A stretch of DNA of 64,000 nt, from the NCBI GenBank assembly GCA_947372355.1, contig CANBTI010000004.1, positions 1 through 64,000 of the forward strand. The letters run 5' to 3'. Under the pieces are notes generated by a model. It did not search any database and had not been told where the DNA came from. It worked only from the letters and a program-made list of their open reading frames with translations. The translations under genes were made by a program, and so were the position numbers. Positions 1 through 64,000 of this stretch are shown piece by piece; within the stretch, counting starts at the first letter, position 1; each line of letters opens with the position of its first letter. The DNA comes from Bdellovibrionales bacterium. Lineage in GTDB: Bacteria; Bdellovibrionota; UBA1018; CAIMNF01.

Positions 1-2
1 GT

Positions 3-611
3 TTCAATGAAGATGCACGTGCCAGCACTTCTACCTGCGATGAAATGGCGAAAAAATTATATACGCCACAAGATGCAATTAAGGATATAAAATCAGGAAA
101 ATTAGTTTTTATGGGAAGAGATACCTTTCCAAAACATGCTTTAAATAAGAGCTGTGTTTATAAATCAGATCGAGCTTACATTATTTATAATAATTGTTTA
201 AGTAGCAAAAAAGAGTCAGCTCAATCTACGATTGATGTGATTTCTTTTGATGGAGATATTGTTAGTTTTAATATATTTAATTCTGGAAAAATTGAAAATC
301 AACAGTACAGCATGCTTTCTAGGTCTGAATACGATTTCACTTGGACTGTTTCGAGTACAAAAAGTTCGAAACCTGGAAATTTAAATGTGAACCAACTTAA
401 AACATACATTAAAAATTCTGAATATAATAAATTCTGCACTATCGGCTCTATGGGTAAAGCCCAAGATATGAGTTCCAAGGTATATTGTGAAAAAGGAATT
501 TCAGATGCAAGTTGGATGGCAGCAGGAGAAAGTTTTTGGAAAAATCCTGGATCCGAATGGCAACAAACTTTGCAGTACTTAAAAAATGCTGTATTAAATT
601 CTAATTTTTAA
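3..611 (+). CDS. hypothetical protein, 5' end truncated by window edge
   Basis: The frame is open from position 3 through the listed ATG at 45 to the stop at 609-611, with no stop upstream. The gene probably begins before the window. Confidence 0.6.
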   Translation, partial: FNEDARASTSTCDEMAKKLYTPQDAIKDIKSGKLVFMGRDTFPKHALNKSCVYKSDRAYIIYNNCLSSKKESAQSTIDVISFDGDIVSFNIFNSGKIENQQYSMLSRSEYDFTWTVSSTKSSKPGNLNVNQLKTYIKNSEYNKFCTIGSMGKAQDMSSKVYCEKGISDASWMAAGESFWKNPGSEWQQTLQYLKNAVLNSNF

Positions 612-623
612 ATAAGACAAAAA

Positions 624-1505
624 TTAATTTGGAATTTTTTTCAAGATAGATGCGTTCAAAAAAGCTCCGATTTCATGTTTCTTGTAATTAAGTTTTGTGT
701 AGTGAGCTTCATGATATTGCTTATTAAAAAGGTTCTTTTTGAAATCTTTTTCACCCATGGTGAGCATTCCGATCATTAAGTGAGTGTTGCTATCAAAAAT
801 AGGTGCTCCAGAACTGCCACCAAACGTATCTAGATCATGCTTGAAAGCAGGGTAATTTCCTTGTTTTTCATAATAAGTGGAACTGATTTCTGCATCATCA
901 GAAAATTTAGCGGGTAATCCAGATGGATAGTGAATGATAAAAACGCTTGTTCCAATCGGAGTATTCACTGCGTCTGGATTAAAATGAATAGGTTCTCTAC
1001 CCACCACATTACGATCTAAGATAACGAGCATAAAATCACTTTGATCGTAAATATCAAAAACGATGGATTTTCCGTAGTAAACATTGTCTTTGCTGATTTC
1101 TTGTTTAAAATCGCTCGAGTTTTCCATTTTGTAATCAAATACGAAAGCAGTTTGTGTTGCTGGAATATATTGAATGCAGTGAGTAGCGGTTAAAACAACA
1201 TTGGGAGCAATTAAGGTACCTGAGCAATAACTATGAGATGGTTGGGAATAAAAGGGCTCTCCAACTTGCAATTCACCTTCTTTTCCATGGGTATTGATTT
1301 GATCACGATATTTAAAGCTATTTTCTAAAGGAGTGAGCTCATCAGTGCGCATCAGAGTTACGGTTGAACGTGCTAGTAGTTGTATATCGTTAGAAGTTTC
1401 AAAAAGATCCTTCCGATTATCGTTTCCGTAGATGGAGGCTTGAGCAGAGAGCGCAAAAAGCATGAATGTAGTAGGCAGGGTGATTTTACTAAAAATGATA
1501 CTCAT
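624..1505 (-). CDS. secreted trypsin-like (S1/V8-type) serine protease
   Basis: N-terminal signal-like sequence. Triad motifs: LTATHC (His), SDFMLVIL (Asp), GGSSGAPIF (Ser). Confidence 0.85.
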   Translation of the reverse strand: MSIIFSKITLPTTFMLFALSAQASIYGNDNRKDLFETSNDIQLLARSTVTLMRTDELTPLENSFKYRDQINTHGKEGELQVGEPFYSQPSHSYCSGTLIAPNVVLTATHCIQYIPATQTAFVFDYKMENSSDFKQEISKDNVYYGKSIVFDIYDQSDFMLVILDRNVVGREPIHFNPDAVNTPIGTSVFIIHYPSGLPAKFSDDAEISSTYYEKQGNYPAFKHDLDTFGGSSGAPIFDSNTHLMIGMLTMGEKDFKKNLFNKQYHEAHYTKLNYKKHEIGAFLNASILKKIPN

Positions 1506-1585
1506 TGTTTAACTACTCCTCTAATTTTCTCATCGTAATACTAGAGAAGAAGAGCTTAGTCAACAATATTAGTTTAATTAATAAT

Positions 1586-2686
1586 TTAGGCTTTTTTGAA
1601 CTTTAACGTAATTTCAGTACCGGATTCATTAGGGAATTCTTCAATAGATTTAGATTTAATCTCAATGTTTCCTCCAAAAAGTTGCATATATTTTCGAACA
1701 ATAGGCATTCCAAAGCCAGTGCCTTTTTCATTTAGAGTACCCAAACGAGTCGTTTTTTCAGTTTTTGAGAAAAGCTTTAATCTGAGTTCTTCATTCATGC
1801 CCATGCCATGATCGCGCACTTTTACTTCTATCGAATCACCCGATTCAACTGCATGGATTAGGATCTTGCCCTTTTTGTAAGAAAATTTAATCGCATTAGA
1901 AACCACATTGTTAATCACTGAATTGAGTAATGCACTAGGTTCTGCAATAATTTTCATTTCCGGCATGCAATCAAATAAAATCTCAATTTCTTTTTGATGG
2001 ATGGTATCATTAAGGGTTGTTTTACAATCTCTAAAAACATCCATGAGAGTAACAACTTGTAAATCTGGTACTAATTTTTGATCATCCAGTGATTGTAATG
2101 TTCTTACATTTTTTATTAAGTCAGTGATTCTTTGAATTGTTTCTAATGCTTTGTTTTTAGGTGTTTCACGATCTTCAATTACTCTTGATAATTTCATGAC
2201 TGAACCCTGAAGGATCATGAGCATGTTATTAATATCATGCGAGAGGATGCGTGTGAGCATCGTTTGATCTTCAAATTGAGTTCTCAGTTTTTCTTGCAGA
2301 TCTACTGTTTGCAAGGAGCGAGATAATCTGGAGACCAGTTCTTTTTCTCTTGCTGGTTTTAAAATATAGTCATCGGCACCAGAATCAAAAGCCGCTGAAA
2401 GTTCAGTTTCGCCTGTTTGTGATGTAATGAATAATACCGGTGTGTCTTTCATGTCTGGATCTTGACGTATCACTCGGCATACTTCTGGTCCGGTCATTTC
2501 AGGCATTTCAAAATCAAGTAGAATGACATTCGGTTTAAACTCTTTTGCTACAGCTAATGCATTTTTAGGATTTTGTTCGAATTCTAAAAGAATATCGTAA
2601 GGTTTTAATATCTTGGCCAAGGCTAAATAATTAACCTTCATGTCGTCCACTACCAAGATTTTCTTATTCTTAAGAATATTAATCAC
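1586..2686 (-). CDS. REC-histidine kinase hybrid (N-terminal receiver, C-terminal kinase)
   Basis: REC motifs VVDD / ILLDFEMPEM / FITSQ / LKPA; H-box ILSHDINN; HATPase motifs NVVSNAIKF, DHGMGM, GTGFGMPIV. Confidence 0.9.
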   Translation of the reverse strand: MINILKNKKILVVDDMKVNYLALAKILKPYDILLEFEQNPKNALAVAKEFKPNVILLDFEMPEMTGPEVCRVIRQDPDMKDTPVLFITSQTGETELSAAFDSGADDYILKPAREKELVSRLSRSLQTVDLQEKLRTQFEDQTMLTRILSHDINNMLMILQGSVMKLSRVIEDRETPKNKALETIQRITDLIKNVRTLQSLDDQKLVPDLQVVTLMDVFRDCKTTLNDTIHQKEIEILFDCMPEMKIIAEPSALLNSVINNVVSNAIKFSYKKGKILIHAVESGDSIEVKVRDHGMGMNEELRLKLFSKTEKTTRLGTLNEKGTGFGMPIVRKYMQLFGGNIEIKSKSIEEFPNESGTEITLKFKKA

Positions 2687-2760
2687 ATTTTCTTCTCGGT
2701 AATCAGAATTGAATTATTTAGAAATTGTTAATATTTATAAAATGTCATAGATTAACTCTC

Positions 2761-3240
2761 GTGTTCAAGCGTCAAGATTTATTCACTCATGGTTATTATC
2801 TTCAAAAATTTTCGCTCCACCCTCAGGTGCAAAAATTAGTAGAGCTTGAAAAATGGAATGAGATAGATCAATTATTTATTCAACTCACTTCACCGGTGGG
2901 TGAGCTATTTTCATTCATTCAAAATTTCCATTCATTTTCAAAAATTGAAACGATGCTGAGCATTCGTGAATCATCAAATCCTGATGAGGAAGATGGAATT
3001 TGGCATGATGATGGGAGTCGTATTTTTGCGTTTTCATTATCACTCAATCTTCACCCGGATAAAATTGAAGGGGGTGAGCTGGAGCTACGTTTAAAAAATG
3101 AAGAAGTTTCAGAAATGATCTTCACACCCGAATTTGGAACTGCGATTCTTTTTTTAACCGGTATACATGGTTATGAACATCGAACCAGACAGGTAAAAAA
3201 AGGGAGAAGAATTATGCTAGTGGGTTGGTGTAGTGATTAG
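2761..3240 (+). CDS. 2OG-Fe(II) oxygenase (prolyl 4-hydroxylase-like)
   Basis: WHDDGS (HxD), GGELEL, and FLTGIHGYEHRTRQVKKGRRIMLVGW (distal His/Arg). The GTG at 2761 is a more plausible start than the TTG at 2725. Confidence 0.75.
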   Translation: MFKRQDLFTHGYYLQKFSLHPQVQKLVELEKWNEIDQLFIQLTSPVGELFSFIQNFHSFSKIETMLSIRESSNPDEEDGIWHDDGSRIFAFSLSLNLHPDKIEGGELELRLKNEEVSEMIFTPEFGTAILFLTGIHGYEHRTRQVKKGRRIMLVGWCSD

Positions 3241-3254
3241 TTAAAATTTTAATT

Positions 3255-4844
3255 TTACTTTCTCCCAACTAATTTCGCAATTTCTTGAGCTAATTTGATA
3301 GAATCAATTGGTTTTGATAAATGGGATTGAAAACCAGCTTTTTGTGTATTTTGAATGTCTTTCTCGCTTGCATATGCGGTGAGGGCAATGGCAGGAGTTT
3401 TTCCAAGTTCTGATTTCATGGCTCTGATTTTTTTTATCAAACAAAATCCATCTTCAGAAGGCATGGCTATATCACTCACTAAAACATCGGGTTTGAATAT
3501 TTCTAAAAATTCCATACATAATTTCACTGAAAGAGCTGTTTTAGTTTCAGCGCCATAAGATTGAAGCATTAAGGCAAAAGCTTCGCTTGCATCGATTTCA
3601 TCTTCAACGAGGAGTACTTTTATGCCCTTTAATAAAGATTCATGAAGATTAATCATTTCATTCGGAATTGCTTTTATATCTGGTGTGCCTGCTCCTAAAC
3701 TTACAATATTAGGAAATAAAACAGTAAAGGTTGTTCCTTTTCCATCTCCCGCACTTTCAGCAGAAATGGTTCCTTGATGCATTTCTACTAATTTTCGAAC
3801 AATTGATAAACCAAGTCCTAATCCTCCATAAGCTCGAGTACTAGAACTATCCAATTGGGTGAATTGATCAAAAATAATAGGTAAAAAATCTGATTTAATT
3901 CCTTTGCCAAAATCACGCACTTGAATTCTAATTTTATCTCCGGAAGGTAGATTTAATTGATCCATTGAAACGATAATTTTGCTGTGAGGAGGAGAAAATT
4001 TAATAGCGTTCGTGATTAGGTTCCATAAAACTTGTTGTAATCGAAGAGGATCAGCATCAATTCGTTTTATTTTTGGATCAACACTTGTTTCGATTTGAAT
4101 CGATTTTGTAGCAGCAAAATTTTTAATAGAATCCACAGCTTCAGAAATAATATTTCGTGGGCACACATTTTCTATTTCAAGATTGAGCTTTCCAGCTTGA
4201 ATTCTAGAAATGTCCAAAAGATCATCAATCAATTGGCTTTGAGCCAATGCGCTTCTTTCGATCACCGCAACTGCATGTTTAGTTTTCTCGGTATCCAGTT
4301 TTCCACTACTCAGCATTTGTGCCCAACTTAAAATGTTAGTGAGTGGGGTACGAAGTTCATGGGAAAGGGTAGTTAAAAATTCATCCTTGATCAAATTAGC
4401 TTTTTCGGCTGCTGCACGAGCTTGCTTTTCTCGAATGAGAATATCAGCACGTTCTTTTTCTAGTTCCTTAATTTCAGAGATATCTCGAACAGTAGCAGTG
4501 ATAAAAGTGCCGTCCTGATTTTTAAATAGATTGAGGGAAACATCGATAGGAAAAATTTTCCCATCTTTTCTATTGCCAAAAATTTCTAGTTTTGAACCCA
4601 TTTCACTATTTGTAGGATGGGATAAATAATCTTCTATTTTTTTGATATGAAAAATTCTTATTGAATCAGGAATTAAGATTTCTACCATTTGCTTTTGTAA
4701 TTCGAGGGATGAGTAACCAAACATTGTTTCAATTTGAAGATTAGAAAATTCAATGATTCCTTCTTGATTAACAATTAAAATACCATCTTTTGCTGTATTG
4801 ATTAAATGGTGGTATTTTTCTTCAGTTAAAAATCGATCTGTCAT
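3255..4844 (-). CDS. PAS-histidine kinase-REC hybrid sensor kinase
   Basis: PAS (GILIVNQEGIIEFSN), H-box TLSHELRTPLTNIL, HATPase (NLITNAIKFS, GLGLGLSIV), C-terminal REC (LLVEDE, VSDIAMPSEDG, ALTAYAS, SKPID). Confidence 0.93.
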   Translation of the reverse strand: MTDRFLTEEKYHHLINTAKDGILIVNQEGIIEFSNLQIETMFGYSSLELQKQMVEILIPDSIRIFHIKKIEDYLSHPTNSEMGSKLEIFGNRKDGKIFPIDVSLNLFKNQDGTFITATVRDISEIKELEKERADILIREKQARAAAEKANLIKDEFLTTLSHELRTPLTNILSWAQMLSSGKLDTEKTKHAVAVIERSALAQSQLIDDLLDISRIQAGKLNLEIENVCPRNIISEAVDSIKNFAATKSIQIETSVDPKIKRIDADPLRLQQVLWNLITNAIKFSPPHSKIIVSMDQLNLPSGDKIRIQVRDFGKGIKSDFLPIIFDQFTQLDSSSTRAYGGLGLGLSIVRKLVEMHQGTISAESAGDGKGTTFTVLFPNIVSLGAGTPDIKAIPNEMINLHESLLKGIKVLLVEDEIDASEAFALMLQSYGAETKTALSVKLCMEFLEIFKPDVLVSDIAMPSEDGFCLIKKIRAMKSELGKTPAIALTAYASEKDIQNTQKAGFQSHLSKPIDSIKLAQEIAKLVGRK

Positions 4845-4855
4845 AGTGTGTTATC

Positions 4856-5236
4856 TTAAGTTGCATTGGGTTGTTTTTCAAACCTTTTGATTGTTTTGAG
4901 CAATTCATCGAGTTTAAAGGGTTTTGCAACCCATCCAATGGCACTGATGTCTTTAGCTCGTTGTTCGGCATCGGCGGCTGCAGTCATCACTACAATGGGG
5001 CAAAGATGGTCGTGTTTGGAGATAAACTCAATTGCAAATTGCCATCCATCCATCACGGGCATTTTCATGTCTAACAGGATCAGATTTGGCAATGAATGAG
5101 TTTCCATTAGCTTCATCGCTTCGAAGCCATTTTCAGCAGTGAGGGTATGGTAATCTTCTGATTCTAAAAATATTTTTAAGGTAGAGAGAATGTCTTGATC
5201 ATCTTCCACCACTAAAATGGTTTTTTTTTCACTCAT
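4856..5236 (-). CDS. single-domain response regulator
   Basis: REC motifs VVEDD, ILLDMKMPVMDG, MTAA, AKPF. No output domain. Confidence 0.92.
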   Translation of the reverse strand: MSEKKTILVVEDDQDILSTLKIFLESEDYHTLTAENGFEAMKLMETHSLPNLILLDMKMPVMDGWQFAIEFISKHDHLCPIVVMTAAADAEQRAKDISAIGWVAKPFKLDELLKTIKRFEKQPNAT

Positions 5237-6741
5237 ATTTCTGCGGTCTTTCTGGGAAGATCAAAATAAAAAGTGCTACCTTTTCCTAATTTACTTTCAA
5301 TGCCAATGGTTCCCCCATGGAGTTCAATCATTTTCCGGCTGATGTATAAACCTAACCCCAAACCAACAGTGTGTTCCACTTCTTCACCCGTTCCTCTGGT
5401 AATCGCTCCAAATAAATTCTTTTGAGCTTTTTCTGAAATTCCAGCGCCGTAATCCTTCACTGAAACGCGCACCTTTTCAGGATTTATTTCTAAACCGATT
5501 TCTATGGGTGTGCTTTCAAGAGTGTATTTTATGGCATTATCTAAAAGATTTGAAATCACTTGGTAGATTCGCACTCGATCAATGTTGATCATCAAAGTGG
5601 ATGCGTTTTTAGAAAATTCAATGGTTCTATTGTTTGAACGAAGTTTAAAATCTTCCATACATTCGGTAATCAGTTCTACTAATTCAGTAACTTCGAGTTT
5701 TATTTTAACGATGCCATGTTCTAATCTTGAAACATCGAGCAGATCGATCACCAATTTTGCAATTCTATCTGATTGTGCATTTAAGCGAGACAATGTTTTA
5801 GAATCTACTGGAATTCCGTGATCAAGGTTTCTTTGGGTGAGTTGAAGAAGGAGTGAAAAAGCAGTCACGGGAGTTCGTAATTCATGTGCTGCCACATCCA
5901 AAAAATGTGATTTCAGGTGTGTCGCATTTTCACTTTCTTCACGTGCTTTAATGAGGTCTTTTTCTAATTGATGTCTTTCGGTGATGTCTAAAAATATTAG
6001 TATTCCTGCCATGATTGATCCATCTGGTTTCAATATTGGAGCAGCATTTCCCATCATCACTTTTTCTTTTTGATTTGGACTCTTCAGAATAAACTCTTCG
6101 ATACTTTTTTTACCTTCATAAATAGCTCGATGCAGTGGCATTTTATTAACTGGATAAGGGGTTCCGTTCAGATAATATTTTTGCCAATGAGAAATATTTT
6201 CGTTTATTTTTAGATCTTGATTCAATCCACGGATTAATCTCCCCGCTTGATTGATGTATTTGATATTTCCTGAGGGAGCGTCGGCAATCACAATCCCAGC
6301 TTGACTTTGATCCATCGCTGCTTGAAATAATGCATTGAGTTCAGAAGTTTTTTCTCTTAATTGAATTTCCTTGGTGACATCGGTGAAATTAACAACAATT
6401 TGGGATAATTCTTGATTCGTCTTGAACTCTGGATAAGCGTGACACAAAACCCATGTTGGATGATCTTGATTCGGGATGATAATACCCAAAATTTGATTTT
6501 TAAATTCTCTTTTTGAAATACAAACACGGTTTACTGGAAATTCATTGATCGGAAGCGGAGAGCCATTTTCATTGACAAATTTCCAACTCGGATCGGTGGA
6601 AAATTTTCCCTTCATTTCTTCTCTTGAAATTCCGAGTAAATTTGAAGCCATCTGATTAGCAAATAATATGGCAGTAGTGGAATCATGAACCACTACGCCA
6701 ACACTCAGATTCTCGAGTAATGAGTGCAATTCAACTTTCAT
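5233..6741 (-). CDS. PAS-PAS sensor histidine kinase
   Basis: H-box DVAAHELRTPVTAF; HATPase NLLDNAIKYT, DYGAGI, GLGLGLYIS. ATG at 6741 (MKVELHSLLENL) preferred over the longer ORF start. 4-nt overlap with the downstream response regulator. Confidence 0.9.
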   Translation of the reverse strand: MKVELHSLLENLSVGVVVHDSTTAILFANQMASNLLGISREEMKGKFSTDPSWKFVNENGSPLPINEFPVNRVCISKREFKNQILGIIIPNQDHPTWVLCHAYPEFKTNQELSQIVVNFTDVTKEIQLREKTSELNALFQAAMDQSQAGIVIADAPSGNIKYINQAGRLIRGLNQDLKINENISHWQKYYLNGTPYPVNKMPLHRAIYEGKKSIEEFILKSPNQKEKVMMGNAAPILKPDGSIMAGILIFLDITERHQLEKDLIKAREESENATHLKSHFLDVAAHELRTPVTAFSLLLQLTQRNLDHGIPVDSKTLSRLNAQSDRIAKLVIDLLDVSRLEHGIVKIKLEVTELVELITECMEDFKLRSNNRTIEFSKNASTLMINIDRVRIYQVISNLLDNAIKYTLESTPIEIGLEINPEKVRVSVKDYGAGISEKAQKNLFGAITRGTGEEVEHTVGLGLGLYISRKMIELHGGTIGIESKLGKGSTFYFDLPRKTAEI

Positions 6742-6833
6742 GTAAGATTTACTTACAAGTTTCGTTCCAAAAATTATTTTTAAATTTATTTTATATCCAT
6801 AGGGATTCGCCACCATCCCGCATAGGATGTGCA

Positions 6834-7166
6834 ATGAAAATTTTGAGTCCGTGCCTTGATTGTGGTGCTTGCTGTGCAAGGTTTCGGATCTCCTATTATT
6901 GGGATGAAAAGGTGCCTGAAGGGTTTTTTCATGAAACAACACCCATGTTTCGTTCTCTCAAAAGCAAAAAAGATCCAGAAGGACGCCCCCGCTGTAACGC
7001 ACTCCAGGGTATTATTGGCACTGAGGTTTCCTGCGGAATTTATGAAAATCGTCCTTCACCATGCCGTGATTTTAAACATTCTTACGAAGATGGCGGACCC
7101 AGCGAGCCCCGTTGTGATGAAGCAAGACTCAAATTCGGAATGAAACCTTTACCAGTGCCAATGTGA
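6834..7166 (+). CDS. YkgJ-like cysteine cluster protein
   Basis: CLDCGACCARF ... CNALQG ... CGIYENRPSPCRDF motif pattern. Internal ATG at 6834 chosen. Confidence 0.8.
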   Translation: MKILSPCLDCGACCARFRISYYWDEKVPEGFFHETTPMFRSLKSKKDPEGRPRCNALQGIIGTEVSCGIYENRPSPCRDFKHSYEDGGPSEPRCDEARLKFGMKPLPVPM

Positions 7167-7278
7167 CTGAGCTCGCAACTCACACTGCATTATGTCTATG
7201 ATTTTATGTGAATTTTATTTGGTATAAATCCTGCTTTGCAATGCTATATCTGAATGAATAGGTGGGGGCCTAATCCAA

Positions 7279-9498
7279 ATGAATATCTCTAAATCTCTGA
7301 TTGTTCTCTTCGTTGTTTTATCTGCTTGTTCAAAATCATCTGAAAATAAAGTGAGTGATCAAAATCTTCGGAACAACACTTTGCCAGTGGATTCTATGGT
7401 TTCTGGAATGCGAGTGTTGAGAAATGATCAACTCATTACAAAACTCAATGCGGATACACTTTTGAGTAGTGCCAATGGCGATGCTTCAAAATTTTTAAAA
7501 TCATCATCGTTAATCGATGAGCGCACGGTTTACCAAGGAAAATTCCCTACTGAAGATGTTACGATGCCAACAGTAGATACAGCCAATGATTCATTAATTT
7601 TGGGTTTACCCCTTGGTTCTTTGGGTGAAGAACGCGTTTTAGGTGGAGTGATCACAGAAGTTTCAAACACCTCTGATGATAATTTAGGAAATTTAAAACT
7701 TTCTGATTTCCCGATGGTTCACGGAAAATTAATGTTAGCGGCTTTGAATACCAATTCTCCGGAATTAATTTTGGTTGGTTGTTCTTCTAAATGCCAAGAA
7801 TCTTCACCTCGTTTACCCCAAATTGCTTTTCCAATCACAGCAGTAGACACTCAAAATAATTTACTCATGATCGATATTTCCGCTGTGGGTAAAGCCCTTG
7901 ATCTTCTCACGATGCAAGATCCGGAAGGAAAAGATTCAGGATTAAAATCAATTTCTACAGTAGCTAAAACTTTCGATTTCTCGCTTCAAACTATTATTTT
8001 TGATGTAGAATCAAAATTAACAGCGGTGGACCCAAAAGAAAATCCAGTTCCCGATACCAACCTTACCGTACGTTGGTATCTAAAATCAGCAGCCGCGTTT
8101 GATCCTGCATTTGAAACACGTGATGCCACTCCTGGTGTAGGCTTTTTCATGACCGACACCGCTGCTAATCCTAAAATCAAACGTTGGTCTCTTGCTCGTT
8201 ATGGCGATGCTGGAATTAAGTATTATTTAAAACACATTCCAACAGAGTGGCAGCCTGCGTTTGCTTCCTCTTTTGATGAATGGAATGATACTTTTCAAAA
8301 AATCTTGGGACGTAAAATATTTGATTACGAATTTATCCCAGAAGGGGATGCAAGAAACAATCTGATCATCACCGGAGATGTTCGCTACAATGTAGTGGAG
8401 TGGGATCTCGTGAATAAAGCTACCTACGGCGGATTAGGGCCATCTTTTGCGAATGAATACACGGGCGAAGATTTAAGTACAAACGTTCTCATTCAAGGCC
8501 CAACCATCATGAAACTTTATACGGATTGGTACAAAGTGAGTGCTGCGGTTCAGGCTTTAACTGCTCAAGGAAAATCCGCTGAAGCTGATGTGGTGTTACG
8601 TGATTATAGTCAATCCGCAGATGCGATGATTCAAAAATCTTCTCAGCATTCTTTAACTTTGAATAAAACTCGAGGTTTTAGAATTCACTCCGAACTTCCG
8701 GAATTAGAAGATCCAATGGCTCAAAGAAATGATTTTGAAGATCTACCACCGAATGTAGATTTTAAAACTTACATGAATGGTTATTTTCACGACATGCTCA
8801 CGCATGAACTCGGACATAATCTTGGATTACGCCACAACTTCAGAGGAAACATGGGCGCAACTGATACTGGAGTGAAGGGTTCTACTTCACGTTCCGTGAT
8901 GGAATATCTTGGCCGTCCTTACCGTTACTTGGATGGAGTGGGCGAGTATGATGTGATGGCGCTTCAATATGGATACGGCAATGTGAAGCCTGCTCATTTG
9001 GATTGGTTTTGTACCGATGATAATGCATGGAGCGCTGATGATGCTACCACTTCACCTGAGTGCACGATCGATGATGCTACTGGTGATCCATTCACTTTCT
9101 TCGAATTTAGATTAGCTAAAACTCTGGATCGAATCAGTGCTCGCGGGCAAGCTTATGCTCCGGTATGGAAAATCGATGATATGGCTTCTCAATTGGGAGC
9201 GGCCTCTAAGGGCTTACTCAGTTATGCATTGATCTCAGATAAAAACTCAACCCTCACTAATTTTTACGGAAAAGTAGGACGTCCTACTGACGTGAAATCA
9301 ATGAAGCAGTTTGTGACAGCGCGTGTGAAACAGCAATTGTGTGATCCAAACCTTGATCTCGTGATTGCTGGCAAATATGATACTGCTTCCCAAACACTCA
9401 CTCGTGAGAACATAAAATTACTTCGCGAGAAAATATTGAGTAACTTCCAAAAAGCTGGAATTGATCTTGGTTTTGATGTGAATTGTAGTACTCTTTAA
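7279..9498 (+). CDS. zinc metalloprotease lipoprotein (metzincin-type)
   Basis: Lipobox-like LFVVLSACS; HELGHNLGLRHNFRGN (HExxHxxGxxH); downstream SVMEY Met-turn-like motif. Confidence 0.85.
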   Translation: MNISKSLIVLFVVLSACSKSSENKVSDQNLRNNTLPVDSMVSGMRVLRNDQLITKLNADTLLSSANGDASKFLKSSSLIDERTVYQGKFPTEDVTMPTVDTANDSLILGLPLGSLGEERVLGGVITEVSNTSDDNLGNLKLSDFPMVHGKLMLAALNTNSPELILVGCSSKCQESSPRLPQIAFPITAVDTQNNLLMIDISAVGKALDLLTMQDPEGKDSGLKSISTVAKTFDFSLQTIIFDVESKLTAVDPKENPVPDTNLTVRWYLKSAAAFDPAFETRDATPGVGFFMTDTAANPKIKRWSLARYGDAGIKYYLKHIPTEWQPAFASSFDEWNDTFQKILGRKIFDYEFIPEGDARNNLIITGDVRYNVVEWDLVNKATYGGLGPSFANEYTGEDLSTNVLIQGPTIMKLYTDWYKVSAAVQALTAQGKSAEADVVLRDYSQSADAMIQKSSQHSLTLNKTRGFRIHSELPELEDPMAQRNDFEDLPPNVDFKTYMNGYFHDMLTHELGHNLGLRHNFRGNMGATDTGVKGSTSRSVMEYLGRPYRYLDGVGEYDVMALQYGYGNVKPAHLDWFCTDDNAWSADDATTSPECTIDDATGDPFTFFEFRLAKTLDRISARGQAYAPVWKIDDMASQLGAASKGLLSYALISDKNSTLTNFYGKVGRPTDVKSMKQFVTARVKQQLCDPNLDLVIAGKYDTASQTLTRENIKLLREKILSNFQKAGIDLGFDVNCSTL

Positions 9499-9532
9499 TT
9501 GAACAAAGAAGTTTAACGAGGGGGATATTGCG

Positions 9533-10702
9533 ATGAAGGTATTGAATTACAAGCATCTTAAGTTGATACTGGCTTTACTTGTTCCCCTCATTTCATTTGG
9601 ATCCGTTGCTCAAGCATCCTCCATTGAAGTGGTACAGAGTGTGCCTCTTGAAACCACACTCCAAGTTCCTAATATCCGCCTCACAAATCAAGTTTGGTTA
9701 GAGATGATTTCTTCAGCAAAGAAATCAATCGATCTTGAGCAGTTCTATATCAATAATCAATCAGGCCAATCTCTTGAACCCATATTAACAGCGCTGATAG
9801 CAGCTGCAAATCGTGGTGTTCAGGTTCGATTCATTGTGGATATTAAATTTTTTCAAAATTATCCAGATGTTCCGAATCAATTGAGTAAAATTCAAAACAT
9901 CCAAGTGAAAACGATTGATTTCTCCTCTTATGGTGGAATTCAACATGCAAAATTTTTCATTGTGGATCAATCCCTTTCTTTTCTAGGAAGTGCTAACTTT
10001 GATTGGTTGGCTCTTTCCCACATTCACGAAGTGGGTTTAAAAGTGGATGATGCTTCTGTCAGTGCAGGCTTAGAAAATATTTTTGCTCATGATTGGTCTG
10101 TGGGAAAACTACTGGGTGGGAATTCTTTTTTGCCTTTTACTGATATCGTCGATAGTGGGAAGCCAAAAAAGGGAATGGTTGCGATTGCTCAGTTAGTCGC
10201 TTCTCCCACGAATGATTTACCGAGTGGAGTCTCTCCCTCATTAAATGCGATTCTTCAGCTCTTGGCTTCAGCGCGCACTTCAATTAAAATTCAGGTTTAT
10301 CAATATTCAACTAAGGCTACAAAAGGTGCTTGGTTGATGCTCGATAATGAAATTAGAAAAGCGGCGAATCGTGGAGTTCAAGTTAAACTGATGGTGGATG
10401 CAGTCGCTTTAAAATCAGCATCATCAGAACTAAAAGCATTAACGGCTTCTAAAAACATTCAAGTGCGTGCGGTTACGATTCCCCAGTGGTCTGGTGGTCC
10501 GATTCAGTATGCTCGATTGATCCATAGTAAGTATTTTACAGTGGATGGAAGTTCCTCATGGGTAGGAACTGAAAACTGGAGTGAGAGTTATTTCTCTGGT
10601 TGTAGAAATGTGGGATTGATCATTCCTTCTCGCGATACCACGGCTCAGCTGGATCAAATCTTTGATCAGGTGTGGAACAGCGCATATGCTGCGGCGCTGT
10701 AG
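9533..10702 (+). CDS. secreted phospholipase D-like protein with two HKD motifs
   Basis: Signal peptide-like N-terminus; HAKFFIVD...GSANFDW and HSKYFTVD...GTENWSE. Confidence 0.88.
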   Translation: MKVLNYKHLKLILALLVPLISFGSVAQASSIEVVQSVPLETTLQVPNIRLTNQVWLEMISSAKKSIDLEQFYINNQSGQSLEPILTALIAAANRGVQVRFIVDIKFFQNYPDVPNQLSKIQNIQVKTIDFSSYGGIQHAKFFIVDQSLSFLGSANFDWLALSHIHEVGLKVDDASVSAGLENIFAHDWSVGKLLGGNSFLPFTDIVDSGKPKKGMVAIAQLVASPTNDLPSGVSPSLNAILQLLASARTSIKIQVYQYSTKATKGAWLMLDNEIRKAANRGVQVKLMVDAVALKSASSELKALTASKNIQVRAVTIPQWSGGPIQYARLIHSKYFTVDGSSSWVGTENWSESYFSGCRNVGLIIPSRDTTAQLDQIFDQVWNSAYAAAL

Positions 10703-10813
10703 CTCTTGATAACTGCTTAAAAAACAAGATGCGCGCTAAGTCATCCTAATGATTAAAGAAAATGTCTCAGGTTCTGTCAGAGATCTGTCGATAGGATTTT
10801 GACTGGAGCATTT

Positions 10814-11602
10814 ATGAAATTTTATTTATTAGTTTTGATTTTAACGATGACTGGGACTGCTTTTGCTAATCCTTTGGATTATCTAAAAAACACCATCCAA
10901 AAAGATGGCTACATTCTCTATCAAACACCTCTCACTTTTTCTGGAACTGGAACTCTGGTAGGAGGAACGCCGGATGCGATCAGTATCGTTTCTGATCCTC
11001 AAACATGTTTTCCTGATGTGATGAATGGTCAGTCGAGCAATATTCGAAGAGTGGATTCGATTGATTTAGGAAGCATCTCTCAGACCACAAGCTTTGATGG
11101 AACCGTAGGAGTGGATTTATTGAAATTCATGAATACAGCGAACTCCATTTTTAAAATCGGCGCGAACGTGAGCGGCATTCAATCCGTGGATCTTACCTTT
11201 CAAGGTGCAAGAATTGAGTACATTGACACAATCTATTTAGAAGAATTTTATAAAAATAAAATGAGTGATCCATGTAAAAAGCTACTCAATTCAGTTGGTT
11301 TTGTGATTCAAGCCTTAAGAGTGGACCAAATGAGATTTTCATTTAAAAATAAATCAGGAGCTTATATCAACATTGCAGCCGATGGAATTTCACAATATTT
11401 CAATATTGATATGAATGTGAATTATCACATTGAGCAAAACTACACACTCGTGATCGACACTCCAAAATACATTGGCTATCAATTAGGGCGATTGCAGGAA
11501 GAAGATAAGGGTCTTGCTTTGTATCGAGCACAAAAAACTTTTATGAATCGTTATGTATTCAAATCCATTGCGATCTTTAAAGAAATGCTTCAACTAGACT
11601 AG
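10814..11602 (+). CDS. hypothetical exported protein
   Basis: MKFYLLVLILTMTGTAFA signal-like N-terminus. ATG at 10814 within the longer listed ORF. Confidence 0.6.
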   Translation: MKFYLLVLILTMTGTAFANPLDYLKNTIQKDGYILYQTPLTFSGTGTLVGGTPDAISIVSDPQTCFPDVMNGQSSNIRRVDSIDLGSISQTTSFDGTVGVDLLKFMNTANSIFKIGANVSGIQSVDLTFQGARIEYIDTIYLEEFYKNKMSDPCKKLLNSVGFVIQALRVDQMRFSFKNKSGAYINIAADGISQYFNIDMNVNYHIEQNYTLVIDTPKYIGYQLGRLQEEDKGLALYRAQKTFMNRYVFKSIAIFKEMLQLD

Positions 11603-11681
11603 CTCATTGTGCAATGGAATGGATAATCTCTTCAGATTTTCCCATATTGTCAGATCCAAATCTTAAGGTTATTGTGGGTAA

Positions 11682-12062
11682 ATGAAAACAAAAGTACTAT
11701 TCGTGATTCAGTTACTCATGGGTCTCATTTTTTTCGTATTTGGATTAAATGGGTTCCTGAACTTTATTCCACAGCCACCTCTTACTGGAACAGCTTTAAC
11801 ATTCTTTACCGGTATGATGGCAGCTCCCTATTTTATTCCTGTATTGAAGGGAACTGAAGTTTTGGTTGGTTTGGCTTTACTCACCAATCGATTTGTTGCT
11901 TTAGCATTAGTGGTGATTGCACCGATTATTCTTCAAATATTTTTATATCACACAATTGTGGATCCAAGCGGAGCGCCGATGGCTATTGCTCTTGTGGTGT
12001 TTTTAATCACACTCATGATCAGTAAATCAGCTAATTATAAAACAGTGCTAGCTGCAAAGTAA
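11682..12062 (+). CDS. DoxX-like small membrane protein
   Basis: Four hydrophobic segments and GLNGFLNFIP / GTEVLVGLALL pattern. Confidence 0.65.
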   Translation: MKTKVLFVIQLLMGLIFFVFGLNGFLNFIPQPPLTGTALTFFTGMMAAPYFIPVLKGTEVLVGLALLTNRFVALALVVIAPIILQIFLYHTIVDPSGAPMAIALVVFLITLMISKSANYKTVLAAK

Positions 12063-12075
12063 AAGAGGGAATCTT

Positions 12076-12777
12076 ATGATTCAAATTAGAAAATCAAATG
12101 AACGGGGCAGTTTTGATCATGGTTGGTTAAGAACGAGTCATACGTTTAGTTTTTCTGATTATCATGATCCAAAGTTTATGGGTTTTCGAGCGCTCAGGGT
12201 GATCAATGATGATTACATTGGAGCAGATGAGGGTTTTCCCACTCATGGTCACCGTGACATGGAAATCATCACCTATGTGATTGAAGGAGCCCTGGCTCAT
12301 AAAGATACGCTTGGAAATCAAGCCGTAATCTATCCAGGGGAAGTGCAGTACATGGCTGCAGGAACTGGAATTCAGCATTCTGAATTTAATCATCTGAAGG
12401 AGCAAGAAACTCATCTTCATCAGATTTGGATCATTCCAGATCGTGCAGGTCATGCCCCAAGGTACGGACAAAAATCTTTTGTCCCTCAATTAAAAGAAAA
12501 AAACTTTGTTCTCACTATTTCTCCTGATGGAAGAGATGAATCTATCGCTATTCATCAAGATGCATTCATGTATGTGGGGAAACCTAAAAAAAATGAAGTC
12601 GTCGAATATGAACTCTCTTCAAAAAGATTTGCCTGGATTCAAATCATCAAAGGAACTCTTAATCTAAATGGAAATATTGATTTGAAAGCCGGAGATGGTG
12701 CTGCAATTTCTAATGAAACCGTTTTGAAGTTATTGGCAATGGATCAAGCTGAGTTTTTACTTTTTGATTTGGCTTAA
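12076..12777 (+). CDS. pirin family protein
   Basis: FSDYHDPKFMGFRALRVINDD, FPTHGHRDMEIITYVIEGALAHKDTLGN, GTGIQHSEFN: classic pirin signature. Confidence 0.93.
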   Translation: MIQIRKSNERGSFDHGWLRTSHTFSFSDYHDPKFMGFRALRVINDDYIGADEGFPTHGHRDMEIITYVIEGALAHKDTLGNQAVIYPGEVQYMAAGTGIQHSEFNHLKEQETHLHQIWIIPDRAGHAPRYGQKSFVPQLKEKNFVLTISPDGRDESIAIHQDAFMYVGKPKKNEVVEYELSSKRFAWIQIIKGTLNLNGNIDLKAGDGAAISNETVLKLLAMDQAEFLLFDLA

Positions 12778-12786
12778 TCGATAAAT

Positions 12787-13509
12787 TTAAAATGCTAAGT
12801 AAAAATCCTTGGTCAATTCCCGATACTGATGGGTGTAATTCAAATGACCATTTTCTTCGATGATGAGAATTTCTTCTAAATAATGAAAAGCTATTTTTTC
12901 AAATTGCATGAGATGTCTTTTCTCAAAGCTTTCACCGGCTTTGGTTTGAACCCTGAGTAATTTAGATAAAACAAGCCCTGCATTTTCAGCGATGGATCTA
13001 AATAGTTTTGCCTCTGGAGTGGGCAAAACCACACAAAGTTTTCCCTCATGGCTCAAAAGTTGAAGCGAGGCTTTCACTAATACTTTAAATGGAAGCTGCT
13101 CCGTGTTTCTAGCAATCGATTTTGAAGTTCCAGTGGCATGGGCTTTAGAGTTGAAGTAGGGGGGATTTGAGATGATGAGCTCAAACTTTAGCGGTTGAAG
13201 GGGTGAGACTAAAAAATCTTGGATGGAAGAGTGCTGAATTTGAATTCGTTCACGCCATTTTGATGCATTAGCATTTTCACTAGCCTGATGAAAAGCATCT
13301 TCATCGATATCAATCCCCATCACCGAAGCATTGCTTTTTTGAGCCATCATCAATGCCAAAATGCCCGAGCCAGTACCGATATCTAAGATGTGCTGAGTGC
13401 CTTCTGGGTTTACCCAGGAACCGAGCAAAACCGAATCAGTACCCACCTTGAAGGCGCACCGATCTTGTTGGATGGTGAATTGTTTAAATTGAAAATCCTG
13501 AGAGCTCAT
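12787..13509 (-). CDS. tRNA1(Val) adenine-N6 methyltransferase-like protein (TrmN6/YfiC family)
   Basis: SAM motif ILDIGTGSGILALMMAQ, catalytic NPPY (ISNPPYFNS), N-terminal FTIQQDRCAFKVGTDSVLLG. Confidence 0.85.
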   Translation of the reverse strand: MSSQDFQFKQFTIQQDRCAFKVGTDSVLLGSWVNPEGTQHILDIGTGSGILALMMAQKSNASVMGIDIDEDAFHQASENANASKWRERIQIQHSSIQDFLVSPLQPLKFELIISNPPYFNSKAHATGTSKSIARNTEQLPFKVLVKASLQLLSHEGKLCVVLPTPEAKLFRSIAENAGLVLSKLLRVQTKAGESFEKRHLMQFEKIAFHYLEEILIIEENGHLNYTHQYRELTKDFYLAF

Positions 13510-14258
13510 TATTTGAAATTACGAAGGAGTGCGTGGATATCACAGGAGCTTCCTTCCGCTTCTACTGTTTTCACAAATTGTTTAACATCTTCTTTATTAA
13601 GTATTTCGGAAGCTTCTTTTACGTATTTTTTAATGTCTTTTTTCTTCATTTCACCAGGAGGAATGATTAGCCCTTTTTTCTTTAAAACTTCAGAAAGATA
13701 AAATTCATAATATGGAATTTCAACTTCTTTGAGTAAACCTTCTTCACTCATGATCCAAACCAAGGAGCGGTAAGGATTATCTCCGCATTCTCTTAAACTT
13801 TTTGGAAATGCTTTGGAAAGTGGATCCGCAATTGAACCATCTGCTTTTTTTAAAAAACAATATTTCTCTGCATTCATTTTTTCCCAGAAAGTTTTTAAGT
13901 CCAAGTTCGACCAATTTTCTTTCACCACCACATCTACTTTTTTATGACCGGTTTCAAGTAATGCTAAAGAAGTGTGGTGATGATCAATGAGGTAGAGTTT
14001 TCCTTCGGGACCGATTACAACGGGAACAATTTTCTTTTCAATTACTTTTTCGATTTTATGTTCGGAAAGAGATTCAAATTCTTTCACCTTCTTTTTTACC
14101 TGATACTGTCCTACTTCCGGTTGGGTGGGGTGAAGATCTTCGATTTTATAAGTGCATTTAGCTCCTGTGATCATTTCTATTGAGCATGGAGGTAATTTGC
14201 TTTCAGCGAAAGCATTGATACTGAGACTCAGGAATAGAAGGGGGAGAAATCTGCGCAT
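13509..14258 (-). CDS. secreted ParB/Srx-fold (ParB-like nuclease family) protein
   Basis: Signal peptide-like N-terminus; IEDLHPTQPEVGQYQVKKKV and GKLYLIDHHHTSLALLE, resembling ParBc_2-type proteins. Confidence 0.65.
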   Translation of the reverse strand: MRRFLPLLFLSLSINAFAESKLPPCSIEMITGAKCTYKIEDLHPTQPEVGQYQVKKKVKEFESLSEHKIEKVIEKKIVPVVIGPEGKLYLIDHHHTSLALLETGHKKVDVVVKENWSNLDLKTFWEKMNAEKYCFLKKADGSIADPLSKAFPKSLRECGDNPYRSLVWIMSEEGLLKEVEIPYYEFYLSEVLKKKGLIIPPGEMKKKDIKKYVKEASEILNKEDVKQFVKTVEAEGSSCDIHALLRNFK

Positions 14259-14271
14259 TTCAATGAATCAC

Positions 14272-14706
14272 TTATTTTGAAAAGTATTTGAATAAAGAAA
14301 CCATCGTGTTTCTTGTATTACCATAAGAGGTGGTTGCGAGTTGAATGCTAGAACTGGATTTGTCGTAAGAAATGGCACCTAATTGAGTGCAGGTAGAATT
14401 GTTCAAGGTCCAGTCTGCTTCGATGAGTTCAGAGCCTTGGTTAAAAATGGATCCAGAGCTGATCGCTTTTCCAATTTTCACATTTCCTGCAACAGTAGAT
14501 GATTTGCCGCTAGCGGTGTTGCATTGATTATCTTTAAACCAGGTTCTGGTGATCGTAACATCCAAACTATTTTCAGCGGCAGTTGGAGCTTTTTGAAACT
14601 GCACCGTATCTATTGTATAACCTTGCTCGAGATCGGCTTGGGTCATCACACAAGTGGTAGACCAATTTGAGCCAGCCAACACTGCAAGTAGGGTAATTAG
14701 ATTCAT
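14272..14706 (-). CDS. hypothetical exported protein
   Basis: Signal-like N-terminus MNLITLLAVLAGSNWS from ATG at 14706. Confidence 0.5.
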   Translation of the reverse strand: MNLITLLAVLAGSNWSTTCVMTQADLEQGYTIDTVQFQKAPTAAENSLDVTITRTWFKDNQCNTASGKSSTVAGNVKIGKAISSGSIFNQGSELIEADWTLNNSTCTQLGAISYDKSSSSIQLATTSYGNTRNTMVSLFKYFSK

Positions 14707-14780
14707 AAAAAAGCTCCTTAGATTGAGGCGTAGTTTAGCTGAATTGAGGTATATATTCAACAAAAGAGATTTAAATAGAA

Positions 14781-14817
14781 AAAACCCAGTAAAATCATTG
14801 ATCTTACTGGGTTTTTT
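14781..14817. terminator. bidirectional rho-independent terminator
   Basis: aaaacccagtaa-aatcattgatc-ttactgggtttttt, between typA and the downstream gene. Confidence 0.8.
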
Positions 14818-14847
14818 CTAATTTTTTCGAGAGTTAAAGATCGGTAA

Positions 14848-16737
14848 TTATTTAATACGATCTTCACGTTTCACTGAACGTAAGTTCAATGGGAGAACTT
14901 TTTTACGCATACGAACGTTCTCAGGAGTCACTTCAATCCATTCATCCTCATCAATCCACTCAAGGCAACGCTCAAGAGACATATCTCTGATACCCGCAAG
15001 AGTAACGAGAACTTCGGTATGGGCTGAACGAATGTTGGTGAGTTTCTTTTCCTTACAAGGATTCACGTTCATGTCGTTTTCTTTAGCATTTTCACCGATG
15101 ATCATTCCTTCGTAAACTTTTACGCCTGGTTTGATGAAAAGCATTCCGCGTTCTTCCAATGTAAGGAGTGCATACTCAATGGATGAACCCGTACGATCGG
15201 AAATCAAAGCTCCACATAAACGGTGAGTGATCTCGCCTTTGTGTGGAAAGTAATCGATCAAATAAGAACTGAATAAACCTTCTCCGCGAGTAGCGGTGAG
15301 GTAACGAGAACGAATTCCGAGTAATCCACGTGCAGGAATATCAAATTCCAAACGAACACGTTGTTTACCAATATTTTCTTGATGTGGCATGGTTTCGTAT
15401 TTTACCAATGTACCTTTACGTTCTTGGAAAATACGAGTCACATCAGAAGAAAACTCTTCTGGAAGATCGAGAACCGCTTTCTCAAATGGTTCTAAGCGTG
15501 ATCCGTCTTCAGCATAACGATAGAGAACGAGTGGTTTACCCACCATGAATTCAAAACCTTCGCGGCGCATTTGCTCAATCAAGATCGCGAATTGTAATTC
15601 TCCACGTCCCAAAATACGGAATTGATCTGAAGTTTCTACGTCTTCAAAACGAAGAGCCACGTTGTGGCGCACTTCTTTTAATAAACGTTCACGTAATTTA
15701 CGAGATTGAATCGCTTCACCTTCTTGCCCTGAAAGGGGAGAAGTGCTCACTGAAAACAACATTGCTAGAGTTGGTTTTTCAACAATGATGCGTGGAAGTG
15801 GTTCAACATCATTGCTAGAGCTGATGGTATCACCAATTTCAACGGTTTCGTTTCCGGCGATCACTCCGATATCTCCTGCGAATAATTCAGGAACTTCGGT
15901 TTGTTTCAATCCTACATAGGTGAAAACTTGAGTCACGGTAAAACTTTCAGTCGTGGGAGCTCCAGTTACTGGATGCACACCTTGACGGAATAGTTTTTGA
16001 TTTTTCTTCACCGATCCGCTGGTTACTTTACCAATGGTCAAGCGGCCTACGTATTCAGAGTAAGAAAGATTGGAAACGAGCATTTGAAATTCTTTTTTCT
16101 CGCTCACTTTTGGTGGAGGAATGACATCTACCATGAGTTTGAATAGAGGCTCAAGAGTTCCTGTTTTTTCTTTTGCTAATAAAGGTTTAATATCGTCGAA
16201 GTTAGTCGTGCACCAGCCGTGTCTTGCTGCTGCGTATACGATTGGAAAATCGCATTGATCTTCATTTGCGCCTAGTTCTAGGAACAAATCGAAAGCAGCG
16301 TTCACCACTTCATGAATACGAGTTCCATCAGAACACTCAGGGCGATCCACTTTGTTGATCACCAAAATGATTTTATGCCCCTTAGCCAGTGCTTTTTGAA
16401 GCACGAAACGGGTTTGTGGGAGGGGGCCTTCGGCCGCGTCTACTAGTAGTAACGCTCCGTCCACCATTCCCATGATGCGTTCCACTTCTCCACCGAAATC
16501 CGCATGGCCCGGAGTGTCAACAATGTTGACTTTGGTGTCACCAACCATGATGGAGGTGTTTTTTGATAAAATAGTAATCCCGCGTTCGCGCTCTAAATCT
16601 CCCGAATCCATCACGCGATCTGTGCTCGCTTGATGGGCTTGAAATGTGCCGGATTGGCGTAAAAGATGGTCTACTAACGTGGTTTTACCATGATCGACGT
16701 GGGCGATGATACATGCATTACGAATGTTTAAGCTCAT
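14848..16737 (-). CDS. typA: translational GTPase TypA/BipA
   Basis: [36 protein letters not shown], and BipA C-terminal architecture. ATG at 16737 (MSLNIRN) preferred; the ORF extends to 16785. Confidence 0.95.
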
Positions 16738-16883
16738 TGAATTTCCTGTGGTTCCTGAATTTTTTGGGTTGCGTTTTGAAGACAATATAGGTAAATCTTC
16801 AATCTCTGTACAAAATTATACAGTTATTAAAATTTTTTTTATTCGCACAGTAGTGTGCACTAGTAACAGAAGGACGAAAAATC

Positions 16884-17204
16884 ATGGCACGTGTATGTGA
16901 TATAACAGGAACGAAGACTTTTAGCGGAAACAAGGTTTCTCACTCAAACATCAAAACCCGCACAAAATGGTTACCAAATTTGCATGACAAGCGTTTCATG
17001 ATCCCTGAGCTTTCTAAAACAGTTACCTTTAAGCTTTCTACTCGTGCCATTCGTACGATTGATAAGTTAGGTGGAATCTCTCAAGCAATCATGAAAGCTA
17101 AAGAAGAGAAATTAAGCCCAATGGCTCAAAAATTACGTCGTGAAATTAAAAAAGCACGCACTGCAATTTCTGCAGGAAAGAAAAAAGTAGCAACGATGCT
17201 CTAG
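16884..17204 (+). CDS. rpmB: 50S ribosomal protein L28
   Basis: MARVCDITGTKTFSGNKVSHSNIKTRTKWLPNL matches the L28 N-terminus; AGGA Shine-Dalgarno. Confidence 0.93.
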   Translation: MARVCDITGTKTFSGNKVSHSNIKTRTKWLPNLHDKRFMIPELSKTVTFKLSTRAIRTIDKLGGISQAIMKAKEEKLSPMAQKLRREIKKARTAISAGKKKVATML

Positions 17205-17275
17205 TTCTTTCGAACAATTTAACCCGTCTATAATTTAACCCGAGGCTTTATTCCGCAAGGAGTGAGGTTTCTAAG

Positions 17276-17306
17276 CCAGGTAGGGCAACTTACCTGGTTT
17301 TTTTTT
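17276..17306 (+). terminator. rho-independent terminator downstream of rpmB
   Basis: ccaggta-gggcaact-tacctgg followed by a run of T. Confidence 0.9.
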
Positions 17307-17318
17307 GTGTTTTTGAAA

Positions 17319-17672
17319 TTAACGAAATCGGATTGTGGTTAAAACGTCCGTAGCTACATCGTAATGTTTCATCACCACTTTGATCGTCGTGAATTTTGCA
17401 TGCAGATCGGTTCTATGTTTATGATTAGTTCCGTTTTTCCCGGTCTTTGCACCAGTAAATTGATAAACACCAATGTCTTCTCTGCCGAGTAGAGCTTTCG
17501 CTGCAACTGAACATTCTTCTAAGGTGGAAGCTTCAATTGAACTGCGGCTCACATCACGACCGCGTCCCCAGGGTTCTCCGCGAACATCTTGCACTTCTTT
17601 CAATTGGCAGTTGTTTGCAGCGAATGTAGATGGAGCGATGAGGACTAAACTTAAAAATAAAATAGTTTTCAT
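17319..17672 (-). CDS. hypothetical exported protein
   Basis: MKTILFLSLVLIAPSTFA signal-like N-terminus; ATG at 17672. Confidence 0.55.
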   Translation of the reverse strand: MKTILFLSLVLIAPSTFAANNCQLKEVQDVRGEPWGRGRDVSRSSIEASTLEECSVAAKALLGREDIGVYQFTGAKTGKNGTNHKHRTDLHAKFTTIKVVMKHYDVATDVLTTIRFR

Positions 17673-17735
17673 AAAGAGCACCTTTTCTTGTTCAGGTGGC
17701 ATGATAGCAAACAGGACTCTTTTAGTCAACAAAGA

Positions 17736-18491
17736 CTATTTAATTAATAAAAAATCACGGAGATGCTGATAACTTCCACGCCAAGCACCGGGTGAACGAA
17801 TTCCGTTGATGAGAGTTCCGGGTTCCGTAATGCAGGTGAGAGAGCGAGTGGTAGGGCGAATGAGAAACACAGGAATACCAACATTGGTTGCGGGCAAATC
17901 CATTTTTCTTTCGTTTCCAATGAGTAAACAATCCTTAGCATCAAAGTTTTCTTGATCGAGAAGTTCTTGGTAATATTCTGGTAATGGTTTGCAGGCATGC
18001 ATTCGATCAATCGTAGTGATGCTTTTAAAATTCTCCGGATTAATCCCACCCCAACGCATTCTCATTTGTACAATTTCTGACGACCACATTGGATTCGTTG
18101 CCAAAGTAAGAGTGTAGTGATCCTTAGCCCATTCCACAAAAGAAGCGGCACCTAAAATTTTACCAAAATGAGATTCCAATTTTGGGAACACACTTTTGAT
18201 GGATTTTAATAAATGTTTTTCAGCTTCTTCTCTTGAGATTTTAAAATTGGTTTGAAAAATTTCAACCACACGCTCTTGATTGGTTTTTTCTTTAGAGGGG
18301 GTTTTCACCACATCTTGCATTTTTTTTAGGGTGCTGAAGGCAACCTTCCATCCTTGAAATTGTTTCAACATGGGTAAAATACGAGCGATGAATTCAAAAT
18401 TCAGTAGAAAATTACCAGAATGAATCAAAGTTCCATCTAAATCTAAAAGGAGGTGTTTAAACCGAGGTGTGGAGTTCGAAAGTTCTGGCAT
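17736..18491 (-). CDS. HAD family hydrolase
   Basis: HLLLDLDGTLIHSG (motif I), LATNP (motif II), CLLIGNERKMDL (motif IV region). ATG at 18491. Confidence 0.85.
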   Translation of the reverse strand: MPELSNSTPRFKHLLLDLDGTLIHSGNFLLNFEFIARILPMLKQFQGWKVAFSTLKKMQDVVKTPSKEKTNQERVVEIFQTNFKISREEAEKHLLKSIKSVFPKLESHFGKILGAASFVEWAKDHYTLTLATNPMWSSEIVQMRMRWGGINPENFKSITTIDRMHACKPLPEYYQELLDQENFDAKDCLLIGNERKMDLPATNVGIPVFLIRPTTRSLTCITEPGTLINGIRSPGAWRGSYQHLRDFLLIK

Positions 18492-18519
18492 CGGGGATAG
18501 TTTATGTTTTAATAGAAGG

Positions 18520-19248
18520 GTGAGCAACACTTCTTATTCTCATTACATTGAAAATATCGCCGGGCAATTTGCTCAACTCTCAGGCATGACACCCCGTATT
18601 TTACCCCTGGTGAAACCCGCCGGACTTTCAGACAAACCGCGCATTTTAATTTTAGCTCCTCATCCCGATGATGAGTGCCTGATGGCGGGTTATGCATTAA
18701 GGGCCCAAGAGGAATGGGGGGCTATCGTAACAGTTGTTCCATTTAGTTTTGGTAGTCATGTGGCAAGACAAAACGCGCGCGCAGAGGAATTAAAAAAAGC
18801 GGTGGCTGCACTTGGCTTCCATTTGTTTCCGCAATCTAATTTTGAAGAATCCGTAAGGGTGTTGAATCCTGAGATCATCATTTCGCCCCATGAGCGTGAT
18901 CGACATCCCACTCACATTGCCGCTGCCGAAACCGTGAAATCTTTTTTATCCTCACACAAAAATAAAATCACTTGGATCAAAACAGAGTATTGGCAAGCCT
19001 CTGAAAAACCGAATTACTTTTTACCTTTAAGTACGGCTCATGTCGTAAAAATAGGTGAAGCCTTGATGGAGCATGAAGGTGAGATCGTTCGCAATCCTTA
19101 CCATTTGAGCTTACCGGCATGGTATATGGATCAAGCCAGACGTGCTCCTGAAGTGCTAGCGGCTCATTTTGGATTGAATCCAAATTCAAAAACAGATTCA
19201 GGAATTATTTTTGGTCAATTGCTAGAAATTGTTTCTCAAACTGGCTAG
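18520..19248 (+). CDS. PIG-L/LmbE family deacetylase
   Basis: ILAPHPDDECLMAGYAL and SPHERDRHPTHIAAAETV. GTG start at 18520 likely; ATG at 18586 is an alternative. Confidence 0.85.
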   Translation: MSNTSYSHYIENIAGQFAQLSGMTPRILPLVKPAGLSDKPRILILAPHPDDECLMAGYALRAQEEWGAIVTVVPFSFGSHVARQNARAEELKKAVAALGFHLFPQSNFEESVRVLNPEIIISPHERDRHPTHIAAAETVKSFLSSHKNKITWIKTEYWQASEKPNYFLPLSTAHVVKIGEALMEHEGEIVRNPYHLSLPAWYMDQARRAPEVLAAHFGLNPNSKTDSGIIFGQLLEIVSQTG

Positions 19249-19915
19249 CATGCAAAAATCCGAAATACAGTGATGCGGAATTAATAATGTGCCACATTCC
19301 ATGGCCTTGAAACCAATGGTTTTCAGGCCAGCAAAGTACCCGAGTGAGATCAAGAGCTGAAATAACTGCTGCTACCAAAAGAGCGGCAACACTCATCCAA
19401 AAATATTTTCGACTTTCCACTTTTTGAATCAATTCGGTTCTCATGATCGCAATAATCAAAACCACGACATAAAGCTGAATGGGGAAATGAACCAAGGTAG
19501 ATCCATAAGTAATGAGGGTGAGGGCAAAGGTGGCCAACCAAAATTGCTGTTTTCCATTTGAGCCCGAACCCCATTTGCCCATTCGAGATAAGTTCGACAT
19601 CAGCATTAAGGTTAAAAACACATACATTCCAAAATAATCAAAAACCTGGGTAAAAGAATTTAAGCTCATGTGGAAAACAAAAGAACTAGTGCCAACCCAA
19701 ATTGCAGCGGCACTAAAAAAGCGAAGAACGTTACTTTGTGAATTTTTGGCTTTTCTCCAAATCAGGAATGCAACGAGGAGATAAGCAAGATTGGTCCAGG
19801 TATTAAATGGGGTAACGAAGTAAGAACAAATCTTCTCTTCACACCAAGAGATGTTGGGTGGATATTTTGAATTTAAATCATACCAAGGGCAACCTGGTAA
19901 AAATGGGGTACTCAT
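19205..19915 (-). CDS. alkaline ceramidase-like integral membrane protein
   Basis: NTWTNLAYLLVAFLIW, SSFVFHMSLN, FDYFGMYVF, GHGMWHIINSASLYF: ceramidase-family pattern with multiple TM segments. 3' end overlaps the PIG-L gene by 44 bp. Confidence 0.65.
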   Translation of the reverse strand: MSTPFLPGCPWYDLNSKYPPNISWCEEKICSYFVTPFNTWTNLAYLLVAFLIWRKAKNSQSNVLRFFSAAAIWVGTSSFVFHMSLNSFTQVFDYFGMYVFLTLMLMSNLSRMGKWGSGSNGKQQFWLATFALTLITYGSTLVHFPIQLYVVVLIIAIMRTELIQKVESRKYFWMSVAALLVAAVISALDLTRVLCWPENHWFQGHGMWHIINSASLYFGFLHASQFEKQFLAIDQK

Positions 19916-20592
19916 TAAATTAATTCTGCGGCTTCTTGATCTAAAAACCAAGTGACATCCGGATGACGTCGCAAGAAGCTAGCCGGACAAGTCCTGCTCT
20001 CTGTATCTTTAATCGCACCCTTAACGGCTTGAGCTTTATTTTTACCAATAGCCACGATCATGATTTTTTTTGCATCTAAAATGGTATCAATTCCCATGGT
20101 CACTGCTTGAGTGAAGGGAGTGGTGCCCTTGAAATTGGCGATTAAGGTTCCAGGGTGAAGATCTACAATCCTAGATCTGGAAGTGGGTTCAGAGCTAGGC
20201 TCATTAAAAGCAATGTGACCATTTTGTCCAAGACCTAAGAGAATGACGTCGAGTCCGCCTTTTTCAGCGATTTTTTTCTCATAATCGAGTGGCTCGGCAA
20301 ATTGGTGAAAGAAGAATGCTTCTTTCACGAGAGCGCTGGAAAGAAAATGATTTTCAAGAAAACGCTTAAAACTGAACGCTTCTTTTTCAGGAGTCATGGG
20401 GTAATATTCATCGAGTTGAAAACAACTCCAAGATTCGGTTTTTAATTCTGAATGATGTTCAGCGGCAAGTTTATAAAAGGGGATCATCGTGTTGCCCGTG
20501 GGCAAGGCGAGATTAGGGGATGCAGGGAGTTTTTTAAACTCATCGAGTAATGCATAATAAAGTGAATTTACGTTATCAAACCGCCAGATCAT
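19915..20592 (-). CDS. glucosamine-6-phosphate deaminase/6-phosphogluconolactonase family protein (NagB-like)
   Basis: LPTGNTMIPFYKL, FQLDEYYP, LLGLGQNGHIAFNEP, and S/T-R-IVDL. Confidence 0.85.
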   Translation of the reverse strand: MIWRFDNVNSLYYALLDEFKKLPASPNLALPTGNTMIPFYKLAAEHHSELKTESWSCFQLDEYYPMTPEKEAFSFKRFLENHFLSSALVKEAFFFHQFAEPLDYEKKIAEKGGLDVILLGLGQNGHIAFNEPSSEPTSRSRIVDLHPGTLIANFKGTTPFTQAVTMGIDTILDAKKIMIVAIGKNKAQAVKGAIKDTESRTCPASFLRRHPDVTWFLDQEAAELI

Positions 20593-20628
20593 TGATGAAA
20601 GTTATCACACGTGATAATTGTTATACTA

Positions 20629-21108
20629 ATGAAAAGCTTACAAGAAACATACGCACCCAATAGTATCTGTTTTGGATGTGGACCAGCCAATGACAGGGGG
20701 CTGAGAATCCGTTCATTCGCAGTGAGTCCGACTGAAGCGCATGCGGAATTTGCGCCAGAAAAATATCAGGAAGCATTTCCAGGAATGGTAAATGGTGGAA
20801 TCATTGGAGCTCTGCTCGATTGCCATTCCAACTGGACAGCGTGTTACGCATTAATGAAACAAGCTAATTTAAGTGAACCACCTTGCACGGTGACCGCTGA
20901 TTTTCATGTAAAGTTAAAAGCTCCCACACCCTCAAACCAAAAAATAATTTTAAAAGCGCGAGCTGTTGAATTAAAAGAGGATCGTGCGAAGATTGAAGCA
21001 GAACTTTATACATTACAATCGGATGGAACTGAAAAGTTATGTGCTACTTGCAGTGGAACATTTGTGGCTGTGAAGCCTGGGCATCCGGCTTATCATCGGT
21101 GGTCATGA
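20629..21108 (+). CDS. PaaI-like hotdog-fold thioesterase
   Basis: CFGCGPANDRGLRIRSF, PGMVNGGIIGALLDCHSNWTA. Confidence 0.8.
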   Translation: MKSLQETYAPNSICFGCGPANDRGLRIRSFAVSPTEAHAEFAPEKYQEAFPGMVNGGIIGALLDCHSNWTACYALMKQANLSEPPCTVTADFHVKLKAPTPSNQKIILKARAVELKEDRAKIEAELYTLQSDGTEKLCATCSGTFVAVKPGHPAYHRWS

Positions 21109-21109
21109 T

Positions 21110-21240
21110 CCAAGGTACGAAGTGCCAGAGTGCGAGTGGAAAAATTCAAAGTAATAGAGTGGTGAGTTCATTCGCCGGCTGAGTAGGACTCAGCAAACGA
21201 ATGAACTCACCACATAATCCAGCTCGCAAGCGAGCTTTTT
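21110..21240. repeat. nested palindromic intergenic element, copy 1
   Basis: gtggtgagttcattcg (21159-21174) is perfectly complementary to cgaatgaactcaccac (21198-21213). These enclose the core hairpin gctgagt-agg-actcagc. Left flank ccaaggtacgaagtgccagagtgcgag; right end gctcgcaagcgagcttttt. Confidence 0.85.
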
Positions 21241-21251
21241 GAAGGGGCAGC

Positions 21252-22019
21252 ATGAAAATATTTAGTTGGAACGTAAATGGGTATCGAGCAATTTGTGGTA
21301 AGGGCTTTGATCAGTGGTTTGCTGATATTGATGCCGATGTGATTGGTCTTCAAGAAGTGAAAGCTCATGAAGAAGCTGTGAACCCAAAACTTCTGGAGCA
21401 TAAGGGCTATCAACGTTTTTGGCATGCAGCAAAAAAACCAGGATATAGTGGAACCGCATTTTGGACCCGCATTGAACCCTTATCTTATCAAACCTTGGGC
21501 ATTCCAAAATTCGATGATGAGGGACGCGCCCAGATCTTAGAATTTAAAGATTATTATGTAATGAATTGTTACTTCCCTAACTCTCAAGATGAACGCGCAC
21601 GTTTGCCCTATAAATTGGAATTCAATGATGCCATTTTAAAGTTTTGTAAGGCAGCACATAAAAAAGGAAAGAATGTGATCGTGCAGGGTGATTTCAATGT
21701 TGCTCATACCGAGATTGATATTAAGAACGCTAAATCCAATCAAGATTCTCCGGGCTTTTATATTGAAGAACGCAATTGGATGAGTGATTTTTTAGGAAAA
21801 GGCGGCATGAAAGATGAATTTCGTGCGCGTCATCCGGGTGAAACTGGTTTGTACACTTGGTGGAGTTACCGCGCTAATGCCAGAGCAAATAATGTGGGTT
21901 GGCGTTTGGATTATCACATCACTAGTCCTGATCTCACCGATCGCATTAAAAATATTGATCATCAAAGAAATGTCGTTGGATCTGATCATTGCCCTGTGTG
22001 GATTGAGTTAAAAAAGTAA
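21252..22019 (+). CDS. exodeoxyribonuclease III family protein
   Basis: MKIFSWNVNGYRA, DVIGLQEVKAH, VQGDFNVAHTEIDIKNAK, GLYTWWSYR, GSDHCPVWIEL. Confidence 0.93.
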   Translation: MKIFSWNVNGYRAICGKGFDQWFADIDADVIGLQEVKAHEEAVNPKLLEHKGYQRFWHAAKKPGYSGTAFWTRIEPLSYQTLGIPKFDDEGRAQILEFKDYYVMNCYFPNSQDERARLPYKLEFNDAILKFCKAAHKKGKNVIVQGDFNVAHTEIDIKNAKSNQDSPGFYIEERNWMSDFLGKGGMKDEFRARHPGETGLYTWWSYRANARANNVGWRLDYHITSPDLTDRIKNIDHQRNVVGSDHCPVWIELKK

Positions 22020-22053
22020 CAATTTTTTGACTATAAATTCTAAATAATTTGTT

Positions 22054-22081
22054 TAAAATTTTTCCCATGATTTGCCGATAA
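22054..22081 (+). promoter_or_regulatory. candidate sigma28 (FliA-type) promoter of the first MCP gene
   Basis: TAAA-N16-GCCGATAA; consensus TAAA-N15-GCCGATAA with perfect -10. Confidence 0.75.
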
Positions 22082-22087
22082 AGATTC

Positions 22088-23584
22088 ATGGCTAATTTGA
22101 CTCTAAAAAAACGCATCTGGATATTAAGTGGCTCACTCATGTTGGGAATCGTGGGTCTATCCCTTTTTTCCAATCAACAAGCTCGAACCTTAAACGATCA
22201 ATTGAAAGACGTAACTGGAACTCAGTTGCCTGCAGTGAGAACGATGACCTTGGCTGATATGAATCACGATGGAATTCGTGGTGTTTTGTTTGAAACACTT
22301 CACGCTGGGGCAACTCATGATCAAAAACGTGTAGATGAACTGGTGATTGAAATGAAAAAGATGACTCTTGAAATCAATGAGCATCTTGAAAAACTAGCAA
22401 CATTAGGAGTGAGTAAAGAAGTCGTTGTTGCTCTTGAAAAAGCGAATCCTTTAGTAAAAGAATATGCTGAATCCGGAAATGAGTTAGTGGGATTAGTAGC
22501 TGCTGGAAAAACAAATGAAGCAGAAGCAAAATTATCAGTATTTACCGAACGTTTTGAAGTGCTTGAAAAAAGTTTAGGTACTTTAGGTGAAATGATTGAA
22601 GGAGATGTGAATAAGGCCAGAGATGGTGGGGCTCATGCAACTACGCTCATTACCATCATTTCATTGTTGGTTTTAATTTATGGGTTTTTCATGTCTTTTT
22701 TCATGATTAGAAAAATCAATCAAATTCTTTCACAATTGTATACACAGTTTTCGGCAACCGTTAACTCGATGTATACCACTAGTTCTGCCTTATCAAAGCT
22801 TTCTAACGATGTGGCCACTTCTACTAATCAACAAGCACAAGCGATTCAAGAAAGTTCATCTGCATTGGCTGAAATTTCAAGCATGGTTACTCAAACTACT
22901 GAAAACACAAAAAAATCACTGCAATCATCTGCTCTGGTATTTGGATTAAGTAATGAGGGGCGTTCAGTGATGGATCAAATGGCCACCGCTATGCATGCGA
23001 TTGAAGGATCCAATGTTGAGCTTAAGGATATAGCAAAAGTAATTGAAGAAATTGGAACCAAAGCATCAGTGATTAACGATATCGTTTTTAAAACTCAATT
23101 GCTTTCTTTTAATGCTTCTATTGAAGCTGCCCGTGCAGGAGAGCAAGGTAGAGGGTTTTCAGTGGTGGCCGAAGAAGTGGGAGAGCTCGCAAAACTCAGC
23201 GGTAATGCAGCTAAAAGCATTCAAGATCTTTTGGATCAAAGTAAAACGAAAGTAAATAATGCTCTCATCATGATTAACGATCGCGTGAAAGATGGACAAA
23301 TGGTGAGCGAGCAAGTGTTTAAGAATTTTAAACAGATTGCGGATTCAATTGAAGATATTCAATCACAAATGTCTGACACCTCGGCAGCAGCGATTCAACA
23401 GCAAAGTGGTTTGGTGCAAACGACTCGTTCTGTGAACGAATTAGACAGTGCCTCTAAGCACAATAGTGACTCTGCCAATGAAGTTCAAAAAGTGAGCGGA
23501 GATTTGGGTGTAGAGAGTGAAAAGTTAAAAACCGTTACTCGCGAACTCGGATTATTAATTTCGGGAAATGATCAAACAAATTAA
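22088..23584 (+). CDS. methyl-accepting chemotaxis protein (4HB-like sensor)
   Basis: Two TM segments and the MCP hairpin tip DIVFKTQLLSFNASIEAARAGEQGRGFSVVAEEVGELA. Confidence 0.95.
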   Translation: MANLTLKKRIWILSGSLMLGIVGLSLFSNQQARTLNDQLKDVTGTQLPAVRTMTLADMNHDGIRGVLFETLHAGATHDQKRVDELVIEMKKMTLEINEHLEKLATLGVSKEVVVALEKANPLVKEYAESGNELVGLVAAGKTNEAEAKLSVFTERFEVLEKSLGTLGEMIEGDVNKARDGGAHATTLITIISLLVLIYGFFMSFFMIRKINQILSQLYTQFSATVNSMYTTSSALSKLSNDVATSTNQQAQAIQESSSALAEISSMVTQTTENTKKSLQSSALVFGLSNEGRSVMDQMATAMHAIEGSNVELKDIAKVIEEIGTKASVINDIVFKTQLLSFNASIEAARAGEQGRGFSVVAEEVGELAKLSGNAAKSIQDLLDQSKTKVNNALIMINDRVKDGQMVSEQVFKNFKQIADSIEDIQSQMSDTSAAAIQQQSGLVQTTRSVNELDSASKHNSDSANEVQKVSGDLGVESEKLKTVTRELGLLISGNDQTN

Positions 23585-23594
23585 GGAGCAACGG

Positions 23595-24968
23595 ATGAGC
23601 GACCAAGAATCATACTTTGGCTTTGAAGAAATGTTCATCTCAACCACTGATCTGAGAGGAATCATCTCTTCTGGAAATGATGTTTTTGTAAGAGTATCAG
23701 GATTTCCCAAAGAGAAGCTTTTAAAAGCTCCTCACAATATTATACGCCACCCGGATATGCCAAAAGTAGTTTTTAAACTTTTATGGGATACCATCCAAGC
23801 TGGAAAGCCAATCAGTGCTTATGTTAAAAATCGATCCATTGATGGAAAGTATTATTGGGTAGTGGCTAATGTGTTGCCAGCGCAAGAGGGCTATTTATCG
23901 GTAAGATTTAAGCCATCTTCAGCAATTTTTGAATTAATTCCTAAACTCTATTCTCAAATGTTAGAGATTGAGAAACAAAAAGGAATGGAAGGCTCTGGTG
24001 CCTTTCTTTTCGAACAATTGAGTAAATTGGGATTTAAGAGTTACGAAGATTTTATGGGAAAGATGCTTGAAGAAGAATTAAAAGCTCGTGAAATCAAAAT
24101 TTCAGAAATTGAATCAACAGTTGAAAAAAATAAAACTAAAGCCACTAGTGAAAGCGCTGGTTATGTAGTTGAAATGAATCGCGTGAGTCAGCTCAGTTCG
24201 AAATCACTTAAAAATGTTTTTTCTAGTATGGATTCGTTTAATCAAATTCAATTAGCGATGCAAAAATCTAGTTCCATTATTGAAGCCTGCGAAAAGTTGG
24301 AATATTTAAGTTTAAATATGTCTGTCATGGCGAATAAGCTTGGAAAAGAAGGACCTTCATTATCTGTAATTTCAGCAGCATTCCAAAAATCATCTCGCGA
24401 AGTGTCTGAAAGATTTAAAAAATTTAGTTTATCGGTTGAAGAGATGGTGAAGATGTTTAATCGAATTAAATTCGATATTTGTTTTTCAAGGGTTTATGTA
24501 GACATGATTGCCTTTTTCACTCAAGAGGCTTTAGCTTCAGCTCACTTTGAAAAAGAGTTACCAGAAACAATGAAAAACTTTGTTCAAATCATCAATACAG
24601 TACAGGGATATTTTGGGAAAACGATAGAACTCCAGGGCGATGCACTTCAATCGATGAAAGAATTCAAGTTGCTTACGGAGATGCTAAAAAGTGTAGTGAT
24701 GAGTTTAGATCTCATTCGTATGGGGGGTAGATTAGAAGGTTCACGAACCATTAAAACGGAAGAAGTATTTGCTCCTTATGTGGAAGAAATGATGACCACG
24801 ATTCAATCCATTGAAGTGCCAGTGAGCGAAGTTTCAGAAATCGTAAATCAAATGATTACCTTACTAGAAGACATTCGAACTCAGCTGAATCAAATAGGCA
24901 TACAAATGATTGAGATTGATTTGATTCGGTACCGCGATTTTAAAACTGTGGCTCAAAGTATAATATAA
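23595..24968 (+). CDS. Aer-type PAS domain protein without MCP signalling domain
   Basis: RHPDMPKVVFKLLWDTIQAGKPISAYVKNRSIDGKYYWVVANV is Aer-like PAS. The remainder is helical with no EAARAGE tip and no TM. SD aaggag before ATG 23595. Confidence 0.85.
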   Translation: MSDQESYFGFEEMFISTTDLRGIISSGNDVFVRVSGFPKEKLLKAPHNIIRHPDMPKVVFKLLWDTIQAGKPISAYVKNRSIDGKYYWVVANVLPAQEGYLSVRFKPSSAIFELIPKLYSQMLEIEKQKGMEGSGAFLFEQLSKLGFKSYEDFMGKMLEEELKAREIKISEIESTVEKNKTKATSESAGYVVEMNRVSQLSSKSLKNVFSSMDSFNQIQLAMQKSSSIIEACEKLEYLSLNMSVMANKLGKEGPSLSVISAAFQKSSREVSERFKKFSLSVEEMVKMFNRIKFDICFSRVYVDMIAFFTQEALASAHFEKELPETMKNFVQIINTVQGYFGKTIELQGDALQSMKEFKLLTEMLKSVVMSLDLIRMGGRLEGSRTIKTEEVFAPYVEEMMTTIQSIEVPVSEVSEIVNQMITLLEDIRTQLNQIGIQMIEIDLIRYRDFKTVAQSII

Positions 24969-24999
24969 AGTGTCAAGAAACCGTCAAAATAAATGTTTT

Positions 25000-25026
25000 T
25001 AAGGAATTAGTCAAAATTTCCGATTA
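25000..25026 (+). promoter_or_regulatory. candidate sigma28 promoter upstream of first cheA
   Basis: TAAG-N15-TCCGATTA. Confidence 0.45.
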
Positions 25027-25056
25027 AGTATTAGGTGTTTTTAAGGGATTAAATTT

Positions 25057-26811
25057 ATGGATGGAATGGATTTAGAATTAGTAGGTTTTTTTTGTGATGA
25101 AGCAACGGATTTACTCATTCGTTGGGAAGCCCTTTGTTTAGAAATTGAAAAAAACCCTGAAACAAGCAAGTTTGATGAGTTATTTAGAATTGCACATAAT
25201 TTAAAAGGCTCCTCTCGATCGGTGGGATTAGATACCTTTGGAAATTTTATTCATCATGTTGAGGATGGAATCACTCTTCTACGGACTAAAAAAGTTACCT
25301 TTAAACCTCAATACGCCATTGAACTTCTAAAAGTTCAATCCTTTATTTTAAATTGGGTGACTGAACTAAAAAATAATCCAAGCATTATTTTAGATGGAAC
25401 AGCGATTGCAGATGCATTCCTTCAAACTCTCAATGATGCAAGTTTGATAGAAGCTTTTAATCAATCTAACAATGATGTATTAAGTGCTGCACCAGTGATT
25501 GCACCAGAAGCTCCCACTCCAGTGATTGAAGTTGTTGAAGTGGTGGCTGAAACAAAAATGGTTTCACCTCCAAATCCAAAAGTAGAGAAAAAACAAGTTG
25601 TTTCAAAAGAAGCTACCGCTCAAAAAACGGATGAAACCGTAAGGGTATCCGCTCAAAAAATCGAAACTCTCATTGAAATGATGGGAGAACTTTCCATTCA
25701 TCAAGCAGTTGTTTTTCATACATTACAAACATCGGGGTATAAAAATCCGCAATTATTTCATTCTGCTTATTTAGGAAGAAAAATCACGAGAGAATTATAC
25801 GAAAAAACATTGGCTTTGAGAATGGTTCCAGTTCAACCCGTATTTCAACGTTTAGAGCGCACCGTGCGAGAAATGTCTCGAACTTTGGGCAAGGATGTAG
25901 AAGTGGAAATGATTGGTGGCGAAGTGGAGCTGGATAAAACAGTTTGTGAAAAAATCATTGAACCACTCACTCACATGGTTCGAAATTCCATTGATCATGG
26001 CGTAGAGATGCCTGAAATACGCACTCAGGTGGGTAAAGCTAAAAACGGAAAAGTTAAATTAACTGCAGTTCAAGAATCTGGTTCGGTGACTCTTTTAATT
26101 GAAGATGATGGAAAAGGACTCAATCCAGAAAAGATTAGAGCAAAGGCCGAACTTCAAGGGCTAGTAAAACCAGATGATCAATTAAACGACATGGAAACTC
26201 TGGCACTGATCTTTTTACCGGGATTTTCCACAGCTGAAAAAGTTACTGAAATTTCAGGCCGTGGTGTTGGAATGGATGTAGTGATGAGGGCTGTTGAAGC
26301 TTTAAAAGGTGAAATTAAAATTGGAAGTGAACTAGGAAAAGGCACTCGTTTCCAGATCACGCTGCCTACCACACTTAGCATCATTGATGCATTGGTGATC
26401 AAGATGAATAATGTTCAGTACGCAGTTCCAGTAAATGCAATTGATGAAATTGTAAATTTAAGAGAATTCGGCTTAGAAAAAAATGAAAATATGATGAAAT
26501 TGAATGGTCATGTGATCCCAGTGGAAGATCTTTCACATGCGCTCAAAATTAGATCAGGCAATGATCATGTTAGTAAATCAATTTTAGTGGCAAGAATCGG
26601 ACAGCATCGGGTTGCATTTAAAGTGGATGAAGTTTGTGAACAACAACAAATTGTAGTGAAGAAATTTTCATCTGGAATGGGCAATGTATTTGGTTTGGCA
26701 GGCGGAACAATTCTCGCTGACGGTCAACCAGGTTTAATCGTAGATTTAAATAATATAGCTGAAAATTATCTTAGAAAAATTCAACCAAAAGAGCAGGAGT
26801 ATGCGGCATGA
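25057..26811 (+). CDS. cheA: chemotaxis histidine kinase CheA (module 1)
   Basis: Hpt IAHNLKGSSRSVGL, HATPase HMVRNSIDHG, GRGVGMDVV, CheW-like C-terminus. Confidence 0.96.
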   Translation: MDGMDLELVGFFCDEATDLLIRWEALCLEIEKNPETSKFDELFRIAHNLKGSSRSVGLDTFGNFIHHVEDGITLLRTKKVTFKPQYAIELLKVQSFILNWVTELKNNPSIILDGTAIADAFLQTLNDASLIEAFNQSNNDVLSAAPVIAPEAPTPVIEVVEVVAETKMVSPPNPKVEKKQVVSKEATAQKTDETVRVSAQKIETLIEMMGELSIHQAVVFHTLQTSGYKNPQLFHSAYLGRKITRELYEKTLALRMVPVQPVFQRLERTVREMSRTLGKDVEVEMIGGEVELDKTVCEKIIEPLTHMVRNSIDHGVEMPEIRTQVGKAKNGKVKLTAVQESGSVTLLIEDDGKGLNPEKIRAKAELQGLVKPDDQLNDMETLALIFLPGFSTAEKVTEISGRGVGMDVVMRAVEALKGEIKIGSELGKGTRFQITLPTTLSIIDALVIKMNNVQYAVPVNAIDEIVNLREFGLEKNENMMKLNGHVIPVEDLSHALKIRSGNDHVSKSILVARIGQHRVAFKVDEVCEQQQIVVKKFSSGMGNVFGLAGGTILADGQPGLIVDLNNIAENYLRKIQPKEQEYAA

Positions 26812-27260
26812 ACAATGACAATCGTTACATTTTATTTTATATTGGATGCGAACTTTATGGAACCCCACTTTTGGATGTAAGAGAAGTGGTTGAATATCAA
26901 GAACCAAAATACATGCCCAATATGGTTTCTCACTTTACTGGAGTGATCAATATTCGAGGAAGTATTGTAGGGGTGATGGATTTACGTAAGAAATTCTCCC
27001 AAAACACACAAGTGAATAAAACAACTGCATTTTTAGTGAGTGATTCTGAACAAGGATCAATCGCAGCAGTGGTAGATCGTGTGGATTCAGTTCAAAGTAT
27101 TGCCAAAGAATCCATTGATGAAAAACCTCCAATCATGACATCTGTAAATCAAGAGTATTTGATTGGAATTGCAAAAATTAAAGATCAATTAGTAACCCTG
27201 ATTAATCTCCATAGTTTACTCAGTGAAGAAAAATTGATCAAAGTAACGGCAGCAGCTTAA
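26808..27260 (+). CDS. cheW: chemotaxis coupling protein CheW (module 1)
   Basis: YGTPLLDVREVVEYQE, GVINIRGSIVGVMDLRKKF. 4-nt overlap with cheA. Confidence 0.95.
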   Translation: MNNDNRYILFYIGCELYGTPLLDVREVVEYQEPKYMPNMVSHFTGVINIRGSIVGVMDLRKKFSQNTQVNKTTAFLVSDSEQGSIAAVVDRVDSVQSIAKESIDEKPPIMTSVNQEYLIGIAKIKDQLVTLINLHSLLSEEKLIKVTAAA

Positions 27261-27274
27261 GAGGAAAACAAAAT

Positions 27275-29329
27275 ATGCTATCAAAATTTACGTTAACTCA
27301 AAAAATGACTGCTTCGGCAACTTTCATGCTCCTAATTTGTGGAGTGATCAACGGGTTTCAATTTCAAAATGTGATTTCTGAAATTAGAGATCAAGTGAAA
27401 CAAACAAGTGCCATGAATGCTGGATCTGTTGCAGATGCAATAGAAGCACAATATTACGAACGTTATGGTGATGTTCAGGCTTTTGCCATGAACCCATACT
27501 TACACAATAACGATCCGAAGGTGATTTCAAAAACCTTAGATCAATATGCAAACGCATATGGGATTTATGATTTAATTGTGGTTTCAGATCTCAATGGAAA
27601 AATCATTTCAACTAACACTCATTCTCCTGATGGAAAGGCTTTGTCTTTTAAGAATTTTGAAAACCCAAAACTGAATGAACAAGATTGGTTTCAAAAAGTT
27701 GTTAAAGGTGAGTTTACTTCTGATTCTGATCAAGAGCTGGTAGGAACGTTTGTGACTGCACCAAAATTTGAATCTTGGATAGAAAAACTTTACGGTGAGC
27801 CAAGACACACAAATGTTTTTGCAACTTTAATCAAAGATGAAAAAGGAAAACCATTTAGAGTGATTGCTAATTTCACAAACTTTAAATGGCTAGAAGGTGA
27901 ACTTGCAAATATGTCTCATACCTTCATGAAGCACGATAGTAGTTTTTCTCATATGAAGACCTATGTTTTAGATCATGATGGCGTATTGTTGGCTCAATAT
28001 GATTCATCTGAAAAGGAAGAAAAAAGAATTCTTACTGATGCACAAAAATTAGGAAATTTAAATTTTGCTACGATGAATTATGGACCTACTTCATCTCTAT
28101 TAAAGGGAGAATCGGGTTCGGATCATTTCAAAGGCAAAGGATTTGATGCGTATTTTAGTTTTGAGCCATTGGCTGGTAAAAAGTTCACTAAAAAATTAGG
28201 TTGGGGAGTCTTGTTAGAGCTTCCCAATGAAGATGTAGTTGGAGATACAAGATCACTGGTGTATTTCTTTTATGGAATGTTGATCATCAGCATATTTTCT
28301 TTAAGTTTATTTGCTTTCTTTTATTACAAAAAAATTGGTCAATTTTTAACACAGAGAGTGGATTCATTTTCTAAATCTAGTAAAGTATTTCATGAAAATG
28401 CAGCAAATTTACTACGTTCTTCTGGAGAGCTTTCTGAGGCTAGTAGTGAACAAGCATCTGCTATTCAAGAATCAGTTTCTGCATTGGCTGAAATTAGTAG
28501 CATGATTTCTCAAACCAATGAAAACACGAAATTATCCCTCTCTTCCACTACGAGTATAGTGGAAAGAAGTGTTGCGGGTAGAGAAGTGATGAAAAAATTA
28601 GGTCATTCGATGGAATCCATCGCTGAAGCTAATTCTTCTCTTCAAGAAATTGCCGAGATTATTTCTAGCATCAATCAAAAAACTTCTGTGATTAATGAAA
28701 TTGTATTTAAAACACAATTACTTTCTTTTAATGCTTCCATTGAGGCTGCTCGTGCAGGTCAATATGGAAAAGGTTTTGCGGTAGTGGCTGAAGAAGTAGG
28801 AAATCTTGCACAAATGAGTGGAGATGCTGCTCGTGAGATCGAAGTATTGATCACAAATAGTGAGAAAAAGGTTGATTCTACTCTAGGACTCATTCAAAGA
28901 AGAGTGAAAGAGGGTGGGTTGGTGAGTGCTGAAGCATTGAATGCTTTTAATGGCATTTCAACCGCGATTGAAGAAATTAAAAATCAAGTCAAAGCAATCG
29001 CAGATGCAACCGTACAGCAAGATGTAGGAATCGTTCAAACTCAAAAAGCGATGACTCTTTTAGATGAAGCGGCTCGTAAAACATGTAATTTATCAAATGA
29101 GATGAAGGATTCGAGTCATACATTGGATGAAGCTTCCGATCAATTGAGTTTACACACTCATGATGTATACACAATGGTTCATGGAACTAAATCTAAAGCA
29201 GTTAGCGTTGAGACTAGTTTGCATTCACCAGTCGCAGTCGAACCTGATTTAAACTCATCTGAAGATTTAAAGTTAGCTGTTTCATCTGAAATAAATGCGG
29301 ATGATTCATCTTTTACGAATGCAGCATGA
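27275..29329 (+). CDS. methyl-accepting chemotaxis protein (Cache-like sensor)
   Basis: Extracytoplasmic region with [17 protein letters not shown] tip NEIVFKTQLLSFNASIEAARAG. Confidence 0.95.
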   Translation: MLSKFTLTQKMTASATFMLLICGVINGFQFQNVISEIRDQVKQTSAMNAGSVADAIEAQYYERYGDVQAFAMNPYLHNNDPKVISKTLDQYANAYGIYDLIVVSDLNGKIISTNTHSPDGKALSFKNFENPKLNEQDWFQKVVKGEFTSDSDQELVGTFVTAPKFESWIEKLYGEPRHTNVFATLIKDEKGKPFRVIANFTNFKWLEGELANMSHTFMKHDSSFSHMKTYVLDHDGVLLAQYDSSEKEEKRILTDAQKLGNLNFATMNYGPTSSLLKGESGSDHFKGKGFDAYFSFEPLAGKKFTKKLGWGVLLELPNEDVVGDTRSLVYFFYGMLIISIFSLSLFAFFYYKKIGQFLTQRVDSFSKSSKVFHENAANLLRSSGELSEASSEQASAIQESVSALAEISSMISQTNENTKLSLSSTTSIVERSVAGREVMKKLGHSMESIAEANSSLQEIAEIISSINQKTSVINEIVFKTQLLSFNASIEAARAGQYGKGFAVVAEEVGNLAQMSGDAAREIEVLITNSEKKVDSTLGLIQRRVKEGGLVSAEALNAFNGISTAIEEIKNQVKAIADATVQQDVGIVQTQKAMTLLDEAARKTCNLSNEMKDSSHTLDEASDQLSLHTHDVYTMVHGTKSKAVSVETSLHSPVAVEPDLNSSEDLKLAVSSEINADDSSFTNAA

Positions 29330-31194
29330 AGTTAATTCAAGGTGATCAAGAATCTGTATATGCTCTTGCTGAAAAAATAACCGGAACTTGTCAAACGGGT
29401 AGATTCAGAAGAGAGCTGCTCGTGATTAATGTAGAGAGAAGAATGAGTGAATGTAAAATTCATAAACTTTCTCAATATATTGAGTACGCCTACCTTCATT
29501 CTGAAGAGTATCAAAAGTTAGTTTCAGCGCTAACGATTCATACTACTTCATGGTTTCGTGAAGATCCTCATTATGTTTCACTTTTAAAACATCTGGAGAA
29601 ATTTCATAAAAGCAAACCGGGTAGGGCTTTTCGCTTATGGTCTTCGGCATGTTCAACAGGTGAGGAGTTATTTTCTGCAGCTTTGGTTTTGGAAAAGTTT
29701 CGTAAAGAAAATGATGGTTTTGAATATGAGCTGTTTGGTACTGATATTGATCCAGTTTCGGTGTCAATTGCTGGTAAAATGATTTATTCATCAGTTGCCT
29801 TTAAGCAGATTCCTAAAATATACCATTCTTCCATCATGCTCGGTTCGGGAAAAACAAATGGTCTGATGACATTTGTTTCAGAGATCAGAAAGCGTTGTAA
29901 ATTTGCAGTAAAAAATTTAGTGGATTTTCGTGATCACTCCAGAAATGAAAAGTGGGACTGGATTTTTTGTAGAAATGTTTTGATCTATTTTGATGAAAAA
30001 ACGGTAAAAGATATTGTTCAAGGTTTTTTTCAAAAGCTTCAGTCTAGTGGAGTTTTGTGTTTAGGTCACAGTGAAGCGTTTAGCATTGTACCCTCTGGTT
30101 TTGTTTCATTAGGCCAAGCTTGCTATCGGATTGTGAGTCAAAATGGTTTGATGAAGGAAGCGGTAAAGTTCACTAAGAAAAAAGTATTGATCATCGATGA
30201 TTCAATCGTGATTCGTAAGTTACTCACTAAATTATTTCTTGCGGATTCTTGGGATGTGACGGATGTAGAATCTGCTCCTGCTGCTGATTTGAAAATCAAA
30301 GATGTTGAGTATCAATTGATTACTCTTGATTTGAAAATGGCTCCTGTGGATGGATTAACTTGGCTAAAAGCAAATCGTAAAAAACTAAAAAATACTCCTG
30401 TGGTGATTGTGAGTGATTCTGATCCTAAAGAAGCAGAGGGCGTTTTTGGAGCTTTAGAAGATGGAGCTCAAGATTATATTCTTAAGTCTTTTCTTCATAA
30501 AAATGCTGAAGAATTCATTTCTAAAATGAACTCTCTATTAAAAGATAATCAAATTTCAAAACATTCAATTAAGTATAATCAAATTAAAGATATTAAGATT
30601 GTCAATCAACCGGAAGTGATCTTGATTGGAGCGAGTACGGGGGGGCCTGAGGCAATTGGGAATCTACTTAAAGGGTTTCCTGGCACACTTCCTCCAGTAG
30701 TGATTGTACAGCATATTAATGAAAGTTTTACGCGTCCATTTGCTGAAAGATTATCGCAAGTATCTGGTATAAAGGTCAGTGAACCGGTAGATGGTGAGAT
30801 TTTACAAAGTGGCAGAATGTATCTTGCCTTTGGTGATTACCATATTACCTTAAAAAGAGATCAAACCAATTTAACTTTGCATAAAGACTTCTCTCAAAAA
30901 CATCTTGGTCATCGTCCAGCGGTTGATCCATTGTTTTTTTCTGCCGCAACAGTTCAGGTGAAAAGTATCTCATTTTTACTCACGGGTATGGGTAAAGATG
31001 GGGCGGCAGGGTTAAAGGCAATTTTTGATCAAGGTGGTTCCACAACTTTGGCTCAAGATGAATCATCTTGTATTGTGTTTGGGATGCCGAAGCAGGCAAT
31101 TGATCTCGGAGCCGCTCATGCGGTGGCTAATCTAGTAGAGATGAGAAGTTTGCTAGAGGGCCTTGCAATCAAGAAAAAAACGGTAGCAGCTTAA
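29326..31194 (+). CDS. CheR-REC-CheB fusion (MCP methyltransferase, receiver, methylesterase)
   Basis: CheR: TSWFREDPHY, LWSSACSTGEELFSAA, FCRNVLIYFD. REC: VLIIDDSIVIRKLL, LITLDLKM. CheB: ILIGASTGGPEAI, VQHIN, LTGMGKDGAAGL. Confidence 0.95.
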   Translation: MKLIQGDQESVYALAEKITGTCQTGRFRRELLVINVERRMSECKIHKLSQYIEYAYLHSEEYQKLVSALTIHTTSWFREDPHYVSLLKHLEKFHKSKPGRAFRLWSSACSTGEELFSAALVLEKFRKENDGFEYELFGTDIDPVSVSIAGKMIYSSVAFKQIPKIYHSSIMLGSGKTNGLMTFVSEIRKRCKFAVKNLVDFRDHSRNEKWDWIFCRNVLIYFDEKTVKDIVQGFFQKLQSSGVLCLGHSEAFSIVPSGFVSLGQACYRIVSQNGLMKEAVKFTKKKVLIIDDSIVIRKLLTKLFLADSWDVTDVESAPAADLKIKDVEYQLITLDLKMAPVDGLTWLKANRKKLKNTPVVIVSDSDPKEAEGVFGALEDGAQDYILKSFLHKNAEEFISKMNSLLKDNQISKHSIKYNQIKDIKIVNQPEVILIGASTGGPEAIGNLLKGFPGTLPPVVIVQHINESFTRPFAERLSQVSGIKVSEPVDGEILQSGRMYLAFGDYHITLKRDQTNLTLHKDFSQKHLGHRPAVDPLFFSAATVQVKSISFLLTGMGKDGAAGLKAIFDQGGSTTLAQDESSCIVFGMPKQAIDLGAAHAVANLVEMRSLLEGLAIKKKTVAA

Positions 31195-31312
31195 GCTGTA
31201 ACAATTTGGCAATACATCCTCCAAAGCGTCAAAAAAACATCAGCTATTCAAAATCTTTAAAATTTGTATAATTTTATCATAACTACAATTTTTATATCAG
31301 GAATAGGAATAT

Positions 31313-33331
31313 TTGATGAACCAGCAAGTGCGAAATTTAGGGTTTTTTTTCGGTTTAACCGTTTTGATTTCTACATTTTCAATCAATGTTCAAGCTCAAG
31401 ATGATAATCCTTGGGGGAAGCCTGAAGAAAAAGCGGCTGCTGAAAAAGCTCCAGAAAAAAAAGTAGTGGCAAAAGCGCCTGTTAAAAAACCGGTAAAAAA
31501 AGTTCTTCCAAAAATTGTGAACAAGCCGGTTGTTGCTCATCCGATATTGGCGCATGATGTGGTTGAAAAAGTGGCTCCGGTAACTGCACCTGCAACTCCA
31601 GTTGCAAAATCTGCAGCAAAAGATGAAGCTGAAAGAACTCTTGCTTCAGAAAGCGCGCTTTCAAAAACAGTTGAACTTTCTCTCACCACCGATTCAGGCT
31701 GTTACAATGTTGAATTTGAAAATATGCCAGGTGCAATGCCTGCATGTAGTGAGTTGTTGCCTATTATTTATACAAAAAGAAATTGTACCGATCAAAAATT
31801 TATTGAGAAAGCTGAAGTAAAAGCAATTGTAGATTGCGCGGATAAGCGTAAAATTACTCTTAGATTTAGAAGTTCAGATGCGGTGATTTCTACCACCTTA
31901 ATTGTGGGTAGAGATGCAAAGACAGGAAGACAAGGCAATCAAGCTCGTTTTACGGTGCAAGATGTAAATGCTGATCAAAAACCGACCAATGTTTATGTAA
32001 AATTGCTTCCACAACCTGAAATGAAGCCTCAAGTGGAATCTAAGCCTGAAGAATCCCCACTTAAATTTAAGGCTTCTGGTTATGCAGCCATTGAATTTGA
32101 GCGTTTGAATGGCTTTGGTTTTGCTGGTGTAAATAGCTTACCCAATATGCCTGTAGCGGTTCAAGGTTCAAGAGTATTTCAAAATTTCAATTTATTATCC
32201 AATGTAAATATTGATGTGAGTCGCGATCAAACGACTCTTTCTACGGTTTTAGAAGTAGGGGAAGTTTATTTTGGAGATTACACCACAGGCGGCGCTCGTT
32301 ATATTCCTGGTGGAGAGCAGCAAGATCGTCGTGCGATTATTGAACTTAGGAATTTTTTCTTAACTCATGAGTTTACCGATCGTGTGAATGTTCAAGGCGG
32401 TATCATGGCTCTATCAAGTGATCCTAGAGCATTTATTTTTTCAGATCATCTACCGGGTTTTAAAGTGAATTACAAAGATGATCAGTATGAATTGAATTTA
32501 ATGTATGCAATCGGACAAAGAAAACGCCAAGGTGTTGATTATAGTAAGGCGACGAATGCACTTTTTGCTAATCATGAATGGGTAACTGGAGTTCAATTTG
32601 TATCGATATCACCTTCAAAAGTAAAAAGTACTTTATATGGAACTGTTTACGGAGTGGATAGTCAGGATGTAGTATTATCCGATGGATTAACTCATGAAAA
32701 AGCTCAACTCAGCAGTTACTGGTTGGGTGGTACATTTGATTTTGGAGAGCAAAATGCATTCAATGCTCAATTGAGTTTGATCGGTAACTGGAGCAATACT
32801 CAGGCCCAAACTGAAAAGCATGAATACTTCTCGTATTTAATAAACGGAAAAATGAACTTCCTTTGGGAAGCTCCAAACGTTAATTTCGGTTTAGAGGGTT
32901 TACTCACTCCAGGTTCTAGTTCTAGCGCTCTTGGCTCTAAAAAGAGTTTTCAATCCACAACGGGTGCTCATTACATGTACACGATTGCGGGTAGTGATGG
33001 TTGGGATGATGCTGTTGGTTCTGCGCGTGATTATATCATTGCGCCCACTAATTTAACGGAAGGTTTAATTGCAACTGCACTCACCATCTCTCCAAGTTTA
33101 TCAAAAAAATTCACCAGTTTATTTCGTTTTGGAACAATGGAAACAGTTGCTAAGCAAGCTGCCACTGGTTCAAAACACTTTGGTGAAGAAGCGGATGCAG
33201 AATTTACTTTTCAACTTTCACCAAGCACCAATCTTCAAATGGATTATGCACGATTCTTCCCGGGTGCCTACTTTGGAAATAGCGTGAGTGCTGTAGATTC
33301 AGCTACTACTAGAGTAAAATTCGCTTTCTAA
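31313..33331 (+). CDS. outer-membrane beta-barrel (porin-like) protein with Pro/Ala/Lys-rich N-terminal region
   Basis: Signal peptide ending VQAQDD, low-complexity KAPVKKPVKK region, amphipathic strand-like remainder, C-terminal Phe (TRVKFAF). Confidence 0.65.
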   Translation: MMNQQVRNLGFFFGLTVLISTFSINVQAQDDNPWGKPEEKAAAEKAPEKKVVAKAPVKKPVKKVLPKIVNKPVVAHPILAHDVVEKVAPVTAPATPVAKSAAKDEAERTLASESALSKTVELSLTTDSGCYNVEFENMPGAMPACSELLPIIYTKRNCTDQKFIEKAEVKAIVDCADKRKITLRFRSSDAVISTTLIVGRDAKTGRQGNQARFTVQDVNADQKPTNVYVKLLPQPEMKPQVESKPEESPLKFKASGYAAIEFERLNGFGFAGVNSLPNMPVAVQGSRVFQNFNLLSNVNIDVSRDQTTLSTVLEVGEVYFGDYTTGGARYIPGGEQQDRRAIIELRNFFLTHEFTDRVNVQGGIMALSSDPRAFIFSDHLPGFKVNYKDDQYELNLMYAIGQRKRQGVDYSKATNALFANHEWVTGVQFVSISPSKVKSTLYGTVYGVDSQDVVLSDGLTHEKAQLSSYWLGGTFDFGEQNAFNAQLSLIGNWSNTQAQTEKHEYFSYLINGKMNFLWEAPNVNFGLEGLLTPGSSSSALGSKKSFQSTTGAHYMYTIAGSDGWDDAVGSARDYIIAPTNLTEGLIATALTISPSLSKKFTSLFRFGTMETVAKQAATGSKHFGEEADAEFTFQLSPSTNLQMDYARFFPGAYFGNSVSAVDSATTRVKFAF

Positions 33332-33351
33332 CAAAAATAAGGAAATGATCA

Positions 33352-34908
33352 TTGTTAAAATTCAAAATTCAAACTCAAGTGTGGATTGTGGTCGGTTTAC
33401 TTTCTGTAATAATTTTGGGTTTAACTGCTTATAGTTATCATTCTGAAAAAAGTTTGGGATCTGATTTAGAAGAAATTGCAATTTCTAAGCTTCCTGCAGT
33501 TCGTGATGCAACTATGATTGATATGTTTCACGAAGGGATTAGAGGTTTGGCTTTTCGTGCAATGTATATGTCAAAAAATGGAATCGATGCTCAGGAAAAA
33601 GATGAGCTTTTGAAGAACGTTAAAGGGATCACTGATGATGTAGAGAGTCGATTTACTAGTTTGAAAAAAATTGATTTAGAATCAGATTTAAAAAAAGATT
33701 TAGCAGAAATTGAACCTATTTTTAAGGATTACGTAAATAATTTAACAACACTTGTAAATAATTTAATATCCCTAAAAAATGAAGAAGCCTTAAAATCTTT
33801 AGCTGCAGTTGAAATAACATTCAAAATATTAGAAATTAAAATGGATGTCTTTGGAGAAAAAATTAAAAAAAGTGCTGAATTGAGCTCTGAAGCTGGTATC
33901 TCCAATGAAAAATTCGCTTTAAAAATGGGAATCATCGTTTCCATCATTTCAGTTTTATTGGGATTGATTTTAGCAGCTTTGATGATTAAAAATTTACAGT
34001 CAATGATTAAGTCTGTGATCAATCGATTATCAAGCGAATCTAGTGAATTAGATTCTTCATCACATCAATTAAAAGAGGCATCTCAAAAATTAGCGAGCGC
34101 AGTAACGGAGCAAGCTTCTGCTCTTCAGGAAACAGCAGCTTCTTTAGAAGAAATTGTAGCGATGGTGGCGAAAACGAGTGAAAATGCTAAAGATCTAGAA
34201 GGATCTGCGAATCAAAGTTTGAACTCCGCTGAAAGTGGAAAAAGTTCTGTGATTGAAATGCAGGGCGCCGTTCAAGAAATTAACGTTGGAAATCAAAAGA
34301 TGTCTCAAGAGGTTGAGAATAGTAATACTCGCATTGGCGAAATTATGAAATTCATCAATGAAATCGGCGCAAAAACTAAAGTCATTCACGATATTGTATT
34401 CCAAACTAAACTTCTTTCTTTTAACGCTTCAGTGGAGGCAGCACGTGCGGGTGAACATGGAAAAGGATTTGCAGTAGTGGCAGAAGAAGTGGGTAATTTA
34501 GCTGCCATGAGCGGTAAGGCAGCTGAAGAGATTTCACATATGCTTGAAAAAGGTTTGACTGAAGTAGAGAAAATTTCAAAAGATAATCGGGATGCCTTAA
34601 ATAATATTTTAACTGACATGACTAAACGACTCACTCGTGGAAATCAGGTTTTGGTGAATTGTCAAAAATCGATGGATGAAATTTTGACCTTTAGTCAGCA
34701 AGTGCAAAACTCCACTTCTGAAATTTCAAGAGCCTCTGAAGAGCAAAATTTGGGAATTGCTGAAATTTCAAAAGCGATCAATGAATTAGAAAAAGTAACG
34801 CATTTAAACTCTCAAGCTTCTGGGGAAACTGCGCAATATTCAGATCAATTACTCACCAGAGCTCAAGAATTAAGAAGTTCTGTCCATGATCTTGAATCAT
34901 TGATCTAG
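33352..34908 (+). CDS. methyl-accepting chemotaxis protein (4HB-like sensor)
   Basis: Two TM segments; [41 protein letters not shown] start preceded by aaggaa. Confidence 0.93.
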
Positions 34909-34990
34909 TAGGCTTTGCGCGTCAAGTGTTTGACATAATTCAGGGTTTTAATTCTTTTCCAATTCTTTAAATAATTGAAACACTTGTTCT

Positions 34991-35017
34991 TAACTTTTCG
35001 AAGATTTCATCCGATAT
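34991..35017 (+). promoter_or_regulatory. candidate sigma28 promoter upstream of second cheA
   Basis: TAAC-N15-TCCGATAT. Confidence 0.45.
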
Positions 35018-35035
35018 GCCTTACAGAGGGTAAAT

Positions 35036-36916
35036 ATGGATGATTTCGAGAGAGAGTTAAAATCAGGGTTTTTAGAAGAAGCATGTCAGCTCATCAATGA
35101 TGCTGAGCAAAGCTTTTTGATTCTTGAATCAAATCCAAATGATTTACCTACATTAGAAAAAATTTTTCGAATTGCACATAATATTAAGGGAAGTTCCAAG
35201 GCGGTGGGTTTTGACTCCTTAGGTGCTTTTACGCATGAATTTGAATCATTTTTATTAAAGTGCAAAAATGGACAATTTGCAGTTACTTTTAAAACTGTAT
35301 CCTTGATGTTGAAGTGTATTGATCACATTCGTACAGGATTAGAAGAGTTAACTCGAGATTATTCATTTGTAATTGTGAGTGATGATCTCATTAAAGAATT
35401 ACACGCATTTGTTCCTGATGCAGTTGTAGAACAAGTGGTGGTTGCTCAAGAAGAAGAAAAAGTTGAAATTTCAGCTGAAGAGATGGCATTAATTCAGGCT
35501 TTTAATGCTGCTCCTGAATCAGCTGTGTTTGAAGCGGATCAATTTAGCTCTATTGAATCAACAGTAGAAAATAGTGTAGCCCAAGCTCAAGTTGAAGCCA
35601 TTGCACAGGTGATACCAATGCCTGTATTTGCGGCACCAGCTCCTGTAGCAGCTGCAATCACAGCCGTTGCGGCAACACAAGTTACGCCGGCAAAACAAGT
35701 AGCAACTCCTGCGGCAGCCTCATCTTCACCATCTGCTTCAACAGGTGGCAGTACCGATGAATCGATTCGAGTGAGTCTTGCTCGAGTTGAAAAATTAATT
35801 AATTTCGTAGGTGAATTGGTGATTTTGCAAACCGTTTTAAACGAACAATCGTTTGGTGGAAACCCACAAGCACTTCGCACCACGATTCAGCAATTGGGTA
35901 AGGTTACTAAAGAAGTTCAAGAACTTTCCATGGGTCTTCGAATGGTTCCAATGAAACAAACTTTTCAAAAAATGCAAAGAATTGTTCGGGATACTTCCAG
36001 TGCATTAGGTAAAAAAGTGAATCTAGTTTTAGAGGGTGAAGAGACAGAAGTGGATAAAACGGTGCTTGAGGCTCTGGGTGATCCACTAGTTCATTTGATC
36101 AGAAATGCGGTAGATCATGGGATTGAAATGCCTGAAGATCGCATCGCTAGTGGTAAACCTGAACAGGGTGAAGTGGTGCTCAAGGCTTATCATCAGAGCG
36201 GAAAACTGGTGATCGAAATTAAGGATAACGGTGGTGGGATTTTAGCTGAGCGCTTAAAACAAAAAGCGATCGAAAAAAACATCATTCGTGCCAATCAAGA
36301 AATTTCAGAAAAAGACGCAATCAATCTTATTTTTCATCCAGGCTTTTCAACAAAAGCTCAAGTGACAGAGGTATCAGGTCGTGGTGTAGGAATGGACGTA
36401 GTGAAAACAAATATTTCACAACTTCAGGGTGAAATCGATGTGAGTACCGTTCCTGGAAGTGGTTCAGTATTTAAAATCGTTCTGCCACTCACTCTTGCCA
36501 TCATTGATGGAATGATTGTGAAATGCGGCGATGAAAAATACATTATCCCACTGACTCACGTGCATGAATCTTTGAAACCGGAAATCAATGACATTAAAAA
36601 AGCGACCGGATTGGGTGAAGTGCTCTTACTTCGTGGTGAAAATTTACCAGTAGTAAGATTAGCTACGGCTTTAGGTAAAAAGAAACAATTAAAAGAGCAA
36701 TCAGAGCAGATTGCAGTGATCATTCGTACCCAATCCGAAGCATTTGCCACCATGGTAGATGATATTATTGGGCAACATCAAGTGGTGATTAAAAAGTTAG
36801 GTTCAGAGATGAATCATGTGCGTGGATATAGCGGAAGCGCAATTTTGGGTGATGGAAAACCCGCATTAATTTTAGAGATGGGTGATCTAGTTCATCAGAA
36901 AAGGCAGGCAGTATGA
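35036..36916 (+). CDS. cheA: chemotaxis histidine kinase CheA (module 2)
   Basis: IAHNIKGSSKAVGF, HLIRNAVDHGIEMP, GRGVGMDVV. Long Ala/Pro/Val linker instead of a P2 domain. Confidence 0.96.
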   Translation: MDDFERELKSGFLEEACQLINDAEQSFLILESNPNDLPTLEKIFRIAHNIKGSSKAVGFDSLGAFTHEFESFLLKCKNGQFAVTFKTVSLMLKCIDHIRTGLEELTRDYSFVIVSDDLIKELHAFVPDAVVEQVVVAQEEEKVEISAEEMALIQAFNAAPESAVFEADQFSSIESTVENSVAQAQVEAIAQVIPMPVFAAPAPVAAAITAVAATQVTPAKQVATPAAASSSPSASTGGSTDESIRVSLARVEKLINFVGELVILQTVLNEQSFGGNPQALRTTIQQLGKVTKEVQELSMGLRMVPMKQTFQKMQRIVRDTSSALGKKVNLVLEGEETEVDKTVLEALGDPLVHLIRNAVDHGIEMPEDRIASGKPEQGEVVLKAYHQSGKLVIEIKDNGGGILAERLKQKAIEKNIIRANQEISEKDAINLIFHPGFSTKAQVTEVSGRGVGMDVVKTNISQLQGEIDVSTVPGSGSVFKIVLPLTLAIIDGMIVKCGDEKYIIPLTHVHESLKPEINDIKKATGLGEVLLLRGENLPVVRLATALGKKKQLKEQSEQIAVIIRTQSEAFATMVDDIIGQHQVVIKKLGSEMNHVRGYSGSAILGDGKPALILEMGDLVHQKRQAV

Positions 36917-37419
36917 ATCATGAAAATGGAAAACACAGTATAGAATCTAAAGATCGTTATCTTTGCTTTATTTTAGGCGGTGAGGAGTTTGCGATTCCTT
37001 TGCTATCGGTAAAAGAGGTAATTGCACTTCCTGAAATTACCCATGTTCCCCAAACGCCACCTTATTTTTTAGGGATTATGAATTTACGTGGTCAAGTGAT
37101 CACGATTATTGATCTCAGAACTAAACTCACGATCAAGCCAGGACAATCTTCTGAAAATAATGCGGTGATTATTTGTGATCTCAATCCAAATTCAATTGGA
37201 GTGGTGGTGGATTCCATCGAAAGCGTGATTCATCCATTGGCTTCTGAGATTTCAGAAAAACCAGATCTTCAAAACACAAAAACAAATGAATATGTGGAAG
37301 CGGTATTTAGAAAAGATCAGCGATTGATTCTTCTCCTTAATATAGCAAAAACTCTCAATGTTCAGGATTTAAATGCAATTTCAAGTAGTATAAACCAAGC
37401 AACCAAAAAGGCAGCATAA
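36913..37419 (+). CDS. cheW: chemotaxis coupling protein CheW (module 2)
   Basis: [47 protein letters not shown]. Confidence 0.96.
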
Positions 37420-37421
37420 AA

Positions 37422-39584
37422 ATGAATTTTTTGAATAGTTCTCTAAGAGTTAAGCTGATCTCTTTATCATTAGGGATTTGTATTCTTTTGGGGTCAACTT
37501 CAACTGGAATCTTAAAACATATTATCAATGAACAACAAGATGGGCATTTGGATGATTTTTCAGTATATTCTGATACGCTCAATGATTCAATTTCTGCTCA
37601 ATTTTATGAACGTTATGGTGATGTTCAAGCTTTTGCCATGAATCCTGATATTAAATCAAATAAACGTCAAACCATTATTGATGCATTAAATCAATATGCA
37701 GCTCTTTATGGAATTTATGATTTAATCATGGTGGTAGATGCAAAAGGAAATTTAGTTGCAGTCAATAATAAAGCCCCAGATGGAAAAGATATTCAAGTTC
37801 AAGGTTTATACAAAAAAAATTATGCCAATACTGAATGGTTTACCTCAGTGATGAATGATAAAACGACAGATGCAAAAGATAAAGGGTTTACTGGTACATA
37901 TTTTGAATCCGTTCAAATTGATCCGTATACAACAGAAGTGTTTTCAGAAAATAGATTAGGAAATAGTTTTAGCGCGGCCATTAAAGATTCCACAGGAAAA
38001 ACCATTGGAGTAGTTACTAATCGTGCTGGTTCTAGATGGTTTGAAGTAGCATTTAAAGAAGTTTATAAGTCTTTGAAAAAAACTGATAATCCGAGCTCAA
38101 TTCTCAGTCTTTACCAAAAAGATGGAACACTTTTATTTCAATATCCTTTAAAAAAAGGATCAGAAGATGTTGTTTATGATTGGAATCGCTTCACCAAAGA
38201 AAATGTTTCGAAAATTGAAAACTCAGCAATAAAAGAAATGTTATCAGGAAAAACTGGAAGTAAATTTCTTGTCGATCCTAAAACGAAAATGGATATGATG
38301 GTGGGTTATGATTTAGTATCTGGTCCTAAATTCATTGAATCCATTGGTTGGTCGGTGATGGTTGAAGATTCGAAGCAAGAAGTAATTGTTGATTTATTAA
38401 CGGCGCAAAAAATATTTTATTTTATATATAGTATCGTAATGCTGATTTCTGTATTTTTAGCTTACTGGTTTTCCTCAATACTATCTAAAAAAATTTCAGC
38501 GATTTCCGAACAGCTGGCTGATGGTTCTACTCAAGTTGCGGATGCATCCCAAAAAATTTCAAATTCAAGTAATTCACTTTCTGAATCTACTACGGAACAA
38601 GCTTCAGCGATTCAAGAAACAGCATCTTCTATTGAAGAAGTGAGCGCAATGGTGAAAAAGAGCTCAGAAAATGCTCAAGAATCGATTGTGGTATCTGGAC
38701 AAAGCAGAAAATCTGCTGAAAATGGCCAGCAAGCTGTTTTAGAAATGATTGATTCGATAAAGAAAATTAGCCAAAGTAATCAATCAATTGTTACTCGTGT
38801 AGAAGAGGGCAATCAACAAATTTCTGAAATTGTAAAAGTGATTTCAGAAATTGAAAACAAAACAAAAGTAATTAACGATATCGTTTTCCAAACAAAACTT
38901 TTATCATTCAATGCCTCAGTTGAGGCCGCGCGGGCCGGTGAGCATGGTAAGGGCTTTGCTGTGGTTGCTGAAGAGGTAGGAAATTTGGCGGCGATGAGCG
39001 GTAATGCGGCTAAAGAAATTTCTGCAATGCTGGAATCCAGCATTAAAAAAGTGGAAGACATTGTGAACGAAACCAAAAGCCGTGTTCAGGGCTTAGTGGT
39101 TGAAAGTAAATCTAGTGTTGAAGAAGGTACAGAGATTGCAGAAAAATGCGGTAAAGCATTGTCTGAAATTTTTGGTACCGTTCAAGAAGTGGATCGCATG
39201 GTGAATGAAATTTCACTTGCTTCCAATGAACAATCTCAAGGTGTATCTGAGATCAATAAAGCAATGAATCAGTTGAATCAAGTGACTCAACAAAATTCAT
39301 CTATTTCTCAAGAAACCGCGGGATTTGCACAATCGTTGAGCACACAATCTAAAACTCTTAAAAATATGGTGGATGAACTATTCGGAGTGGTGAATGGTAC
39401 TCACCATAGTACACATTCTTATACTGCAGTTGAACCAAAATCCAATAAGATCATTCAATTTAAGCCAAAAGAAAAAAAACAAACGAGCAAAGTTCAAGTG
39501 ATTGATCAGCCTTTGACAAAAACTGCAGGTTCCACTGATACAGTGGTTCCACAAAATGATGATCCTCGTTTTCAAGATATTTAA
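37422..39584 (+). CDS. methyl-accepting chemotaxis protein (Cache-like sensor)
   Basis: [15 protein letters not shown] and MCP tip [38 protein letters not shown]. Confidence 0.95.
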
Positions 39585-39601
39585 ATAGAAATTGAGCAAC
39601 T

Positions 39602-41515
39602 ATGAGTAACCCGCTTAAACAAATGCCAGATGAATCATTTTTAGGAGTTCCAGCCTTAAATCAAGGTGAACTAGACACTCTTAAGCAATTGAGTCAAATT
39701 GCTCAAGAATTAACTGGTGTTCAGTTTTCAGAAAAAAACTATGGAATGATCAATTCCAGATTGCAAAGAAGACTCCTTGATCTCAAGTTAAAAAATCTGA
39801 CCGAATATTTATACTATTATAAAGAAAACTTAGCCTTAGAAAAGGGTAAGCTCATTGCCCTACTGACCACTCATCACACTTTCTTTTTTAGGGAATTTTC
39901 TCACTTTGAATATTTAACCAACACTCTTTTGCCTGAACTGATTCCTGAAATTAAAAAACGTCCTGATCGCAAACTCAGAGTCTGGTCTGCAGCCTGTAGT
40001 CGGGGACAAGAGGTTTATAGTTTAGCCATGTACATTGATCAAAAATTGAAATCGATTGATCCAACTCTTAGTTTTGAAATTCTGGGTACCGATATTGATA
40101 CAGAGAGCGTGAATATTGCTAAAAATGGTGTTTATCTCTATGAAGAGCTCAAGGCAGCTCCAGTATCCTTGGTTCATAATTATTGGTCACAGGGTTCAGG
40201 CGATATAGCTGCTTATGTAAAAGCAAAAGATTCGATTAGAAAGTGTTGTAAATTTGAAGTGAAAAACTTACTTAAATTACATTTAGATCCGCCTAAAGAA
40301 AAATTTGATATCATTTTTTGTAAAAATGTTTTCATCTATTTTAATCAAGATCAAATTACCTTAATCACGAATGAATTATTAAAGCAATTACATGTTCATG
40401 GAAACTTTTTTATTGGATTTTCTGAAACCTTAAATGGATTGAAGTTACCAGTGATGGTTTGTGGACCATCTGTTTATCGTCACGCAAGATCTCCAGTTTC
40501 TGCATCCGCAACTTCTACTGCTCAGAAATCATCATCCGTAGTGACGCCAAGTTTACCTGTGGCTGCGAAATTAGAATCTAAACCCATTCGTGTTCTTTGT
40601 GTGGATGATTCTCCGATTATTTTAACTATTTTAAAACAAGTTTTAGATAAAACTCACGGTTTTGAAGTAGTGGGTACAGCCATGAATGGTATCGAAGCTC
40701 AGACTAAAGTGAAAGAGCTCAAACCGGATGTCATTACTCTTGATATTCACATGCCTGAACAAACGGGGATTGAGTATTTAGAAAAGAATTTTAATTCTTC
40801 TCATCCACCCGTAATCATGATCACTTCTGTTTCAAGGGAAGATTCTGAATTGGCGGGAAAAGCTTTTCAATTGGGTGCTTCTGATTTTGTGGAGAAACCA
40901 GCTCTATCCAATATTGCAGAACGATCTGAAGAAATCAGAACAAAAATTAAATGTGCACTTGCCACCAAGGGAAATGCGACTTCAATTTCAAAAATTGATC
41001 AGGATTTTTCTGTTCATCGAAATTTGCTGTTGTCAGATAAAGCGGTGAGGATTGTTATTTTTCCGATTTCCCAACGTAAAAAATTGAAAGATCTTTTTAA
41101 AGATCTTAAGGGTAAACAGCCACCTTGTATTCTGGTAGCAGATGCCCCAGTGGCTGCACTCATGGTTATCGCTTCTGAAATTGAAAAAGATCTTGGTAAA
41201 AGAGTGAATTTTATGGAGAGTATTCCAAACACATTTCATGATAACGATATTGTATTGATTTCAAATCAGATGATTTCAGAATTAAATGCTAAAGCTTGTA
41301 AAAATAAAAAAGTATCAATCATGGTTTATGGTGATGTTACTAAAAAGTTTAGTGAAAGCATTTCACAGTTCAGTGGTGCTCATTTGGTTTTAGAGGATTT
41401 AGGAAATGGTAAGGGTACCTCTTTATTAATGGATCTTGCAAATGACACAGTTTTAGCAACTAGTTTTATTTATATTTCAGATGGTTTTTTATCTGAAGCA
41501 AAGCCAACTAAGTAG
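39602..41515 (+). CDS. CheR-REC fusion with degenerate CheB-like C-terminal domain
   Basis: CheR: FFREFSHFEYL, VWSAACSRGQEVYSLA, FCKNVFIYFN. REC: VLCVDDSPII, ITLDIHMPEQTG, EKPA. C-terminus aligns with CheB but lacks the Ser and His motifs. Confidence 0.9.
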   Translation: MSNPLKQMPDESFLGVPALNQGELDTLKQLSQIAQELTGVQFSEKNYGMINSRLQRRLLDLKLKNLTEYLYYYKENLALEKGKLIALLTTHHTFFFREFSHFEYLTNTLLPELIPEIKKRPDRKLRVWSAACSRGQEVYSLAMYIDQKLKSIDPTLSFEILGTDIDTESVNIAKNGVYLYEELKAAPVSLVHNYWSQGSGDIAAYVKAKDSIRKCCKFEVKNLLKLHLDPPKEKFDIIFCKNVFIYFNQDQITLITNELLKQLHVHGNFFIGFSETLNGLKLPVMVCGPSVYRHARSPVSASATSTAQKSSSVVTPSLPVAAKLESKPIRVLCVDDSPIILTILKQVLDKTHGFEVVGTAMNGIEAQTKVKELKPDVITLDIHMPEQTGIEYLEKNFNSSHPPVIMITSVSREDSELAGKAFQLGASDFVEKPALSNIAERSEEIRTKIKCALATKGNATSISKIDQDFSVHRNLLLSDKAVRIVIFPISQRKKLKDLFKDLKGKQPPCILVADAPVAALMVIASEIEKDLGKRVNFMESIPNTFHDNDIVLISNQMISELNAKACKNKKVSIMVYGDVTKKFSESISQFSGAHLVLEDLGNGKGTSLLMDLANDTVLATSFIYISDGFLSEAKPTK

Positions 41516-41529
41516 GGATTGAATCTTTC

Positions 41530-42933
41530 ATGAGAAAGTTTTTTAAAACATTTACAAATAAGGATGGGAAATGCTTAGAGCTTTCTGTAGATCAGAAGGA
41601 ACTAGCTATTGTTTTTATCCCTGTTAAACAAAGCCTTAAAGTAACTTCTCGTGCAGTATTGTTAGCGCAATCAGATTGTTCAAATTATCTAAAAACTCAG
41701 ATCGAATTTCATGAACAGTTAGTTGATTTCTTAGGGAAAGATTTAGGATTGTTCTCTTATCGTTTAATCGGAGATGAAAAAGTTTTTAGTGATTACCATC
41801 ATGCTTTGGCTCAATTTGGGCTTAATCAGGGGAAGACTGTTCCAATTAAAGATAAATCACTATTTCAATTTTTTCCTGATGAAGGGCGATTAAGGATTGA
41901 GGCGAAGAAAAAAACAAGAGTGTTGGTGGTTGATGATTCTGAAACCATCCGTAAATTACTTTCTAGAGTATTATCTGAAGATAGTGAACTTGAATGTGTA
42001 GGAACAGTAGAGTTACCCTCTTTAGTTCCTGAGGCAATTGAACGCTTAAAACCCGATGTGATTACCTTAGATATTCACATGCCTGAAATGGATGGCGTTA
42101 CTCTATTAAAAAAATTATTACCTAAATATCAAATTCCTATAGTCATGATCAGTTCACTCTCGCGTGAAGATGGAAACTATGTGCTCGAAGCACTAGAGAG
42201 TGGAGCAGTGGATTACATACAAAAACCATCCATGTCGGAACTACCTGTTCTAGCTCCCATGATCCGAGAAAAAATTAAAAATGCTCGTTTTGCTAAAGTC
42301 TTTAGAAATGATTCCTCGCATCAGGGTGGAATTAGTTTGCGAAAATTGGGTTCTCAAAATGTGGATCAGTCTTATTTGATTGCCATTGGTTCATCTACAG
42401 GTGGAACCGAGGCTCTTAAACATGTTCTCACGATGTTGCCTGACCAAATTCCACCCATTGTCATTGTTCAGCATATTCCAGCAGTTTTCTCTAAAGCCTT
42501 TGCGGATCGAATGAACACACTTTGTAATTTTACAGTGAAAGAAGCTGAAGATGGGGATTTAGTGGTCAATAATCATGTGTATATTGCACCAGGTGGGAAA
42601 CAAATGAAGCTAAGCGATAATGGTGGCGTGATCAGAGTGATCATTGATGATGCAGCTCCAGTAAATCGTCATAAGCCGTCGGTTGATTATTTATTTGATT
42701 CCATTGCGGGATTTTCTAGAAAAAAATTAGTAGCAGGAATTTTAACTGGGATGGGCGCAGATGGCGCTAAGGGATTATTGAAGTTAAAACAAAATGGCGC
42801 TAGAACGTTTGCGCAAGATGAATCCAGTTCAGTAGTTTATGGAATGCCGAAAGAGGCATATAAAATTGGGGCTGTCGATAAAGTGGTTCACATTGATCTT
42901 GTGGCTGAGACCATCTTAAAGGCTTGTAGTTAA
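41530..42933 (+). CDS. cheB: protein-glutamate methylesterase CheB with extra N-terminal domain
   Basis: REC TRVLVVDDSETIRKLL, ITLDIHMPEMDG; CheB IAIGSSTGGTEAL, VQHIPA, GILTGMGADGAKG. About 128 aa precede the REC. Confidence 0.93.
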   Translation: MRKFFKTFTNKDGKCLELSVDQKELAIVFIPVKQSLKVTSRAVLLAQSDCSNYLKTQIEFHEQLVDFLGKDLGLFSYRLIGDEKVFSDYHHALAQFGLNQGKTVPIKDKSLFQFFPDEGRLRIEAKKKTRVLVVDDSETIRKLLSRVLSEDSELECVGTVELPSLVPEAIERLKPDVITLDIHMPEMDGVTLLKKLLPKYQIPIVMISSLSREDGNYVLEALESGAVDYIQKPSMSELPVLAPMIREKIKNARFAKVFRNDSSHQGGISLRKLGSQNVDQSYLIAIGSSTGGTEALKHVLTMLPDQIPPIVIVQHIPAVFSKAFADRMNTLCNFTVKEAEDGDLVVNNHVYIAPGGKQMKLSDNGGVIRVIIDDAAPVNRHKPSVDYLFDSIAGFSRKKLVAGILTGMGADGAKGLLKLKQNGARTFAQDESSSVVYGMPKEAYKIGAVDKVVHIDLVAETILKACS

Positions 42934-42951
42934 AATAGGAGTGAGTAGATT

Positions 42952-43449
42952 ATGCAAATGGATAAAATTGATGTTTTGATCATTGATGATGAAGAAGATA
43001 TTAGAGAAATTATTAGTGATTTAGTGGTGATGAAAGGTTTTTCTTTTAAAACCGCATCCAATGGTGCTGAAGCATTAGATATTTTAGAATCTCATGTCCC
43101 TGCATTGGTGATTTGCGATATTTCCATGCCCGGAATCGATGGACTAGAACTTTTAGAAAAAGTGAAAATGAAGGGTCTTTATTGCCCTTTTGTGATGATC
43201 ACGGCACATGAAGAAAGTTCAAGAGTGATTAAGGCAATGCAACTTGGTTGTATTGATTATTTAGTGAAGCCATTTAAATCCGATGAGTTCTTAATCAAAT
43301 TAGAATCTTGGGTTGAAGTGGGTAAGCGCATTCAAGCAGTATTCTTCGAGCGAAGTGCAGAAAGCTCACCTGAAGATATTTCTCGCCAATTGAGAATGAT
43401 TGAGCTCTTTAAATTAAAAAATGTAAAATTAACGTCGAAACCGGAGTAA
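42952..43449 (+). CDS. CheY-like response regulator with short C-terminal extension
   Basis: VLIIDDEED, VICDISMPGIDG, MITAHE, LVKPFKSDE. Confidence 0.9.
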   Translation: MQMDKIDVLIIDDEEDIREIISDLVVMKGFSFKTASNGAEALDILESHVPALVICDISMPGIDGLELLEKVKMKGLYCPFVMITAHEESSRVIKAMQLGCIDYLVKPFKSDEFLIKLESWVEVGKRIQAVFFERSAESSPEDISRQLRMIELFKLKNVKLTSKPE

Positions 43450-43453
43450 AACT

Positions 43454-44011
43454 TTATTTGATTTTTACAAAACTCAAATAATAGTTCAATTCAGCAATGG
43501 ATTCATGCAAATCACCAATGGCACGGTGAGCGTTTTTCTTTTCGTATTTTAATCCGTAACGATCACGAAACACTTCTTTGAAAGAACTCACGTCTACCAT
43601 GCGGTAATGAAGGGTTTTTGCAAACTTTGGCATATATAAATCAATGAATCTTCGATCATTGTGGATCGAGTTTCCCGCAAGAACGGCTCCGTCCTTACCG
43701 TGTTTTTTCCCAAAATGTTCTTCCACCCATTCTACTAAGGCCGATTCAACCTCAATTAAAGGCAGTCCTGAGGGGATGAGGGCGGTGAGACCGCTTTTCC
43801 CATGGTGGGTTTTGCACCATTCATTCATGTTTTCTAGGATCGATTCAGGTTGATAAACGATAAAATGTTTATGATCGAGTGCGTTTAACTCAGAATCGGT
43901 GATGATGGCTGCAATTTCGAGAATATGATCATTTTTCTCGTCTAAACCTGTCATTTCGAGATCCATCCACAGTAATTTCTTTTTGCTTAACATAGGTTTA
44001 GGATAGCACAT
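43454..44011 (-). CDS. orn: oligoribonuclease
   Basis: [62 protein letters not shown]. Confidence 0.95.
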
Positions 44012-44118
44012 TGCAAGTAAAAATCTTTACGCAAAGCATTACTTATTGCATTCATTTGATTCCTCAGGTAAAAACAGGAGCTAAATCAATAAAATTTATA
44101 GCTAAGGAGCTAAATCAA

Positions 44119-46239
44119 ATGGCTGAAGATTCAAAATACGTACCGATTGATATGATTCGTAACATCGGTATTTCTGCACACATCGATTCTGGTAAAACAA
44201 CTCTTTCTGAACGTATTTTATTTTACACCGGTAAAGTACATGAAATTCACGAAGTAAAAGGTAAAGACGGCGTGGGCGCGACCATGGATTCCATGGATCT
44301 TGAGCGTGAAAAAGGGATTACCATTCAATCTGCTGCAACTTATTGCGTGTGGAAAGATTACAACATTAATTTGATCGATACTCCGGGCCACGTGGATTTC
44401 ACGATCGAAGTGGAACGCGCATTACGCGTTCTAGATGGTGCTGTTCTTGTACTTTGTTCAGTTTCAGGCGTTCAATCTCAATCGATCACTGTAGATCGTC
44501 AGATGAAACGTTATAAAGTTCCTCGTCTTTGTTTCGTAAATAAAATGGATCGCGCAGGAGCTAACCCATTCCGTGGTGTTGGCCAATTACGTGAGAAATT
44601 ACGTCATAATGCAATTTTCGTCATGTATCCAATCGGCGCTGAGGATCAATTCCAAGGTGTTGTCGATTTAGTTCAAATGAAAGCTTTCTACTTTGATGGT
44701 GAAAACGGAGAAAATATCCGTGAAGAAGCAATTCCAGCTAATATTCAAGCGGAATGCGATAAGTACCGCGAAGAATTGATTTCTGCTGCTTCTGAATTTG
44801 ATGATGTAGTTGCTGAGAAATATCTTGGTGGTGAAGAAGTGGGTGTAGATGAGCTTCGTAAAGCAATCCGTAAAGGAACTCTTGCTTTAGCGATCACTCC
44901 AGTATTTGTGGGTTCTGCTTACAAAAATAAAGGTGTTCAACTTCTATTAGACGGCGTGACTTACTACCTTCCAAATCCAACTGAAAAAGAGAATATTGCT
45001 CTTGATCAAAATAATGCAGAAGCTGAAGTAGTATTGAAATCCGATGAAAAGCTTCCATTCGTAGGTTTGGCTTTCAAACTTGAAGATGGTCGTTACGGAC
45101 AATTGACTTACATGCGCGTTTATCAAGGTAGCTTGAATAAAGGTGATTTCATCATCAATTCAACTAACTCTAAGCGTGTAAAAGTTCCTCGTATCGTGCG
45201 AATGCACTCAAACCAAATGAACGACGTTGAAACTGCTAAAGCAGGGGATATCGTGGCATTGTTCGGTGTGGAATGTTCTTCAGGTGATACTTTCACTGAT
45301 GGAACCATCAAGTACTCCATGACATCCATGTTCGTACCTGAAGCCGTGATTTCTCTTTCAGTTCAACCTAAAGATAAATCTGGTGATACTAACTTTTCTA
45401 AAGCGCTCAATCGTTTTACTAAAGAAGATCCTACATTCCGCGTTCACCGTGATGATGAATCAAACCAAACCATTATTAGTGGTATGGGCGAACTCCATCT
45501 TGAAATTTACTGTGAGCGTATGAAGCGTGAGTACGCGTGTGAAGTGATCGTGGGTAAACCACAAGTTGCTTACCGCGAGACGATCCAAAACAAAGGTACT
45601 TTCAACTACACTCATAAAAAACAAACCGGTGGTTCTGGACAATTTGCACGTGTTGCAGGATGGATCGAGCCTCTTCCAGCTGATTCTGTAGCTCAATATG
45701 AGTTCGTGGATGATATTTCTGGTGGTGTGATTCCTCGTAACTTTATCCCAGCTGTGGATAAAGGATTCAAGGAAGCGGTAAAAGAAGGTCGTTTGATCGG
45801 ATTCCCAATCGTAGGCGTGCGTTGTTTAATTAACGACGGAGCTTACCATGCGGTGGATTCTTCAGAGATGGCGTTCAAAACTGCTGCATTAATGGCTTTC
45901 CGTGAAGGTTATGCAAATGCTCAACCCGTAGTTCTTGAACCAATCATGAAATTAGAAGTGAATGCACCGGAAGAATTCCAAGGTTCAGTAATGGGCCAAG
46001 TGAATCAACGTCGTGGTGTGATTCTTAACTCTGGAACTCAAGATGGTTATTGTGTAATCGAAGCGGAAGTTCCACTTTCGGATATGTTCGGTTACTCCAC
46101 TGATCTTCGCTCTGCTACTCAAGGTAAGGGTGAATTCACTATGGAATTCATGAAGTACTCTGCAGCTCCTCGCAACGTTCAAGATGAACTCGTGAAGAAA
46201 TACCAAGAGAAAAAAGCTAAAGAACAATCTGAGAAGTAA
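44119..46239 (+). CDS. fusA: translation elongation factor G
   Basis: [54 protein letters not shown] aaggag before ATG 44119 (the listed ORF starts further upstream). Confidence 0.96.
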
Positions 46240-46309
46240 TTTGCTGATGCAAATTACTGCCCGCGTAGCGTGAGTCCAGTGGACTCGAAAATTGCTGGAT
46301 GCAATTTTC
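46236..46309 (+). repeat. three consecutive hairpins beginning at the fusA stop codon
   Basis: gtaatttgc-tgat-gcaaattac (46236-46257), gagtcca-g-tggactc (46272-46286), gaaaattgc-tggat-gcaattttc (46287-46309), all perfect stems. Confidence 0.8.
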
Positions 46310-46340
46310 AGCAAGTGGGAGTCTCGAGATAAAAAAATTT

Positions 46341-46377
46341 AAAATCCCTGGCTATTTTGTAGTCAGGGATTTTTTTT
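46341..46377 (+). terminator. rho-independent terminator downstream of fusA
   Basis: aaaatccctg-13 nt-cagggatttttttt. Confidence 0.88.
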
Positions 46378-46475
46378 CACTTCATGCGCCCGAAGTCTAG
46401 CTCGATTATAATGGAATTGAGCTGGGTAATATTGAATTTCGTTTACTGAAACTGAATTGAGCATATTATATTCCT

Positions 46476-47297
46476 ATGCTCCCCACTTTTATCTCCTGGA
46501 ACCCAAATCCTGTATTTTTCACCATTCCCTTCATTGACTGGCCGGTACGTTGGTATGGAGTTTCATGGGCATTTGCATTTTTCATGGCTAATTTAATCAT
46601 GGGAAAAATCTTTAAAGCTGAAAAACGACCAGAATCAAATTTAGATTCCCTCACATTTTATATCGTCATCGCCACGGTGCTGGGTGCACGCTTAGGACAT
46701 TGTTTATTTTATGAACCAGAAAGATACTTGGCTCATCCCTTAGATATTTTAAAAGTTTATGAAGGTGGACTCGCCAGCCATGGAGCTACGATCGGAATTA
46801 TCATTGGCGTGTGGATGTTTTGTAGAAAGTTCAAAGAGAATTTACTTTGGTTACTGGATCGTATGGTGGTGGTGGTTCCGATTGCAGCGGCATCCATTCG
46901 ATTTGGTAATTTCATGAATTCTGAAATTGTGGGTAAAGCAACGGATGTGCCATGGGCAATTATTTTCACTCGTATTGATCAAACCCCTCGTCATCCTGCC
47001 CAGCTGTACGAATCTATCTTTTATTTTTTCCTATTCATTTTGATGTATTTTCTCTGGAATAAAAAAAGAGATGAATTGAAGCCGGGTTTCACATTAGGTC
47101 TGTTTTGTATTCTTATGTTTAGCTTTAGATTTTTAATTGAATACGTGAAAGAGAACCAAGTTTCCTTTGAAAACGGATTGTTTTTTAATATGGGGCAACT
47201 CCTCAGTGTGCCCTTTATTATTTTTGGTATTTACATGATGAAGAGATCCTTTCAATATTCTGAGCAACCACAAAAAAAAGTAAAAAGTAAAAAATGA
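46476..47297 (+). CDS. lgt: prolipoprotein diacylglyceryl transferase
   Basis: IDWPVRWYGVSWAFAF, GARLGHCLFYEP, GGLASHGATIGII, RFGNFMNSEIVGKATDVPWA, RHPAQLYES. Confidence 0.96.
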   Translation: MLPTFISWNPNPVFFTIPFIDWPVRWYGVSWAFAFFMANLIMGKIFKAEKRPESNLDSLTFYIVIATVLGARLGHCLFYEPERYLAHPLDILKVYEGGLASHGATIGIIIGVWMFCRKFKENLLWLLDRMVVVVPIAAASIRFGNFMNSEIVGKATDVPWAIIFTRIDQTPRHPAQLYESIFYFFLFILMYFLWNKKRDELKPGFTLGLFCILMFSFRFLIEYVKENQVSFENGLFFNMGQLLSVPFIIFGIYMMKRSFQYSEQPQKKVKSKK

Positions 47298-48700
47298 AAA
47301 TTCTACTCACCGGCGCGACAGGGCTCATTGGAAAAGAATTGGGAAAAGCATTAGTGGCTCATGGTCATCAAGTGGTTTCTGTTTCCAGATCTGCGATTAA
47401 GGCAAAAAAACTATTACCCTACCAAACAGAAGTGGTGGAGTGGAGTGGTCATGGTGTTTTCCCAGGCGAGAAACTCGCTGATATTGATGGAGTGATTCAT
47501 CTCATGGGAGAGAGCATCGCTGAATCCAGATGGACGACAGAGATTAAAAAACAATTGATTGAAAGCCGTGTGAATTCCACCATAGAACTAAAAAAAGCCT
47601 GTGATCAAAATGCTAAAAACTTAAAATTTTGGATCCAGGGTTCTGCAATTGGTTTTTATGGTGATTCAAATCATGAAAAAGTATTGGATGAAAGTTCACC
47701 TCAGGCGAATGGATTTTTAGCGGGTCTTTGCCATGACTGGGAAGTGGCCAGTGAATCAGGAATTACAAATTCAAATCTCAGAAAAGTAATATTAAGAACT
47801 GGTGTGGTGATCTCTCATCAAGGTGGTGCATTGGCAAAAATGATGAATCCCTTATTAGCAGGCATCGGTGGTGTGATTGGATCAGGCGAACAACGCATGA
47901 GTGTTATTCATCTTACGGATATGGTGAACTTTATTGTTCATGCGGCTGAAACAGAAACGGTAAAGGGAGTTTATAATTTAGTATCTGAAAAACCAGTATC
48001 TCAAAAAGATTTTATCCATTTCTTCTCAAATTGTTTATCGATTTCTTCAGGTCTTTCCATTCCTGCTTTTGCCATCAAATTAGCGATGGGAGAAATGGCT
48101 GATTTACTTTTGCAAGATCAAGCGGTGATTTCTACTCGCATGAGTGATTCAGGATTTAAACTTCAATATCCTCATTTTGAACAAATTCTCACTGAAGCAG
48201 CGAATTGGTTTCAAAATCCATTTAAGGATACAGCCCCTCATTCCGCACCAGCTCATATTTACTATTCAGAACAATTTGTGGCTTTGCCGTTAGAGAAGGT
48301 CTTTTCCTTTTTTTCTGATGCTAAGAATTTAGAGAAAATTACACCCGAGTGGCTTAATTTTCACATTGTGAGTGTGAGTACAGAAGCGATTGAGAAAAAT
48401 ACAAAAATTGAATATCAATTGAAGTTGCATGGTGTACCTCTGAAATGGATTACGGATATCGCCGTTTGGGATCCTCCTCATCGATTCGTAGATAACCAAC
48501 TCACGGGCCCGTATCATCTTTGGTATCATGAGCATTCCTTTGAATCCGTGACAGGTGGAACCCTCATGAGGGATTGGGTGAGATTCCAACTTCCTTTAGG
48601 CAAAGCCGGCATGGTAGGACTCCCCAAGGTTTATAGCGACGTTAAAGTCATATTTGCGCATCGTACTGAAATCATTGATCAAATTCTACTTAATAATTAA
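47294..48700 (+). CDS. TIGR01777-type NAD-dependent epimerase fused to C-terminal SRPBCC domain
   Basis: MKILLTGATGLIGKEL, HLMGESIAESRWT, LRTGVVISHQGGALAKM; C-terminal EQFVALPLEKVFSFFSDAKNLEKITPEWLNF is SRPBCC-like. Confidence 0.88.
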   Translation: MKILLTGATGLIGKELGKALVAHGHQVVSVSRSAIKAKKLLPYQTEVVEWSGHGVFPGEKLADIDGVIHLMGESIAESRWTTEIKKQLIESRVNSTIELKKACDQNAKNLKFWIQGSAIGFYGDSNHEKVLDESSPQANGFLAGLCHDWEVASESGITNSNLRKVILRTGVVISHQGGALAKMMNPLLAGIGGVIGSGEQRMSVIHLTDMVNFIVHAAETETVKGVYNLVSEKPVSQKDFIHFFSNCLSISSGLSIPAFAIKLAMGEMADLLLQDQAVISTRMSDSGFKLQYPHFEQILTEAANWFQNPFKDTAPHSAPAHIYYSEQFVALPLEKVFSFFSDAKNLEKITPEWLNFHIVSVSTEAIEKNTKIEYQLKLHGVPLKWITDIAVWDPPHRFVDNQLTGPYHLWYHEHSFESVTGGTLMRDWVRFQLPLGKAGMVGLPKVYSDVKVIFAHRTEIIDQILLNN

Positions 48701-48739
48701 ACTATTGACGTTTAATTATTGCAGTGTTAATGAATGGGC

Positions 48740-49315
48740 ATGAAATCGAGTTCAGCCTTATTCTTAATGTTTTTGATGCAGTTAGGGTTACCTAGTGCAC
48801 AAGCATTTACCACTCATACGGCTCAAGTGGATTTAGAACTCATTCAAGTGAACGAACAAGGTGTAGAGCATTCTCTTAAAAGACTCAATGGAGATTTTCA
48901 CTTGGATTGGAAAGCCAAAAAGTGTGAGATCCAACTTAAAAAACATCAATTCGTTTATTGTAATCTCGATACTTCTCAAGATGTTTTCAATTCAAAAAAC
49001 GATTTGGTGATGAAAGCATTGCCTCAGGCACATTTTGATCCTGAAATGATGAATGCGCTCATGAACACCATGGGGATCTATACAAAACAAGATCTTACTT
49101 TTAACCTTCCTTTCTACACTTGTGCAAACTGTGAAAAAGTTAATGAAAAAACTTATCTTTGGAATGCGTTTCAAAGTTTTGTTTCCCGAGATCTATTGAT
49201 TCAGCCTGGTACTTCATTGTACAAAAAGTTAATTTTAAGAATGAAGATTAAAAAAATGGAAGCCATTAAAGGCGCTTTTAATGTGATTGATCATAACAAT
49301 ACTGAATCCCAGTAA
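48740..49315 (+). CDS. hypothetical exported protein
   Basis: Signal-like N-terminus SSALFLMFLMQLGLPSAQAF. Start ATG 48734 or 48740. Confidence 0.55.
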   Translation: MKSSSALFLMFLMQLGLPSAQAFTTHTAQVDLELIQVNEQGVEHSLKRLNGDFHLDWKAKKCEIQLKKHQFVYCNLDTSQDVFNSKNDLVMKALPQAHFDPEMMNALMNTMGIYTKQDLTFNLPFYTCANCEKVNEKTYLWNAFQSFVSRDLLIQPGTSLYKKLILRMKIKKMEAIKGAFNVIDHNNTESQ

Positions 49316-49326
49316 TCAAAAAAAAA

Positions 49327-49354
49327 GGACCATTGATATTTCAATGATCCTTTT
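49327..49354. terminator. bidirectional terminator between convergent genes
   Basis: ggaccattga-tatt-tcaatgatcc (one mismatch) flanked by A-run and T-run. Confidence 0.8.
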
Positions 49355-49373
49355 CGTTCAATTTTAAATTAAA

Positions 49374-49766
49374 TTATTTCTTTTGCTCAGTCGTTGCAGG
49401 AGCTGCTGCCGCAGGAGCAGTTTCAGTTTTTGCTGCAGGTGCATCAGAAGCTTTTGCGTCTGTTGCTTTAGCGTCAACTGGTTTTGCAGGTTCAGCCGGT
49501 GCAGGTGGAGGTGTGTAACCTTCAAATACTGATTTCTTCACTTTAGAAGGAAGAATAGTGAGGGTGAGTGATGTCATCATGAAGATGGCAGCAAGAGTGT
49601 AAGTAAATTTTTGAAAAAAGTTAGCTCCACCAGAACTACCGAAAACAGTTTGGCTTGAACCACCAAAAGATGCGCTCACTTCAGCGCCTTTTCCAGATTG
49701 AAGAAGTACTGCAATCACGAGTAGAACAACGGTAGTAATGTGAATCACGGTTAGAAATGTAATCAT
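49374..49766 (-). CDS. secG: preprotein translocase subunit SecG
   Basis: VLLQSGKGAEVSASFGGSSQTVFGSSGGANFFQKFT; Ala/Pro-rich C-terminal tail. Confidence 0.93.
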   Translation of the reverse strand: MITFLTVIHITTVVLLVIAVLLQSGKGAEVSASFGGSSQTVFGSSGGANFFQKFTYTLAAIFMMTSLTLTILPSKVKKSVFEGYTPPPAPAEPAKPVDAKATDAKASDAPAAKTETAPAAAAPATTEQKK

Positions 49767-49785
49767 AAGTTTCCTTTAGTTATTG

Positions 49786-50562
49786 TTATATCAAAGTCCA
49801 GAGCTGAGTCCAACTCTCAATTTTTAAACTAGCACCACCCACCAAACCCCCATCAATATCCTCACAGGTGAGTAATTCTTTGAAGTTTGCTGGTGTAACA
49901 CTGCCGCCGTACACGATGCGCGTAGCGTTAGCGCAAGAAGCGCTGATCTTGGAGGATAAAATCCCACGTATAAAGGCATGAGCCTCTGCTGCTTGGGCAA
50001 GAGTGGCAGTCACTCCAGTTCCAATTGCCCAAACGGGCTCATAGGCAATGTGTAGATTTTTACCAAAAGCGTTTTTTGAAATTTCGTTTTGGACTAGAAG
50101 TTCCAGCTGAGCTTCCAAAATGGATTTCATTTTACCTTGGTTGCGTTCGTCTAATGTTTCACCCACACACACGAGCACTTCCATGCCTTGTTCGAGTGCG
50201 CTCACCGTTCTTTTCAAAACAGTGGTATTTGTTTCACCAAAATATTGCCTGCGTTCAGAGTGGCCCACCAAAACTTGATCCACACCAATTTCTTTCAACA
50301 TCGGAACTGAAATTTCACCGGTGAAGGCACCCGATTTTTCATGATGCACATTCTGACAGCCCACTTGTAAAGGAATCAAATCCGCTTTTACTTTCTTCAC
50401 TGCAGTTTCTAAACTGAGTGCAGGAATATACAAACGCATCTGAGAATTCGCTTTAGGCGCGCTTTTTAAAATAGGAGCAAGAGTTTCTAAAAATGGTATC
50501 GTCTCTTTTTGGAGTTGATTCATTTTCCAGTTACCTGCAAGCAAGACTCCGCGAGTTTTCAA
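49786..50562 (-). CDS. tpiA: triosephosphate isomerase
   Basis: AGNWKMN, VLVGHSERRQYFGE, IAYEPVWAIGTG, YGGSVTPANF, GGLVGGASL. Confidence 0.96.
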   Translation of the reverse strand: MKTRGVLLAGNWKMNQLQKETIPFLETLAPILKSAPKANSQMRLYIPALSLETAVKKVKADLIPLQVGCQNVHHEKSGAFTGEISVPMLKEIGVDQVLVGHSERRQYFGETNTTVLKRTVSALEQGMEVLVCVGETLDERNQGKMKSILEAQLELLVQNEISKNAFGKNLHIAYEPVWAIGTGVTATLAQAAEAHAFIRGILSSKISASCANATRIVYGGSVTPANFKELLTCEDIDGGLVGGASLKIESWTQLWTLI

Positions 50563-51893
50563 GAGCGATCGCCTTTGCTTCCGCCGCCGTAGCCGCCGCG
50601 TCCGCCACCTTCGCCGTAACCGCCACGTCCTTTTGGACCTTTTTCATCGCCGCCTTTTGCAAGGCGTTCCGCTTCCCATTCGGCTTCGGTTTTACTGTTG
50701 ATTTCGTTCCATTCCAAATCCGCAGATTGAGGACGATAACCTGTTTTTAAAATATCAATTCCAGGGAGTCCTTCGTTTTCAAGGTATTCAAGAGCTGCTC
50801 CGCCACCCGTAGAAAGGTGATCGAATTTTGCAGCTACGCTCACACCATCCACCAAACATTGATTGATCGCAGAAACAGTATCACCACCGCCCACGATTTT
50901 TACGCAACCCGTGAGGGTGCTTAAGTGTTTTGCGATTTCATTGGTACCGGTAGCATAAGCCGGTTTCTCAAACCATCCCAAAGGACCATTCCAAAAAACC
51001 ATTTTTGCACTGGATAAAAATTCTTTATACAGAGTGATTGTTTTAGGACCAATATCAAAGCCTTCATTGGTATCAACAGGAAGAAGGATTGGTAATTTTT
51101 TACGATCCGCTTCGGCTAAAATTTCTTTTGCTGCTTCCACATCTTCAGGTGCAGGTTGTTTCCATTCAGGTGGAATTTTTTGTCCCTTTGCTTTCATGAA
51201 TGCGTAAGCCATCGCTCCGCCAATCACGATCCCTTGAACACGTTTCATGAGAGCGTTGATGGTGTGAATCTTATCACTCACTTTTGCGCCACCTAAGATC
51301 AAATAAAATGGATTGCCTGGAGTGTGCAACATAGAATCAAAATATTTAATTTCTTTTTCAATCAAGAAACCAAATCCACGATCAGGAACAATGGAAGGTA
51401 ATCCATAAGTAGATGCATGTTTACGATGAGCCGTTCCGAATGCATCAGTGATGTAAATATCGCACAAACGAGCAAGATATTTTGCAAATTGAGGATCGTT
51501 TGCTTCTTCTTCTTTATGAAAACGAAGATTTTCTAAAACAAGCACATGGCCGTTAGGAACTTGAGATGCTTTAAATTCAATTCCTTCACCCACGCAATCA
51601 TCTGCAACAGTGACTTCAACGCCCAGTAGGTTTGCTAATTTATCTGCTGCTGGAATAATGGAAAATGCATCATTCCTTTTTCCGTTCGGGCGTCCTACGT
51701 GTGATCCAATGATGACTTTAGCACCTTGTTCGCATGCATATTTAATCGTGGGAAGACACTCACGAATGCGGGTGTCGTCTTCAACGTGACGAACACCATC
51801 GGCATCAGGTGCGCTCAAGGGAGTATTGAAATCGAGTCTTAAGAAGACACGTTTTCCTCTGAGTGGAAAATCACGGATTGTTTTTAATCTCAT
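50559..51893 (-). CDS. pgk: phosphoglycerate kinase with glycine-rich C-terminal extension
   Basis: FLRLDFNTPL, VIIGSHVGRPNG, LENLRFHKEEEAND, VFWNGPLGWFE, VGGGDTVSAI, LSTGGGAALEYLE. Tail GPKGRGGYGEGGGRGGYGGGSKGDRS. Confidence 0.96.
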   Translation of the reverse strand: MRLKTIRDFPLRGKRVFLRLDFNTPLSAPDADGVRHVEDDTRIRECLPTIKYACEQGAKVIIGSHVGRPNGKRNDAFSIIPAADKLANLLGVEVTVADDCVGEGIEFKASQVPNGHVLVLENLRFHKEEEANDPQFAKYLARLCDIYITDAFGTAHRKHASTYGLPSIVPDRGFGFLIEKEIKYFDSMLHTPGNPFYLILGGAKVSDKIHTINALMKRVQGIVIGGAMAYAFMKAKGQKIPPEWKQPAPEDVEAAKEILAEADRKKLPILLPVDTNEGFDIGPKTITLYKEFLSSAKMVFWNGPLGWFEKPAYATGTNEIAKHLSTLTGCVKIVGGGDTVSAINQCLVDGVSVAAKFDHLSTGGGAALEYLENEGLPGIDILKTGYRPQSADLEWNEINSKTEAEWEAERLAKGGDEKGPKGRGGYGEGGGRGGYGGGSKGDRS

Positions 51894-52912
51894 AATTTGC
51901 TCGCCAAGAAAGCCGTTACATCAAGCATGCGTTGAGAGAAACCGGATTCATTATCATACCAAGTGATGATTTTTACTAAATTGCCTTCTACTACCATGGT
52001 GAGTTCTGAATCGATGGTAGAGCTGAATAAATTTCCATTGTAGTCCACAGAAACGAGTGGAGCAGTGGAGTAATCTAAAACACCTTTAAGAGAAGTTTCA
52101 GAAGCTTTTTTCAAAGCAGCATTCACTTCTTCTTTGGTTGTATTTTTAGAAACAACAGCGGTGAAATCTACTACGGAAACATTTGGTGTAGGTACACGAA
52201 TAGAAAGACCATCAATTTTTCCTTTAAGATGGGGGAGTACTAGTCCGACTGCTTTTGCAGCTCCAGTAGAAGTAGGAATCATAGAAATTGCAGCTGCACG
52301 AGCACGGCGAAGATCTTTGTGAGGAAGATCTAAAATGCGTTGATCGTTGGTGTAACTGTGAACCGTCATCATGGTTCCTTTGATAATGCCAAAATTCTCA
52401 TCAATGATTTTTGCAGCGGGAGCTAAACAGTTAGTGGTGCAAGAGGCATTAGAAATGATCGTGTGTTTTGAAGGATCAAAAGAAGTGTGATTCACGCCGT
52501 AACAAAGAGTGATATCTGCATCTTTAGAAGGGGCAGAGATGAGAACAATTTTTGCTCCACCCAATAAGTGAAGAGATGCTTTTTCTTTATCTGTGAATGC
52601 GCCTGTGCATTCATGAACAATAGTAACGCCAGCATCTTTCCAAGCAAGCTTGGCAGGATCACGATCAGAAAACACAGTAATTTTTTGACCATTAATCACT
52701 AAGTGATTGCCTTCCACTTTTACATCGGCATCCCAAGTTCCGTGAACGGAATCGTATTTCATCATGTGAGCGAGAGTGTGAAGATCGCCTGTATCATTAA
52801 TTGCAGTCACCTTAATTCCTGCTTTGATGGATTGAGGTGAAAATGCAAGACGAAGTACTTTACGACCAATGCGGCCGCAGCCGTTGATTCCGATATTAAT
52901 TTGATTTGTCAT
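51890..52912 (-). CDS. gap: type I glyceraldehyde-3-phosphate dehydrogenase
   Basis: INGCGRIGRKVLR, ISNASCTTNCLAP, TVHSYTNDQRILD, WYDNESGFSQRM. Confidence 0.96.
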   Translation of the reverse strand: MTNQINIGINGCGRIGRKVLRLAFSPQSIKAGIKVTAINDTGDLHTLAHMMKYDSVHGTWDADVKVEGNHLVINGQKITVFSDRDPAKLAWKDAGVTIVHECTGAFTDKEKASLHLLGGAKIVLISAPSKDADITLCYGVNHTSFDPSKHTIISNASCTTNCLAPAAKIIDENFGIIKGTMMTVHSYTNDQRILDLPHKDLRRARAAAISMIPTSTGAAKAVGLVLPHLKGKIDGLSIRVPTPNVSVVDFTAVVSKNTTKEEVNAALKKASETSLKGVLDYSTAPLVSVDYNGNLFSSTIDSELTMVVEGNLVKIITWYDNESGFSQRMLDVTAFLASKL

Positions 52913-52978
52913 ATGGAGGGAGCGTACCTCTAAGTGACCATTCCTGCAAGAATGCGCAGCGCGTAAAATGGGGTAATT

Positions 52979-53482
52979 TTAATGCTGAATGAATTTTTGT
53001 CCTAAATAGAATTTAGGAGTCACTTTTGAGCCCCATTCTGGCTGATCAAAACTTATTCCAACCAAGATCATCGGATTTAAAAGTGTAATTTTACCTCTTA
53101 AGATCATTTCAAAAGGTTTGATCGAATCTGCACCGGTTTCATCCTTCACTTGAACTGAGATGGTGTAAAATGAATCATTCATGTGTTTGTTTTCTATCTT
53201 TTGAATGACTACTTTTTGAGTAAACTGATGATTGAAGCTATCTTGGGTTCTTTGTGAAATCCCTTCAAAGATGACCAAGTCTCGGGTTTCTGTTGTTTTA
53301 GAAAGAGTGAAGGAAATATTCGGGAACTGATCATTGAACTCGATACAAACATTTTCTTGGGTGAAACAGCGTTCAAAGTAAAGAAATCCGGCAAGTTCAA
53401 AATTTTCTTCGGCTTTTACAAGAGGGGCATGAATTAAAAATAGGATCATTAAGCAATAAAGATAGAGTTTCTTCATTTGCAA
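52979..53482 (-). CDS. hypothetical exported protein
   Basis: Signal-like N-terminus LYLYCLMILFLIHAPLVKAEE. Confidence 0.55.
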   Translation of the reverse strand: MQMKKLYLYCLMILFLIHAPLVKAEENFELAGFLYFERCFTQENVCIEFNDQFPNISFTLSKTTETRDLVIFEGISQRTQDSFNHQFTQKVVIQKIENKHMNDSFYTISVQVKDETGADSIKPFEMILRGKITLLNPMILVGISFDQPEWGSKVTPKFYLGQKFIQH

Positions 53483-53527
53483 AATTTATTCTGTATTTCT
53501 GTAATAAGCACTAAAATAAAACTTAGA

Positions 53528-54250
53528 TTAAGGATTGCATCTCCAAAGACTAGATTTCACTTCGAGTGCAGTATTGGTGAACTCAAGTTTTTGTGCAGCT
53601 TTATGGTAGTTGTTATAAATTTGATCTAAACAACTTCCGATATTGGTTTCTTCAAATTTTGCTTTTGCCGTTTCCGGAGTTTCATGAAGATTCACCACGC
53701 GGCCAAGAACGGCCTGATCGTGAATGCGCTCCATGATTCCACCCAAGGCAAGCGCTTCAGCGCTTCGATAGAAAATGAAATACCTTAGGGGTTTTACACT
53801 CGCTTCCATGACGAAGTTGCAGGTAGTAACCGTTGAGGTTGAAGTGCAGTGAATGTTTTCCGTTCCAGAGTTAAAAAATTTAGACGTGTCTCCGCTGGAA
53901 GTATCCAGTGAACAAACATTCATCGATTCATTCATGGTATCGGTAGCGGTGCAGATTCCTACGGTTGAAATAGATACGCCATATTTTTTACTATTCACTT
54001 TAATTTTTGAAATGAATTCTTCAATTGGATTAATTTCAACTGATTTAACAATGTTACTGATTTTTGGAAGAAAATCAGGAGTGTATTGACGGCGCAATTG
54101 ATCCAAAGGAAGTTTAAACTCTTGTTTGATTTCCAAGCGAAAATGATCCCCTTGGATTTTAAAGTTAAAATCAAGTCCGGAATCAGCATGCGCCATAGGC
54201 ATCAGCAAGAGCATGCATAAAGAGAGAATCACTCCACGAATGGTTTTCAT
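53528..54250 (-). CDS. hypothetical exported protein, translationally coupled to upstream subtilase
   Basis: Signal peptide GVILSLCMLLLMPMAHA; 4-nt overlap with the subtilase gene. Confidence 0.65.
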   Translation of the reverse strand: MKTIRGVILSLCMLLLMPMAHADSGLDFNFKIQGDHFRLEIKQEFKLPLDQLRRQYTPDFLPKISNIVKSVEINPIEEFISKIKVNSKKYGVSISTVGICTATDTMNESMNVCSLDTSSGDTSKFFNSGTENIHCTSTSTVTTCNFVMEASVKPLRYFIFYRSAEALALGGIMERIHDQAVLGRVVNLHETPETAKAKFEETNIGSCLDQIYNNYHKAAQKLEFTNTALEVKSSLWRCNP

Positions 54251-55950
54251 TTCAATAACATTTCCATCGCATTGAAGGTGTTGATCGTGCCACCAGTTTT
54301 AGAAAGATGAGAGAAACTCGCTTGTTCTGCTCCCTTGGTTCCCGGAAGATTCACAATCAATCCTGGATACTGATTGGTAGAACTCATGATGGCATCTAAA
54401 ATATTTTTTGAAGATTTATTTGGAAAGTGCCCCAGTAAAAGTGCAGCCACTCCAGCCACTTCCGGGCTAGCCATGCTCGTTCCTTGAAGTTCATGATAAC
54501 GATTTCCTGGAATGGTTGAATTAATCGCCATTCCTGGTGCAAATAAATCTACTGAAGTTTTACCCCAATTTGAAAAATTAGCAGGCAAATTGGCGTTCTT
54601 GGTTTTGTAAGAAGCGCCCACTTCAATCCAGTTACTAGCCTCATGGGAAGTTGCTTTATTGCTAAATAGTCTTTTGTTTGGATAATTGTTAGCAGCGGAT
54701 TCTGTATTTTTCCCATCGTTACCTGCAGCATGAATTAAGAGCACTCCATGCTTTTCTGCATAAGCTACCGCTTTATCAACATAAGCTTTGTTAGGGGAGT
54801 ATTCCTTCCCAAAACTCATGTTGATCACTGTTGCACCATTTTTAACTGCATATACTATAGCGTTGGCTACGTCTTTATCGCGCTCATCTCCGTTAGGTAC
54901 GGTTCTAATCGACATGATTTTAACTGAGTCCGCTTGTCCCAAAATTCCCAATTGATTATCGCGATTGGCAGCAATGATGCCGGCCACATGGGTTCCGTGC
55001 ATAGGATCTCCACCCGTAACATCGTTATTTCCATATCCCACTTCATTCAAAACATTGGCGTGATCACCGATTACTTTAGAACAATCAAAATTAAGATTAT
55101 ATCCAAAATTAAGCTTTCCATTTGAATCTTCTATCCAACCTTGAATGTCTTTTGAGTCATATCCTTTATTAAAAATCCGCATTGCTAGCACTTTTGCATC
55201 ATTGATCTCAGGACTAGATGCGGTGACTTCAGAAATCCCTGCAACTGTTTCTTCTTTTAATCCATTTGCTTTTAGTAGATTGATCGCAAGAATAATATCT
55301 TGGTAAAATTTAAGAGTATCTTTCGTATCTGCAACTTCAGCAGTGTATTGAGCTGAGATTTTTTTGAAATAGAGGGCTTCCGCTCCACGTAGTTTTTTGA
55401 TTTTATTTTTTTTAGTTAAACGCGCCACTTCACGAGTCACTTCTAGTGTATTGGCTTCAATATTGGTGCCGTCTTTATTTCCGATAAAGTTCCAACCATG
55501 AACGTCATCCACAAAACCATTGTGATCATCATCAATGCCATTTCCAGGAATTTCTTTGGTATTGGTCCAAATTTTTCCTTGGAGTTCCTCATGGCTAATA
55601 TCCACACCACTATCGATTACGGCCACAATAATTTCTTTTCCTGCTTTTGGAAAACGCGGATCTAAATATGTTTTTTCTGTTGAAGTGCCTTCAATTTGAT
55701 CTAAAACCGGATCCAGTGTGCTCCATAGATTTTCTTGCACTCCTGAAGTTGTTGTCTTTGGAGTGGAGATTCTTTCGCCTTTTGCATTCCGATAATCGAG
55801 ATAATGATCTACTTTTAGATCACTGAGATTCAGAGAATCATAAAATACAGATTGATTGGGTTGATCGGCAAAAGTGATATTTCCGGCCTGTGAGAGCACA
55901 AAAATCATGGTCGGTAGCAAAAATAGATTCAAACGGTATTGTTTTTTCAT
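54247..55950 (-). CDS. secreted S8 subtilisin-like serine protease with large insertion
   Basis: IVAVIDSGVDISHEEL (Asp), MHGTHVAGIIAA (His), GTSMASPEVAGVAALLL (Ser). Confidence 0.95.
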   Translation of the reverse strand: MKKQYRLNLFLLPTMIFVLSQAGNITFADQPNQSVFYDSLNLSDLKVDHYLDYRNAKGERISTPKTTTSGVQENLWSTLDPVLDQIEGTSTEKTYLDPRFPKAGKEIIVAVIDSGVDISHEELQGKIWTNTKEIPGNGIDDDHNGFVDDVHGWNFIGNKDGTNIEANTLEVTREVARLTKKNKIKKLRGAEALYFKKISAQYTAEVADTKDTLKFYQDIILAINLLKANGLKEETVAGISEVTASSPEINDAKVLAMRIFNKGYDSKDIQGWIEDSNGKLNFGYNLNFDCSKVIGDHANVLNEVGYGNNDVTGGDPMHGTHVAGIIAANRDNQLGILGQADSVKIMSIRTVPNGDERDKDVANAIVYAVKNGATVINMSFGKEYSPNKAYVDKAVAYAEKHGVLLIHAAGNDGKNTESAANNYPNKRLFSNKATSHEASNWIEVGASYKTKNANLPANFSNWGKTSVDLFAPGMAINSTIPGNRYHELQGTSMASPEVAGVAALLLGHFPNKSSKNILDAIMSSTNQYPGLIVNLPGTKGAEQASFSHLSKTGGTINTFNAMEMLLK

Positions 55951-55973
55951 GGTGTTTTCTCTTGGTTTTAAGA

Positions 55974-56882
55974 TTAAGGGGTGGGTGGTTTTCTTCTACT
56001 TGCAGCAATGCGTGGAATTAAATAACGAAGTCCTCCGGATAAAGTAGAAGGACTAGCTGCAGATTTAAGTCCTAAATCAAGTGCTGCAAACGCACCAAGA
56101 TTTTTGGTGATATTGGTATGAGCTTCAATATAAAATGTGGATGGATTGTCGCCATTGTGTCTCCACCCAGTGTATCCATGATATCCAAAAGTGATATTTG
56201 CATTACCCTGAAATTCAAAACGTGCAGCCATTCCATATCGGTAAGCATCATTTTGTGAATGGGCGCCATCATCCCATGCCATAAATCCAGCTTCGCCTAA
56301 AACTCGAATGGTTCTTAAAGCGCCTGTGGCATGCAAAATATCTTTAGCAATGAGTACATCAACTGAATATCCACTTGAATCAGTAAAACGGCGATCATCA
56401 AAATTACCAGATGCTGTTTTCAATGAAGCGTGGAGAGCCATACTCGGTTGTTTTGGTCCTTCTTTTAATAGTCTATATTTGTAGGTACCAACGATATCAC
56501 CCATATTAAAACCAGAGCGCTTAGAGGGGAAATAATGGGCCATACCGTCATCATTGAGGTTCCATTTTTCTGCTAAATAAGTAATTTCAAGTGAGGAGAG
56601 AGTCGAGAAAGGGATTTCTACTCTCACTACGCCGGTTGGCGTAATATTTTCAAAGCGATCTTTCACACTTCGGTAACTCAGATCCACAATAATTTTATCA
56701 TTGGGAATAATTTGAGCATCATCCACTCGCCAAATCCAATTGGTAAATGCGTTGGGCCCAACATTGCCAGGAGAAACATGAAAATCAGGATCTAAATAGG
56801 GGTTATTATCTTGAGCATGGGATGAAAAAGGGGAAAGAAGAGCTAGTCCCATCAGGAGAAAAAATATTTTGCTAAGTTTCAT
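55974..56882 (-). CDS. hypothetical exported/outer membrane-like protein
   Basis: Signal peptide ending SSHAQD; alternating amphipathic strand-like composition. Confidence 0.5.
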   Translation of the reverse strand: MKLSKIFFLLMGLALLSPFSSHAQDNNPYLDPDFHVSPGNVGPNAFTNWIWRVDDAQIIPNDKIIVDLSYRSVKDRFENITPTGVVRVEIPFSTLSSLEITYLAEKWNLNDDGMAHYFPSKRSGFNMGDIVGTYKYRLLKEGPKQPSMALHASLKTASGNFDDRRFTDSSGYSVDVLIAKDILHATGALRTIRVLGEAGFMAWDDGAHSQNDAYRYGMAARFEFQGNANITFGYHGYTGWRHNGDNPSTFYIEAHTNITKNLGAFAALDLGLKSAASPSTLSGGLRYLIPRIAASRRKPPTP

Positions 56883-57036
56883 GATGGCGAGATCTTATTA
56901 TGAACAGGATTAAATAGCCAGACTAAATCAATACGAAATGTGTAAAAAAGCCTAAGAAATCAACTGTTTTCATTGTTTAGAGATTGACAAAGTTAATAAT
57001 TAAACAAAAATTATTTAATTATGCTAATGTGCTCTC

Positions 57037-57414
57037 ATGAAAAGTTTAGTGATTTTATGTGGAGTCGTATTTAATTTGTTTTGCTTTGCAGGCGTGACGC
57101 ACGCAGAACAAAATGAAATGATACCGGTATGTGGTGCAATCGTAGCATCGAGATTTGTTCATGAAGTAAAAGATCCCACAAAACCAGATAAATACAGCCA
57201 CTGTTCCATTTCTTGTGTCATGACCATATACTGTGGCCCCTCTGACTCTTTAGAAGTGGGAGCATTAAAAGAGATTTATGATGCAATGGGATTTGGTGAT
57301 CCAGACATTAAAGATCTTGAAGCTGATTATGCAGGAGTCAAAGCAGGACTGAAAATCGGTTTCGGTGGGCGTAGATCCTCGTGCTATAAGGCTTGTGGAT
57401 CTCTTTTCCCTTGA
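57037..57414 (+). CDS. hypothetical exported Cys-containing protein
   Basis: Signal-like N-terminus LVILCGVVFNLFCFAGVTHAEQ; several Cys residues. Confidence 0.5.
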   Translation: MKSLVILCGVVFNLFCFAGVTHAEQNEMIPVCGAIVASRFVHEVKDPTKPDKYSHCSISCVMTIYCGPSDSLEVGALKEIYDAMGFGDPDIKDLEADYAGVKAGLKIGFGGRRSSCYKACGSLFP

Positions 57415-57419
57415 ATGGT

Positions 57420-57944
57420 TTAGGTGAGAAGACGAGGAATAATATTCTTGATGAGCTCTTGCTCTTTTTGAGTAAGATTTTTTAAGAGTTCACTTTCAAC
57501 CGAACGGGCTATTTTTTTTGCTTTCACAAAAGTGGATTTACCCAGAGTGGTAATTTTTAGTAGTTTAATTCTTCGGTCTTTGGGATCACCTAAACGTTCC
57601 ACTAACTTTAAAGATTCTAATTTATCGATGAGTTTAACCATGCTGGCTTTATCAATGCCCATTTCTTCACCCATGTGAATTTGAGAGCACACTTCTCCCT
57701 GGTTGAGGATCGATAAGATACCGAAATGGATGGATTGCAAGCTGCACTCCATAAGCGAATGATCCAGCATGCTTCTCATTTTGTTTGCGCTTTTAAATAG
57801 GCAATAGCCAAGGTAATCCTTCAGGGCAGGGTGTACGCGACTAGGATCGTGAAACCGCACGGAATGAGGTGTTCCCTTGGAGCCGGTAACATAGATGATT
57901 TTTTCAGAGCTGGTTACAGTTTTGTCTAACTTTTTTTTGCCCAT
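57420..57944 (-). CDS. MarR family transcriptional regulator
   Basis: HFGILSILNQGEVCSQIHMGEEMGIDKASMVKLIDKLESLKLVERLGDPKDRRIKLLKIT: winged-helix MarR pattern. Confidence 0.93.
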   Translation of the reverse strand: MGKKKLDKTVTSSEKIIYVTGSKGTPHSVRFHDPSRVHPALKDYLGYCLFKSANKMRSMLDHSLMECSLQSIHFGILSILNQGEVCSQIHMGEEMGIDKASMVKLIDKLESLKLVERLGDPKDRRIKLLKITTLGKSTFVKAKKIARSVESELLKNLTQKEQELIKNIIPRLLT

Positions 57945-57962
57945 CTAATGATTGTAGTTGCA

Positions 57963-57985
57963 AATCGTTTGTACTGCAAACGATT
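57963..57985. promoter_or_regulatory. candidate MarR operator
   Basis: Perfect inverted repeat AATCGTTTG-TACTG-CAAACGATT in the divergent marR/tolC intergenic region. Confidence 0.75.
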
Positions 57986-58007
57986 TTTGTGTTAAACTTT
58001 AAGAGAT

Positions 58008-59330
58008 ATGAAAATTTCTAATCCATTTTTGGCAGCGATGTCTTTATTTTTGCTTGTAAATACGGCAAAAAGTGAAGAAGTGACCTTACCTACAGCAATT
58101 CATGATTCGCTTCAGGGATCCTTAGTGATTCAAAAGGCTGAATCTTCCCTAGAGGAATCCCGCTGGAAGAGAACGGGCGCTTATTCAGGATTTTTGCCCA
58201 ATATTTCAGGTGGTGCAAGTTATCTTCTGGATAAGAAATACATGTTATTGCCAGTTACACTTGGCGGGGTGGCTTCTTCTATACCTCAAATTGTTCCCAC
58301 TTCAATCTATTCACTTCAGGCGAGCATTCCTTTGTTTGATGGATTCTCAAATGTAGAAAGATTAAAATCAGGAAATAGCTTGGTTCGTTCTGCTGAATAT
58401 GAATTGGGCTGGGTAAAGTTCTCCACAATTCGTCAAACAGCCTTACAGTTTTATAAAGCCCTTGCTGCGGTTTTGTTAAAAGAAGTTACTTCTGAAAATT
58501 TAAAAAATTTACAAGATCATTTAAAAGATGTGGAAGCTTTAAAAAAGGTGGGTGTATCCACCCAGTATGATTTATTGAGAGTAGAAGTTCAGGTTTCAGA
58601 AGCAGAATCAGAAATTTTAAATTCAGATGATCAAATTGCATTAGCGAAAATGAAACTAGCGGAGATTTTAGGAAAAGAGAGCGAATTGCGTACTCCTACC
58701 GGAGTATTGCCAGTATTTGAAGCAAGCCTAGTTGATTCTTTGAATGGAGTGAGTTCTCCAGAATCTGGAAGGGGAGATTTGTTGGCAATGTCGGAAAGAG
58801 TGAATTCATTTTCTCAAATGGATTCTGCAGTTTCCCGTTATTGGGTTCCAAGAATTTCTTTAGTGGGTCAGTATCAATACTATAATAATATCAATTCAAA
58901 AATATTGGATTCCTCCAGTTTTTCTAGCGCCTATCAAGTGGGTTTGAATTTGAGTTGGAATATTTTTGATGGACTGAACTCAACAGCCCATGCGGGTGAA
59001 TCTTCACAGCAAGCAATTCAATTGGAAAAAACAATGCAGATCGCTCGTTTGAAGGCATCAACTGAATTTGAATCTTGGAAAAGAAAGTTTCTTTATTTTT
59101 GTAAAGTATATCGTTCTCGATTAAATGATCAGTCAAGATCGGCGGAAGCAGTTCGATTGGCAAAAGAGGGACGTCGTGCAGGAGCAAGAACTTCTAGTGA
59201 ATTATTAGATGCTGAACTTGACTTGTTTCGCGCAAGAGCGGGAATTGTGAATGCTCAAATTGGAATGATTGAATCATTGATTCAACTTGAATTATCAACC
59301 GGTAAAACTTTAGTGAATTGGGGAGCTTAA
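58008..59330 (+). CDS. TolC-family outer membrane efflux protein
   Basis: Signal peptide; repeated coiled-coil/strand architecture, SLQASIPLFDGFSNVERL and GLNLSWNIFDGLNSTAHA. Confidence 0.88.
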   Translation: MKISNPFLAAMSLFLLVNTAKSEEVTLPTAIHDSLQGSLVIQKAESSLEESRWKRTGAYSGFLPNISGGASYLLDKKYMLLPVTLGGVASSIPQIVPTSIYSLQASIPLFDGFSNVERLKSGNSLVRSAEYELGWVKFSTIRQTALQFYKALAAVLLKEVTSENLKNLQDHLKDVEALKKVGVSTQYDLLRVEVQVSEAESEILNSDDQIALAKMKLAEILGKESELRTPTGVLPVFEASLVDSLNGVSSPESGRGDLLAMSERVNSFSQMDSAVSRYWVPRISLVGQYQYYNNINSKILDSSSFSSAYQVGLNLSWNIFDGLNSTAHAGESSQQAIQLEKTMQIARLKASTEFESWKRKFLYFCKVYRSRLNDQSRSAEAVRLAKEGRRAGARTSSELLDAELDLFRARAGIVNAQIGMIESLIQLELSTGKTLVNWGA

Positions 59331-59331
59331 T

Positions 59332-60195
59332 ATGGAAAAAAATGGAAATGATAAAAAGAAAAAAATATTGACTGCTGTAGGCAGTGTGGCTGCAATCCTC
59401 ATTATCTATTTTGTGATCAATAAAATGTTATATGTCGAAACGGATAATGCTCAAGTGGAAGCGCATGCGGTTTTAATTGCTCCCAAAGTAAATGGTTATA
59501 TTCGCGAAGTGACAGTTACCGATGGATCAAAAGTGAAAAAAGATCAGATTTTGATTCAACTCGATGATCGTGATTATAAGGTTTCATTGGATTCTGCTCA
59601 AAGTGAACTTCTTTCACTGGGTGCTAGAATGAAGGATGCAGAAAAAAATTACGGACGTATTCGTGACCTTTATTCTAAGGCCGTGGTTTCTCAACAACAG
59701 TTTGATACGGCAAGTGCAAATTATAGCGAAATTAAGGCAAAATATGATTCAGCTCAATCACGCGTGAATCAAGCAAATTTGAACTTAGAACATGCGCAAA
59801 TTAAAGCCTCTTCGGATGGAGTGATTGCTAAAATTTCTGCTGAAATTGGACAATTAGCAAATCCCGGAACTCCGTTGATCGGTTTTGTGAGTTCTGAATC
59901 TCGTTGGGTGACCGCTAATTTTAAAGAAACTGAAATTTCTGATGTGATTGTTGGCCATAAAGTTTCTGTAACGGTAGATGCAATTCCAAGTAAAAAGTTT
60001 GAGGGTGAAGTGGAGAGTATTAGTTCTGCTACTGGATCCACATTTACTTTGTTACCACCGGATAATGCTACCGGAAACTTCACAAAAGTTGTCCAAAGGG
60101 TTCCAGTACGGATTAAACTTAAAAATCTAACCCCTCAAGATATTGATTTATTGCATGCTGGTCTTTCTGCAATGGTCAAAGTTTCAATCCACTAA
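59332..60195 (+). CDS. HlyD/EmrA-type membrane fusion protein
   Basis: One TM, VETDNAQVEAHAVLIAPKVNGYIREVTVTDGSKVKKDQILIQLDDRDY, IKASSDGVIAKISAEIGQLANPG. Confidence 0.93.
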   Translation: MEKNGNDKKKKILTAVGSVAAILIIYFVINKMLYVETDNAQVEAHAVLIAPKVNGYIREVTVTDGSKVKKDQILIQLDDRDYKVSLDSAQSELLSLGARMKDAEKNYGRIRDLYSKAVVSQQQFDTASANYSEIKAKYDSAQSRVNQANLNLEHAQIKASSDGVIAKISAEIGQLANPGTPLIGFVSSESRWVTANFKETEISDVIVGHKVSVTVDAIPSKKFEGEVESISSATGSTFTLLPPDNATGNFTKVVQRVPVRIKLKNLTPQDIDLLHAGLSAMVKVSIH

Positions 60196-60197
60196 TT

Positions 60198-61778
60198 ATG
60201 ATGACACGCGAATCAAAATTGATTGTCTTTGTTGCTGTTCTCGCTTCATTGCTCGAGATCATTGACACTTCAATTGTGAACGTGGCCTTGCCTAGTATGA
60301 TGGGTAATCTGGGAGCAACTCTTGAAGATATTTCGATGGTGATTACGGGTTACGCGATTGCAAATGCGATCGTACTTCCCGTTTCTGCTTGGTTAGGTGC
60401 ACGGATCGGACGTCGTAAATATTATCTCGGTTGTATCATTGCATTTACGATTACTTCTGTAGCCTGTGGATTTGCACCAAACTTATATACGTTGATTGTA
60501 TTTCGTATTTTGCAAGGGCTGGCGGGTGGAGCTCTTTTGCCCACCTCACAAACTTTGATTTACGAACAATTTCCTCGTGAAAAAGCTGGATTAGCAGGAG
60601 CGATTTTTGGAATGAGTGTGATGGTTGGTCCGGCTCTTGGTCCGGTGATGGGTGGGTATCTCACTGATCAGTTTGGTTGGCGTTCGATTTTTAATGTGAA
60701 TCTTCCACTCGGAATGCTCGCCTTATTTGTAGGGATGATGGTGATTAAAAATCCACCCTTCAATAACCACGCTGCCGATCAACCTAAACCTGCACTGGAT
60801 AAATTAGGATTGTTTTTGCTGGTCGTAGGTATTGGTTGCCTTCAGTATTTTTTAGAACGTGGCGAATCCGATGATTGGTTTTCCTCTCGTGGGATCACGG
60901 CTACATTTTTTATCGCAGCAATCTGTTTACCCATGTTTGTTTGGTGGGAACTTAAAATTAAAAATCCGATCATCAATATTCGATTGTTTAAGGATTCAGC
61001 TGTTCAAAATGGAACGGCGATGATGGCGCTCCTTGGTTTTTTTCTCTACGGAGTCGTGTTCTTGTTGCCTGTGTTTTTAGGTCGAACTTTCCATTATGAT
61101 GCAACTCAGGTGGGTGCTTTTTTTATTCCAGGATCTTTGCTCACAATGGCGATGATGCCTGTGGTGGGAAAACTCATGCAAGCGGGTAAAAATCCTAAAA
61201 CTTTAATTTTCTTTGGATTCACCTGTGTTGAACTTTGTTTATATTTGATGACCCGTTTTTCGCCTCTTTCTCCGAGTGGCGAGATTTTGAGAATGTTGTA
61301 CATGCGTGGATTAGCGATGGCCTTTTTGTTTGTTCCCATTAATTCTTCCATTCTTTCTCAATATCAGGGAATTAATATGGGACAAGTGGCGGGGATGATG
61401 AATCTGTTTCGTCAAATAGGTGGAAGTATCGGGATTGCTTTGGTGGCAACCTTACTCAATGTTCGTGGGCATCAAAACTATGCCGATTTACAAAGTAAAG
61501 TAACGGCACTCAATCCTCAAGCCAGCCAATTTGCGGGTCAGTTGCAGGGAAGTTTAGGGGCAAAATTACCGGAAACGATTGGCATGGGAACGTCAGTCAC
61601 CAGTCCCAATACTGCGGCCACTCAAATTCTTTACCTCAAGGTACAAAATCAGGTATTTATGATGAGCTTTTTACAACTCGTCACGATCATCATGATGATT
61701 GTGGCTTTGTTCTTAATTCCTTGGTTCCGTTTGAAATTGAAGCGCGGTGGCGCAACTCAAGTAGTGGATGCGCATTGA
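60198..61778 (+). CDS. DHA2-type MFS drug transporter (EmrB/QacA family)
   Basis: LEIIDTSIVNVALPSMMGNLGA, SAWLGARIGRRKYYLG, GMSVMVGPALGPVMGGYLTD. Confidence 0.95.
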   Translation: MMTRESKLIVFVAVLASLLEIIDTSIVNVALPSMMGNLGATLEDISMVITGYAIANAIVLPVSAWLGARIGRRKYYLGCIIAFTITSVACGFAPNLYTLIVFRILQGLAGGALLPTSQTLIYEQFPREKAGLAGAIFGMSVMVGPALGPVMGGYLTDQFGWRSIFNVNLPLGMLALFVGMMVIKNPPFNNHAADQPKPALDKLGLFLLVVGIGCLQYFLERGESDDWFSSRGITATFFIAAICLPMFVWWELKIKNPIINIRLFKDSAVQNGTAMMALLGFFLYGVVFLLPVFLGRTFHYDATQVGAFFIPGSLLTMAMMPVVGKLMQAGKNPKTLIFFGFTCVELCLYLMTRFSPLSPSGEILRMLYMRGLAMAFLFVPINSSILSQYQGINMGQVAGMMNLFRQIGGSIGIALVATLLNVRGHQNYADLQSKVTALNPQASQFAGQLQGSLGAKLPETIGMGTSVTSPNTAATQILYLKVQNQVFMMSFLQLVTIIMMIVALFLIPWFRLKLKRGGATQVVDAH

Positions 61779-61785
61779 TCATTTC

Positions 61786-61897
61786 CCAAGGCACGAAGTG
61801 CCAGAGGTGCGAGCTGGATTAAGCGAGTTAATTTCACCGGCTGAGCAGAGCTCAGCAATTGAAATTAACTCGCAACTCCGGCACTTGCGTGCCTTGG
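61786..61897. repeat. nested palindromic intergenic element, copy 2
   Basis: gcgagttaatttca (61823-61836) is perfectly complementary to tgaaattaactcgc (61860-61873). Core hairpin gctgagc-aga-gctcagc. Outer arms ccaaggcacgaagtgccagaggtgcgag and ctcgcaactccggcacttgcgtgccttgg are near-complementary. Confidence 0.88.
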
Positions 61898-61906
61898 AAA
61901 TAAGAC

Positions 61907-61935
61907 TTGACTATTACACTCAGTTTATGTAATAA
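61907..61935 (+). promoter_or_regulatory. candidate sigma70 promoter
   Basis: TTGACT-17 bp-TAATAA, with -10 ending 11 bp before the ATG. Confidence 0.6.
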
Positions 61936-61946
61936 TTCAGCCCGCG

Positions 61947-62708
61947 ATGATACCCATTCACTATTTTTTAGCACTATTAGCCATCTTAGCCTCAATGACC
62001 GGATGCACTCAAAAAGCTCCTCCTGGTTCACCGCAACTCATTTCTTTGAATAATACGGGTGTAGTGGATGCTGTTTCTACTCCAACGCCTTCTCAGCATT
62101 TAAACCGAGGGAATGATCCAACGGTGAAGCCACAAGTTAAGCCTGAATCCAATGCATTTACGCTAGCGGCCCCGAATGCAAGTGAGTGGAATTTAGCTTT
62201 CGCTGGAGATGATTCAAAAGTGCTTTATCAATTGCTTGAAGTGCCTTACGAAAAATCAAAAAAAGATCATGGTTTATTGCTCTCAAAAATTGGAAATCAA
62301 TTGGCATGTTCAAGATCAAAAATGGATCACGTATGTGCGGTAATTTTAAATTCATCAAACGGAGAAATTAAAAACAGTAAAAATAAATTGGAATTAGTGG
62401 GAGCAGATACTGAGTTAAAAGAACTTTATCATTCTTCCTTTTTTGATTTAGATCCAAGTCCTGCAAGAACGGGCCGTTTATTAATTTTAGGCGATAATGC
62501 TAAAAAGATTTATGAGGCACTTTCTGTGAATGCCCAATCTTTAAAAAATAATGAATTAACTAATGCTCACGATCGTTTCGGTAAACAAGGAAAGCACGTG
62601 GCTTGTTACCAAGAAGTTTTTGGTGCCGATCAGCAACCTTCTTTTTCTTGTAAGTTTTTCTATGATTACGACACCGGAACTTTTGATGAAATCACAGGCC
62701 TTTATTAA
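61947..62708 (+). CDS. hypothetical lipoprotein
   Basis: Lipobox-like ILASMTGCTQK at the N-terminus. Confidence 0.65.
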   Translation: MIPIHYFLALLAILASMTGCTQKAPPGSPQLISLNNTGVVDAVSTPTPSQHLNRGNDPTVKPQVKPESNAFTLAAPNASEWNLAFAGDDSKVLYQLLEVPYEKSKKDHGLLLSKIGNQLACSRSKMDHVCAVILNSSNGEIKNSKNKLELVGADTELKELYHSSFFDLDPSPARTGRLLILGDNAKKIYEALSVNAQSLKNNELTNAHDRFGKQGKHVACYQEVFGADQQPSFSCKFFYDYDTGTFDEITGLY

Positions 62709-62727
62709 TTCGTGATATGATCTACTC

Positions 62728-63474
62728 ATGATCCCTTATTCAAAACCATCAGCAGTAGGCGGAACCATCATTCGCAGAGTGATGGCGTTACTGAAGGAAA
62801 ATAATTTTCCACTTCCTATGAAGAAGCCAATTCTAATCGCCACATCAGGTGGGGTAGATTCAATGGTGCTTGCACATTTACTTTCCAAATATGGCAGAAG
62901 AATCATTTCCCCCGAACTCATCACGCTCTTGCATTTTGATCATCAATGGCGAAAAGAGTCAGGAACGATCGAAAAGAAAGCTGTTCAAAAGTTAGCCAAA
63001 GAATTGGGAGTGGGTTTCGTTTCGGTGAAATTGAAAACACCTCGTCAAAAGTCTCTCAGTAAAAATTTAGAAGAAGATGCCCGTCTGAAGAGGAATGAGT
63101 ATTATTCCAATCAAACTGGAAACGGAAAAAAGTTTGCGTTAGTGCTCACGGCTCATCATGCCGATGATGTGGTGGAAACATTAGTGTGGAGATTTTTTCG
63201 TGGTGAGCTATTTGATCAAAATGAGGGAATATTGTTTCAAGACAACAATGTGTTGCGTCCCTTCCTTAAAGTAACAAAGGAAGAACTTTATGAATACGCA
63301 CGCGCCGAGAAAGTTCCATTCCATGAAGATCCAACCAATAGCACTACTGGCCAAATGCGCGCATTTTTCAGGCGTGAGTTAAAGCCATTACTCCTGAAAC
63401 AATTCCCCGGATTTCGCAACTCAGTTTTGCGTTATGCTGCACTACGAAAATCGATCCGAAAAAAATCAGAATAA
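62728..63474 (+). CDS. tilS: tRNA(Ile)-lysidine synthase
   Basis: PP-loop ILIATSGGVDSMVLAHLLS; TAHHADDVVETLVWRFFRG; EDPTNSTTGQMRAFFRRELKPLL. Confidence 0.92.
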   Translation: MIPYSKPSAVGGTIIRRVMALLKENNFPLPMKKPILIATSGGVDSMVLAHLLSKYGRRIISPELITLLHFDHQWRKESGTIEKKAVQKLAKELGVGFVSVKLKTPRQKSLSKNLEEDARLKRNEYYSNQTGNGKKFALVLTAHHADDVVETLVWRFFRGELFDQNEGILFQDNNVLRPFLKVTKEELYEYARAEKVPFHEDPTNSTTGQMRAFFRRELKPLLLKQFPGFRNSVLRYAALRKSIRKKSE

Positions 63475-63556
63475 TTCCCATCATTTCTTTGTTTTTCCAA
63501 GTGTTTTTCAAATCTAACTATGGTGAAATATGAGGAGTCTGTTGAAAGGACCGTTC

Positions 63557-64000
63557 ATGAAAAATCTTGGTAAAACTGCTGCTCTCTGGATTTCAGTATT
63601 CCTCATTTTCGCCATTTTGCTGAAAACTGTAGATCAAAACAAAAAAGATAAAAAGGAACTGAAGTTCTCTCAGTTCATCACCATGGTGAAAGAGGGAAAA
63701 GTTGCAGAAGTCACTTTTAAAAATGAAGGCATCATCACGGGTAACTTAAAAGAAGCCGTGGATGGACGCACTCAATTTGAAACCGTGGGTGATACTGAGA
63801 ATTCAAAAGTATTTGAAATTCTTCAAAACAATAACATTACTCCCAATTATGAGCGCGCAGAGAAAACTCCTTTCTGGCAACAAATTTTAGTTTCATGGTT
63901 CCCCATGCTTCTTTTGTTTTTGGTGTTCTTTTTATTCATGCGCCAACTTCAAGCAGGCGGTGGCAAGGCAATGAGTTTTGGAAAATCTAAAGCTCGCCTG
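63557..64000 (+). CDS. ftsH: ATP-dependent zinc metalloprotease FtsH, N-terminal part (runs off window)
   Basis: My translation from ATG 63557: MKNLGKTAALWISVFLIFAILLKTVDQ...LKFSQFITMVKEGKVAEVTFKNEGIITG...LVFFLFMRQLQAGGGKAMSFGKSKARL. Typical FtsH N-terminus; no stop before the window end. Confidence 0.93.
   Translation, partial: MKNLGKTAALWISVFLIFAILLKTVDQNKKDKKELKFSQFITMVKEGKVAEVTFKNEGIITGNLKEAVDGRTQFETVGDTENSKVFEILQNNNITPNYERAEKTPFWQQILVSWFPMLLLFLVFFLFMRQLQAGGGKAMSFGKSKARL

Follow-up and report, generated by a model that had tools for sequence, protein, structure and literature searches.

The window analysed here, a 64,000-nucleotide stretch of contig CANBTI010000004.1 from a Bdellovibrionales bacterium, contains two nested palindromes with a common core, one at about 21110-21241 (copy 1) and the other at 61786-61897 (copy 2). 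This raises the question as to what kind of element has left them there, and how their arms have remained complementary. A first-pass annotation, made from the sequence of the window, proposed that a constant core and constant tips were combined with unrelated but always paired arms, and suggested selection on structure and/or a copying mechanism that makes fresh inverted arms. In our analysis, both palindromes probably represent a non-autonomous mobile element, about 100-150 bp long, that works like a REPIN/BIME or MITE and would have entered nine intergenic sites during the history of this lineage.

Copy 2 occupies the space between an MFS efflux gene, with its stop codon at 61778, and the following gene's -35 box. 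Its left tip hairpin (ggcac-GAA-gtgcc, 61790-61802), 11 nt past the stop codon, is followed by the left arm of the central stem (GCGAGTTAATTTCA, 61823-61836), the left side (CCG) of a 3x3 internal loop (61837-61839; the family consensus is about NCG opposite AAW), the core stem GCTGAGC-AGA-GCTCAGC (61840-61856), which is the most conserved part of the family, the right arm (TGAAATTAACTCGC, 61860-61873) and the right tip hairpin (ggcac-TTGC-gtgcc, 61880-61893). Copy 1, which is flanked by genes at 20611-21108 and 21252-22019, comprises a left tip hairpin 5 nt past the stop codon (ggtac-GAA-gtgcc, 21114-21126), a central nested hairpin (21159-21213) with 16-bp arms, a 3x3 loop CCG/AAA and the core GCTGAGT-AGG-ACTCAGC, and a right tip hairpin (AGCTCGCAAGCGAGCT) that is followed by a T run (21221-21240, plus strand). 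In both copies, therefore, a 7-bp core stem with a 3-nt loop is joined through the 3x3 internal loop to a perfect arm stem of 14-16 bp.

Shuffled sequences contain nothing comparable to these structures. Two occurrences of the core pattern CCGGCTGAG-N5-CTCAGC were found in the window, as against none in 100 shuffles, and a nested-palindrome scan scored both copies at 20 out of 20 as compared to a best value of 17 among 60 dinucleotide-preserving shuffles of the window. The fold of copy 2 is approximately 10 standard deviations better than that of its own shuffles in both the RNA (-69.3 kcal/mol) and the DNA (-43) form. The common core of the two nested palindromes is confirmed, as are the replacement of T-A (copy 1) by C-G (copy 2) at the seventh core pair and the mutual complementarity of the outer ends of copy 2, each of which bears a small tip hairpin. 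The right tip hairpin of copy 1 with its T run looks like an intrinsic terminator and went unreported in the consensus terminator scan; copy 2 has neither a T run nor a terminator call. A separate 25-bp palindrome in the window (14773-14823, 92% complementary, AAATAGAAAAAACCCAGTAAAATCA...) is situated between two minus-strand genes and bounded on either side by A/T runs; it resembles an ordinary bidirectional terminator, with a core that differs from that of the element family.

A pattern search of the genome revealed five perfect cores and several relatives with one or two mismatches, and a covariance search of this Bdellovibrionota genome (2.73 Mb) then placed 11 copies at nine sites, all of them intergenic: two sites on contig 4, two adjacent copies at a single site on each of contigs 22 and 23, and one copy each on contigs 11, 37, 77, 80 and 119. 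A covariance model of the central hairpin (R1) found these 11 distinct places, and a better model (R2) recovered these 11 with no additional match up to E = 10. The training set of R2 consisted of seven copies; the four that were left out (contigs 37, 77 and 119, and the first of the two on contig 22) were recovered with E-values of about 1e-5 to 1e-10, which represents an independent check. The family thus contains nine copies besides the two in the window, and the arms, which the first-pass annotation expected to be variable and paired, are nearly perfect in all but one; neither an absence of further copies nor a set of copies with unpaired arms, either of which would have counted against the first-pass annotation, was thus observed. 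Since the assembly, probably a metagenomic one, is 93% complete and divided into 125 contigs, repeats at contig ends may be missing. The adjacent copies on contig 23 (L124/L123) and contig 22 (L130/L133) are divergent from each other, pointing either to more than one insertion event per site or to a local duplication whose products have since diverged. Tandem repeats of parts of the element also occur in two copies, with GACTGGGCGAAGCTATTTGTAATATGCGAATAA present twice on contig 37 (L131) and CAAGTTCAGTTCGCATGCTCTAGTGA twice around a tip hairpin on contig 77 (L132), as expected of slippage or recombination at palindromes.

Outside this genome the family appears to be absent. R1 revealed no copy in 57 relatives and matched only the genome of origin among 369 genomes of the phylum, in searches run with stricter filters by which weak matches can be lost; with R2, neither the 11 congeners (best E 0.66) nor the L041 genome yielded a credible copy. 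Searches of plasmids and phages did not return any copies either. The best named relatives of the MFS gene in the window belong to the Bdellovibrionaceae and Pseudobdellovibrionaceae.

All copies share a core of the form GCYGAGC-N3-GCTCRGC or a paired variant thereof (GCTGTGC/GCACAGC or GCTGAGT/ACTCAGC), an internal loop between core and arm with 3 (+/-1) nt per side, mostly NCG opposite AAW, and arms that usually start with GCGA. The tip hairpins, of 5-7 bp, lie at a fixed distance outside the arms; both are clear in copy 2 and in the copies designated contig-22b and contig-23b, and one is weak or missing in the other copies. The tips are not constant, as had been claimed, since their stems vary across the family and yet remain paired (GGCAC/GTGCC, AGCTC/GAGCT, AGCCC/GGGCT, GGCTGAC/GTCAGCC and GGGTGGC/GCCACCC). 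A common outermost closing stem was considered and rejected: pairs such as ACTAGAG/CTCTAGT and ACGGTCCGA/TCGGACCGT are found in single copies, and the flanks of a copy pair over a mean of 6.5 bases as against 6.7 when flanks are swapped between copies.

The claim that the arms are unrelated does not hold. The copy 1 arm (GGTGAGTTCATT-CG) and the copy 2 arm (GCGAGTTAATTTCA) can be aligned, with one gap when the former is taken as GGTGAGTTCATTCG, and intermediates are found among the other copies. The arms of copy 2 and of contig 80 (GCGAGTTCATTTCA) differ by one pair, and those of contig 23b (GCGAACTGAATTCG) and contig 77 (GCGAACTGAACTTG) are near each other in sequence. Judged from these alignments, the arms are diverged homologues that differ by accumulated paired changes, and fresh arms therefore need not be invented.

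In order to read the corresponding sites in related species, a chimeric protein query was used to find the flanking genes in congeners, and the junctions were then inspected. At the site of copy 1, the flanking genes in 10 congeners are separated by 2-20 bp or covered by a single continuous match, and at the contig-37 site they lie within 43 bp of each other or overlap in eight. The two sites that hold paired copies here are reduced to about 10 bp in G007 (contig 23) and to a short spacer in G007 and G003 (contig 22), while the copy 2 site reads GATGCGCATTGAT-TCCGGAATTGG-TTGACA in L041, with the element absent. The relatives are too diverged for a clear reading at the sites on contigs 11, 77, 80 and 119. 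Empty counterparts are thus present at five of the nine sites, and the elements at these five are best read as insertions gained in this lineage. The empty sites show a mobile insertion, but unrelated arms, the premise for a mechanism by which fresh inverted arms are made, proved to be wrong. A clear target-site duplication was not seen at junctions where the relatives are too far diverged, and the low number of copies, most of them quite diverged, does not point to very recent movement. For the copy 2 site alone, a small palindrome in L041 (TTCC/GGAA) was suggestive as an insertion target, an idea that was not retained. The L041 record is titled Nitrosovibrio sp. Nv4, probably a mislabel, since no MFS gene matches this Bdellovibrionota window more closely than the one in L041 (80%), and neighbouring sequence is also common to both.

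The sites themselves have a feature in common, in that all nine lie directly behind a stop codon, with 2, 4, 5, 8, 10, 11, 11, 13 and 18 nt separating the stop codon from the nearest hairpin or arm. Four are between convergent genes and five between genes on the same strand, with none between divergent genes. REPs within 15 nt of a stop codon in Escherichia coli have been reported to stall ribosomes and lower translation (PMC12306157), and a similar effect on translation of the upstream gene would be the most natural expectation. The hairpins may act in a REP-like manner at mRNA 3' ends, through ribosome stalling at the stop codon, slower 3' decay or the ending of transcription.

Preservation of the fold is strongly supported by covariation. 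In a gap-free alignment of seven copies (A4), 99.3% of cells are paired as compared to 72% in shuffles, 16 of 21 base pairs have changed on both sides as compared to seven, and the covariation score is 0.78 as compared to 0.19; none of 500 shuffles attained the observed pairing, double-change or covariation values, and the signal disappeared when the partner was shifted by one to three columns. Double changes are more frequent than single ones when close copies are compared, with one double transversion and no singles between copy 2 and contig 80, and five doubles and no singles between copy 2 and contig 23b. About seven uncompensated arm or core positions are present in five copies (contigs 11, 23, 37, 77 and 119), nearly all of them G-T or A-C depending on the strand that is read, and within one element they agree on one strand. 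Such positions are what wobble tolerance in one folded strand would leave, in numbers too small to distinguish selection from template-switch correction. The exception to the general pattern is the contig-22a copy, in which the arm stem is interrupted.

How this pairing is kept bears on the mobile-element explanation without competing with it. The arms may be kept perfect mainly by a DNA process, either replication-fork template switching or hairpin-templated correction, by which one arm is copied onto the other and paired double changes arise in one step. The doubles without singles between close copies fit this proposal, and a template-switch mechanism has been described for RNA hairpins (PMC8794818). 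However, the uncompensated positions persist and are nearly all tolerable to the fold, the same counts could come from selection alone, and the copies compared are paralogues rather than ancestor and descendant, so that we regard a predominant role for such a process as possible but doubtful. Template switching or hairpin-templated correction is a possible form of upkeep that the data do not separate from selection on the folded strand, and pairing may be renewed by selection on the fold, by arm-to-arm correction, or by both.

A structured RNA family, either a 3' UTR element or a small RNA, would yield compensatory changes through selection on the RNA fold and would make mobility secondary. 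The strong covariation, the location of every copy downstream of a stop codon and the confinement of almost all uncompensated positions to the G-T/A-C type on one strand per element are all consistent with this explanation. Nevertheless, it seems unlikely, given that no congener possesses an orthologous copy, that the orientation of the element relative to the upstream gene is mixed, and that G-T pairs are rare in comparison to Watson-Crick double changes. Furthermore, the whole fold is nearly palindromic, so that both strands fold, and no bacterial Rfam family was matched even at relaxed thresholds, where only sub-threshold microRNA matches typical of hairpins appeared. Ordinary bidirectional terminators, alike by chance or convergence, would suit sites behind stop codons, four of them between convergent genes, and a hairpin followed by a T run stands at the end of copy 1 and of the contig-23b copy. 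Convergence of this kind is already contradicted by the sequence homology among the copies, which share a core and alignable arms and reach covariance-model E-values down to 1e-15; with only a few bases present in relatives at several of the same sites, and with copy 2 lacking a T run and a terminator call, we consider it highly improbable. The mobile-element explanation is the one that we prefer.

The element resembles REPINs and BIMEs in being short, intergenic, non-autonomous and species-restricted, and, in copy 2 and the contig-22b and contig-23b copies, where both tip hairpins are clear, in consisting of two small inverted hairpins around a spacer that itself pairs. Compensatory change in such paired spacers is likewise shared, having been reported as common in the REPIN spacer stem (PMC3116915). 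The conserved 3x3 internal loop between core and arm may be compared to the conserved mismatch bulge of E. coli REP stems, which is read by the transposase (PMC8266576), and many E. coli REPs also lie close behind stop codons (PMC12306157). As with REPs, multiple copies of an extragenic palindrome occur in one genome, albeit only 11, all intergenic, rather than hundreds. In contrast to REPINs and BIMEs, the conserved part is the apical core and not the ends, the arms are longer (14-16 bp), and no copy lies beside a Y1 transposase gene or shows a link to a RAYT. A GTAG-type tetranucleotide 5' of the palindrome is absent beside the central and tip hairpins of all 11 copies, where only loose GAG or GAAG is found. 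Lacking both this tag and a RAYT neighbour, which are defining features of REPs, the element is not filed as a REP.

With MITEs, the element shares a length of about 100-150 bp, a non-coding and palindromic nature, multiple copies and empty sites in relatives (at five sites). Its ends, however, are diverged hairpins rather than a conserved TIR, no clear target-site duplication was seen at the diverged junctions, and no parent insertion sequence with the same ends was found in the genome; as a parent with shared ends is expected of a MITE, the element is not filed there either. The repeats of TIRYTs (TIR-associated tyrosine transposases), which have no GTAG tag, are in some cases self-complementary and are linked to Y1 transposases in REP-less genomes (PMC3733652), are similar, whereas the Y1 genes here have neither flanking inverted repeats nor element copies. 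No description of small mobile palindromes in Bdellovibrionota was found in the literature searched.

The genome encodes four Y1 (HUH) transposases, of which one, on contig 65, scores just over the NCBIfam RAYT cut-off (80.6 vs 80) and three, paralogues of 190 residues, are weaker RAYT relatives. The flanks of all four genes were examined and contain neither the element nor inverted repeats. The neighbourhood of the Y1 genes was rejected as a source of the element, as related Y1 genes also occur in element-free congeners, and beside those genes only ordinary hairpins were found. An assembly-wide search for an autonomous partner with the tip end CCAAGGCACGAAGTGCC (up to three mismatches) returned only the elements and unrelated matches, with no recognisable transposon. 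The three paralogues (L141 1363-1938, L142 1366-1938 and L143 1360-1929, on contigs 69, 81 and 103) are 87-88% identical and have a conserved block just upstream (AATATGACATTGCCCCAA), which suggests that the promoter region accompanied them when they moved or were duplicated. As Y1 transposases act on folded single strands and read the bulges and loops of stems (PMC8266576), the leading candidate for the mover is a Y1 transposase that acts in trans.

The unit of such movement would be a long central hairpin, made up of the conserved core stem, the 3x3 internal loop and the variable arm stem, with one or two tip hairpins at a fixed distance, and the folded single strand may be what the transposase recognises and copies. 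The core and internal loop would constitute the recognition mark, while the arms need only pair. A more specific and rather speculative proposal, which we do not expect to hold, is that of a GTAG-less palindromic mobile element of Bdellovibrio-like bacteria whose hairpin intermediate renews one arm on the template of the other with every move, by which the arms would drift yet stay complementary and only the core and internal loop would be recognised.

Across this family the sequences have diverged widely but the fold has persisted, in a manner similar to REP and REPIN repeats of other bacteria. Since a clean set of copies and their empty sites are available in one genus, the family can be used to test how paired arms are maintained, and can tell double changes made in one step from selection that follows single changes. 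Furthermore, the position of the elements behind stop codons makes any effect on the expression of the upstream gene easy to test.
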